From Levilactobacillus parabrevis ATCC 53295 (GTDB taxonomy: Bacteria > Bacillota > Bacilli > Lactobacillales > Lactobacillaceae): a DNA stretch of 33,613 nucleotides. The DNA lies in contig NZ_AZCZ01000033.1 in assembly GCF_001434055.1 (NCBI RefSeq), positions 1-33,613 on the forward strand, given 5' to 3'. The notes beneath the pieces were generated by a model. The model saw only the letters and a program-made list of their open reading frames with translations. It made no database searches and had not been told where the DNA came from. Positions within the stretch are counted from its first letter, which is position 1. Every line of letters starts with the position of its first letter. Below, in pieces: positions 1 to 33,613 of this stretch. The translations under genes were made by a program, and so were the position numbers.

Positions 1-2
1 TG

Positions 3-242
3 GAAGTAATGCCAGACCATATCCATTTACTACTAAGCTTTAAGCCCAAGTATGCACCAACCAATGTCGTCAAAGCCTTCAAGGGCGGTTCGGCTCGTTT
101 ATTCTTTGAATTACACCCAGAAATAAAGGTTCAGAAGTTCTGGGGCGGACATCTCTGGTCTCCAAGTTATTTCATGAGTACTCTTGGTGATATGAGCAAG
201 GAAACTGTAGAAAACTACATTGCCAGTCAGCGAAAGGCATAG
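3..242 (+). CDS. tnpA: IS200/IS605-family transposase TnpA, 3' part only
   Basis: This is the C-terminal part of a Y1 (HUH) single-strand DNA transposase; the window starts inside the gene. The frame is open from base 3 and reads E-V-M-P-D-H-I-H-L-L, which contains the HUH metal-binding motif (H-I-H). Further on it reads W-G-G-H-L-W-S-P-S-Y, and the helix near the C-terminus (E-N-Y-I-A-S-Q) carries the likely catalytic tyrosine. TnpA enzymes excise and insert IS elements as single strands by recognising subterminal hairpins, and one such hairpin lies 10 bases after the stop. No tnpB follows, so this is either a tnpA-only IS200-type element or the tnpA part of an IS605-type element whose other gene lies upstream. 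Whether the gene is intact cannot be judged here. Confidence 0.9.
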   Translation, partial: EVMPDHIHLLLSFKPKYAPTNVVKAFKGGSARLFFELHPEIKVQKFWGGHLWSPSYFMSTLGDMSKETVENYIASQRKA

Positions 243-252
243 TGGCATTCAT

Positions 253-272
253 CCCTTGCTTGAAAGCAAGGG
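253..272. mobile_element. Right-end hairpin of the IS200/IS605-like element
   Basis: An 8-bp perfect stem (CCCTTGCT / AGCAAGGG) with a TGAA loop lies directly after the tnpA stop. Subterminal hairpins of this size close to the tnpA end are the recognition structures of IS200/IS605 elements. The cleavage site and outer boundary would lie a few to a few tens of bases downstream and cannot be fixed from one copy. Confidence 0.6.
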
Positions 273-302
273 AATTCTGCCTAGCTTATATTAAATAGAC
301 AG

Positions 303-352
303 AACGGCACCCTCTGAAATGGCAGAAACCACTCAGAGGGTGCCGTTTTATT
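303..352. terminator. Strong terminator, probably bidirectional
   Basis: A perfect 15-bp stem (303-317 with 333-347) and 15-nt loop are followed on the + strand by TTTTATTTATTAT. On the - strand the T-tract is weaker, but the stem sits just beyond the stop of the small gene at 372-530. It can insulate that gene and the IS end from each other. Confidence 0.85.
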
Positions 353-371
353 TATTATAAATTTTCGCAAA

Positions 372-530
372 TTAGTGACTACCGGCTAAGTAGCCTTTGA
401 ACACCTCACTAGAGATTTGCGCAATCTGCCCTCGCGACAAATAAATCCCAATAATCCCCAACACCACGATGCCAACAGCTAACCAGAAATGCCAAGACTT
501 AGTGTGTTTTGTGATAAACTGCCATGTCAT
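372..530 (-). CDS. 52-aa single-span membrane peptide, unknown function
   Basis: This small gene encodes a 52-residue peptide: a charged N-terminus (MTWQFITKHTKSW), one hydrophobic helix at residues 15-31 (F-W-L-A-V-G-I-V-V-L-G-I-I-G-I-Y-L), and a polar tail with one arginine and one lysine. The start ATG at 530 is preceded by AGGGG at about 8 nt. An extended -10 (TGCTACAAT on the - strand, core at 580-575) lies about 45 nt upstream. A strong terminator follows the stop. Promoter, ribosome site, coding frame and terminator therefore all agree. The peptide could be a small regulatory membrane protein or a type-I-toxin-like peptide. I do not recognise the family. Confidence 0.7.
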   Translation of the reverse strand: MTWQFITKHTKSWHFWLAVGIVVLGIIGIYLSRGQIAQISSEVFKGYLAGSH

Positions 531-574
531 GATCTCATCCCCTAATGGTGGGTTTCAGCTCACTGATTGCTAGC

Positions 575-580
575 ATTGTA
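575..580 (-). promoter_or_regulatory. Extended -10 for the 52-aa peptide gene
   Basis: The - strand reads TGC-TACAAT, an extended -10 hexamer. No convincing -35 is visible at 17 nt. The inferred start leaves a leader of about 40 nt before the ATG at 530. Confidence 0.45.
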
Positions 581-680
581 GCATCATGTCACTAGGTCAG
601 CCGCTTCAAGGCCTCCGCTGGTAAGCCAATTGTTCTAAATATTCTTTTCAAGAGTCTCACACCGTTTTCGATTGATTACT

Positions 681-1010
681 TCAAATACCAATTGCCACTA
701 CACCCCATTGCTTTTCCTGCTCTGGTGTATAGATGGTATACGTATCAGCTACCATTTGAGCGACGTCATCCTCGGGTGCACTGCCCACACTCTCCGGTGA
801 ATACTGACTGTAAAGATCAGCAAACGTCCTAAACTGGCGTAGGCTTTTCACCCGCCGAAAAAGTTGCTGGGTTTTATCCGCGACGTTGTAGAAACAAATT
901 GAATCTCCCACGTGCAATCTCCGTCGTTTCTCATCATTTAGGCGAATCTCAATTGTTTTCGTTCCCCTGAAGACCAACTCAAATTGGTCTGAATTAAGGC
1001 CCATTTTCAA
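681..1010 (-). CDS. ASCH-domain protein
   Basis: A 109-residue protein that fits the ASCH fold, a small beta-barrel related to PUA domains and thought to bind RNA or modified nucleosides. Typical family features are the opening MGLN-x-x-QFELV, then G-T-K-T-I-E-I-R-L-N-D-E-K-R-R (residues 16-30), the V-G-D-S-I-C-F-Y strand, and a closing W-G-V-V-A-I-G-I strand. The residue-1 codon is TTG at 1010; an ATG two codons later (1004) is an equally possible start, because the purine-rich stretch GGAAAGAAGAGA fits the TTG better by spacing. The gene ends 35 nt after the upstream membrane-protein gene and probably shares its transcript. The biological role is unknown. Confidence 0.75.
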   Translation of the reverse strand: MKMGLNSDQFELVFRGTKTIEIRLNDEKRRRLHVGDSICFYNVADKTQQLFRRVKSLRQFRTFADLYSQYSPESVGSAPEDDVAQMVADTYTIYTPEQEKQWGVVAIGI

Positions 1011-1045
1011 ATTTGTCTCTTCTTTCCAGTGCTTGGGGTAAGCAT

Positions 1046-1273
1046 CTATTTACGCTGCTGTCTCAGCAAATATTGATGCTGCTTATACGCCGAAATACTG
1101 AGCCCCGTCAACACAACCGCCAACACCAACGCCCAACCGAATACGCCCTGTGGCCGGTTATAAGCGATGATTGACACTAGGCTCAGCAAATGATGATGCA
1201 AATCGGCTTGAATAAATGCCCCCGCTGCTACAATCCATGAAACAAGTGCTCCCCCGTAAAACCATCTACGCAC
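1046..1273 (-). CDS. 75-aa membrane protein with two predicted helices
   Basis: Start choice: a GTG at 1273 sits 7-9 nt behind an excellent AGGAGGAG, whereas a longer in-frame extension has an arginine-rich leader and no ribosome site. The resulting protein begins MRRWFYGG and has two hydrophobic segments (about residues 5-20 and 42-62) separated by a histidine-rich linker (D-L-H-H-H-L-L). The C-terminus is basic. A promoter with -35 TTGAAA, 17-nt spacer and -10 TAGAGT lies just upstream. The ASCH gene follows on the same strand 35 nt later. I do not recognise the family. Confidence 0.7.
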   Translation of the reverse strand: MRRWFYGGALVSWIVAAGAFIQADLHHHLLSLVSIIAYNRPQGVFGWALVLAVVLTGLSISAYKQHQYLLRQQRK

Positions 1274-1310
1274 GTTGAATCTCCTCCTAGTTATTGCTAC
1301 TCCGCTATCT

Positions 1311-1339
1311 ACTCTACGCCGTCCACCAATCTTTTTCAA
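1311..1339 (-). promoter_or_regulatory. Promoter of the 1273-681 gene pair
   Basis: On the - strand, TTGAAA (1339-1334) and TAGAGT (1316-1311) are separated by exactly 17 nt. The inferred transcript starts about 30 nt before the GTG at 1273. Confidence 0.5.
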
Positions 1340-1412
1340 AAAAGTTCAGCGAAGTTGCCCATTTCCGACTATTCTGGAAAGGTAAGCACAACGAAAAATG
1401 GAGGTCTTCAAG

Positions 1413-2159
1413 ATGGAATTTAATGTGACGCGTGACGGCTTAACTTTAGCGGGAATTTATGAACCGGCACCCAAGCCGAATGGCACAATTGCGATTCTCA
1501 TGCATGGCTTTACCGGTAATCGCGGCTATACTACTACGGAACTGCTGCCTCAGCTCGCACAACGGCTGCGAGCAACGGGTGTCGGCACCGTGCGCTTTGA
1601 CTTTAACGGTCATGGTCACAGCGATGGCGAGTTTGCTAACATGACCGTGGCCAACGAGATTGCTGATGCACAGGCTATCCTGACCGCCGTTCAAACGCGA
1701 CTTGCCCCGAAACAAATTAACCTGTTGGGCCATTCCCAAGGTGGTGTGGTGGCCAGCATGTTAGCCGGCTACTATCCAGATCTGATTCACAAACTAGTAC
1801 TCATGGCGCCCGCCGCAACGCTCAAGGACGACGCCATTGCCGGGCATACTCGCGGCCTCGTCTACGACCCCCGCCACATTCCTGCGCAACTACCCATGGA
1901 TAATGGCAAGGTGTTGGGCGGCTTTTACCTCCGCACAGCGCAATTGCTCCCCATCTATGAAACTGCTCAGAACTTCACCGGCCCCGTCTGCTTGATTCAC
2001 GGGGACGCCGACCGTATCGTTGCCTACCAAGCTTCGCAACGCTACGATGACGTCTACCAGAATAGCACCTTTCACCTCATCCCCGGTGCCAGTCACCGCT
2101 TAGACGGCGCTGCTCGGACAACGGTACTGCAACTAGCTACCAATTTTATTTCAAATTAA
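1413..2159 (+). CDS. Alpha/beta hydrolase, cinnamoyl/feruloyl esterase type
   Basis: A 248-residue serine esterase. The nucleophile elbow G-H-S-Q-G-G places the catalytic serine at 108. The acid is D200 in H-G-D-A-D-R-I-V and the base H228 in G-A-S-H-R-L-D. The oxyanion-side motif M-H-G-F-T-G-N-R is at 30-37. From memory, the segments VRFDFNGHGHSDGEF, NLLGHSQGGVVASMLAGYYP and GGFYLRTAQLLPIYE closely follow the Lactobacillus johnsonii cinnamoyl esterase LJ0536, including the inserted lid (about 135-180). These cytosolic enzymes release ferulic or caffeic acids from plant esters. Start: ATG at 1413 has GGAGG at 8 nt; an in-frame ATG at 1398 overlaps that ribosome site and is unlikely. Substrate range is inferred, not shown. 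Confidence 0.85.
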   Translation: MEFNVTRDGLTLAGIYEPAPKPNGTIAILMHGFTGNRGYTTTELLPQLAQRLRATGVGTVRFDFNGHGHSDGEFANMTVANEIADAQAILTAVQTRLAPKQINLLGHSQGGVVASMLAGYYPDLIHKLVLMAPAATLKDDAIAGHTRGLVYDPRHIPAQLPMDNGKVLGGFYLRTAQLLPIYETAQNFTGPVCLIHGDADRIVAYQASQRYDDVYQNSTFHLIPGASHRLDGAARTTVLQLATNFISN

Positions 2160-2165
2160 TCCGTG

Positions 2166-2197
2166 ACGCGCTCAGCCAATGACTGAACGCGTTTTTC
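2166..2197 (+). terminator. Terminator of the esterase gene
   Basis: A 10-bp stem with one mismatch (ACGCGCTCAG / CTGAACGCGT) and a 7-nt loop runs into TTTTT, 6 nt after the esterase stop. Confidence 0.75.
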
Positions 2198-2292
2198 TGT
2201 CTTGCAAGCGTCCCCGCCGTTCGTTGATTGCCTCCCCTAATTATCGTGGGCAACCACCATCTTTTTTCGTTTCCTTTTCCCGCAAAACCCGC

Positions 2293-2298
2293 TATAAT
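2293..2298 (+). promoter_or_regulatory. -10 element of the potABCD promoter
   Basis: A consensus TATAAT lies 60 nt before the potA start. The -35 region is weak (TTTCCT-like at 17 nt). The leader is about 50 nt and ends in a good AGGAGG ribosome site. Confidence 0.6.
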
Positions 2299-2357
2299 CA
2301 TTTAGGTTACACCACATTTCAATCTAAAATAATCTCTAAAATAGAGGAGGTAGCCTG

Positions 2358-3470
2358 ATGACGCAACCTATCATTACCTTGCGCAATGTCACCAAACGTT
2401 ACGGGAACCACACCATCTTAAAAAATATTAATTTGACACTCGAGTCCGGCAAATTTTATACCCTGCTGGGACCATCGGGCTGCGGTAAAACCACGATTCT
2501 GCGGGCGATTGCCGGCTTCATGTCCGTTTCCGATGGCGACGTGCTCTTCGCCGGGCAACGAATCAACGAAGTTCCCGCCAACAAGCGCAACGTCAACACG
2601 GTTTTCCAAGATTACGCGCTCTTTCCCCATCTAACCGTGGCAGAAAATGTCGCCTTTGGCCTCACCCTTAAAAAGGTTGCCAAGGCTGAAATCACCGAAC
2701 GCGTTGCCAAGGCCTTAAAGCTGGTTCAGCTCGCCGGTTATGGCGATCGCGCCATCAGTGAACTTTCCGGTGGTCAACAACAGCGGATCGCTATCGCCCG
2801 CGCCATCGTCATGGAACCCAAGGTCCTGCTACTCGACGAACCCCTATCTGCACTGGATGCTAAGTTGCGGCGGCAAATGCAATACGAACTCCGCGACCTC
2901 CAACAACGCCTGGGGATTACCTTTCTCTTCGTCACCCACGATCAAGAAGAAGCCCTCGCCATGAGCGACGAGATCTTCGTCATGAATCAGGGCGAGGTCC
3001 TACAGAGTGGTTCGCCCGTCGACATTTACGACGAACCGATCAACCATTTCGTGGCCGATTTCATTGGCGAAAGTAACATTCTTCCCGCTAAAATGATTGA
3101 AGACTTTCAGGTCGCCTTTGGGGGGCACCAGTTTGAATGCGCCGATGCTGGGATTCCCGACAATGAACCGGTTGAGGTGGTTATCCGACCCGAGGACCTT
3201 GCCCTCACCACGCTGGATCAGGCCAAACTGACCGTGACCATCGATACCCAGTTGTTCCGTGGCGACTACTATGAAATCGCGGCGACCGATACCCACGGCA
3301 ATGACTGGCTCATTCACTCCGTCAACCCCGCCGAGGATGGCGAGACCATCGGCATCACCTTCCGGCCACAGGACCTCCACGTCATGCGGTTTGGTGAAAA
3401 GGAAGCCGAGTTCGACGCACGCCTCGAGACCTACGAAGAATTGGAGGATGATGGCGTTGACGAAACGTAG
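2358..3470 (+). CDS. potA: Spermidine/putrescine ABC importer, ATPase PotA
   Basis: The 370-residue ATPase powers polyamine uptake by PotB/PotC at the cytoplasmic face of the membrane. Visible motifs are Walker [10 protein letters not shown] (38-46), the Q-loop F-Q-D-Y-A-L-F-P-H, the signature L-S-G-G-Q-Q-Q-R, Walker [12 protein letters not shown] and the switch V-T-H-D-Q-E-E-A. The C-terminal third (from about 240) is the TOBE-type regulatory domain normal for PotA, with V-V-I-R-P-E-D. The very acidic tail ([11 protein letters not shown]) is coded by the same bases that start potB. The start has AGGAGG at good spacing. It is the first gene of a potABCD operon whose later genes each overlap the one before. 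Confidence 0.95.
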
Positions 3471-4272
3471 AACCTGGGTGTATTTCATCCCCTACGGCCT
3501 CTGGTTGGCGCTGTTCGTCATCGCTCCGGTCGCCCTTATTATTTATCAATCCTTCTTTGACCTAGGCCAGCATTTCACTCTAACCAATTACAGCACTTAT
3601 TTCCGCTCCGCAACCTACTTAAAGATGACGCTGAACTCCGTCTGGTATGCCTTCCTAATCACGTTATTCACCGGATTGATCAGCTATCCCACGGCCTACT
3701 TCATTCATCAACTCAAGCACCGCCAATTCTGGCTACTGCTGGTGATTCTCCCCACTTGGATCAATATTCTACTGAAGGCCTACGCGTTCATCGGCATCTT
3801 CAGCCAGGCCGGCCTCGCCAACCAATTTCTCACATTCATCGGCATCGGCCCGCAGCAGATTCTCTTTACCAACGCCAGCTTCATCTTCGTAGCGACGTAC
3901 ATTCAGATTCCCTTCATGATCTTACCGATCTACAACGCTCTCGATGACCTAAATCCAGCGTTCGTCAATGCCAGTAAGGATCTGGGGGCCAGCACCTGGC
4001 AGACTTTCCGCCACGTGATCTTTCCACTGACACTTCCCGGTGTTAAGGCCGGGGTGCAGGCCGTCTTCATTCCTTCGCTTTCCCTCTTCATGTTGACCCG
4101 TCTGATTGGCGGCAACAAGGTCATCACACTGGGGACGGCGATTGAAGAACACTTCCTGACTACAATGAATTGGGGCATGGGCTCGACGATTGGCGTTGTC
4201 TTGATTGTAGCCATGATCATTGTCATGCTCCTGACCGGTGATCAGAAAACGAAGGGAGGGACGCCACGATGA
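3448..4272 (+). CDS. potB: Spermidine/putrescine ABC importer, permease PotB
   Basis: A membrane permease with six hydrophobic segments, starting with [16 protein letters not shown]. The EAA-type coupling loop is visible as [25 protein letters not shown], which contacts PotA. The start is uncertain: ATGs at 3448 and 3451 lie 0 and 3 nt behind the only GGAGG (3443-3447), whereas a TTG at 3457 has ideal 9-nt spacing; the products differ by only three residues. All options overlap the potA end, which implies translational coupling. The stop overlaps the potC start by 4 nt (ATGA). Confidence 0.93.
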
Positions 4273-5072
4273 AACACAAACTGGCCAATACCTACCTGAT
4301 TCTGGTCTTTATCATCCTGTACGCGCCCATCATTTTTCTGATTGCGTATTCCTTTAGCCAGGGTGAGACCATGACCAACTTTCATGGGTTCACCTGGCGC
4401 CACTACCAAACGTTGTTCAGTGATACGCGGATGCTGGCAATCGTGGCCAACACCCTATTGATTGCCCTGCTGTCATCGCTGATTGCGACCTTGATCGGTA
4501 CCCTGGGTGCCCTCAGCATCACCCGCACGACCAAACGAGTAACCCGCGAGTCGCTGCTCACGCTGAACAATGTCCTCATGGTCTCCCCAGACGTGATCAT
4601 CGGGGCGAGCTTCCTGATTTTCTTCACGATGCTGAAGATTCCCCTGGGGTTCGGGACGGTTCTCATGAGTCACATTGCCTTTGAGATTCCGATTGTCGTG
4701 TTGATGGTTCTCCCTCGGTTGCGCGAAATGTCACGTTCCCTGCTGGACGCCGCGCAAGACTTAGGGGCGACTACCCGACAGCTTCTGACACAAGTCATTA
4801 TTCCCTTCATCTCGCCCGGCATCTTCGCGGGCTTCTTCATGGCCCTGACCTACTCGCTGGACGACTTTGCCGTGACCTTCTTTGTCACTGGCAATGGCTT
4901 CTCAACGTTGTCCGTGGAAATCTACTCGCGGGCACGTCAAGGGATTAATTTGGAAATCAATGCACTTTCCGGCGTCATGTTCCTATTCTCACTGCTACTG
5001 GTCGCCGGCTACTACTGGATTCAACAGGCGAGTCAGAAGCGACGCCACCGGAAACGGGAGGTGACCTCATGA
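4269..5072 (+). CDS. potC: Spermidine/putrescine ABC importer, permease PotC
   Basis: The second permease of the polyamine importer, 267 residues. It has the usual opening helix (YLILVFIILYAPIIFLIAYS), a periplasm-facing-type loop with N-F-H-G-F-T-W-R-H-Y, and the coupling loop L-D-A-A-Q-D-L-G-A-T-T-R-Q-L-L-T-Q-V-I-I-P-F-I-S-P-G. It also carries the PotC-typical T-Y-S-L-D-D-F-A-V-T-F-F-V segment. It overlaps potB by 4 nt at its start and potD by 4 nt at its end, so the permeases and binding protein are probably made in fixed ratio by reinitiation. The C-terminus is strongly basic (QKRRHRKRE). Confidence 0.95.
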   Translation: MKHKLANTYLILVFIILYAPIIFLIAYSFSQGETMTNFHGFTWRHYQTLFSDTRMLAIVANTLLIALLSSLIATLIGTLGALSITRTTKRVTRESLLTLNNVLMVSPDVIIGASFLIFFTMLKIPLGFGTVLMSHIAFEIPIVVLMVLPRLREMSRSLLDAAQDLGATTRQLLTQVIIPFISPGIFAGFFMALTYSLDDFAVTFFVTGNGFSTLSVEIYSRARQGINLEINALSGVMFLFSLLLVAGYYWIQQASQKRRHRKREVTS

Positions 5073-6139
5073 AACGTTTAGTGAGTTTGATTGTGGGCCT
5101 GCTGGCAGTCTGCGGATTGCTCGCCTACACCGGCCATCAGCTTCAGGCCTCCAGTGGTAGTACGGGGCGTAAGGTGCTGAACCTCTATAACTGGGGCGAC
5201 TACATTGACCCGCACCTCCTGACAAAATTTCAGAAGGAGACCGGCTATCACGTCAACGTCGAGACCTTCGACAGCAACGAGGCCATGTATACCAAGATCA
5301 ATCAGGGTGGCACCCACTACGACTTAGCGGTGCCTAGTGAATACATGGTGGCAAAGATGAAACGCGCTCACTTACTCCAACCGCTCGACAAAAGCCGCCT
5401 GACCGGTCTGCAGAACTACGATTCGCAATTCATGAGTCAGACGTTTGACCGGGGCAACCGCTATTCGTTACCGTACTTCTGGGGAACGTTGGGCATCATT
5501 TATAACGATAAATTCATTAAACCCGGTAGCATTCGCCACTGGAACGACCTGTGGTCAACGAAATACCGCGACCGCATCATGTTGATCGACTCGGCTCGTG
5601 ACATCATGGGGATGGCTCTCGCCTCACAGGGAAAATCCATGAATACCACCGATCCGGCAACGTTACGGCAGGCAGAACAGAAACTCAATCGCCTGGCGCC
5701 AAACGTCAAGGCCACCGTTGCCGATGAGATTAAGATGTACATGACTCAAAATGAAGCACCCATTGCTGTAGACTGGTCGGGAGAAGCCGCAGAAATGTTG
5801 GCAAACAACGCCCATCTCCACTACATCGTGCCCAGTGAAGGGAGTAACTTGTGGATCGACAACCTTGTCATCCCCAAGACAGCCCAGCACACCAACGCTA
5901 TCTACGCCTTCCTGAACTTCATGTCGCGGCCGGATAATGCCGCACAGAACGCGGAGTACGTTGGCTACGCTACGCCCAACCGGAAAGCTAAGGCCTTGTT
6001 ACCCAAAGCTACCCGTGAGGATCAACAATTCTATCCCGACGCCACCACCTTGCGACACTTGGAGGTCTACCGCGACCTTTCACCAACGAAGGTCCAGCTC
6101 TACAACGACCTCTACCTTGAGTTTAAAATGCACCATTAA
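5069..6139 (+). CDS. potD: Spermidine/putrescine-binding protein PotD
   Basis: A 356-residue extracellular solute-binding protein that delivers polyamines to PotBC. The mature part opens with L-N-L-Y-N-W-G-D-Y-I-D-P, the PotD hallmark. Later segments such as Y-D-L-A-V-P-S-E-Y-M-V and the late V-D-W-S-G-E-A-A-E-M stretch resemble polyamine-site regions. The N-terminus is a signal sequence (basic MKR, hydrophobic to about residue 20). The only cysteine there gives L-A-V-C, which lacks the small residue normally before a lipid-modified cysteine, so anchoring by an uncleaved helix is an alternative to a lipoprotein. It is the last gene of potABCD and is followed by a strong terminator. Confidence 0.94.
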   Translation: MKRLVSLIVGLLAVCGLLAYTGHQLQASSGSTGRKVLNLYNWGDYIDPHLLTKFQKETGYHVNVETFDSNEAMYTKINQGGTHYDLAVPSEYMVAKMKRAHLLQPLDKSRLTGLQNYDSQFMSQTFDRGNRYSLPYFWGTLGIIYNDKFIKPGSIRHWNDLWSTKYRDRIMLIDSARDIMGMALASQGKSMNTTDPATLRQAEQKLNRLAPNVKATVADEIKMYMTQNEAPIAVDWSGEAAEMLANNAHLHYIVPSEGSNLWIDNLVIPKTAQHTNAIYAFLNFMSRPDNAAQNAEYVGYATPNRKAKALLPKATREDQQFYPDATTLRHLEVYRDLSPTKVQLYNDLYLEFKMHH

Positions 6140-6165
6140 GCGATAATTCGCAACAAATTAGTTAA

Positions 6166-6201
6166 CAAAGCCCCGCAACGTTTCTCCGTTGCGGGGCTTT
6201 G
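6166..6201. terminator. Bidirectional terminator between potD and pstB
   Basis: A perfect 15-bp GC-rich stem (6166-6180 with 6187-6201) with a 6-nt TTTCTC loop lies between the convergent potABCD and pst operons. The only T-runs are inside the stem end, but the stem stability is high. Confidence 0.8.
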
Positions 6202-6213
6202 TCGTGCCGGCAT

Positions 6214-7017
6214 CTAGCCAAAACTACCGGCGATATAATCTTGTGTGACAGGGATTTGGGGATTGCTAAACATCGTTCCAGTTGGGGCATATTCCATGAT
6301 ATGCCCCAAGTGGAAGAAGGCACACTGACTACTGATTCGCGACGCCTGTTGCATGTTATGCGTCACGATGATAATCGAATACTTCTTTTGTAGTTCCAAC
6401 AAGGTTTCTTCGACCTTAACCGTTGAAATTGGATCCAAGGCGCTACAAGGTTCATCCAATAAGAGGACGTCTGGCGCCATGGCAATTGATCGGGCAATGC
6501 ACAGCCGTTGTTGCTGACCACCGGACAGAGACAAGGCACTCTTATCGAGGTTATCCTTGACTTCATCCCACAGGGCGGCCCCCTTCAGGCTCTGTTCGAT
6601 TCGTTCCTCGAGCTCGGCTTTTTTCTTGATGCCGTTGGCTCGCAACGCGTAAACGATATTCTCCCGAATCGACTTGGCAAAGGGATTTGGCCGTTGAAAA
6701 ACCATCCCGATATGCCGGCGAATTTCATAGATGTTCACGCCCGGCTCATTAATGTTCACGCCGTGGTACCAGATTTTACCGGTCACCGTAGCGATACCAT
6801 CGTTCATCCGGTTCAGTGAACGCAGATACGTTGACTTCCCGGAACCAGAGGCCCCGATTAGCGCCGTAATCTGATTCTTGGGAAAAGCCAAGTTTGCGTC
6901 AAACATGGCATGGTTACTGCCATAGAAGACTTGCATATCTTCGGTCCGCATCGCTAACGATGTCTTATCGTCAAATGTTTGTACCGCTGTTTCTTCAAAT
7001 GAATATTGTTTTAACAT
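6214..7017 (-). CDS. pstB: Phosphate ABC importer, ATPase PstB
   Basis: A 267-residue ATPase driving high-affinity phosphate uptake. Motifs: Walker A G-A-S-G-S-G-K-S-T (55-63); the PstB-specific Q-loop M-V-F-Q-R-P-N-P-F; signature L-S-G-G-Q-Q-Q-R; Walker B L-L-L-D-E-P-C-S-A-L-D-P-I-S; and switch V-T-H-N-M-Q-Q-A. The N-terminal extension of about 25 residues before the ATPase core resembles the pstB copy in lactobacilli that has such an extension. Many lactobacilli carry two pstB genes followed by phoU; here there is one, and the operon ends. It starts 11 nt after the pstA stop with an AGGGGG ribosome site at 7 nt. Confidence 0.95.
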   Translation of the reverse strand: MLKQYSFEETAVQTFDDKTSLAMRTEDMQVFYGSNHAMFDANLAFPKNQITALIGASGSGKSTYLRSLNRMNDGIATVTGKIWYHGVNINEPGVNIYEIRRHIGMVFQRPNPFAKSIRENIVYALRANGIKKKAELEERIEQSLKGAALWDEVKDNLDKSALSLSGGQQQRLCIARSIAMAPDVLLLDEPCSALDPISTVKVEETLLELQKKYSIIIVTHNMQQASRISSQCAFFHLGHIMEYAPTGTMFSNPQIPVTQDYIAGSFG

Positions 7018-7028
7018 GACTGCACCCC

Positions 7029-7916
7029 CTACTTGCTAGCCGTGACGCGCCGATACAGGTAATTTCCTAATAACCGTGCGCCTAGGTTGAAGAGGAGTAC
7101 CGCAATAATCAGGACGGCCGAAGCCGCTGCGGATAAGGCTGCCGCGTTGCTGGCCAGTCCTTCAGTGTTCACTTTCCAGATGTGTACCGCCAACGTTTCG
7201 GCTGGTCGGAATGGGTTCAGCGGACTCGCTGGATCCATTGGATTCCAATCCGCGAAGTTGGTCACGGGAGCACTCTGGCCGGCCGTGTAAATCAAGGCAG
7301 CGGCTTCACCGAAGACCCGTCCGGCACTGAGGACGATCCCGGTCACAATCCCCGGTAAAGCTACCGGTAAGATAATTCCCAGTTCAGTCTTCCATTTGGA
7401 CAAGCCCAGTGACAAGCCAGCCTCACGTTGGCTCCGCGAAACGGCACTGAGTGATTCTTCAATGTTTCGGGTCAACAACGGTAAGTTGAAGAAGGTCAGG
7501 GCAATCGACCCTGAAATAACGGAGAATCCAATCTTGAACTTCACCACGAAGAGTAAGAAACCAAACAGCCCCACCACTACGGATGGCAAGGAGCTCAGCA
7601 CTTCAATCGCAGAACGGATCAGACTAGTCCGCCAGTTGTCCTTTGCATATTCGGCCAAGTAAATCCCGGCACCCAACGAAATGGGCACGGAAATCAACAT
7701 CGTCAAGAGCAACAGGTAGAATGAATTGAACAGTTGCACCCCGATACCACCGGCACCGCTAAAGGCATCGGTCGCACCCGTCAAGAATGACCAGCTCACG
7801 TGGGGCAAGCCAGCAGTTAAAATATAAGCGAGTAGGAAGAAGAGAATTCCCACAACGGAGGCAACGATCAAGTCAATCACGACCGTTGCAATGAAATCAG
7901 TCCGTTTAGCGTTCAT
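7029..7916 (-). CDS. pstA: Phosphate ABC importer, permease PstA
   Basis: A 295-residue permease with about six helices. It shows the coupling loop S-R-S-Q-R-E-A-G-L-S-L-G-L-S-K-W-K-T-E-L and the PstA-typical R-V-F-G-E-A-A-A-L-I-Y-T-A-G segment. Start: ATG at 7916 (M-N-A-K-R-T-D) has AGAGGGGG at about 9 nt; a longer in-frame reading begins inside that ribosome site and is rejected. The gene overlaps the end of pstC by 11 nt, indicating coupled translation. Confidence 0.94.
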   Translation of the reverse strand: MNAKRTDFIATVVIDLIVASVVGILFFLLAYILTAGLPHVSWSFLTGATDAFSGAGGIGVQLFNSFYLLLLTMLISVPISLGAGIYLAEYAKDNWRTSLIRSAIEVLSSLPSVVVGLFGFLLFVVKFKIGFSVISGSIALTFFNLPLLTRNIEESLSAVSRSQREAGLSLGLSKWKTELGIILPVALPGIVTGIVLSAGRVFGEAAALIYTAGQSAPVTNFADWNPMDPASPLNPFRPAETLAVHIWKVNTEGLASNAAALSAAASAVLIIAVLLFNLGARLLGNYLYRRVTASK

Positions 7917-8859
7917 GTTTGAGTTGCCCCCTCTTAGCAATGAAACGTACCAGTGCGTTGAAAAATAGTGACATTAATAACAGAATTAGAGCTAATGACC
8001 ACAAGGCGTTGTTCGGTAACGTCCCATCAATGGTGTCCCCGATTCCCGTCGTTAATTGACTGGTCAACGTTGAAGCTGGTGAGATTAAGTTTTTCGGCAT
8101 AATTGCGGCGTTCCCAATCACCATTTGAACGGCTAAGGCTTCCCCAAAGGCCCGGGCCATCCCAAAGATGATTGCGGTTAAGATTCCGGAAGTTGCCGAG
8201 CGCAGAATGACCCGCGACACCGTCTGCCAACGCGTTGCGCCTAATGCTAGTGACGCTTCCTTGTAGAACCGTGGAACAGCCCGCAAGCTGTCAACGGTCA
8301 TCGACGTAATCGTTGGCAGGACCATAACGAACAGCACAAAGGTTGCTGAAATGATTCCGAAACCAGAACCACCGACCAAGTGCCGCATAAATGGTACGAC
8401 GACGGCCAGGCCAATGAACCCGTAAACAACGGATGGAATCCCAACCAGCAACTCAATGACTGGTTGTAGGAATTTCCGCCCACGGTTCGGCGAGATTTCA
8501 GTCATGAAGATGGCTGTGCCCAACGCAAACGGGGTTGCAACGATTGCGGCGGCGAAGGTAACGGCAAATGACCCTAAGATCATGGGCAATGCCCCGATTT
8601 TGCCTTGGTCGGGTGCCCAATTAGTCCCCGATAAGAATTTCCAGAGGCTCACGTGATTTTGCGTAAACGTGGCAATCCCTTTCGAGGTGATGAACCACAG
8701 CATCGACGCGACCACGAGAATGATAATACCAATACAGAAATAACTGATCCCGCGACCGATCCAATCTTCATGCGTAGCTTTGGTTGCGTGATGCAACCGT
8801 GTATCCCACTCATGTGATTGGGTGTCTTGGTTTTTGAGCTGTGAATTAGTTTGTTCCAT
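7906..8859 (-). CDS. pstC: Phosphate ABC importer, permease PstC
   Basis: A 317-residue permease partner of PstA. The first 30 residues are polar (MEQTNSQLKNQDTQSHEWD), followed by the first helix (ISYFCIGIIILVVASMLWF). The coupling loop reads R-F-Y-K-E-A-S-L-A-L-G-A-T-R-W-Q-T-V-S-R-V and is followed by G-M-A-R-A-F-G-E-A-L-A-V-Q-M-V-I-G-N, the PstC counterpart of the PstA segment. The ATG has AAGGGGGAG at 7 nt. It lies downstream of an intrinsic terminator that separates it from pstS. Confidence 0.95.
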   Translation of the reverse strand: MEQTNSQLKNQDTQSHEWDTRLHHATKATHEDWIGRGISYFCIGIIILVVASMLWFITSKGIATFTQNHVSLWKFLSGTNWAPDQGKIGALPMILGSFAVTFAAAIVATPFALGTAIFMTEISPNRGRKFLQPVIELLVGIPSVVYGFIGLAVVVPFMRHLVGGSGFGIISATFVLFVMVLPTITSMTVDSLRAVPRFYKEASLALGATRWQTVSRVILRSATSGILTAIIFGMARAFGEALAVQMVIGNAAIMPKNLISPASTLTSQLTTGIGDTIDGTLPNNALWSLALILLLMSLFFNALVRFIAKRGQLKHER

Positions 8860-8875
8860 TGAATGACTCCCCCTT

Positions 8876-8909
8876 AAAAAAAGTGAAGGTGCTACGACCG
8901 CACCTCCAC
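8876..8909 (-). terminator. Intra-operon terminator between pstS and pstC
   Basis: On the - strand a 10-bp stem with one G-T wobble (8909-8900 with 8892-8883) is followed by seven T. It lies between the pstS stop and the pstC ribosome site. Partial read-through here would give more binding protein than membrane complex, the usual need for such importers. Confidence 0.75.
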
Positions 8910-8941
8910 CCTGTGACGACTACTGACAAAGATTTTCGGTG

Positions 8942-9832
8942 CTAGTTCTGGGTAACGACACCCTTAGCATCCTTGGTAACCTTCATGTCATGAATACTGA
9001 TGTAACCCATGTCCTTAACCAAACTGTTTTGAACGGCCTTTGAGTCCATGTACTTCAAGAAAGCAGCGGTTGCCTTGTCAGGCGTGCCCTTAGTGTACAT
9101 GTGTTCGTAGGACCAGATCTTCCACTTGTTCGTTTGTACGTTGTTATCAGTTGGTGTTACGTTGTCGATAGAAACGGCTTGTAACTTGTTCGTGAAGTAA
9201 GAGAAGGCCAAGTAACTGATGGCCCCTGGCGTCGTGGAAACGATCTTTTGAACGGCACCGTTGGAGTCTTGTTCTTGTGACTTAACGGCAGTTGCACCCT
9301 TCAATACGGCGTTTTCAAACGTTGCTCGAGTCCCACTACCTTGGGCCCGGTTGATGATGACGATCTTTTGATCCTTACCACCGACTTCTTTCCAGTTGGT
9401 AATCTTACCCGTGAAGATCTTCTTCACTTGGGCCATCTTCAAGTTCTTGATGCCGGCGTCCTTGTTGACGACTGGTGCCATCCCCACGACGGCTACTTTA
9501 TGGTCAGTCAACTTGTCAGCCTTGATACCATCCTTCTCTTCGGCAAAAATATCGGAGTCACCAATTGAAACTGCTCCGGCTTGAACTTGACTTAACCCAG
9601 TCCCGGAACCCCCACCTTGGACGGTCAAATTAACCTTGCTGTTCTTAGCGGTAAAGTTGGCACCCGCCTTAGCTGCCAGTGGTTGTAATGCGGTTGACCC
9701 CACGGCAGTTACCTTACCAGAAAGTGCTTCGCTACTTCCCTTACTACTAGTTGAGCTAGTGGCTTTCCCACAACCGACTAATAATATGCTAAGTGCTGCA
9801 ATCCCCATTGCTAACTTTGATCCCTTATTCAT
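8942..9832 (-). CDS. pstS: Phosphate-binding lipoprotein PstS
   Basis: A 296-residue extracellular phosphate-binding protein. The signal peptide ends in the lipobox L-V-G-C with the lipid-carrying cysteine at 21, followed by a Ser/Thr-rich linker. Phosphate-site motifs are A-V-G-S-T-A-L-Q-P-L, G-G-G-S-G-T-G and R-A-Q-G-S-G-T-R. Start: ATG at 9832 (M-N-K-G-S-K) has GGAG at 8 nt; an in-frame GTG at 9841 is inside that ribosome site and is less likely. The leader is about 100 nt, with PhoP-box-like repeats further upstream, so induction by phosphate limitation is expected. Confidence 0.95.
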   Translation of the reverse strand: MNKGSKLAMGIAALSILLVGCGKATSSTSSKGSSEALSGKVTAVGSTALQPLAAKAGANFTAKNSKVNLTVQGGGSGTGLSQVQAGAVSIGDSDIFAEEKDGIKADKLTDHKVAVVGMAPVVNKDAGIKNLKMAQVKKIFTGKITNWKEVGGKDQKIVIINRAQGSGTRATFENAVLKGATAVKSQEQDSNGAVQKIVSTTPGAISYLAFSYFTNKLQAVSIDNVTPTDNNVQTNKWKIWSYEHMYTKGTPDKATAAFLKYMDSKAVQNSLVKDMGYISIHDMKVTKDAKGVVTQN

Positions 9833-9936
9833 CTCTGTCACTCCATGTCATTAAAAGTAGTAGAACCATTTTAAGAATCGCGATAGCTTTTCTCAAAATG
9901 CCTCCCCATAACTTACAACCCTGATTCTAAGCGATG

Positions 9937-9977
9937 AATATATATTATTCGTAGCAATCGTGTAAATTTTCGGTAAA
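9937..9977 (-). promoter_or_regulatory. pst promoter with PhoP-box-like direct repeats
   Basis: On the - strand TTTACC (9977-9972), five bases, then TTTACA (9966-9961) form an 11-nt-period direct repeat. This fits the TT(A/C/T)ACA repeats bound by PhoP in low-GC Gram-positives. A third, weaker unit (GCTACG, 9955-9950) is in register. A -10 (TAATAT, 9947-9942, or TATATT, 9942-9937) follows at the spacing expected for PhoP replacing a -35. No phoP gene is in the window. Confidence 0.6.
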
Positions 9978-10110
9978 TGTTGCCAAATTCTCCATAAATT
10001 CCTTTATATTTCGGTAGTTAACCCCCAAACACGATTAATTGCATAAATGTGGGTCGTTAATTGCGTCTTGCCGTCAAAATGGCTAGAATTAGAGTAAGAG
10101 GTGACCAGAA

Positions 10111-10461
10111 GTGGCAAATAAAAGTGAACGTAAAGCACGACACGCTATGATCGTTGATATGAACGACTTCTTAATGGATTATGCCGCATCAAAATTAGGT
10201 GAAAAGGCAGATTTAGCGCAGCAAGTCGCTGCCGCCGGCAAGAGTGATCTGACCGGTCTGGACGACCTATTCAAGGATAATGGTGTCGGTCGGCGGACCA
10301 AGTACTTGGACCTCGCCTCCGGTTTCCTTCGGGACGAAGCGGACGCCGATAAAGCTGACGCACCAAGTGACTTCGATGCCGCAACCAAGGCATTGGGACA
10401 AGAAGCCATCGACTACCTGAGTAGCCATCCCCAAAAATTTAATCGCTGGGAAGAAGCTTAA
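10111..10461 (+). CDS. 116-aa acidic protein of unknown function
   Basis: Start GTG at 10111 is preceded by GAGGTGA at about 7 nt. The product begins with a basic stretch (ANKSERKARHA) and is then acidic, with many Asp and Ala residues (for example DEADADKADAPSDFDAA), no signal peptide and no membrane segment. It is probably a helical cytosolic protein. It is divergent from pstS across a 278-nt regulatory region and has its own terminator, so it appears monocistronic. I do not recognise a domain. Coding is supported by the ribosome site, the terminator and the absence of any competing frame. Confidence 0.75.
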   Translation: MANKSERKARHAMIVDMNDFLMDYAASKLGEKADLAQQVAAAGKSDLTGLDDLFKDNGVGRRTKYLDLASGFLRDEADADKADAPSDFDAATKALGQEAIDYLSSHPQKFNRWEEA

Positions 10462-10465
10462 ACGC

Positions 10466-10518
10466 AAATACCGTTAGTCCGATTGACTTTTAAAGTCACC
10501 GGGCTAACGGTATTTTTT
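10466..10518 (+). terminator. Terminator of the 116-aa gene
   Basis: AAATACCGTTAG pairs with CTAACGGTATTT, and the stem ends in TTTTTT. An inner palindrome GACTTTTAAAGTC (10485-10497) forms a second helix on top. Confidence 0.85.
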
Positions 10519-10640
10519 CGTTGCTTTTGTCTGTTTGAATCTTATTACAAGGAAATTTTTTCGATCAATTGTTGGGGACTGCTTGCTTTGAAACTGAGGA
10601 TATTATTTGTGGTTGATTTCTAATCTCATATAGCCAAAAC

Positions 10641-10726
10641 GTGGGACAGCAGGCAGCTAGCTGCGCTTAACCCTATAAGAAGATCAATCCAAACCCGGGA
10701 TTTTTCTCCTTATGACGTTAATGCTC
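10641..10726. repeat. R1 hairpin repeat, copy 1 (lacks own 3' arm)
   Basis: This is the first of two tandem units with a period of 119 nt. Conserved parts are GTGGGACAGCAGGC (10641-10654), AGCTAGCTGCGCTTAACCC, ATAAGAAGA, AATCCAAACCCGGGATT, TCTCCTTATGACGTTAATGCTC. The ATAAG...AATCC and GGGATT...CTTAT segments fold back on each other. Copy 1 does not have its own closing arm; the arm at 10857-10870 complements its first 14 bases perfectly. Confidence 0.75.
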
Positions 10727-10759
10727 GGGATTGCTTTCCTAACTCTACACAGCCGAAAC

Positions 10760-10885
10760 GTGGGACAGTAGGCAGCTAGCTGCGCTTAACCCCATAAGAA
10801 GAACAATCCAAACCCGGGATTCTTCTCCTTATGACGTTAATGCTCACTAGCTAATCGCCTGCTGTCCCACTCTTTTTCTTTATTT
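10760..10885. repeat. R1 hairpin repeat, copy 2, with closing arm and T-tract
   Basis: This unit is nearly identical to copy 1 but ends in GCCTGCTGTCCCAC (10857-10870), which pairs with GTGGGACAGTAGGC at its start (one G-T) and even better with the start of copy 1. TCTTTTTCTTTATTT follows on the + strand, so the long hairpin could terminate + strand transcripts. A third copy lies at 15720-15816. The stretch 10519-10640 before the repeats holds nothing I can recognise. Confidence 0.75.
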
Positions 10886-11083
10886 CCAATCCCACAAATC
10901 GGCCTTCATATTAGTTCCAATAATCTGCGTCAACAAATCAATGAACTGATCCGGCATGTACTTGGTCGTATCCAGTTCCGTGGATTGGTCGTTTACCTTG
11001 GTGATGACCAATCCCCGATGTTCCAGATGTAAACCATACTTGGGGGCAATTTCACATAGTCGTGCTATCTGTTCTTCACTCAC
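10880..11083 (-). CDS. 67-aa protein of unknown function
   Basis: A small soluble acidic protein starting at GTG 11083, with AAGGAGA at about 7 nt. Sequence features: an N-terminal helix (S-E-E-Q-I-A-R-L-C-E-I-A), two short strands (G-L-H-L-E-H-R-G-L-V-I-T-K-V) and a C-terminal helix ending D-L-W-D-W-K. No motif is recognised. It follows the HPr-like gene on the same strand (65 nt gap), so the two may share a transcript. Its stop lies 9 nt after the closing arm of R1 copy 2. Confidence 0.65.
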   Translation of the reverse strand: MSEEQIARLCEIAPKYGLHLEHRGLVITKVNDQSTELDTTKYMPDQFIDLLTQIIGTNMKADLWDWK

Positions 11084-11148
11084 CGCTAAGTCTCCTTGAA
11101 TTCTTGTTTAACCTGAGCTTAGCGAATCTGTTGGTCGCCGTCAAGCGG

Positions 11149-11415
11149 CTAGTAACAATACTTATCTGCCGCCAATTGCTGGTGGATTGCGCCGGCCAGT
11201 TGCGCTTCGTCTGGACCTTCCGCAACGATTCGAACGTAATGGCCTGCGTAGCCCACTAGTTCGGCGACCTCTTCGTGCTGACTGGGGTCAATTTCAAGGT
11301 CACGAACCTTAATCCTAACCTTGCTATCATGCTTCTGGCAGATCTTCTGTAATGCGGGGGCTTCATCAACGGTTGGCATCTCTTCAAACAATGGAAATCC
11401 AATGGTCTTCATCAT
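11149..11415 (-). CDS. HPr-fold-like protein without the phosphorylatable histidine
   Basis: About 88 residues. The C-terminal half (V-G-Y-A-G-H-Y-V-R-I-V-A-E-G-P-D-E-A-Q-L-A-G-A-I) aligns by eye with the end of HPr (G-x-D-V-T-I-x-V-x-G-x-D-E-A-x-A-x-x-A-I). The preceding helix-strand order also fits. At the place of the HPr active-site H-A-R-P the sequence reads D-E-A-P, and the serine-46 region (K-S-I-M-G) reads S-Q-H-E-E. It therefore cannot be a normal PTS phosphocarrier. Start: ATG at 11415 or 11412, with AGAGG at 5-8 nt. Assignment to the fold is tentative. Confidence 0.6.
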   Translation of the reverse strand: MMKTIGFPLFEEMPTVDEAPALQKICQKHDSKVRIKVRDLEIDPSQHEEVAELVGYAGHYVRIVAEGPDEAQLAGAIHQQLAADKYCY

Positions 11416-11531
11416 GATCACCTCTTACTTCCATTGTAAGCGATTACATATTGAAAGCCAAGACTTTTCACTTTATTTCACAAGGCCAAACTATCCCACG
11501 AACACGCGTTCAAAGTCAGTCCAAAGTATGG

Positions 11532-11537
11532 TATGAT
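11532..11537 (+). promoter_or_regulatory. -10 element of the nuclease-helicase cassette
   Basis: TATGAT lies 29 nt before the helicase start. The candidate -35 (TTCAAA at 11509) is 17 nt upstream and poor. Confidence 0.4.
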
Positions 11538-11565
11538 TATTGCCAGAAATGGAGGCGATGAGCGC

Positions 11566-13929
11566 ATGCCAATTAAACTAGGGGTTCGTGAATTAGTTGA
11601 ATTTACCTTGCGAACCGGGGACTTGGGTAGCACCAGTAATAGCCAAAATACGGCGCTCCTGGGTGCGCGCATCCACCGTCGCCTGCAAAAACAGCGCGGA
11701 GAAAATTATCAAAAAGAATACTATCTCGACCTGAACCTTACCCTAAATGGGACTGACTACTTGCTTCACGGCCGAGCGGACGGTGTGACATTGACCGACG
11801 ACGGCGCCAACATTGAAGAGATCAAGACGTCCGAGACCGTTTTTGACCAGCTCAGCGAGAACACGCTGACCCTCTACTGGGGCCAGGTCAAGCTCTACGC
11901 CTACTTACTGATGCAAAAAGAGACCGATCTCGATGAAGTCACGTTGACTTTAACTTACTTTCAGACCAATACGGAGACGACGACCCAGACGGACCAAGTC
12001 ATCAGCCGTCAAGCCGCCAAGGCGTTCTTCGACAAGGTCATTGCCGAATACGTCACTTGGCTAAAATTCCGGTCCGACCTGCGAGAACGCCGCGACCCAA
12101 CCATTCAACAGCTCGCTTTCCCCTTCGGCCACTACCGCCCGGGCCAACGCGAGCTTGCCGTTGCCGTCTACAAGACGATTCTCACCAGCAAACGACTCTT
12201 TGCCGAGGCGCCGACTGGTACGGGGAAAACGATTTCCACCCTCTTTCCAACCATCAAAGCCATCGGTGAAGGCGTCATCCAACGGATCTTTTACCTAACA
12301 GCCAAGCAGAGTACGCGAACCGTGGCCGAAGAAGCCGTCAGTCTCATGGCGAGTCAGGGACTCAAACTCAAGAGTATCACGCTCACAGCCAAAGAAAAGA
12401 TTCAGTTTCCAGAAGAAGCCGACCTGCAGCCGGATGAGAACCCCTACATGTTAGGCTACTACGATCGACTCAAACCCGCTCTGCTCGATCTCATCAATCA
12501 CAACGACCAGCTCACGCGACCCGTGATTGAGGAATACGCCCGCAAACACACACTCGACCCGTTTGAATTCCAACTGGATGCGAGCCTCTTTTGTGATGTC
12601 ATTATTGGCGACTACAACTACCTTTTCGATCCCCAAGTCCACCTCCAACGGTTCTTTACCGCCGAGGATCCAGACAACTTCTTCTTGATCGACGAAGCCC
12701 ACAACCTGGTCAGCCGTTCACGAGAAATGTATTCCGCCGAACTCACCAGCCGGCCGTTAGACCGCCTAGTTGAACAGAGTCGCGACCTCAAACAAGCCAC
12801 GCCAAAGCTACGCCGGCGCTTGCAGGATCTGCGCGCCACTTTCGATGACATCGTGGCCCCACTCCTTCAGGATGGCAAGACCGACAGTACCTTTCTCACG
12901 CCGCCAGAAGACTTCAACCACGATCTGTCGCGGTTGGTCGAAGCCATCCACGATTGGCTGGTCGACCAACCGCAGACGCCCTTCACCCAGAACATCCTCG
13001 ACTACTACTTCGCTGCCATCAGCTACCAACGAATCGGTGAGTATTACGATGACACCTACCGCATGCGCTTAGCCGTGGTAGACGGCAATATTGCGATCAA
13101 GCAGCTTTGCCTGGACCCCAGCACCTTTCTCGCCGACAGCCTCGCCCTGGGCCACGGTGCCGTTTTGTTCTCGGCGACCCTCTCCCCCATGGACTACTAC
13201 CAAACGGTCCTGGGGGGCGACACCGACAGCCTGGCTTACCAGCTTAATTCACCGTTTGAACCGCAGCACCAAGCTATTCTGGTCACCAATTACATTCAGA
13301 CGACCTATAAACAACGTAACGCCAATCTCGCGAATATCCTGCTAGCAATCAAGACGTTGGTGGACGGCAAGACCGGTAATTACCTGATTTTCCTGCCATC
13401 CTACAGCTACCTGCTCGACGTGACGCAAGCCTTTCAGATGGCTTACCCGCACATTAAAACCGTCGTCCAACAGTCTAAAATGGCAGAGGCCGACCGCACA
13501 GCCTTTCTTGCAAACTTCGTGGCCAATCCCCAGGAAACGCTGGTCGGCTTTGCCCTTCTCGGCGGGATCTTTGCCGAGGGTATCGACCTCAAGGCCGACC
13601 GGCTGATTGGCGTGGGGGTCGTCAGCGTTGGTCTCCCCGGCATCAATCCGGAGACCGACCTTATCCGTGACTACTTCGATGAACAGTCCCAGCAGGGCTT
13701 CGCGTTTGCCTACCAACTCCCCGGTTTAAACAATGTCTTCCAAGCGGCTGGCCGGTTGATCCGCGGCTCCAAGGACGTGGGTATTATCCTGCTGATGGAC
13801 CAGCGTTTCTCTAGTCCGCGTTACACCCACTTGTATCCGCAACATTGGCAGCATTTCCGCCGCCTCTACCGTCCCGAACAACTGACGACTGCCGTGCAAC
13901 ATTTCTGGCACCAGGAGGTCTCCTCATGA
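11566..13929 (+). CDS. DinG/XPD-type DNA helicase fused to a PD-(D/E)XK nuclease domain
   Basis: A 787-residue protein. The N-terminal part carries a RecB/Cas4-like nuclease signature: D72 in G-R-A-D-G-V, then E85-I-K87. The helicase core has Walker A A-P-T-G-T-G-K-T (215-222), D-E-A-H (376-379), S-A-T-L-S-P-M-D-Y-Y and a final Q-A-A-G-R-L-I-R motif, typical of superfamily 2 COG1199 helicases. The family normally binds a 4Fe-4S cluster between motifs I and II. Here the expected cysteine positions read Q280 (K-I-Q), Q288 (L-Q-P), N292 (N-P-Y) and D331 (L-D-P-F-E-F), so the cluster appears lost. Start: ATG 11566 with GGAGG at 10 nt. The stop overlaps the next gene by 4 nt. The role could be repair or defence. 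Confidence 0.88.
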   Translation: MPIKLGVRELVEFTLRTGDLGSTSNSQNTALLGARIHRRLQKQRGENYQKEYYLDLNLTLNGTDYLLHGRADGVTLTDDGANIEEIKTSETVFDQLSENTLTLYWGQVKLYAYLLMQKETDLDEVTLTLTYFQTNTETTTQTDQVISRQAAKAFFDKVIAEYVTWLKFRSDLRERRDPTIQQLAFPFGHYRPGQRELAVAVYKTILTSKRLFAEAPTGTGKTISTLFPTIKAIGEGVIQRIFYLTAKQSTRTVAEEAVSLMASQGLKLKSITLTAKEKIQFPEEADLQPDENPYMLGYYDRLKPALLDLINHNDQLTRPVIEEYARKHTLDPFEFQLDASLFCDVIIGDYNYLFDPQVHLQRFFTAEDPDNFFLIDEAHNLVSRSREMYSAELTSRPLDRLVEQSRDLKQATPKLRRRLQDLRATFDDIVAPLLQDGKTDSTFLTPPEDFNHDLSRLVEAIHDWLVDQPQTPFTQNILDYYFAAISYQRIGEYYDDTYRMRLAVVDGNIAIKQLCLDPSTFLADSLALGHGAVLFSATLSPMDYYQTVLGGDTDSLAYQLNSPFEPQHQAILVTNYIQTTYKQRNANLANILLAIKTLVDGKTGNYLIFLPSYSYLLDVTQAFQMAYPHIKTVVQQSKMAEADRTAFLANFVANPQETLVGFALLGGIFAEGIDLKADRLIGVGVVSVGLPGINPETDLIRDYFDEQSQQGFAFAYQLPGLNNVFQAAGRLIRGSKDVGIILLMDQRFSSPRYTHLYPQHWQHFRRLYRPEQLTTAVQHFWHQEVSS

Positions 13930-14612
13930 AAACGAAGCTTACCCTTGCTTTAGAAAAAACACTCTATTATTACTGTCGTGAGGCCGGTGCCTTTCCCGTC
14001 GAGGAGGTCACAATGCCCGATGATGCTGGTATCGTCGACACTCTCAGCTATCAGGAGATGCCGGATCTATCGATTGAATGGCGCTGCTACGAACTGAAGG
14101 TCACCAAGTCTGATTTCCACTCCAAGGCCAAGCTGTCCTTCGTCGGTCACTACAACTATTTTGTCCTTCCGTTGAAACTTTATCAGGAAGTTGCCGCTGA
14201 GATTCCCGCTGGCATTGGCGTTCTGATTTATCGGCCCTTCGATAAAGATATGCTGGCAACGGCCACCGAAGCCCCCGTCACACCGGGTTACTTGACCGTG
14301 GCACGGCCACCACGACGGCAGGAACTCCAAGTACCGGCTAGTCAACTGACGACCCGTTTCATTGCATCACAGGCCCGCGAAGTCAATAAGGCCAAGCAGA
14401 TGGAAACCGGTCTGAAGCAGTATGGCACCGATCGTCTCTATCAGGAATTGAAGAAGCGCCACCAACACTACGACGTCTACGATCCCGAAGCCAATTTCTA
14501 CGACCAATTCATTGAAGACACCCAATCGGCCGCGGTCACCGCACTCCAGACCGAAGTGGACGCTCTGAGCCTAGAACTTCACGACCTCCAACAACGGTTA
14601 AGGGAGGACTGA
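13926..14612 (+). CDS. PD-(D/E)XK nuclease-like protein (MmcB/phage type)
   Basis: 228 residues. The motif order D38 ... E56-L-K58 (in C-Y-E-L-K-V-T-K-S-D-F) matches a PD-(D/E)XK nuclease core. The following K-A-K-L-S-F-V-G-H-Y-N-Y-F-V-L-P resembles MmcB-like and phage proteins I recall, in which a conserved N-Y-x-x-x-P strand follows E-x-K. The C-terminal 35 residues form a likely coiled coil (L-Q-T-E-V-D-A-L-S-L-E-L-H-D-L-Q-Q-R-L). The ATG has AGGAGG and overlaps the helicase stop by 4 nt; the next gene starts 3 nt after the stop. The product is therefore tightly coupled to both neighbours. Enzyme activity is inferred from the motif only. Confidence 0.7.
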   Translation: MKTKLTLALEKTLYYYCREAGAFPVEEVTMPDDAGIVDTLSYQEMPDLSIEWRCYELKVTKSDFHSKAKLSFVGHYNYFVLPLKLYQEVAAEIPAGIGVLIYRPFDKDMLATATEAPVTPGYLTVARPPRRQELQVPASQLTTRFIASQAREVNKAKQMETGLKQYGTDRLYQELKKRHQHYDVYDPEANFYDQFIEDTQSAAVTALQTEVDALSLELHDLQQRLRED

Positions 14613-14615
14613 CAC

Positions 14616-15536
14616 ATGCTTTATTTTCCTTACTTTCGTGGCCGGCAGTATGACCTGCTTGCACTGAAAAATATTGCTCAACAGCACGTATTGCCCGCCA
14701 ACATCATCCCCATCATCGAACCGGTCAGGGATATCCGTGCCCTACCCCAAACGGTGGCGGCCTTCATCGACCACGACCAGCCGGTGGTGGTCATTGCCAA
14801 TCCAACGGTCAGCGACTATGCGTTGACCCAACAAAAGCTTCACGACTGGCGGCCGTATCAGGATAACCCCAATCTCATCGTTGGGCACGTACTGACCCCC
14901 ACGCTCATTCCAGATAGCCTTACAGCACCAGCCGGACACCGCACATTGCTGATTGCTCGACAATACGATGAGCTCAAAGCGGCCCACCACGCTGGCTGGC
15001 TAGCGGCGTCCGATTACCTATTAGTCCCCCCGGAAGCTCGCATTCGCCAGCTACTGAACCGCCCGACTGTCAGCCTGTTCGATCACGCTTGGTTCCCGGA
15101 GCACGACCGGAGCTACGCCGATATTGTTGATGGCTTTTTCAGTGACGATTGGACACTGGCCGACTTCAATAACTACGTCGGCTTCAGTGACTACACGATT
15201 GGTGGCGGCCACTATAGCGAACATGGCTATCCTGCCAAAGCGGTCACCCTCCATCTCACGTATTTCCGTGGAAAACAGCTCCGGATCCACCGCTTCGTTT
15301 CCACCGACCGCGATGACTTCCGCCACCCCAAGGAGAAGTTCTTCCAGGCCGTGGCTAAACTGGCCGCGTGGTTGCCACAACAACCGGCGGTCACTCAGAC
15401 CCCCGCGGCGCAACAGCTAGCCGCCTACCACGAGCAGCAGCACTTCCCTGGACTGGGCGTGGTAAAACGGCTGAGTCTGGAACATCACTTACAGCTGATG
15501 GCGCAGTACTTTAAGGAAAACTTTCCAGTGGATTAA
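14616..15536 (+). CDS. sce7725 / phage Beta-protein family protein
   Basis: 306 residues. The start M-L-Y-F-P-Y-F-R-G-R-Q-Y-D-L-L-A-L, then I-I-P-I-I-E-P-V, and the later H-L-T-Y-F-R-G-K-Q-L-R-I-H-R-F-V, are recalled hallmarks of the sce7725 family (related to the T4 Beta-protein domain). The function of that family is unknown; members are often found beside a second gene (sce7726) with an E-I-K nuclease-like motif, and here the upstream neighbour fills that place. AGGGAGG lies 8 nt before the ATG. It is the last gene of the cassette and is followed by a strong terminator. Confidence 0.75.
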   Translation: MLYFPYFRGRQYDLLALKNIAQQHVLPANIIPIIEPVRDIRALPQTVAAFIDHDQPVVVIANPTVSDYALTQQKLHDWRPYQDNPNLIVGHVLTPTLIPDSLTAPAGHRTLLIARQYDELKAAHHAGWLAASDYLLVPPEARIRQLLNRPTVSLFDHAWFPEHDRSYADIVDGFFSDDWTLADFNNYVGFSDYTIGGGHYSEHGYPAKAVTLHLTYFRGKQLRIHRFVSTDRDDFRHPKEKFFQAVAKLAAWLPQQPAVTQTPAAQQLAAYHEQQHFPGLGVVKRLSLEHHLQLMAQYFKENFPVD

Positions 15537-15601
15537 GGCTTTCTGGCGAGTCATTCATGGGATTTTTCACTCGAGATAGCTACTATACCTATAACCACTA
15601 A

Positions 15602-15650
15602 AAAACGAGTAACCAGATTTTTTTCATACTGGTTACTCGTTTTAATTTTT
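15602..15650 (+). terminator. Terminator of the helicase-nuclease-Beta cassette
   Basis: A perfect 15-bp stem (AAAACGAGTAACCAG / CTGGTTACTCGTTTT), 12-nt loop and AATTTTT tail lie 66 nt after the last stop of the cassette. Confidence 0.88.
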
Positions 15651-15719
15651 ATTGGTGTTTCGTAACGGCAACTTTGAGCTGGCGATTACGCACCAAGGCT
15701 CTATTGCCGAAACGCATCC

Positions 15720-15831
15720 GCAAGGGCAACTAGTTCCGCTTAACCCCAATAAGGAAAAATCCAAACCCGGGATTTTCTCCTTATTGACGTTAATGCTCAC
15801 TGGCTACCGCCCTTGCTCACACTCTTTTTAC
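15720..15831. repeat. R1 hairpin repeat, copy 3
   Basis: Same orientation as copies 1 and 2. Shared parts: CCGCTTAACCCC, AATAAGG, AATCCAAACCCGGGATTT, TCTCCTTATTGACGTTAATG. The outer arms are different in sequence but still complementary: GCAAGGGC (15720-15727) with GCCCTTGC (15809-15816). TCACACTCTTTTT follows on the + strand. As with copy 2, it abuts the stop of a - strand gene. Confidence 0.75.
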
Positions 15832-16871
15832 TTAACCGGCACCACGCAAACGCCTTCTGGTACCATGAAGTCTTTCTGAACCATCGTTAATTTACCGCTG
15901 TCTGCGTCGCGCTTGTATAACGTAGCGTTGTCGGAGTTTTGGTTGACGACAATCACTAAGCTTTCGTCGGAATTCATGTTGAAGTCGCGAGGAAAGTCAC
16001 CCTCCGTGGAGATCCGTTGAACCGTGGTCAGCTTACCTTCGTCATCGGCCGCAAAGACCGTGATGGAGTTATGCCCCCGGTTGGAAACGTATACGAACCG
16101 ACCATCGCTACTCAAGCGAATAGCTGCTGAACCGTTGTGTGCCGTCCAGTCATCGGGAATCGTGTGGCTAATCTGCTTGACCGTTAATTTACCAGCGGCG
16201 GCATCGTAGTCCAAAGTTGCAACGTTACTACTCAATTCACCGACCAGGTAGGCGACACCCTTCTTGTTATCAAAGATGATGTGGCGTGGACCGTAACCGG
16301 CTGGCAAGTCAACGTGACTAACCGCCGTTAATTTACCGGTGTCAGAAACATCGTAAATGTAGACCTTGTCCGTCCCCAAGTCACAAACGACCAACCGGTT
16401 GTCCGGCGTCAAATTGGTAAAATGTGGATGGGCCCCATCGGCTTGTTCCGGTGCTGGTCCAACTGGATCATCGTCGTGAACTTCGTCGGTCTCCGTCAAG
16501 GTTCCGTCGTCAGCGATAGCATAGACGTCGACTAAGCCCTTGTGATAATTGGCCGTATAAACCAATTGCCGAGCTTCATCAACCGCAACGTAAGCTGGCG
16601 AAGCGCCGTGTTCCAGCACTTGTTGAATCGCCCGTGGCTTTTCTTCGGAAACATCATAGATGATCAAGCCACCCTGGGTCTGGCCATCGGTTTCCTTCTT
16701 GTTGATGACATACAAACGCTTCTTAGCGGCCTTCGCGATATAAGTCGGACTCCCAGCAGACGCTAACCATTCGCAATCCATCAGCTTAGGCGTCTTTGTG
16801 TCCAGACTCACCCGGTAAATCCCGCGACTAATGCGCTTGGTGTAAGTCCCAATATAAAAATCTTCCGTCAT
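15828..16871 (-). CDS. Lactonase family protein (6-phosphogluconolactonase YbhE-like)
   Basis: 347 residues with the repeating pattern of a seven-bladed beta-propeller. The start E-D-F-Y-I-G-T-Y-T-K-R-I-S-R-G-I-Y is characteristic of the family. Further landmarks are G-A-H-P-H-F, G-Y-G-P-R-H-I-I-F-D, D-W-T-A-H-N-G-S-A-A-I-R, V-S-N-R-G-H-N-S-I, D-F-P-R-D-F and V-V-N-Q-N-S-D-N-A. Such proteins hydrolyse 6-phosphogluconolactone in the oxidative pentose phosphate route, which would suit heterofermentative metabolism. Start: ATG 16871 has AGGGG at about 9 nt; an upstream in-frame TTG reads through the ribosome site and is rejected. Catalysis is inferred from family membership. Confidence 0.85.
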   Translation of the reverse strand: MTEDFYIGTYTKRISRGIYRVSLDTKTPKLMDCEWLASAGSPTYIAKAAKKRLYVINKKETDGQTQGGLIIYDVSEEKPRAIQQVLEHGASPAYVAVDEARQLVYTANYHKGLVDVYAIADDGTLTETDEVHDDDPVGPAPEQADGAHPHFTNLTPDNRLVVCDLGTDKVYIYDVSDTGKLTAVSHVDLPAGYGPRHIIFDNKKGVAYLVGELSSNVATLDYDAAAGKLTVKQISHTIPDDWTAHNGSAAIRLSSDGRFVYVSNRGHNSITVFAADDEGKLTTVQRISTEGDFPRDFNMNSDESLVIVVNQNSDNATLYKRDADSGKLTMVQKDFMVPEGVCVVPVK

Positions 16872-16907
16872 GTGTGCTACCCCTTTCAACTTACCATATC
16901 TATTTCA

Positions 16908-16913
16908 AGTATA
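16908..16913 (-). promoter_or_regulatory. -10 element of the lactonase gene
   Basis: TATACT on the - strand, 37 nt before the start. No good -35 is visible at 16-18 nt. Confidence 0.4.
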
Positions 16914-17011
16914 GCACAGCTCAGCCAACAACACCTGACGAAGTCACTGGCAACCTGGTCGATTTACCGGTACAATAGGGTAAATTGGCTTTAGGAAAGG
17001 AATCACTGTAA

Positions 17012-17467
17012 ATGTCTAGCTTTGAGGGTTACCACCCGCTGTTAACACCTAGTTTTCGGTTCGACTGGCTTACCCGTTTCAAATTAAAAAATGTTGCCAC
17101 ACTCACGAATCGTGATCTTGCCGAAACTGCCGACTGGATCAACAATACCATGCGCTCCACAATGAAGGAATCCACCCTAACCTGGGGGATTGAACGGCGC
17201 CGGACCCACAAGCTAGTGGGCTGGGGCGGCTTTTTCACGTTGGACCTACCCGCCCACACCGGCCACGCTGGCTTAGAGGGCAAACGGTTACCAGTCGGCG
17301 AGCAACAGGAAATCGTCGACCGACTGGTTAATTTCGGCCGCGATGAATTACAACTGACTGAAATGACGCTGACGCCATCCGCTAACTTGGATGAAACAGT
17401 GCTGGCAGCGGCTGGCTTCACGGCCAACAGCGCCGATGCCGATTGGACCTGGTGCCTCCACCACTAG
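17012..17467 (+). CDS. GNAT-like acetyltransferase
   Basis: 151 residues. The middle strand pair (T-W-G-I-E-R-R-R-T-H-K-L-V-G-W-G-G-F) and the end (L-A-A-A-G-F-T, then D-W-T-W-C-L) resemble RimJ/RimL-type N-acetyltransferases, with the acetyl-CoA loop region around the G-K-R-L-P-V-G-E stretch being unusual. The usual R-x-x-G-x-G/A pyrophosphate loop is not clear, so this may be a divergent or inactive member. The ribosome site AAAGGAA lies about 10 nt before the ATG, and TACAAT (16971-16976) is a possible -10. Divergent from the lactonase gene. Confidence 0.55.
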   Translation: MSSFEGYHPLLTPSFRFDWLTRFKLKNVATLTNRDLAETADWINNTMRSTMKESTLTWGIERRRTHKLVGWGGFFTLDLPAHTGHAGLEGKRLPVGEQQEIVDRLVNFGRDELQLTEMTLTPSANLDETVLAAAGFTANSADADWTWCLHH

Positions 17468-17476
17468 ACTTACTAA

Positions 17477-17535
17477 GTCGTCTGTGGCTGCCAGGCGTTC
17501 TGCCTCCTGTGGTCCGCCTTGCCGGGCGGTGCCAA
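17477..17535 (+). repeat. R2 element, degenerate 5' fragment
   Basis: The stretch beginning GTCGTCTGTGGCTGCC aligns by eye with the first 45 nt of the R2 copy at 28205 (GTCGCCTGCGGCTGTC), including the following TTCYGCCT and GG-CCGCCT segments. The 3' half and closing arm are missing. It lies immediately after the GNAT-like gene. Confidence 0.45.
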
Positions 17536-17586
17536 TCAGAGTTTGGTTCATGTCAGTAGTACAATAAAATTACACAACTAACGACA

Positions 17587-17627
17587 AAAGAAGCTGTTAG
17601 ACCTCACATTGGCCTAACAGCTTCTTT
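17587..17627. terminator. Bidirectional terminator between GNAT and APC permease genes
   Basis: A perfect 14-bp stem (AAAGAAGCTGTTAG / CTAACAGCTTCTTT) lies between the two convergent genes, with T-runs on both strands. Confidence 0.85.
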
Positions 17628-17644
17628 ATAAACTCTCCCTAAAA

Positions 17645-19237
17645 CTAATCCTCTTCCGTCACCCGCTGATTTAATTCGCGTGCGATGTCAAATGAATCAC
17701 TCCGATAAGCATCATGAACCCCGAGATAATAACAGGCCAGACTGCCCAATGCGACGACCAGGAAGTCTAGAGGATAGGCAATCTGCCCAATCCCACCAAA
17801 CTCATGACTGCCGGCGTACGACATCAGCGTAAGCCAGACCATTTCTGCCAGTAACCAGCGGCTTCCCTTGAGGCTCGCGCGTAACGCGTGCCATCCCGCT
17901 GGCTGGCGAATTTCATAATAAATGTAACAGATCAGACCCAAGGCGATCACACCAAAGACCTCGACCGTGGTCGGCCACTTCGCCCAGTAGATGGCCAAAC
18001 TGGCCAGTACATAAGCGAGTGGTGCCCACAGGTGAATCCAATGGAGTCGAAATGGCCGAACAAAGTTGCGTCCCTGATGCCGCAGCGCAGTCACTGTGAC
18101 CGGTCCCGTCAGGTAAGCGATCAGCGTTGATGTGGAAATCACGTTAGACAACGCACTCCAGTTTCGGAAACCGGCAACCAGTAAGACTCCCAACAACATG
18201 TCAACCACCATGGCCCGCCGGGGGGTCTGGTATTTTCGGTTGATTTCACCCAACCGGGTCGGCACGTGCTTGGTCCCCGTCATGGCAGCCAGGGCGCGAC
18301 TCGTCGTGGCCACGAAGGACACACCAGTCCCGAATGGCGAGACGAACGCGTCCAAATATAGCAACGTTGACAACCAACTCAGATTTAACAGGATGGCAAT
18401 ATCCGCGAACGGCGACTGGAAGTTAACCCCCTGCCACCCGTGCGCCAGATTTGCCGCGGGTACGGACCCAATGAAGGCGACCTGCAGTAACGTGTAAATC
18501 ACGGTACTGATCCCAAAGGCAATCACGATTCCCCAGAGAATGTTACGCTCCGGGTGCGCGATCTCATTTCCCATGTTGATTGTCGTCTGAAAGGCATTGT
18601 ACGAGAAGATAATTCCCGCAGCCGTCGTCGCCGAGAAGATGGCCGCACTCCCACCGGGCATAAAGCCCGCGGTGTGACCAAAGTTATTCGGCTCAAACCC
18701 CGTCGCAATCAACACGATAATGGTCAGCGTGGGAATCGCTAATTTGAAAACAGCGATAAAACTGGTAAATCTAGTCAGTAGCTTCACCGACCAGAAGTTC
18801 AATAACGTAAAGGCCAAAATAAACAGGAAGACAATCATTAACCCTTGATTGGTAATGTTCCCATCCTTCAAGAATCCCCTAGTCCAGTTCGCCCAGTCCC
18901 AGGGCCAGGAACTCATGTACTGCACGGCGGCAACGGCTTCGATTGGAATAATCGTCAATAACGACAGCCAGTTGGACCAGCCGGCAACGAACCCCAGCAA
19001 GGGGCCGTGGGAGAAGGCCGCATACTGGCTCATCCCCCCACTCGTCGGAAACATGGTTCCTAGTTCAATATAATTCAATGCAATCAGGCCGATAACCACG
19101 GCCCCCAAAATCCAAGATAGGATAGCGGCCGGGCCGGCGATCTGAGCGGCCATTCCCGCCCCAAACAACCAACCTGAACCGATGATGGCACTCAGCGTTA
19201 GCATGACTAATGAAAATAAACTCATCTTGCGCTTCAA
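17645..19237 (-). CDS. APC-family amino acid permease
   Basis: 530 residues with about 12-14 hydrophobic segments. The first helix contains S-A-I-I-G-S-G-W-L-F-G-A-G, the substrate-contact motif of amino acid/polyamine/organocation permeases. The segment F-S-Y-N-A-F-Q-T-T-I-N-M-G-N-E-I-A-H-P-E-R-N-I is the conserved helix 6 to loop region. The substrate cannot be told from sequence. Start: TTG at 19237 lies 7 nt after GAGG, whereas the next ATG (19225) is about 19 nt away, so TTG is preferred. A TACAAT -10 (19277-19272) lies upstream. The C-terminal 40 residues are hydrophilic. Confidence 0.85.
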   Translation of the reverse strand: MKRKMSLFSLVMLTLSAIIGSGWLFGAGMAAQIAGPAAILSWILGAVVIGLIALNYIELGTMFPTSGGMSQYAAFSHGPLLGFVAGWSNWLSLLTIIPIEAVAAVQYMSSWPWDWANWTRGFLKDGNITNQGLMIVFLFILAFTLLNFWSVKLLTRFTSFIAVFKLAIPTLTIIVLIATGFEPNNFGHTAGFMPGGSAAIFSATTAAGIIFSYNAFQTTINMGNEIAHPERNILWGIVIAFGISTVIYTLLQVAFIGSVPAANLAHGWQGVNFQSPFADIAILLNLSWLSTLLYLDAFVSPFGTGVSFVATTSRALAAMTGTKHVPTRLGEINRKYQTPRRAMVVDMLLGVLLVAGFRNWSALSNVISTSTLIAYLTGPVTVTALRHQGRNFVRPFRLHWIHLWAPLAYVLASLAIYWAKWPTTVEVFGVIALGLICYIYYEIRQPAGWHALRASLKGSRWLLAEMVWLTLMSYAGSHEFGGIGQIAYPLDFLVVALGSLACYYLGVHDAYRSDSFDIARELNQRVTEED

Positions 19238-19321
19238 CCAAATTCCTCACTTTCAAAAAAGATATTGGCCCATTGTACACTAGGAATCTGGCAATGCGCT
19301 AAGAAAGCAGCGATATTTCAC

Positions 19322-20029
19322 TTAGAAGAGTTGCCCCACGTAATAGTGAATAAACATGGTAATAATCCCGACAATGACGTTTCTGATGATCGCCGTCCGG
19401 ACTAATCCATGTCCTAATTTAGCACTCAGAAACCCGGTCAAAGTCACCGAAAGCAGAACGGCAACGATGGTCGCTGGCCACTGCCAAGCCGTGGAAAAGA
19501 GGCTCATGGCGATCAGGGGAAAGGCGCCCCCCAGCGAGGCTGCAATCAGGGATGAAAAGGCAGCGTTCCAGGGATTCATGTAGTGCCCAAGCTGAATGTC
19601 TTCCTTCACGTTAACCACTGTGGCTAAGGCGTCTTTATGCATCAGATCCTGCGCGATGGCCAGGGAGGTTTCGGCGGAGACACCCCGTTCCTCATAGAAC
19701 TTCTGGACCGCGGCCTCCTGGTCAGCGTAGTTGGACTTCAACAACGCCGCTTCCTGTGCCACGGCCGACTTTTCCGTATCCTTCTGCGTGCTGACGGAGG
19801 CGTATTCCCCCGAAGCCATCGAGAAGGCACAAGCCAACAGGTCGGAGAGCCCGGCGATAAAAATCGTAAACTGGTTGTTCGTCGCCGCAGCGACACTGAA
19901 CAGCACCCCAACAACGGTCAGAATCCCATCGTTAGAACCCAGCACCCCAGCTCGCAAGGTATTTAGTTTTTCACTCATCGTTTGCTTTTCTTTTTGCTTT
20001 TTGACACGTACTTCTTCATTTGCTGCCAT
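19322..20029 (-). CDS. VIT1/CCC1-family transporter, second of a tandem pair
   Basis: 235 residues. Family features: N-terminal R-A-G-V-L-G-S-N-D-G-I-L-T-V-V-G-V at about 25-41, then L-L-A-C-A-F-S-M-A-S-G-E-Y-A-S-V-S-T-Q. The metal-binding hydrophilic loop follows (about 85-150, rich in Glu and Ala), and then three C-terminal helices. VIT/CCC1 proteins move Fe2+ or Mn2+, in bacteria usually for detoxification. ATG at 20029 has AGGGGAG at 9 nt. It starts 15 nt after the first VIT gene and is surely co-transcribed. It is a paralogue of its neighbour. Confidence 0.88.
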   Translation of the reverse strand: MAANEEVRVKKQKEKQTMSEKLNTLRAGVLGSNDGILTVVGVLFSVAAATNNQFTIFIAGLSDLLACAFSMASGEYASVSTQKDTEKSAVAQEAALLKSNYADQEAAVQKFYEERGVSAETSLAIAQDLMHKDALATVVNVKEDIQLGHYMNPWNAAFSSLIAASLGGAFPLIAMSLFSTAWQWPATIVAVLLSVTLTGFLSAKLGHGLVRTAIIRNVIVGIITMFIHYYVGQLF

Positions 20030-20044
20030 AGAATCGGCTCCCCT

Positions 20045-20731
20045 CTATGCAAATAAACTGCCGATGCCGTAAGTGACCAACATCGTTAAAATTCCAGCAA
20101 TGACGTTACGCTTAGTCCCATTCCACCGGTTGGCCTTACCCAAAATGGCAGCCGTGTAGCCGGTAATTGATAGCGCAATGATCACGGCAATAAACGTCCC
20201 GATGATTCGCCACTGCTCAGGCAACAACGTAATTGAGACCAACGGCAGAATCGAACCAGTTGGAAATGAAATCATCGACGCAATCGCTGCTGAATAAGGG
20301 TTGGTGTACTCCCCTACGTTAAATCCAAACCGTTCACGTACGGTGGTCTTGAGGGGATCCTCACTCATCATTTCCCGAGCCGCCTGATCGGCCAGCTCCG
20401 GACGAATCCCACTCGCTAAGTATTTGTCCCTAACGAAAGCAAACTCACCTTCGTAATCGTTATCCAGCGCCACGGTCTGCGTTTCGATCGCCTTACGTTG
20501 GGCATCCTTCTCCGCATTGACTGAGACGTATTCCCCCATGGCCATCGACACGGTCCCGGCAATCATGCCAGCAATCCCGGAAATAAAGATGGCAAAGCTA
20601 CTCGTCGCAGCACCAGCCACCCCGACAACGATCCCGGCCACGGAAAGAATCCCGTCGTTGGCACCCATCACGCTGGCTCGTAGAACGTTGATTCGTTGAG
20701 CCAACGTTGCCGTTTTTTTCTCTTTCTTCAT
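20045..20731 (-). CDS. VIT1/CCC1-family transporter, first of a tandem pair
   Basis: 228 residues with the same layout as the downstream gene: R-A-S-V-M-G-A-N-D-G-I-L-S-V-A-G-I, then M-I-A-G-T-V-S-M-A-M-G-E-Y-V-S-V-N-A-E, a hydrophilic loop with many Glu/Asp, and T-N-P-Y-S-A-A-I-A-S-M-I-S-F before the C-terminal helices. The predicted role is iron or manganese export or storage. It lies opposite a PerR-type regulator gene across 447 nt containing a Per/Fur-box-like site, so metal- or peroxide-dependent control is likely. The ribosome site is GGGGGCGG about 8 nt before the ATG. Confidence 0.88.
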   Translation of the reverse strand: MKKEKKTATLAQRINVLRASVMGANDGILSVAGIVVGVAGAATSSFAIFISGIAGMIAGTVSMAMGEYVSVNAEKDAQRKAIETQTVALDNDYEGEFAFVRDKYLASGIRPELADQAAREMMSEDPLKTTVRERFGFNVGEYTNPYSAAIASMISFPTGSILPLVSITLLPEQWRIIGTFIAVIIALSITGYTAAILGKANRWNGTKRNVIAGILTMLVTYGIGSLFA

Positions 20732-20794
20732 ATCTATCCGCCCCCAAATAATATCCGTCTATTATTTTAACACTCTTATAAATAAAAGTTAGGT

Positions 20795-20877
20795 GTCACA
20801 AACTAAATTGTGGTCCAACTTTTAGTAAGTAGCTTGTCGCGAATCCCAAAACTTGTGATATCATCATAGTTTGTGAC
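20795..20877. repeat. Spaced 11-bp inverted repeat upstream of the VIT operon
   Basis: GTCACAAACTA (20795-20805) and TAGTTTGTGAC (20867-20877) are perfect inverted copies 61 nt apart. They could pair in the VIT leader RNA or be two half-sites for a regulator. The rest of the 20732-21178 gap holds the Per-box-like site and no further gene that I can see. Confidence 0.5.
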
Positions 20878-20904
20878 CATCTCGTCAGTGATTTTAGTTT
20901 TAAT

Positions 20905-20919
20905 TTAGAATCATTATCA
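20905..20919. promoter_or_regulatory. PerR/Fur-box-like operator
   Basis: TTAGAATCATTATCA matches the PerR consensus TTATAATNATTATAA at 12 of 14 defined bases. It matches the Fur 7-1-7 pattern equally well. On the - strand it overlaps a candidate -35 (TGATAA, 20919-20914) placed 17 nt from a -10 (TAAAAT, 20896-20891) reading towards the VIT operon. A PerR-type regulator is encoded on the other side. Confidence 0.6.
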
Positions 20920-21178
20920 TCTACTAACAAATACATTGTACTCAGGTTACCTCTAAAAGTAAACTCTAAAAATCAAAGTCAGTCAATTCAGCCGTCTAGG
21001 ATCCTACGGTGAGGCATAAAACTGGAAGTATTGTCAAAGTGTGGTTTAATAGAGGCAAACTAGAGTGATTATAAATAAACGATTCTCAAGACAACTCAAG
21101 AATCAACGCGACATCCGAACGCCTGACAACCATAGGTGCTTCACCATGTCATCACTAAAACTAAGGAGGGATAGTATC

Positions 21179-21682
21179 ATGGCAACGCAACAGCAATTGT
21201 TGACTCAAGCCTTACAGACCCTGAAGGACCATCACGTCCGGGTCACGCCCCAGCGGCAAATTATTTTGACTTACCTCGTCACGCATCACAATCATCCCTC
21301 GGTGGACACGATTTTTAATGCGCTGGCTAACCAGCTCCCCAATCTGAGCATGGCGACGGTCTACAATACTCTGAATCTCCTAGTCGACCTGGGCGTCGTC
21401 ATCGAATTGCCTAACGATAACGGTGGTCTGCGCTACGACTTCTACGGTCGACCCCACTACCACGTTATCTGCGAAAATTGTGGCAAGATCACGGACGTCT
21501 TCGCTCCCGATTTTCCACAGATTGAACAGCAATTGAATAGCGAGGCGGCGGCCCAGACTGGCTACCTGATTACCAGTAACCACGTCGAAGTCTACGGCCT
21601 GTGTCCCGAATGCCAGCAGAAGCTCCACATTGATCCCAGCCGGCAAAATTGGGCGGCCAACGGCTCGAAACCGCTGTCATAG
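21179..21682 (+). CDS. perR: Fur-family regulator, PerR type
   Basis: 167 residues. All five ligands of the PerR sensing site are present with a constant +2 offset from Bacillus PerR: H39, D87 (R-Y-D-F), H93 and H95 (P-H-Y-H), and D106 (K-I-T-D). The aspartate rather than glutamate at the last position favours PerR over Fur. The structural zinc cysteines are C98-E-N-C101 and C-P-E-C near residue 141. The recognition helix is L-S-M-A-T-V-Y-N-T-L. PerR represses peroxide-defence and metal genes and is inactivated by oxidation of the iron-bound histidines. Start: ATG 21179 with AAGGAGG at 9 nt; a longer in-frame reading has no ribosome site. Confidence 0.85.
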   Translation: MATQQQLLTQALQTLKDHHVRVTPQRQIILTYLVTHHNHPSVDTIFNALANQLPNLSMATVYNTLNLLVDLGVVIELPNDNGGLRYDFYGRPHYHVICENCGKITDVFAPDFPQIEQQLNSEAAAQTGYLITSNHVEVYGLCPECQQKLHIDPSRQNWAANGSKPLS

Positions 21683-21686
21683 CAAT

Positions 21687-21703
21687 GTTACAGCCACATT
21701 ACA
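21687..21703 (-). promoter_or_regulatory. WalR-box-like motif
   Basis: The - strand reads TGTAAT, five bases, TGTAAC, a perfect match to the TGTWAH-N5-TGTWAH pattern recognised by the WalR (YycF) response regulator, which controls cell-wall hydrolases. It lies 5 nt after the perR stop and about 170 nt upstream of the amidase -10, so direct control is plausible but not assured. Confidence 0.4.
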
Positions 21704-21853
21704 GGTGTCGTAAACATTTAATGTATTTGCAAACACCCTAAACAATCCCGTCAGTATTGATATTAATCGCGTAATATTACAGTCTTAGCCCAGCCTGGCG
21801 GTTGTCGTACCCGCCGATATTGTATATAGTTGATAACGAAGAATATCGACTGA

Positions 21854-21877
21854 GCGGCGTCACAGCCGCAGTATAAT
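21854..21877 (+). promoter_or_regulatory. Amidase promoter -10 with adjacent hairpin/operator
   Basis: A consensus TATAAT (21872-21877) lies 25 nt before the preferred amidase start. Directly upstream, GCGGC and GCCGC (21854-21858 and 21865-21869) form a short inverted repeat across the spacer region. The -35 is not convincing. Confidence 0.45.
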
Positions 21878-21901
21878 ATAAAGATTTGAGGGATGATCAG
21901 G

Positions 21902-22978
21902 GTGAAGATGCATAAAGTAGTATTGACCGCACTGGCCGCTTTAGGGGTTGTTGGCGTTCTCGGAATGACCAACACCACGACGGCTAACGCGAGCTCCAAG
22001 GTGAACGATTATATCAACAGTAAAAATATTAAGCCTGCTAAGATTACCAAGTCCATTTGGAATGGTTTTCCAAAGAATAAGTATCGTCATGGTAAGGCTA
22101 AGCCTGAAGGTGTTGTCGTTCACGAAACGGCCAATCCATCTTCAACCATCTACAACGAAATTGCTTACATGAAGCGTAACTACAATAACGCTTTCGTTCA
22201 CAGCTTCGTCGATGGTTCTCGGATCATCAACATTGCCAATACCGACTACCTCGCTTGGGGGGTTGGCTTCCCTGGGAACGCCCGCTTCGTTCAATTCGAA
22301 CAAGTTGAAGTTCACAGCAAGTCTGCCTTTGCCCATGAAGTTTCTAACGCGGCTTGGTACACGGCCTACCTGTTGAATGAATACAATTTGAAGCCTAACG
22401 ATGCCGCTTACGACGGTAAAGGGACAGTTTGGTCTCACGGTGCCGTTGCCAAGAATCTGGGTGGCTCTTCACACACCGACCCAGTTGGCTACTACTCTAC
22501 CACTGGTAAGCGTTACTTTGGTCAGAAGTACACCATGGCTGCCTTCTACCAGATGGTCAAGAAGTACTACAACGCGATGAACGTTAAGCACACCAAGTTA
22601 GTTAATGCTGATTACACATCCGTTAACAAGCAAGCCAAGTTGAGTAGCAAGTACACCAAGTATTACCTGTACAACCACGTTAAGGGTGCCAACAAAAACG
22701 CTAAGCGCCAAAGTTGGTCAAAGATCTCCCCTAAGGTTGGTAAGACTTACTACGTCGACATGACGGCCAAGAAGAGCACGGGCTCGACTTGGTACCGAAT
22801 CAAGCCGTCTAAGAACACCACCAGCAAGACACGTTACTGGGTCTACTCTGGGAATTTGAATAGCGTGAAGGATGTGCCAACGGAAACTACTGCCACGGCC
22901 ATGAGTGCCAGCGCAAGTTCCGATGACGCTTCATCTGTCAGTAGTTCTAGCGTAAGCTCGAGCTCTAACAGCAACTAA
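21902..22978 (+). CDS. Secreted N-acetylmuramoyl-L-alanine amidase (Amidase_2)
   Basis: 358 residues. A signal peptide (hydrophobic core ALAALGVVGVLGM, cleavage near T-A-N-A-S-S) is followed by an Amidase_2/PGRP domain. The zinc-site residues are H in V-V-V-H-E-T-A-N and the second H of W-S-H-G-A-V-A-K ... S-S-H-T-D-P. The enzyme cuts the bond between muramic acid and the stem peptide. Residues from about 240 form a GW/SH3-like wall-binding module (Y-Y-L-Y-N-H-V ... T-W-Y-R-I-K), and the end is Ser-rich. The start is ambiguous: GTG 21902 has GAGGG at 9 nt; ATG 21908 and ATG 21893 have worse spacing. A housekeeping autolysin is likely. Confidence 0.88.
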   Translation: MKMHKVVLTALAALGVVGVLGMTNTTTANASSKVNDYINSKNIKPAKITKSIWNGFPKNKYRHGKAKPEGVVVHETANPSSTIYNEIAYMKRNYNNAFVHSFVDGSRIINIANTDYLAWGVGFPGNARFVQFEQVEVHSKSAFAHEVSNAAWYTAYLLNEYNLKPNDAAYDGKGTVWSHGAVAKNLGGSSHTDPVGYYSTTGKRYFGQKYTMAAFYQMVKKYYNAMNVKHTKLVNADYTSVNKQAKLSSKYTKYYLYNHVKGANKNAKRQSWSKISPKVGKTYYVDMTAKKSTGSTWYRIKPSKNTTSKTRYWVYSGNLNSVKDVPTETTATAMSASASSDDASSVSSSSVSSSSNSN

Positions 22979-22994
22979 ATTTTAACGATTACGA

Positions 22995-23027
22995 ACGCGG
23001 TTGGAAATTATTCCAGCCGCGTTTTTC
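22995..23027 (+). terminator. Terminator of the amidase gene
   Basis: A 12-bp stem with one wobble (ACGCGGTTGGAA / TTCCAGCCGCGT), ATTA loop and TTTTT tail. Confidence 0.85.
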
Positions 23028-23148
23028 TATGCTCTGGCGATTGCTCTTACCTGATGACTGCCTGAAAATCGCAGAGTAAACCGCAAATCCTTAGGCTATT
23101 CGCGAGCTTTCAGGTACAATGAACAATACGAAGGGAACGGTGATTCTG

Positions 23149-23331
23149 ATGATCGATCAAACTCTGGATGAAATTCTAAAACTCGCTCGCGAGGCGGATC
23201 TTGAAAAACTGATGAATCGTGCGTTGTATGAAAAAGACGTCTCAAAAAAAGCCGTCTATAAGGCATTATTCGATTACGCGCTCGACGAACAACAAAAAAA
23301 GATTATCAATCGTAAGGAATTCATCATCTGA
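23149..23331 (+). CDS. 60-aa putative antitoxin or partner of the zeta-like kinase
   Basis: A small, mostly helical, charged protein (M-I-D-Q-T-L-D-E-I-L-K-L-A-R-E-A-D-L-E-K-L). No DNA-binding motif or membrane segment is evident. Start ATG 23149 has GGTGA at 5-6 nt; upstream in-frame GTG (23140) and ATG (23119) are alternatives. The stop codon overlaps the start of the zeta-like gene by one base (TGATG), the arrangement expected for a toxin-antitoxin pair. The antitoxin role is inferred from position and size only. Confidence 0.6.
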   Translation: MIDQTLDEILKLAREADLEKLMNRALYEKDVSKKAVYKALFDYALDEQQKKIINRKEFII

Positions 23332-23909
23332 TGAAACCTACCTACATGATTATCGCTGGTATTAACGGTGCCGGAAAAAGTACCCTCTTTCAAGCCTACC
23401 CAACAGTTTTTAAAAATACCAAAAGAATCAATGCCGATGAAATCTTGCAGAAGAACCACGGCGACTGGCGTCGAATCTCAGACAACTTGACCGCTATGCG
23501 CGAATCTATTATTCAAACTAAACTTGCATTTAAAAATCGGGAATCGCTCCACGTTGAGACAACTCTGGCTGGCAATGGCCGTACGCAAGGCGATTTCATC
23601 GCCCTCGCACATCATCAGGGCTTCCGTGTAAGCCTGTGGTATGTCGCCTTACGTAGCCCTGAACTGGCAATAAAACGAGTCCAACTGAGAGTATCTTTGG
23701 GTGGCCATGCTGTTCCTGAAGAAACCATCTATCGTCGCTACACACAATCACTACAAAACTTAATTAAAATCTCTAAATTAGTCGATCAAGTTAGCATTTT
23801 TGATAACTCAAAAATCTTTCAGCTAGTTTACGCTAGGTCTGATTCAAAAATACTTTCGGATGATCTGCAACAATACCCCTATCTGCCGAAAACCAATCAA
23901 TTATTTTAA
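23331..23909 (+). CDS. Zeta-toxin-like P-loop kinase
   Basis: 192 residues. Walker A G-I-N-G-A-G-K-S-T at 10-18, then an R-I-N-A-D-E-I-L segment matching the zeta N-x-D motif. E-T-T-L-A-G and a lid-type R-V-x-x-R-V-x-x-G-G-H-x-V-P-x-E-x-I-x-x-R-Y motif (residues about 118-141) follow. Zeta toxins phosphorylate UDP-N-acetylglucosamine and block wall synthesis; chromosomal relatives of this short type are common and mostly uncharacterised. Codon use is more AT-rich than the neighbours, which hints at acquisition. A strong terminator follows. Confidence 0.75.
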   Translation: MKPTYMIIAGINGAGKSTLFQAYPTVFKNTKRINADEILQKNHGDWRRISDNLTAMRESIIQTKLAFKNRESLHVETTLAGNGRTQGDFIALAHHQGFRVSLWYVALRSPELAIKRVQLRVSLGGHAVPEETIYRRYTQSLQNLIKISKLVDQVSIFDNSKIFQLVYARSDSKILSDDLQQYPYLPKTNQLF

Positions 23910-23914
23910 ATAAA

Positions 23915-23974
23915 AGAGCCAGTTCTCGTTAACCAAGCACATCTGCTTGGCCTTCGAGAACCGGCTCTATTTTT
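23915..23974. terminator. Bidirectional terminator between zeta-like and YibE/F genes
   Basis: Outer stem AGAGCCAGTTCTCG / CGAGAACCGGCTCT with an inner stem CCAAGC / GCTTGG; ATTTTT follows on the + strand and TTTTATTT on the - strand. Confidence 0.88.
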
Positions 23975-23982
23975 AATGACAG

Positions 23983-24765
23983 TTATTTTTTACTCATCTG
24001 CTTCGCCGCACGCTTCCGCTGACCAGCAACCGCTCGGGTCATCACCCAAGTGGTGATTGGCACCGTCAAGATCACGCTGACCATGGCAAAGAGGATCATC
24101 AGAATCTCCGACACAAAGATTTTATCGTTGAGAATCTCGCCAAACGAGTAGTGAACCCCCGTGAACCAGATGAACAACGCCAAGAAGCCCCCGAAGAAGC
24201 CAAAGAACAGCGTGTTGAAGGTGGTCCCGATGATCTGCTTACCCACGGCGATACCATCCCCTAAGAGCGCCCTGGTGGACACTTTTGGGTGTTGCTCGAG
24301 GATTTCACTGAGGCCCGCTGCAATGGCCATAGCGGCCTCCGCAATGGCCCCCAGCGTGCTCAGGATGGCTGTAGCGGTCGTGACTTGCACAAAGTTGATC
24401 CCGACCAGTACGGACAACCCCTCCAAGTCCTCACTGTCTTCCGGACCGAACCCCTGGACCAACGCCCAGTGCTCGACCGGTACAATCAGTAAGACGAGAA
24501 TGACCAGCACTACCGCCGAGGCTAGAAACGCCACGGTACTCGACATATCGTCACCGCTACTCATGAAGATGGTCAGTGCCAGGACCAGCACCCCCACCAC
24601 CAGTGTGACGGGCAGTGGCGGAAAGTGAAAGGCCACCAGCACGATGGCGAGAAAGAGCAGGCCGAAGTTCAAGAGAAGTGCTAGAAACGATTGAAGCCCG
24701 GCCTTGCCCCCGACGAGTACCATCAAGATCAACAGAATCAAACCTAAAACGTTAATCGTACTCAT
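23983..24765 (-). CDS. YibE/F family membrane protein, second of a pair
   Basis: 260 residues with about seven hydrophobic segments. Family-like segments are the conserved G-I-N-F-V-Q-V-T-T-A-T-A-I-L-S-T-L-G-A-I-A-E-A-A-M-A-I-A and L-G-D-G-I-A-V-G-K-Q-I-I-G-T-T-F-N-T-L-F-F-G. The function of YibE/F proteins is unknown; a transport role has been suggested. It overlaps the upstream YibE/F gene by 4 nt, so the two are translationally coupled. The C-terminus is basic (QRKRAAKQMSKK). Confidence 0.85.
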   Translation of the reverse strand: MSTINVLGLILLILMVLVGGKAGLQSFLALLLNFGLLFLAIVLVAFHFPPLPVTLVVGVLVLALTIFMSSGDDMSSTVAFLASAVVLVILVLLIVPVEHWALVQGFGPEDSEDLEGLSVLVGINFVQVTTATAILSTLGAIAEAAMAIAAGLSEILEQHPKVSTRALLGDGIAVGKQIIGTTFNTLFFGFFGGFLALFIWFTGVHYSFGEILNDKIFVSEILMILFAMVSVILTVPITTWVMTRAVAGQRKRAAKQMSKK

Positions 24766-25880
24766 GCGCGCACCTTCTTTTCCATGAAACGACTAGCCAG
24801 ATAACTCGCTAATGGCACCGCCAACACAATCCCGATCCCACTGATCAGGCTTTGAACGACTCCCATCGACATGTTCATCGAGAAGGTGTAGCCCCAGCTA
24901 TTGCCGTTCTTCAGGTAGAGCATTGCCATTGGGAAGGTATCCGCCACGAAGATGAAGAAGAGCACGTTGATCAGCGGCCCCATGATGGTACTTCCAATCT
25001 GTCGGCCGGACTTAAAGACTTGCGTGGCTGACAACTCGGGCCGTTCCCGTTTTAGAGCGAATAACGACGAAATAATATCGGTCGACTCATCCATGACAGC
25101 TCCCAACGATCCCAATAACGTTTCGGCCAAGAACAACGGGCGGGGAAGTTGGGTGACGTACTGCATGGACTCGTAGTACATCCCCTTCTCGTGGGTGAAA
25201 TGAAAGACCAGTAGCGCCACGATAATCGACAGCGCCGTGCCTCCCAACGTGGTCGCCAGCGTAATCAGCATCTGCCGGTTGGCGCCGATGACTAGCCATA
25301 GGGTCAGGGCCGCGAAGACCACAGCGAGACTGCCAAAGATCCACAGCACCCGGGCACCCTGCGTCGAGCCATTTAAAATGATGGCCATCAGGAATAGCAC
25401 CCCGTTGAGCGCCACACTGAGGAACGCCATGAACCCACTGAACTGCATAATCAGCAGTAGTAGGCCCACGACCAGCCACAGCATGAAGACCAGTGCCGTA
25501 TCCCGCTTAGCGTCCTTAGCCGTGGCCGTCAGCTGACCGTGTTGATGTTGATGAACGACGATGAAGAGCTGACTGCCCTTGCGGTAACGCTGATCCATCG
25601 CTCCCGACAGTGAATAAGTATTGGTAACAGTTAGCTTTTGTCCGCGGTACTTACCATTCAGAATATGACCATACAGTTTCTGCTTGGTCTGGTAATCCAC
25701 GTTGTGAAAATCATCCTCGTCTTTGGTAGTTTGCCCCTTCTGGACACGAGTCACCTGCATGATGGGATCGCTGTAGAGACCCGCGTTGTGTTGCGTTGCC
25801 CACACGAGCAGACCCCCGATCAGTAACACCAGCACCCACAGGCCAAGGGTGACCTTTCTTCTCTTAAGTAAGCCTTGCAT
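24762..25880 (-). CDS. YibE/F family membrane protein, first of a pair
   Basis: 372 residues. An N-terminal helix (about 9-30) anchors a roughly 110-residue extracellular domain (beta-rich, with K-L-T-V-T-N-T-Y-S-L-S-G and G-S-Q-L-F-I-V-V). About seven helices follow, including E-T-L-L-G-S-L-G-A-V-M-D-E-S-T-D-I-I-S-S and G-R-Q-I-G-S-T-I-M-G-P-L-I-N-V-L-F-F. Start: ATG 25880 has AAGGGA at about 8 nt; a longer in-frame start at 25919 lacks a ribosome site. Likely forms a complex with the protein encoded downstream. Confidence 0.85.
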   Translation of the reverse strand: MQGLLKRRKVTLGLWVLVLLIGGLLVWATQHNAGLYSDPIMQVTRVQKGQTTKDEDDFHNVDYQTKQKLYGHILNGKYRGQKLTVTNTYSLSGAMDQRYRKGSQLFIVVHQHQHGQLTATAKDAKRDTALVFMLWLVVGLLLLIMQFSGFMAFLSVALNGVLFLMAIILNGSTQGARVLWIFGSLAVVFAALTLWLVIGANRQMLITLATTLGGTALSIIVALLVFHFTHEKGMYYESMQYVTQLPRPLFLAETLLGSLGAVMDESTDIISSLFALKRERPELSATQVFKSGRQIGSTIMGPLINVLFFIFVADTFPMAMLYLKNGNSWGYTFSMNMSMGVVQSLISGIGIVLAVPLASYLASRFMEKKVRA

Positions 25881-26035
25881 AATCCCTGTCCCTTCCAACC
25901 TTTGACGCGTTGCATCCAATATACCACTTTCCGTGGGGTTACTTTTGGCCCAATAAAAATTTTAACCAAATCACATGAATCGCTGCTCTAGCAACCCTAC
26001 CAGGGGGTGAATTATTGGAGAATCCTAGGCAGCCC

Positions 26036-26064
26036 TTGCAATTTGTGTGGATTAACGATAGAAT
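26036..26064 (+). promoter_or_regulatory. Promoter of the 38-aa basic peptide gene
   Basis: TTGCAA (26036-26041) and TAGAAT (26059-26064) are separated by 17 nt. The inferred leader is about 35 nt. The rest of 25920-26035 holds a short imperfect hairpin and nothing else recognisable. Confidence 0.6.
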
Positions 26065-26104
26065 GATACCCGATTGTTATTTTAATTAAGCGAGGGTTTT
26101 TACA

Positions 26105-26221
26105 ATGAGAAAAGCACATCCAAATGGCGTTCAAGGTCGTCGGAAGGTTAACCGTAAAAAGGACCGGAAGCGACGCGACGAAATTTCAGACTTACAACGT
26201 TGGTTAAAGAACAAAAAGTAA
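26105..26221 (+). CDS. 38-aa highly basic peptide of unknown function
   Basis: The peptide starts MRKAHPNGVQGRRKVNRKKD and ends in an amphipathic helix (residues 25-38, D-E-I-S-D-L-Q-R-W-L-K-N-K-K). Eighteen of 38 residues are Arg, Lys or His. Coding evidence: a -35/-10 promoter with 17-nt spacing, GAGGG about 9 nt before the ATG, a clean stop, and a strong terminator 18 nt later. It is a self-contained monocistronic gene. The charge suggests an RNA- or ribosome-associated protein; a cationic peptide is an alternative. I do not recognise it. Confidence 0.72.
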   Translation: MRKAHPNGVQGRRKVNRKKDRKRRDEISDLQRWLKNKK

Positions 26222-26238
26222 ATCTGACGCCTTACCGT

Positions 26239-26277
26239 AAAACGCACTGACATTTATTGTCAGTGCGTTTTATTTTT
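26239..26277 (+). terminator. Terminator of the 38-aa peptide gene
   Basis: A perfect 13-bp stem (AAAACGCACTGAC / GTCAGTGCGTTTT), 7-nt loop and ATTTTT tail. Confidence 0.9.
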
Positions 26278-26295
26278 GTCCAGTCTTTTTTAAGT

Positions 26296-26480
26296 GCCTC
26301 CGGGCTGGTGAAAATGGGCTGTGGCGCTGAGGGCGGACGCCTAAAGCCAAAGAACGGTCTTTAGGCTTGGGAGTAAGCCGCTTAAAACCGCGTCTTCCCC
26401 CCACCCAATTATCTAACCGGCATGACCCTCGCCGCTAAGATAATTCCCACAGCTGAGCCCATTTTCACCAGCCCTGCGGC
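26296..26480 (+). repeat. R2 structured element, copy A (185 nt)
   Basis: The ends pair as GCCTCCGG / CCTGCGGC with two mismatches, continuing into a perfect 19-bp stem (26302-26320 with 26456-26474). Inside are a GCCTAAAG / CTTTAGGC hairpin with a CCAAAGAACGGT loop and an AATTATCT / AGATAATT hairpin. The same architecture with different stem sequences occurs in copies B and C. No reading frame of note is present. It lies between the 38-aa gene and the uspA terminator; 26481-26581 shows nothing else. Confidence 0.75.
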
Positions 26481-26581
26481 TTTACATAGTGTTAGGGCAA
26501 ACGCACTTGACAATTATGACACTAACCCTCTGCCCTTTACGAATACACGCCAACCTCCCTTCCCATCTAAAATTCCCACAA

Positions 26582-26611
26582 AATAAAAAGGACCTGACAG
26601 TCGCCAGATCC
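26582..26611 (-). terminator. Terminator of the UspA gene
   Basis: On the - strand GGATCTG (26611-26605) pairs with CAGGTCC (26596-26590, one G-T) and is followed by TTTTTATTTT. Confidence 0.75.
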
Positions 26612-26622
26612 CTAAAACGTTA

Positions 26623-27048
26623 TTAATTTACAACTAATACACTTGATTTAGAATTGTGAACCACGTAGCTCGTCGTGGAGCCCATGATGGCACGCCCTAA
26701 ACCGTGCGAACCGGAACGGCCAATGACCGTCAGATCCGTGTTCAATTCTTCTGGCAAGGTTACGGCAATCGTCGGCTTGGGGAGTCCCGTCTTGAACCGT
26801 GTTTCAACGGGCACACCCGCCTGCTTCACTTCTTCAACAGCGGTATCCAAGAACTTGGAAGCTGCTTCCTTGAAGTGGGTCACAATTTCACTGCCGAATT
26901 CCGCGCCGTAGTGGGCATAGGTCTGATCACTAGCGACGGAAACGATGAACAACTTCGATCCAAGCTTTTGCGCCAATTTGGTCGCCTCCACCAGTGCTTT
27001 GTGGGCATTCTTGCTCCCATCCATTGGTACTAAGATCCGTTCATACAT
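26623..27048 (-). CDS. UspA-family universal stress protein
   Basis: 141 residues, a single-domain Usp. It begins Y-E-R-I-L-V-P-M-D-G-S-K-N-A-H-K-A and has the ATP-binding motif G-R-S-G-S-H-G-L-G-R-A-I-M-G-S-T-T near the end, so it is of the nucleotide-binding type. The final strand is S-S-V-L-V-V-N. Such proteins aid survival under acid or starvation stress in lactobacilli. ATG 27048 has AAAGGA at about 10 nt. A -35/-10 promoter lies upstream and a 10-bp palindrome overlaps its -35. Confidence 0.92.
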   Translation of the reverse strand: MYERILVPMDGSKNAHKALVEATKLAQKLGSKLFIVSVASDQTYAHYGAEFGSEIVTHFKEAASKFLDTAVEEVKQAGVPVETRFKTGLPKPTIAVTLPEELNTDLTVIGRSGSHGLGRAIMGSTTSYVVHNSKSSVLVVN

Positions 27049-27104
27049 GATATCCCGTCCTTTCCATACTAAACCATCAATGTGGTATCGCTTTCAACAC
27101 CTTT

Positions 27105-27157
27105 ATCATAGCAATAATTACGCCTCGTGAAAAGGTAAATGCACAAATTTTCACGAG
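27105..27157 (-). promoter_or_regulatory. uspA promoter with palindrome over the -35
   Basis: On the - strand -35 TTTTCA (27133-27128), 17-nt spacer and extended -10 TGC-TATGAT (27110-27105). The perfect 10-bp inverted repeat CTCGTGAAAA (27124-27133) / TTTTCACGAG (27148-27157), 14 nt apart, covers the -35 and the region upstream, where a repressor or activator dimer could bind. The region also serves the divergent lipoprotein gene. Confidence 0.55.
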
Positions 27158-27267
27158 AATTTTAGGGTTCTGGGTAAATGTTTAGCTGATTCTCATTCTG
27201 GCATTCCTTACGGTTTGTGGTAAGATTAATCAAACGACTCAATAATAGAAGGATGGTTTCCAAAATA

Positions 27268-28152
27268 ATGAAGAAGTTTTTGTTGGGTGCCCTGGGGTTG
27301 CTTGCCTTAACCCTAGCCGGCTGCTCGAATAATAAAGTCACCACGAAGAAGAACACTTACCGCCCAACTGCACTGACCGCTGTTGTTAAGGGGACGGCTG
27401 GTGCCAAACAGGTGAACTATCAAATTGACAATGGCAAGAAACAAACGGTCAAGACCAGCGGCAGCGCTTATTTCTTTCAAGTCCCCGCTGCCACTAAGGA
27501 TCAAACTGTGAAGATTACCGCCGGCAGCGCCCAGAAGACAATTACCGTCAAAAAGGTTAAGGATTTAGGTAATTACAAGAAGCTTGCCGCCAAGTACAAC
27601 CAGATGGTTATCGGCACCTACTTACCCACCAAGGTGCAAAAACAACTCCAATCCGCCCAAAAGAATCAGGCCGCAACCAAGAAAAAAATGATAGCCTTAG
27701 CTAAGACTGACCCAATGGCCGCCGCGGCTGCCGCTCAAAAGCAGCAAGCCGCCGCTAAGCAGTTACAAGCCGAAATGGCCACGGCCAAGAAGAAGGCCAA
27801 GGATAGCCTCCTACCAACCACGACTAAAGACGGCGTGAAGAACCTCGTCAACACCAAATACACCACGGTGCGGGCCAACGTTCAAGATGGCAAGCTGATG
27901 GGCTTAGCCATGATTACGCCAACCGAGCAGATGAAGACCAAGACGGGCCAAAAGAAATTTGGGACCACCTTCGCTCTGCTGGGAAGCACACTGAACGCCA
28001 AGCCAAAGTACGTCATCAATAAGTTTGAAAAAGTCTTGAAGGACGCTAAGAAGAACAGCTCTTCCACGACGACCAAGACCATCAAGTCCAATGGCATCCG
28101 CTTCAATACCGGCTTCTCAACGGATCACCTCTACATCTACATGACAAAATAA
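27268..28152 (+). CDS. Lysine-rich lipoprotein of unknown function
   Basis: 294 residues. The signal peptide M-K-K-F-L-L-G-A-L-G-L-L-A-L-T-L ends in the lipobox L-A-G-C with lipid-carrying Cys19. After a K/T-rich linker comes a beta-rich domain (about 30-110; R-P-T-A-L-T-A-V-V-K-G-T-A-G-A-K-Q-V-N-Y). A long Ala/Lys/Gln helix (about 125-185) with coiled-coil character follows, then a mixed C-terminal domain. No enzymatic motif is seen. Start: ATG 27268 is chosen because it gives a standard lipoprotein signal, although GAAGG is 15 nt away; ATG 27253 is an alternative. Divergent from uspA. Confidence 0.75.
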   Translation: MKKFLLGALGLLALTLAGCSNNKVTTKKNTYRPTALTAVVKGTAGAKQVNYQIDNGKKQTVKTSGSAYFFQVPAATKDQTVKITAGSAQKTITVKKVKDLGNYKKLAAKYNQMVIGTYLPTKVQKQLQSAQKNQAATKKKMIALAKTDPMAAAAAAQKQQAAAKQLQAEMATAKKKAKDSLLPTTTKDGVKNLVNTKYTTVRANVQDGKLMGLAMITPTEQMKTKTGQKKFGTTFALLGSTLNAKPKYVINKFEKVLKDAKKNSSSTTTKTIKSNGIRFNTGFSTDHLYIYMTK

Positions 28153-28161
28153 CAATCAACG

Positions 28162-28194
28162 AAGCTCAGTGGATATTACCGCTGAGCTTTTTTT
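28162..28194 (+). terminator. Terminator of the lipoprotein gene
   Basis: An 8-bp outer stem (AAGCTCAG / CTGAGCTT) extended by GG / CC inside, followed by seven T in total. Confidence 0.85.
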
Positions 28195-28204
28195 CATACG
28201 GTCG

Positions 28205-28396
28205 GTCGCCTGCGGCTGTCGAGGTTCCGCCTGCCATGGGGACCGCCTACAGCCAAAAAACGGGCTTTCGGCTTGGTTTGAAGCCTTGCAAAAGTCATGC
28301 AAGTCTTCAAACACATCCCACGGTGTAAGGCCGGGAAGAACCACCCGGTCTAACACCGCCGTCACGGCTGGCTACACTCCGACATCCTCCGGCGAC
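28205..28396 (+). repeat. R2 structured element, copy B (192 nt)
   Basis: Ends GTCGCCTGCGG / CCTCCGGCGAC pair with the same two mismatches as copy A. Inner helices: TGTCG / CGACA; GCCTACAG / CTTTCGGC around the loop CCAAAAAACGGG; GGTGT-AAG-GCCGGG / CCCGGTCTAACACC around AAGAACCA. About 65-70 percent alike to copy C over its length by eye. No plausible gene overlaps it. The 141 nt between copies B and C (28397-28537) show nothing recognisable. Confidence 0.78.
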
Positions 28397-28537
28397 ACTA
28401 CCCTCAAATATATCGTAACCTCTACAACGACATCATTAGCTAATCTTCAACGACTAATTCATCGCATAATTGTCAGACAAACGCCAGCCACCTACATTCC
28501 AGTGACCGCCCGATGATTCATGTGAACGACGCGTTTA

Positions 28538-28730
28538 GCCGGAGGTAGCCAAGGATGTCACCAGCCGTATCGATGGCGTTAGGACGGGCGCTCGCTTCTT
28601 CCCGCTCTTACGCCATGGGACGAGCTTGGAAACTCGTGGTCTTGATGAGGTTTCAAGTCGAGGTTCAAGACCGCCCTTTGGCTTGGACCGGTCCCCACAT
28701 CAGGTGGAATTCTTGGCTACCGCAGGCGAC
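28538..28730 (-). repeat. R2 structured element, copy C (193 nt), inverted
   Basis: Reads on the - strand from GTCGCCTGCGGTAGCC (28730) to GGCTACCTCCGGC (28538). The closing stem is GCCTGCGGTAGCCAAG / CTTGGCTACCTCCGGC with the same two mismatches; then a GGTCCAAG / CTTGAACC hairpin with loop CCAAAGGGCGGT; then GGCGT-AAG / CT-A-ACGCC over CGGG / CCCG. It faces copy B. The flank 28731-28962 before the MarR gene shows no clear promoter or gene. Confidence 0.78.
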
Positions 28731-28962
28731 AGTTGCCCACAAGTCTCACGAACACTAGTTACTGGGATAAAGTTAGTTAGCGTATACCCTGAACCAGATA
28801 ACAAACTGAATTGTCCTAACCCTTCCTCCCTAAGCGCAATCATTTTTATCCCTAGCAATCAGGCGGCATAATAACGGTATGCTGAGGTAGTGAATAGGTG
28901 CGGTGATTTTGCGCGTCAAAATTTACTAAACCGGCTAGATTCGTTTTCAAGGGGGAGTTATT

Positions 28963-29466
28963 ATGCAAAACGAAGAAAGAGTATTTGAAAATTTTCTACG
29001 GCAGTATCGGGAAATTTTTCGGGTGTTGATCAATGCGGCGGAACAAATTACCGGTCAGTACTCGGTTAGTTTTGAACAGTATCTGTTGCTGAAACAAATT
29101 CATGAGCAACGTAATATTACGCTCAGTGAATTGGCAGATTCCACTCGCACCACCCGTTCGGCTGCGGCTCGCAAGTTACGGGCCCTGCTATTGGACGGAT
29201 TCGTTGAACAGGAAGCCAAGATGGACGATCGCCGCGTGAAGTACCTGCGGTTGACCGACAAGGGGACCACCGTAGAGCATGACATTCGCCAGGCTTTCCT
29301 GCAAAGTGCCGAAACTTGGAATCAGATTCCAACCAGTCTGACTTCGGCAGATATCACCGACTTCTTCACCCAGTACCAACAAAACATTGCGGTTTGGGAT
29401 CGAACTCGACCAAAGTTTCAACGGCCGATCCTGCACGCAAAGCGGAAGGCCCTCGGTGGTGAATAG
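28963..29466 (+). CDS. MarR-family transcriptional regulator
   Basis: 167 residues. The winged helix-turn-helix is clear: I-T-L-S-E-L-A-D-S-T-R-T-T-R-S-A-A-A-R-K-L-R-A-L (about 47-70), followed by the wing D-D-R-R-V-K-Y-L-R-L-T-D-K-G. The dimerisation helices flank it. MarR proteins usually repress efflux or stress genes and respond to small aromatic compounds. No obvious target is adjacent: upstream lie the R2 copies, downstream two hairpins and then pepO. The ATG has AAGGGGGAG at 5 nt. The C-terminus is basic (R-P-I-L-H-A-K-R-K). Confidence 0.85.
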   Translation: MQNEERVFENFLRQYREIFRVLINAAEQITGQYSVSFEQYLLLKQIHEQRNITLSELADSTRTTRSAAARKLRALLLDGFVEQEAKMDDRRVKYLRLTDKGTTVEHDIRQAFLQSAETWNQIPTSLTSADITDFFTQYQQNIAVWDRTRPKFQRPILHAKRKALGGE

Positions 29467-29491
29467 ATTCATCACCACCATCGTCTGCCAG

Positions 29492-29542
29492 TTAACGTGA
29501 CAACCACCAACGCCCGATGGGGAAAGCGGCCCGTCACGTTAA
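29492..29542. repeat. 10-bp inverted repeat after the MarR gene
   Basis: TTAACGTGAC (29492-29501) and GTCACGTTAA (29533-29542) are perfect inverted copies around a 31-nt loop. There is no T-tract, so it is either an operator pair or an RNA stem preceding the terminator at 29600. Confidence 0.5.
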
Positions 29543-29599
29543 GATCCACACAGTCTTTGAGCTACCACAAGCATACAGTTTCCGTCATCGGAATAGGGG

Positions 29600-29640
29600 A
29601 TAACGGGGTCAGAGCCACGGGTTCCGACCCCGTTATTGTT
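29600..29640 (+). terminator. Probable terminator upstream of pepO
   Basis: An 11-bp perfect stem (ATAACGGGGTC / GACCCCGTTAT) with a 15-nt loop; the tail TTGTT is weak. A possible pepO promoter follows (TTGTCG at 29646, TATGAT at 29667, only 15 nt apart). Confidence 0.6.
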
Positions 29641-29742
29641 GCCTTTTGTCGGCTTTATGAGAGGTTTATGATAAAATCAATTCCCTTTTATCTGCAAATG
29701 GGTTAACCTGTCACTAATGACTATTTTTAAGGAGGATTTCCT

Positions 29743-31692
29743 ATGCGTATTAATCGTTTTGCTTCTGATGCACCTTCCGCTGATGACTTTCCAGTGGACG
29801 AATCCTTATTGACCAAGGACTTCTACGACGCCGTTAACGGCAAGTGGGCCGCTCAGGCCACCATCCCCGGCGACCACGCGTCGACTGGGGGCTTCATGGA
29901 CCTGGCTGACAACATCGAACACACTCTGATGCACGACTTCAGTGACCTCTTAGCGGGCAAATTAACGCCGGCAAATCCCGAAATGGCGGAGTTCAAGAAA
30001 CTCTACGGCATGACCAGCGACTTTGCCCAACGTGAAGCCACCGGCACTGCCCCACTCAAGCCCTGGTTGGCCAAGATTGAAGCGCTCAAGGACTTTGATG
30101 ACCTCAGCACTCATTTAGCCGAATGGCACCGTCTAGGCTTACCCGTTCCGATTGGCGTGGGTGTGGAACCCGACATGAAGGACACCAGCCAGTACGCCCT
30201 GTACGTGGACGCACCGGACCTCTTCTTGCCCGACAAAACCTACTATAGTAAGGACAATCCAGCTGCTAAGCAGTTGATGCCAATCTTCACGCAAACGGCG
30301 ACGAAGTTACTGGAAATGCTCGGCTATGACAGCGCTAAAGCTGCCGAAATTGTCGAACAAGCCAAGGCCTTCGATGCCCAAATCGCGCCACACGTGAAGT
30401 CCTCTGAAGAAGCTGCCGACTACGTGAAGATCTACAATCCACGTAAGTTAGCCGATGTTGATGCCAAGGTCAACGCGCTTGACCTGACTGCGGCCATTAC
30501 TGACCTGCTGCACGACACCCCAGAAACGGTTATCTTGCCACAACCGAAGTTCTTCGATGCCGTCAACGATATCCTGACACCAGCGAACTTCGACGCCGTT
30601 AAGAGTTGGATGTTGGTCAACACCGCCTTTGACGCAACCGGTCTTCTGACCGAAGAGTATCGTCAAGTCGGTGGCACATACAGCCGTGCCCTTTCTGGTA
30701 AGAAGGAAGCCCGCTCTCAAGAAAAGGCCGCTTATTACCTGGCCATGGGAAGCTTCTCCCAAGTTGTTGGGGACTACTATGGTCGTAAATACTTTGGTGA
30801 AGCGGCGAAGCAAGACGTCCACGATATGGTCGTTAAGATGGCTGGCGTTTACCAGAACCGTCTGAAGACCAACGACTGGCTCAGCCAATCAACGCGTGAA
30901 AAAGCCGTGGTTAAGCTACAAAAGTTAACGATTAAGGTCGGCTATCCCGATAAGATTGACCCACTCTACGCCAAATTCAAGGTCGACACCAGCAAGTCCC
31001 TCTTCGATAATTTACAAGGATTCAGCGAAATTGTCCTCGCCGACCACTTTGCTCACTGGGGCAAGCCTGTCGACCGTGACAAGTGGGAAATGAGTGCCAA
31101 CACGGTCAACGCTTACTACTCCCCTACCAATAACGAAATCGTCTTCCCCGCTGCCATCCTGCAGAAACCATTCTACAGTCTGGAACAATCCAGCAGCGCT
31201 AATTATGGGGGAATCGGCGCCGTAATCGCTCACGAAATCTCCCACGCCTTTGATAACAACGGTGCCCAATTCGATGAATTCGGGAACCTGAACAACTGGT
31301 GGACGGATGCCGACCTCAGTCACTTCCAAGACTTGGCTAAATCTATGATCAACGAATTTGACGGGATCGACTTCGCTGGCCAGAAGGTCAACGGGAAGCT
31401 AACCGTTTCCGAAAACATTGCCGATGCTGGCGGCCTGAGTTGTGCGCTTGAAGCCGCTAAGTCCGAAGATGACGTTGACCTGCGGGCCTTCTTCATCAAC
31501 TGGGGTAACGTTTGGCGGATGAAAGCCACGACCGAATACATGCAATTACTGTTATCGATTGACGTGCATGCGCCAGCCAAGTTGCGAGCCAACGTGCAAC
31601 TCAAGAACCTCGCTGATTTCTACAGCACCTTCAACGTTCAACCAGGTGACGACATGTACTTGGCACCAGCCGACCGGGTAAAGATCTGGTAA
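29743..31692 (+). CDS. pepO: M13-family metalloendopeptidase PepO
   Basis: 649 residues, the normal length for lactic PepO (neprilysin family). Zinc site: H497-E-I-S-H501 followed by A-F-D, and E557-N-I-A-D561-A-G-G. The substrate-binding N-A-Y-Y motif is in V-N-A-Y-Y-S-P-T-N-N-E-I-V-F-P-A. The N-terminal half is the usual helical lid domain, starting L-L-T-K-D-F-Y-D-A-V-N-G-K-W. No signal peptide is present, so the enzyme is cytosolic and degrades oligopeptides after uptake. The C-terminus K-I-W replaces the classic C-x-x-W. AAGGAGGA precedes the ATG. Monocistronic with its own terminator. Confidence 0.93.
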   Translation: MRINRFASDAPSADDFPVDESLLTKDFYDAVNGKWAAQATIPGDHASTGGFMDLADNIEHTLMHDFSDLLAGKLTPANPEMAEFKKLYGMTSDFAQREATGTAPLKPWLAKIEALKDFDDLSTHLAEWHRLGLPVPIGVGVEPDMKDTSQYALYVDAPDLFLPDKTYYSKDNPAAKQLMPIFTQTATKLLEMLGYDSAKAAEIVEQAKAFDAQIAPHVKSSEEAADYVKIYNPRKLADVDAKVNALDLTAAITDLLHDTPETVILPQPKFFDAVNDILTPANFDAVKSWMLVNTAFDATGLLTEEYRQVGGTYSRALSGKKEARSQEKAAYYLAMGSFSQVVGDYYGRKYFGEAAKQDVHDMVVKMAGVYQNRLKTNDWLSQSTREKAVVKLQKLTIKVGYPDKIDPLYAKFKVDTSKSLFDNLQGFSEIVLADHFAHWGKPVDRDKWEMSANTVNAYYSPTNNEIVFPAAILQKPFYSLEQSSSANYGGIGAVIAHEISHAFDNNGAQFDEFGNLNNWWTDADLSHFQDLAKSMINEFDGIDFAGQKVNGKLTVSENIADAGGLSCALEAAKSEDDVDLRAFFINWGNVWRMKATTEYMQLLLSIDVHAPAKLRANVQLKNLADFYSTFNVQPGDDMYLAPADRVKIW

Positions 31693-31791
31693 GCTTTGAA
31701 ATTAAATCAATTATTTGGTCTGTACCAATCACTATAGCATAGCTAGCGATAGCCGTGTGTAAAGTCTCTGTAAAGGTGACAGATACGCCAG

Positions 31792-31835
31792 CAAAATAGG
31801 GCTACGACAACCGTCGTGGCCCTATTTTGTTGCTC
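31792..31835 (+). terminator. Terminator of pepO
   Basis: A 17-bp stem with one G-T (CAAAATAGGGCTACGAC / GTCGTGGCCCTATTTTG) around AACC. The rest of 31693-32039 holds the XRE promoter near its end and nothing else that I can recognise. Confidence 0.85.
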
Positions 31836-31982
31836 TGAAATTGTTTGACAGCTGAAGCTTCGCAACGACTCCCCTAAACCAGGGTTCAACTACCGCCCCA
31901 CAATTTGCATTCGCTAGCATCATGCTTCTAGCTATCTAGGCCGGTCAAGCACTGTCATATCAAGGATGCTTAGAATCTTTGC

Positions 31983-32011
31983 TAGGCAATTCCACCAAAT
32001 TTTGCTATGCT
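31983..32011 (+). promoter_or_regulatory. Promoter of the XRE-membrane regulator gene
   Basis: -35 TAGGCA (31983-31988), 17-nt spacer and extended -10 TGC-TATGCT (32006-32011), 28 nt before the start. Confidence 0.55.
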
Positions 32012-32039
32012 AAAGTCACTTATCGGAGGGGGCACCACC

Positions 32040-32651
32040 ATGAAATTCGGGGAACGTTTGAAACAAACACGGCAACAAGAACAACTGACTCAGGCAACGG
32101 TCGCAGACACACTCCACGTCTCGCACCAGACGATTTCCAGCTGGGAGACTGGCCACAGCTATCCAGACATCGATAGCCTGATTGCACTCAGCGACCTGTA
32201 CCAATTATCACTGGATACGCTACTCAAAGAGGATCACGGGATGGCGGACACCCTGCGCAAACCAGAGGTCTTTGAAGCCATTCGACAACCTCTGCGCAAC
32301 TTAACCATCGTCAACGTTATTTCCATGACCGCTTTACTCTTTGCGGATCAACTTGCTTCCACTAATTTTCTATTTTTTATCGTCGCCATGTTCAACCTAT
32401 TCGCCTTGAAACAATTGCGCGAGTTTTCCGACACCTTGAACCAGGAGAACGACAACTCTCGTCGGCTACGACGCCGCCCCTGGATTATCGTATTCGCCAT
32501 TGTTGGAACGATTGGTGCGATTTGGGCCTGGTCGACCAACAATTCCAATCTCACTACCGACTTCATCGCCTTTGCAGTCACATGTTGGTTTGCCCTCTTC
32601 TTTACGGTAGTTGACCACCAACAGACCACGGAATCGGCACAGCTCCACTAA
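32040..32651 (+). CDS. XRE helix-turn-helix protein with membrane domain
   Basis: 203 residues. Residues 1-60 form a Cro/CI-type HTH: F-G-E-R-L-K-Q-T-R-Q-Q-E-Q-L-T-Q-A-T-V-A-D-T-L-H-V-S-H-Q-T-I-S-S-W-E-T-G-H-S-Y-P-D. The remainder has four hydrophobic segments in two pairs (about 85-120 and 145-190) separated by an R-R-L-R-R-R-P linker. Such membrane-tethered XRE regulators are common in lactobacilli and may sense membrane or bacteriocin stress; the signal here is unknown. Start: ATG 32040 with GGAGGGGG at about 8 nt. Confidence 0.85.
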   Translation: MKFGERLKQTRQQEQLTQATVADTLHVSHQTISSWETGHSYPDIDSLIALSDLYQLSLDTLLKEDHGMADTLRKPEVFEAIRQPLRNLTIVNVISMTALLFADQLASTNFLFFIVAMFNLFALKQLREFSDTLNQENDNSRRLRRRPWIIVFAIVGTIGAIWAWSTNNSNLTTDFIAFAVTCWFALFFTVVDHQQTTESAQLH

Positions 32652-32679
32652 GTTTCAGCTCACACCTAACCTATAAACG

Positions 32680-32733
32680 ACTAAAATCCGCAAGAATGGC
32701 TAACTAGTCAATCTTACGGATTATTTTAGTATT
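32680..32733. terminator. Terminator between XRE and DUF2798-like genes
   Basis: ACTAAAAT-CCG-AAGA pairs with TCTTACGGATTATTTTAGT (two-base bulge). It lies between convergent genes and is AT-rich at the base on both strands. Confidence 0.6.
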
Positions 32734-32793
32734 ACACGATATCTTTTGACAATTTGATTGTTTTCGAAACACTCTACTACGAAGCGTTGCCAA

Positions 32794-33264
32794 CTATCCC
32801 TGCTTAGGCGTGCCGTGGGTGCGCGCCATAATCCGTCGAACTGCCGGCATGATGAAAAGTTCCCGGATAAAGTAAGCCGAGGTCAGCGTCTCAAAGAAGC
32901 TGAGAACGAACTGCACCGCCGTCATGTGACCCAGCGTGCCATTCATGATCAAGGCGCGCGTACTCATGGTAAAACACATTACCAGTAGCATCGTCCAACT
33001 ACGAATCGTCCCGGCTTTAAGGTGAATCGCGTCTGCGTTAGCCATCCCCCGTGTCCACCATTTAATCAGCAAAGTACTCAGGGTACTGGCAATCAAGAGA
33101 TTGAAGACAAAGGCAAAGATAATCGTGGGAACGATCGACAGTAAGTACACCCGCCACATCGTGAGATTAATGCCCGCGTTAGCTGCCATTCCTAACCAGC
33201 TCATACTGCCCGCCATACCGGTACATAATAATAAAGTAAAAAGCAATCGCTGTTTAAAAGTCAT
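32794..33264 (-). CDS. Four-helix membrane protein, DUF2798-like
   Basis: 156 residues made of two similar two-helix halves: L-L-F-T-L-L-L-C-T-G-M-A-G-S-M-S ... F-A-F-V-F-N-L-L-I, and M-L-L-V-M-C-F-T-M-S-T-R-A-L ... F-I-R-E-L-F-I-M-P. This duplicated pattern resembles the DUF2798 family, whose function is unknown. Start: ATG 33264 has GGAGG at 7 nt; a longer in-frame start lies inside the operator. A perfect -35 promoter with a palindromic operator over the transcription start and a divergent MarR gene suggest direct repression by that MarR. Confidence 0.65.
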   Translation of the reverse strand: MTFKQRLLFTLLLCTGMAGSMSWLGMAANAGINLTMWRVYLLSIVPTIIFAFVFNLLIASTLSTLLIKWWTRGMANADAIHLKAGTIRSWTMLLVMCFTMSTRALIMNGTLGHMTAVQFVLSFFETLTSAYFIRELFIMPAVRRIMARTHGTPKQG

Positions 33265-33278
33265 GTTAGATCCTCCAT

Positions 33279-33349
33279 ATAGTTGATAAAGCAACTATTA
33301 CAGAATAGTCGCATTTAGTTTATTTGTCAACCATATTCTATGCTATACT
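33279..33349. promoter_or_regulatory. Divergent promoters with MarR-type operator
   Basis: - strand: TTGACA (33330-33325), 17-nt spacer, TATTCT (33307-33302), reading into the DUF2798-like gene. Directly downstream is the palindrome ATAGTTG-ATAAAG-CAACTAT (33279-33298), placed over the start of transcription. + strand: extended -10 TGC-TATACT (33344-33349) with TTGTCA (33324-33329) 14 nt upstream, reading into the MarR gene. Confidence 0.65.
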
Positions 33350-33372
33350 GAATAAAAAAGGAGGCCGTTGTC

Positions 33373-33613
33373 TTGGACATCGTTAGAATTGGGAAATTTA
33401 TTGGAGCACTCCACCGTCGCTTTCAGACAGCCATGAACCGCGAGATTACGCTGCCCGACATCAACGGTACTAATGCGAACTTTCTACTCTTCATCAGCGA
33501 ACACGACCGGGTTACGGCCAAGCAGATTACGACCGAACTCGCCATCAATAAGGGGCTGGTCAGCCGCGAAATGACCCGACTCGAAAAAGCCGGCTACACC
33601 ACTAGAACCCCTG
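33373..33613 (+). CDS. MarR-family transcriptional regulator, 5' part only
   Basis: The gene starts at TTG 33373, 8 nt after AAGGAGG, and runs off the window (80 codons seen). The visible part contains F-L-L-F-I-S-E-H-D-R-V-T-A-K-Q-I-T-T-E-L and the recognition helix N-K-G-L-V-S-R-E-M-T-R-L-E-K-A-G-Y, typical of a MarR winged helix. It is divergent from the DUF2798-like gene and shares a short promoter region with it that carries a palindromic operator, so it probably represses that gene. The wing and C-terminal helix are beyond the end. Confidence 0.85.
   Translation, partial: MDIVRIGKFIGALHRRFQTAMNREITLPDINGTNANFLLFISEHDRVTAKQITTELAINKGLVSREMTRLEKAGYTTRTP

Follow-up and report, generated by a model that had tools for sequence, protein, structure and literature searches.

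The window analysed here is a 33,613-nt stretch of Levilactobacillus parabrevis ATCC 53295 (contig NZ_AZCZ01000033.1), in which three structured elements of about 190 nt lie close together and differ by changes that keep them paired. The question raised by this locus is whether such changes mark an RNA gene resident at its site or a repeat that moves as DNA. The copies and their parts are listed below.

26238..26272, plus strand: terminator-like perfect 15-bp inverted repeat and T run, upstream of copy A
26296..26480, plus strand: copy A core (subfamily A), 185 nt, with terminal stem and TxC/TyC internal loop, long outer stem and junctions
26339..26366, plus strand: hairpin H1 of copy A (helix 4 of the alignment structure), near-constant loop CCAAAGAACGGT
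26407..26445, plus strand: hairpin H3 of copy A, arms AATTATCT / AGATAATT
28164..28196, plus strand: terminator-like hairpin and T run, between the stop of the upstream gene (28152) and copy B
28208..28393, plus strand: copy B core (subfamily B), 186 nt, from sequence reading, end pattern and covariance model (166.7 bits)
28320..28358, plus strand: hairpin H3 of copy B, GGTGT / ACACC (helix 6 of the alignment structure)
28538..28727, minus strand: copy C core (subfamily B), facing copy B, 190 nt, covariance model 167.9 bits
28573..28616, minus strand: hairpin H3 of copy C, GGCGT / ACGCC

Common fold and paired changes

Sequence reading, the end pattern and the covariance model all bore out the original prediction of three structured copies with a common fold and compensatory changes. 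The terminal helix reads GCC-T-x-C-GG / CC-T-y-C-GGC, x-y being C-G in copy A and G-C in copies B and C, flanked by the T/C and C/T mismatches as described, and both the shift of an internal stem from GGTGT/ACACC (copy B) to GGCGT/ACGCC (copy C) and the near-constant hairpin loop CCAAARRRCGGK were confirmed. The predicted lengths of 185, 192 and 193 nt hold for copy A but not for copies B (186 nt) and C (190 nt), the excess presumably being a few flanking bases. The second helix does differ wholly in sequence, as had been stated, but copy A lies in a subfamily apart from copies B and C, so this is a difference between subfamilies, which are homologous (the B-type model gives copy A 82.9 bits). 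The inverted-repeat arms of copy A are 25 nt long and 92% complementary, its core lies 23 nt from the terminator-like repeat, and RNA folding z-scores were -6.7, -5.9 and -2.7 for copies A, B and C.

In the common fold, a long outer stem, interrupted three pairs in from its end by the TxC/TyC internal loop, opens into a three-way junction of hairpin H3 and a helix bearing hairpins H1 and H2, giving a compact architecture with two three-way junctions. Covariation was measured over 65 pairs in an alignment of 50 copies, picked by an end pattern that requires the terminal mismatches. Both-sided changes occurred in 51 of the 65 pairs and in 14 of 14 pairs of helix 6 (H3); double-change cells numbered 436 versus 132.6 after shuffling, with 0 of 500 shuffles as high, so that the covariation proposed as a check in a larger alignment is present. 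Paired cells made up 91.8% of this alignment versus 32–44% in slid controls. The terminal mismatches are invariant there, which is uninformative because the selection pattern demands them; the fair test is given by 24 type-B copies that the model picked out with no recourse to the end pattern. All four mismatch bases were kept in 17 of these 24, and the mismatch positions had turned complementary in 0 and 1 of the 24.

Copy number, relatives and sites

The elements are a dispersed mobile repeat, with copies at given sites in some close species and not in others. The end pattern GCCTNCGGN{158,188}CCTNCGGC matched 62 times in the host genome versus once for the reversed pattern, which together with the folding z-scores argues against chance. 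This pattern undercounts, since the model found matches in three genomes where it gave none (G016, G022 and G024); in the host genome the model gave at least 136 matches at E ≤ 0.001, some partial, a count resting on 150 scored candidates of 794. Type-B cores span 175–194 nt. A protein-coding element was rejected, as reading frames stop at differing places and core lengths modulo 3 are near-uniform (29/35/28, n = 92). The complementary strand shows GGAGG...ATG and similar short peptides.

Relatives of like plan and unlike sequence occur in four other genera (G251, G198, G246, G256, G233 and G136). In G256, near-identical copies have about 60 nt of 5′ flank in common, indicating recent spread, and the units have TIR-like ends, which were searched in this genome only. 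One G256 copy matches seven lactobacillar plasmids, three of which were inspected, over 26–32% of the query. With a Levilactobacillus copy as query, phages and plasmids gave no match, nor did plasmids with the window stretch, and viral contigs searched with a neighbouring lipoprotein-like gene gave no relative. The claim that no known family has this layout agrees with Rfam, which returned nothing on the elements at the gathering score over the whole window or at E ≤ 1 over 26200–28900 and six relatives; two sub-threshold mir-287 matches in 26200–28900 fall on the terminator before copy A, outside the cores. A literature search, with subscription papers mostly beyond reach, yielded no account of the family, including in the accessible parts of PMC2267715 and PMC11109978, and the family is apparently uncatalogued.

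The copies are spread over many contigs among ordinary genes, with no gene-cassette arrays seen, and are biased to gene 3′ ends. By an ORF heuristic, 31 of the 60 copies of the host itself start at most 100 nt downstream of a gene that reads into them and 12 of the 60 within 100 nt of a gene reading away. Close neighbour pairs were in facing orientation in 18 of 20 cases, and some copies read against both neighbours (e.g., L071). The flanks show weak conservation that tails off past about 18 nt, only a weak GTC being conserved before GCC; no promoter-like consensus was noticed in the flanks, viewed in passing.

One locus carries a clean insert of about 280 nt (20 + 192 + 68 nt) in the host genome and none in a relative about 90% identical (G001). 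The same locus is uninterrupted in 27 of 34 other genomes (G001 and 26 of 33 other congeners), and the model found no copy in the stretch fetched from 10 of 10 uninterrupted genomes checked; copies are present in the interval in G017 and G020. Clean loss in G001 may be an alternative to insertion, and the only target-site duplication at this one locus examined is imperfect (CAACTAAGC/CAGCTAATC). In the window locus of G001, the model finds copies A and C, copy B being truncated and unmatched there, and it finds no copy in G014, G017, G010 and G030. That the window's intergenic regions are empty outside the host and G001 was ruled out by model matches in 18 of 29 loci fetched from other species, several of them in the same intergenic regions at other positions, so copies A–C need not be young. 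Same-site presence and absence in close species does not bear out a resident RNA gene; of the original claim, selection on RNA or single-stranded DNA structure rather than simple copying, the part that stands is that more than copying is at work.

The probable folded strand and candidate movers

On the strand as read, A-C mismatches exceed G-U pairs by 166 to 74 (2.2 to 1) with one column left out and by 1.3 to 1 with it included, a modest asymmetry among cells that are not independent. A-C was in excess in 39 columns versus 15 with the reverse (sign test, p 0.0015), and the counts were 34 to 3 in H2 and 52 to 25 in subfamily A. Should one strand function in folded form, the complement is therefore the probable one, and RNA from the strand written out in the original prediction is disfavoured. 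Conserved unpaired columns on the read strand are G-poor (90 of 2304 bases) and hence purine-rich on the other. Folding energy of the two strands was rejected as strand evidence, since shuffled copies show the same bias (82 of 89) and the gap is mostly composition. A weak control of 41 tRNAs gave 49 G-U pairs; its zero A-C is by construction, as ARAGORN writes brackets for standard pairs alone, and in the portion of the output inspected about six different tRNAs carry mismatch dots.

We place at roughly even the chance that the copies belong to a non-autonomous mobile DNA repeat whose folded single strand is the substrate of an enzyme encoded elsewhere. The single-strand step and the mover are what we infer: the element would move as a folded strand, probably the complement of that carrying copies A and B as written, and a recombinase or transposase encoded elsewhere would recognise its shape and unpaired bases. 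Selection acting whenever an element moves would then be the source of the compensation between copies.

Several known systems resemble the elements in part. E. coli REPs, as described in the accessible part of PMC8266576, are hairpins of 20–50 nt after a tetranucleotide, mostly GTAG, that are recognised as single strands and depend for activity on a bulge made by two conserved mismatches. Like REP/BIME sequences, the elements are dispersed intergenic palindromes, and the REP bulge is comparable to the TxC/TyC loop; unlike them, they are about 190 nt long (cores 175–194 nt), have two three-way junctions and are preceded by a weak GTC instead of a GTAG-type tetranucleotide. A Y1 (HUH) transposase gave no matches in the copy-rich genomes G011, G032 and G002 (123, 51 and 25 pattern copies) and is unsupported as mover, although a Y1 partner may be lost or distant in such genomes; matches occurred in G012 (two) and G031 (five), both with no copies by the pattern, which undercounts.

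The integron attC site lies downstream of an ORF. In attC sites structure is conserved over sequence, the imperfect palindrome has unpaired bases and the bottom strand is recombined, according to the accessible part of PMC2727003. The elements have in common with attC the structure kept over sequence, the imperfect palindrome with unpaired bases, the probable use of the complementary strand and a tendency to lie downstream of genes, and differ in their dispersal among ordinary genes outside any cassette array seen and in their branched fold. Integron integrase was above the cut-off in 0 of 35 genomes, weaker matches occurring in 35 of 35 and in 14 of 14 control genomes, and is likewise unsupported as mover. 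MITEs, BOX, ERIC and bcr1 are short, non-coding, high in copy number, intergenic and folding, as are the elements here, which are also inserted as a unit (at the one clean locus). The elements differ in that their architecture is kept across genera despite diverged sequence, with no Rfam match. The transposase-bearing parent that the original prediction named as counter-evidence was not found, shared ends having been searched in G256, where the one gene inside a unit is a nested IS30-family insertion. MRSC-65-2, also a structured multi-copy motif, is thought selfish and possibly relevant as DNA in the accessible part of PMC11109978, whose main text, to that extent, does not mention lactobacilli; a conserved UYCCGG repeat is part of that motif.

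Tentatively, and with the balance against it, we suggest a Lactobacillaceae superfamily of branched elements recognised by shape and moved as single strands by an enzyme that is neither a known HUH transposase nor an integron integrase, in which sequence would be free to vary while the fold and a few unpaired positions are kept, and landed copies would cause neighbouring host genes to be copied in inverted form. A bacterial repeat conserved in shape more than sequence across genera, with more than 100 copies in the host genome, could serve as a natural experiment in the spread of shape-recognised elements, in which strand folds and in hairpin remodelling of neighbouring genes.

Landed copies and competing explanations

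Among 26 pairs of orthologous copies, 109 one-sided and nine double changes were counted, so that most differences at this level are one-sided, though stems change more slowly than loops. In 20 pairs limited to core divergence ≤12%, a choice that depresses the core figures, the rates were 0.043 in stems, 0.105 in occupied loop columns and 0.186–0.190 in the 3′ flank at 21–200 nt; 8 and 10 orthologous-site pairs above 12% were left out and look like replaced or separate copies. The first 20 nt of flank (0.273 on the 5′ side versus 0.094 on the 3′ side) go against a simple picture. The order of stems, loops and 3′ flank points to some constraint or correction on landed copies and could reflect function in place; the slow stem rate overturns the neutral decay read from the mostly one-sided changes.

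Many cores also have long locus-specific arms, partly inverted host DNA, few of which are found by strict scoring (score ≥24 in 17 of 117 copies versus 7 of 351 controls). These arms pair (mean -21.3 versus -16.3 kcal/mol for shuffled partners), and some extend into coding ends, where the signal is significant as a group (44.5 versus 38.1, p 0.006); singly, the top rank is reached by 6 of 16 copies, and 5 of the 16, including L004, from which the idea came, lie in the lower half. At L053 the arms reach about 120 nt, and the 5′ arm consists of old host sequence, found too in genomes lacking the element. The element's hairpin may on rare occasions give rise to inverted copies of the host DNA beside it, and this would yield such arms. 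That every insertion is born with inverted host copies was rejected, the clean insertion lacking significant host complementarity (64 of 500 shuffles as high), and in other genera arm complementarity was not raised (44.3 versus 43.0, 20 loci). Over 30 pairs at 8–10% divergence, arm pairing was 55.1 within species, 54.95 across species and 41.4 for unrelated arms, so the arms are not evolving in concert. The sequence TGACTTGGGTGGTCT, common to both arms in G019 and absent from those of G011, G020 and G026, is a hint of concerted change.

Strong covariation alone is no proof of functional RNA, and it could arise in replication without selection if template switching copied arm onto arm (quasipalindrome correction). 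We hold this to be rather unlikely. G-U intermediates being unfavoured, the pairing of flank arms into coding ends and from old host sequence, the slow stems of orthologues and the single TGACTTGGGTGGTCT hint would all fit it; yet the terminal mismatches have not been corrected, even in copies that were chosen without regard to them, the arms show no concert at 8–10% divergence, the fold persists in other genera with different sequence, and the A-C over G-U asymmetry is unpredicted. Which molecule is under selection, and at what stage, can be judged in part from wobble asymmetry, empty sites and orthologous copies. The wobble asymmetry and the purine-rich loops of the complementary strand, with the compact two-junction architecture, would also suit a structured RNA read from that strand and acting in trans or in the element's mobility. 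This is unlikely, given no Rfam family on either strand, weak flank conservation with no promoter-like consensus noticed, and a lower folding energy that is mostly composition. A terminator or mRNA stabiliser co-read with the upstream gene as a 3′ untranslated element would account for the copies just downstream of inward-reading genes and the facing pairs, but is very improbable: A-C exceeds G-U on that strand, a terminator-like hairpin already precedes copies A and B, sites are occupied or empty between close species, and some copies read against both neighbours.

Under the preferred reading, a repeat moved as a folded single strand, landed copies can lose their inside by deletion or swap it with other copies. 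An internal deletion is seen between L078 and L115, and exchanged insides are seen in L073/L154 and L084/L024.

Copies and their genomic setting

The three folded repeats of about 190 nt previously described in the window are present in the sequence, with slightly different boundaries:

26296-26480 (+), copy A, of subfamily A
28208-28393 (+), copy B, of the homologous type B
28538-28727 (-), copy C, of type B

They represent a real, well-supported family that is mobile and structured. A search with the bipartite end pattern gave 62 matches in this genome (GCF_001434055.1) against one for the reversed pattern, and of 58 related genomes, 28 carry the pattern, every one from a single genus; the lone matches at loci L031, L047, L048 and L057 look like chance. 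With a stricter pattern, all 74 stretches recovered from genome contigs belonged to Levilactobacillus or unclassified 'Lactobacillus sp.'. With 150 of 794 candidates scored, the type-B covariance model matched this genome at least 136 times at E ≤ 0.001; it also recovered subfamily A. In another genome (G019, L035 88-643), three full or partial copies lie head-to-tail with a period of 188 nt.

Based on a simple ORF picker, the upstream gene reads into the copy at 33 of 60 copies of this genome, and within 100 nt of these copies 31 upstream genes read in versus 12 reading away. Neighbouring copies less than 700 nt apart face each other in 18 of 20 cases and point apart in none, which together with the ORF orientation indicates a bias to gene 3′ ends. 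Copies A and B are sited after a terminator-like hairpin. Adjoining the copy A site is a small ORF, whose DNA has a match at 28 of the 29 loci fetched from other species:

26106-26222 (+), lysine/arginine-rich ORF of 38 codons

Fold, covariation and folding strand

Of about 130 type-B copies collected, 50 were aligned, 30 of them from this genome and 20 from others, and RNAalifold returned 44 pairs with double changes in 34. A fuller 65-pair structure was then defined. Its outer stem contains the TxC/TyC loop; next come a GCTGTG/CACRGC helix and a junction, at which hairpin H3 and a short helix that bears hairpins H1 and H2 branch off. In this structure 91.8% of 3179 cells were paired, compared with 32–44% in slid controls, a comparison that favours the structure because it was partly derived from the same 50 sequences. 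Both sides vary in 51 of the 65 pairs, bearing out the compensatory base changes of the original prediction, and double-change cells numbered 436 versus 132.6 after shuffling. The 50 copies were chosen by end pattern, so their terminal pairs could not vary. Of 24 type-B copies that the model recovered independently of the end pattern, 17 kept all four bases of the terminal mismatches, and the two mismatch positions turned complementary in 0 and 1, respectively; some lower-scoring copies bear a different end, GCCTTACCGG...CCCTCACGGC.

The stem cells of 90 distinct type-B copies comprised 5231 Watson-Crick, 130 G-U, 166 A-C and 255 other combinations. One column alone holds 56 of the G-U cells, and without it G-U stood at 74 versus 166 for A-C. 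A-C exceeded G-U in 39 columns and the reverse held in 15 (p 0.0015, on the assumption of independent columns, which holds only in part). The A-C and G-U counts were 34 versus 3 in H2 alone and 52 versus 25 in 24 copies of subfamily A. An A-C cell on the strand read is G-U or G-T on the complement. Conserved unpaired columns on the strand read held T 615, C 979, A 620 and G 90, and this scarcity of G implies purine-rich loops on the complement. The A-C excess and the loop composition each favour the complement as the strand that folds, without proving it; the folding energies of the two strands gave no independent support for the choice.

Insertion, landed copies and flanking arms

At L071, 20+192+68 nt of this genome separate two sequences that adjoin each other in G001, a relative about 90% identical (flanks 92% and 88% identical). 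The site is uninterrupted in 27 of 34 other genomes and interrupted in seven (G003, G011, G017, G019, G020, G026 and G030); the covariance model found copies in G017 and G020, and none in the fetched stretches of ten uninterrupted genomes or of G003. From this comparison of sequences, the insert is read as a gain in this genome, with a clean loss from G001 as the alternative. The model's matches at the window locus are A and C in G001, where B is truncated, and other copies in G023; G014, G017, G010 and G030 have none there. Of the 29 window loci fetched, 18 have a match; several species carry theirs in the very same intergenic regions, indicating that these are occupied repeatedly or for long. 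The best reading, a non-autonomous mobile DNA repeat that would move as a folded single strand, is unchanged by this occupancy and by the pattern-picked ends. Between copies, L078 and L115 differ by an internal deletion between short direct repeats, and in L073/L154 and L084/L024 the inside has been exchanged while the outer stem stayed the same.

Among landed copies, 20 separate orthologous pairs with core divergence ≤12% were compared. Their stems differ at 0.043, below occupied loop columns (0.105) and the 3′ flank at 21–200 nt (0.186–0.190), so that landed stems are partly protected, by selection or correction; on the 5′ side the first 20 nt differ at 0.273 and the flank at 61–200 nt, mostly coding, at 0.025–0.039. 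Stem changes in landed copies are mostly uncompensated at orthologue depth (109 one-sided versus 9 double changes in 26 pairs).

The flanks beyond the core are locus-specific in sequence, though they pair as arms (mean −21.3 versus −16.3 kcal/mol with shuffled partners; 123 copies, including at least one chance match, L047). At L053, about 120 nt per side align as arms; the 5′ arm consists of old host DNA that G030, G003, G032 and G033 have as well, and the 3′ arm looks like an inverted copy of it. The model found no copy in the fetched L053 stretches of G030, G003 and G032, and a weak A-like match in G033. Sixteen copies lie shortly after a stop codon, and as a group their 3′ flanks are more complementary to the end of the gene than other flanks are (44.5 versus 38.1, p 0.006), most strongly at L070 and L007, though not every copy shows this. 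Arm complementarity in 30 orthologous pairs was 54.95 across species, 55.1 within species and 41.4 for unrelated arms, the agreement of the first two indicating that arms are old, with no rewriting on this time scale. At the single clean insertion, only a short stem is present, of the type proper to the element itself. The strong hairpin may cause slow, rare inverted copying of adjoining DNA, which would generate the arms.

Candidate movers and relatives

A transposase-bearing parent, considered in the original prediction, was not found: the sole gene-bearing unit, in G256 of another genus, carries a nested IS30-family insertion (L315, ~1700-2870; 338-aa transposase, NF033563, 250.6 bits). It is flanked by repeated GAACCGAGAAAAAGT, unusually long as a target duplication for this family. 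Y1 (HUH) transposases had no match in copy-rich G011, G032 and G002, and no integron integrase exceeded the cut-off in the genomes searched. The left window edge holds a fragment:

3-230 (+), Y1 (IS200-type) transposase fragment

The nearest working analogies for the mover are REP/TnpA-REP, where two conserved stem mismatches are required (PMC8266576), and attC, whose bottom strand is folded when it recombines (PMC2727003); on the features tested, the repeat belongs to neither.

Among 246 genomes of the order, with ten candidates scored per genome so that counts are minima, at least seven (this genome and six others) had matches, in at least 5 of 65 genera, all of the same bacterial family. 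Compared by eye in single-sequence folds, the relatives share the plan with different sequence, some without H2, and several retain a TNC/TNC loop near the end. The repeat family has no match in the catalogues or literature listings searched; what is new about it is a branched shape that persists as the sequence diverges from genus to genus, together with the arms. G256 has near-identical copies with common flanks, indicating that this branch moved recently; in three units the flanks run to TIR-like ends 305–339 nt apart. On a plasmid of L. brevis, a related stretch (L309 3001-3083) lies next to a gene for an S8 peptidase.

Inspection by eye showed a further family of palindromic repeats. Its members form long hairpins, contain GCGGTTAGCTGG...CCAGCTGCC and TTAAGCGGAACC stretches and have arms that differ from locus to locus. 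They lie at:

L209 (G007), A-site
L203 (G010), BC-site
L013, ~2290-2500
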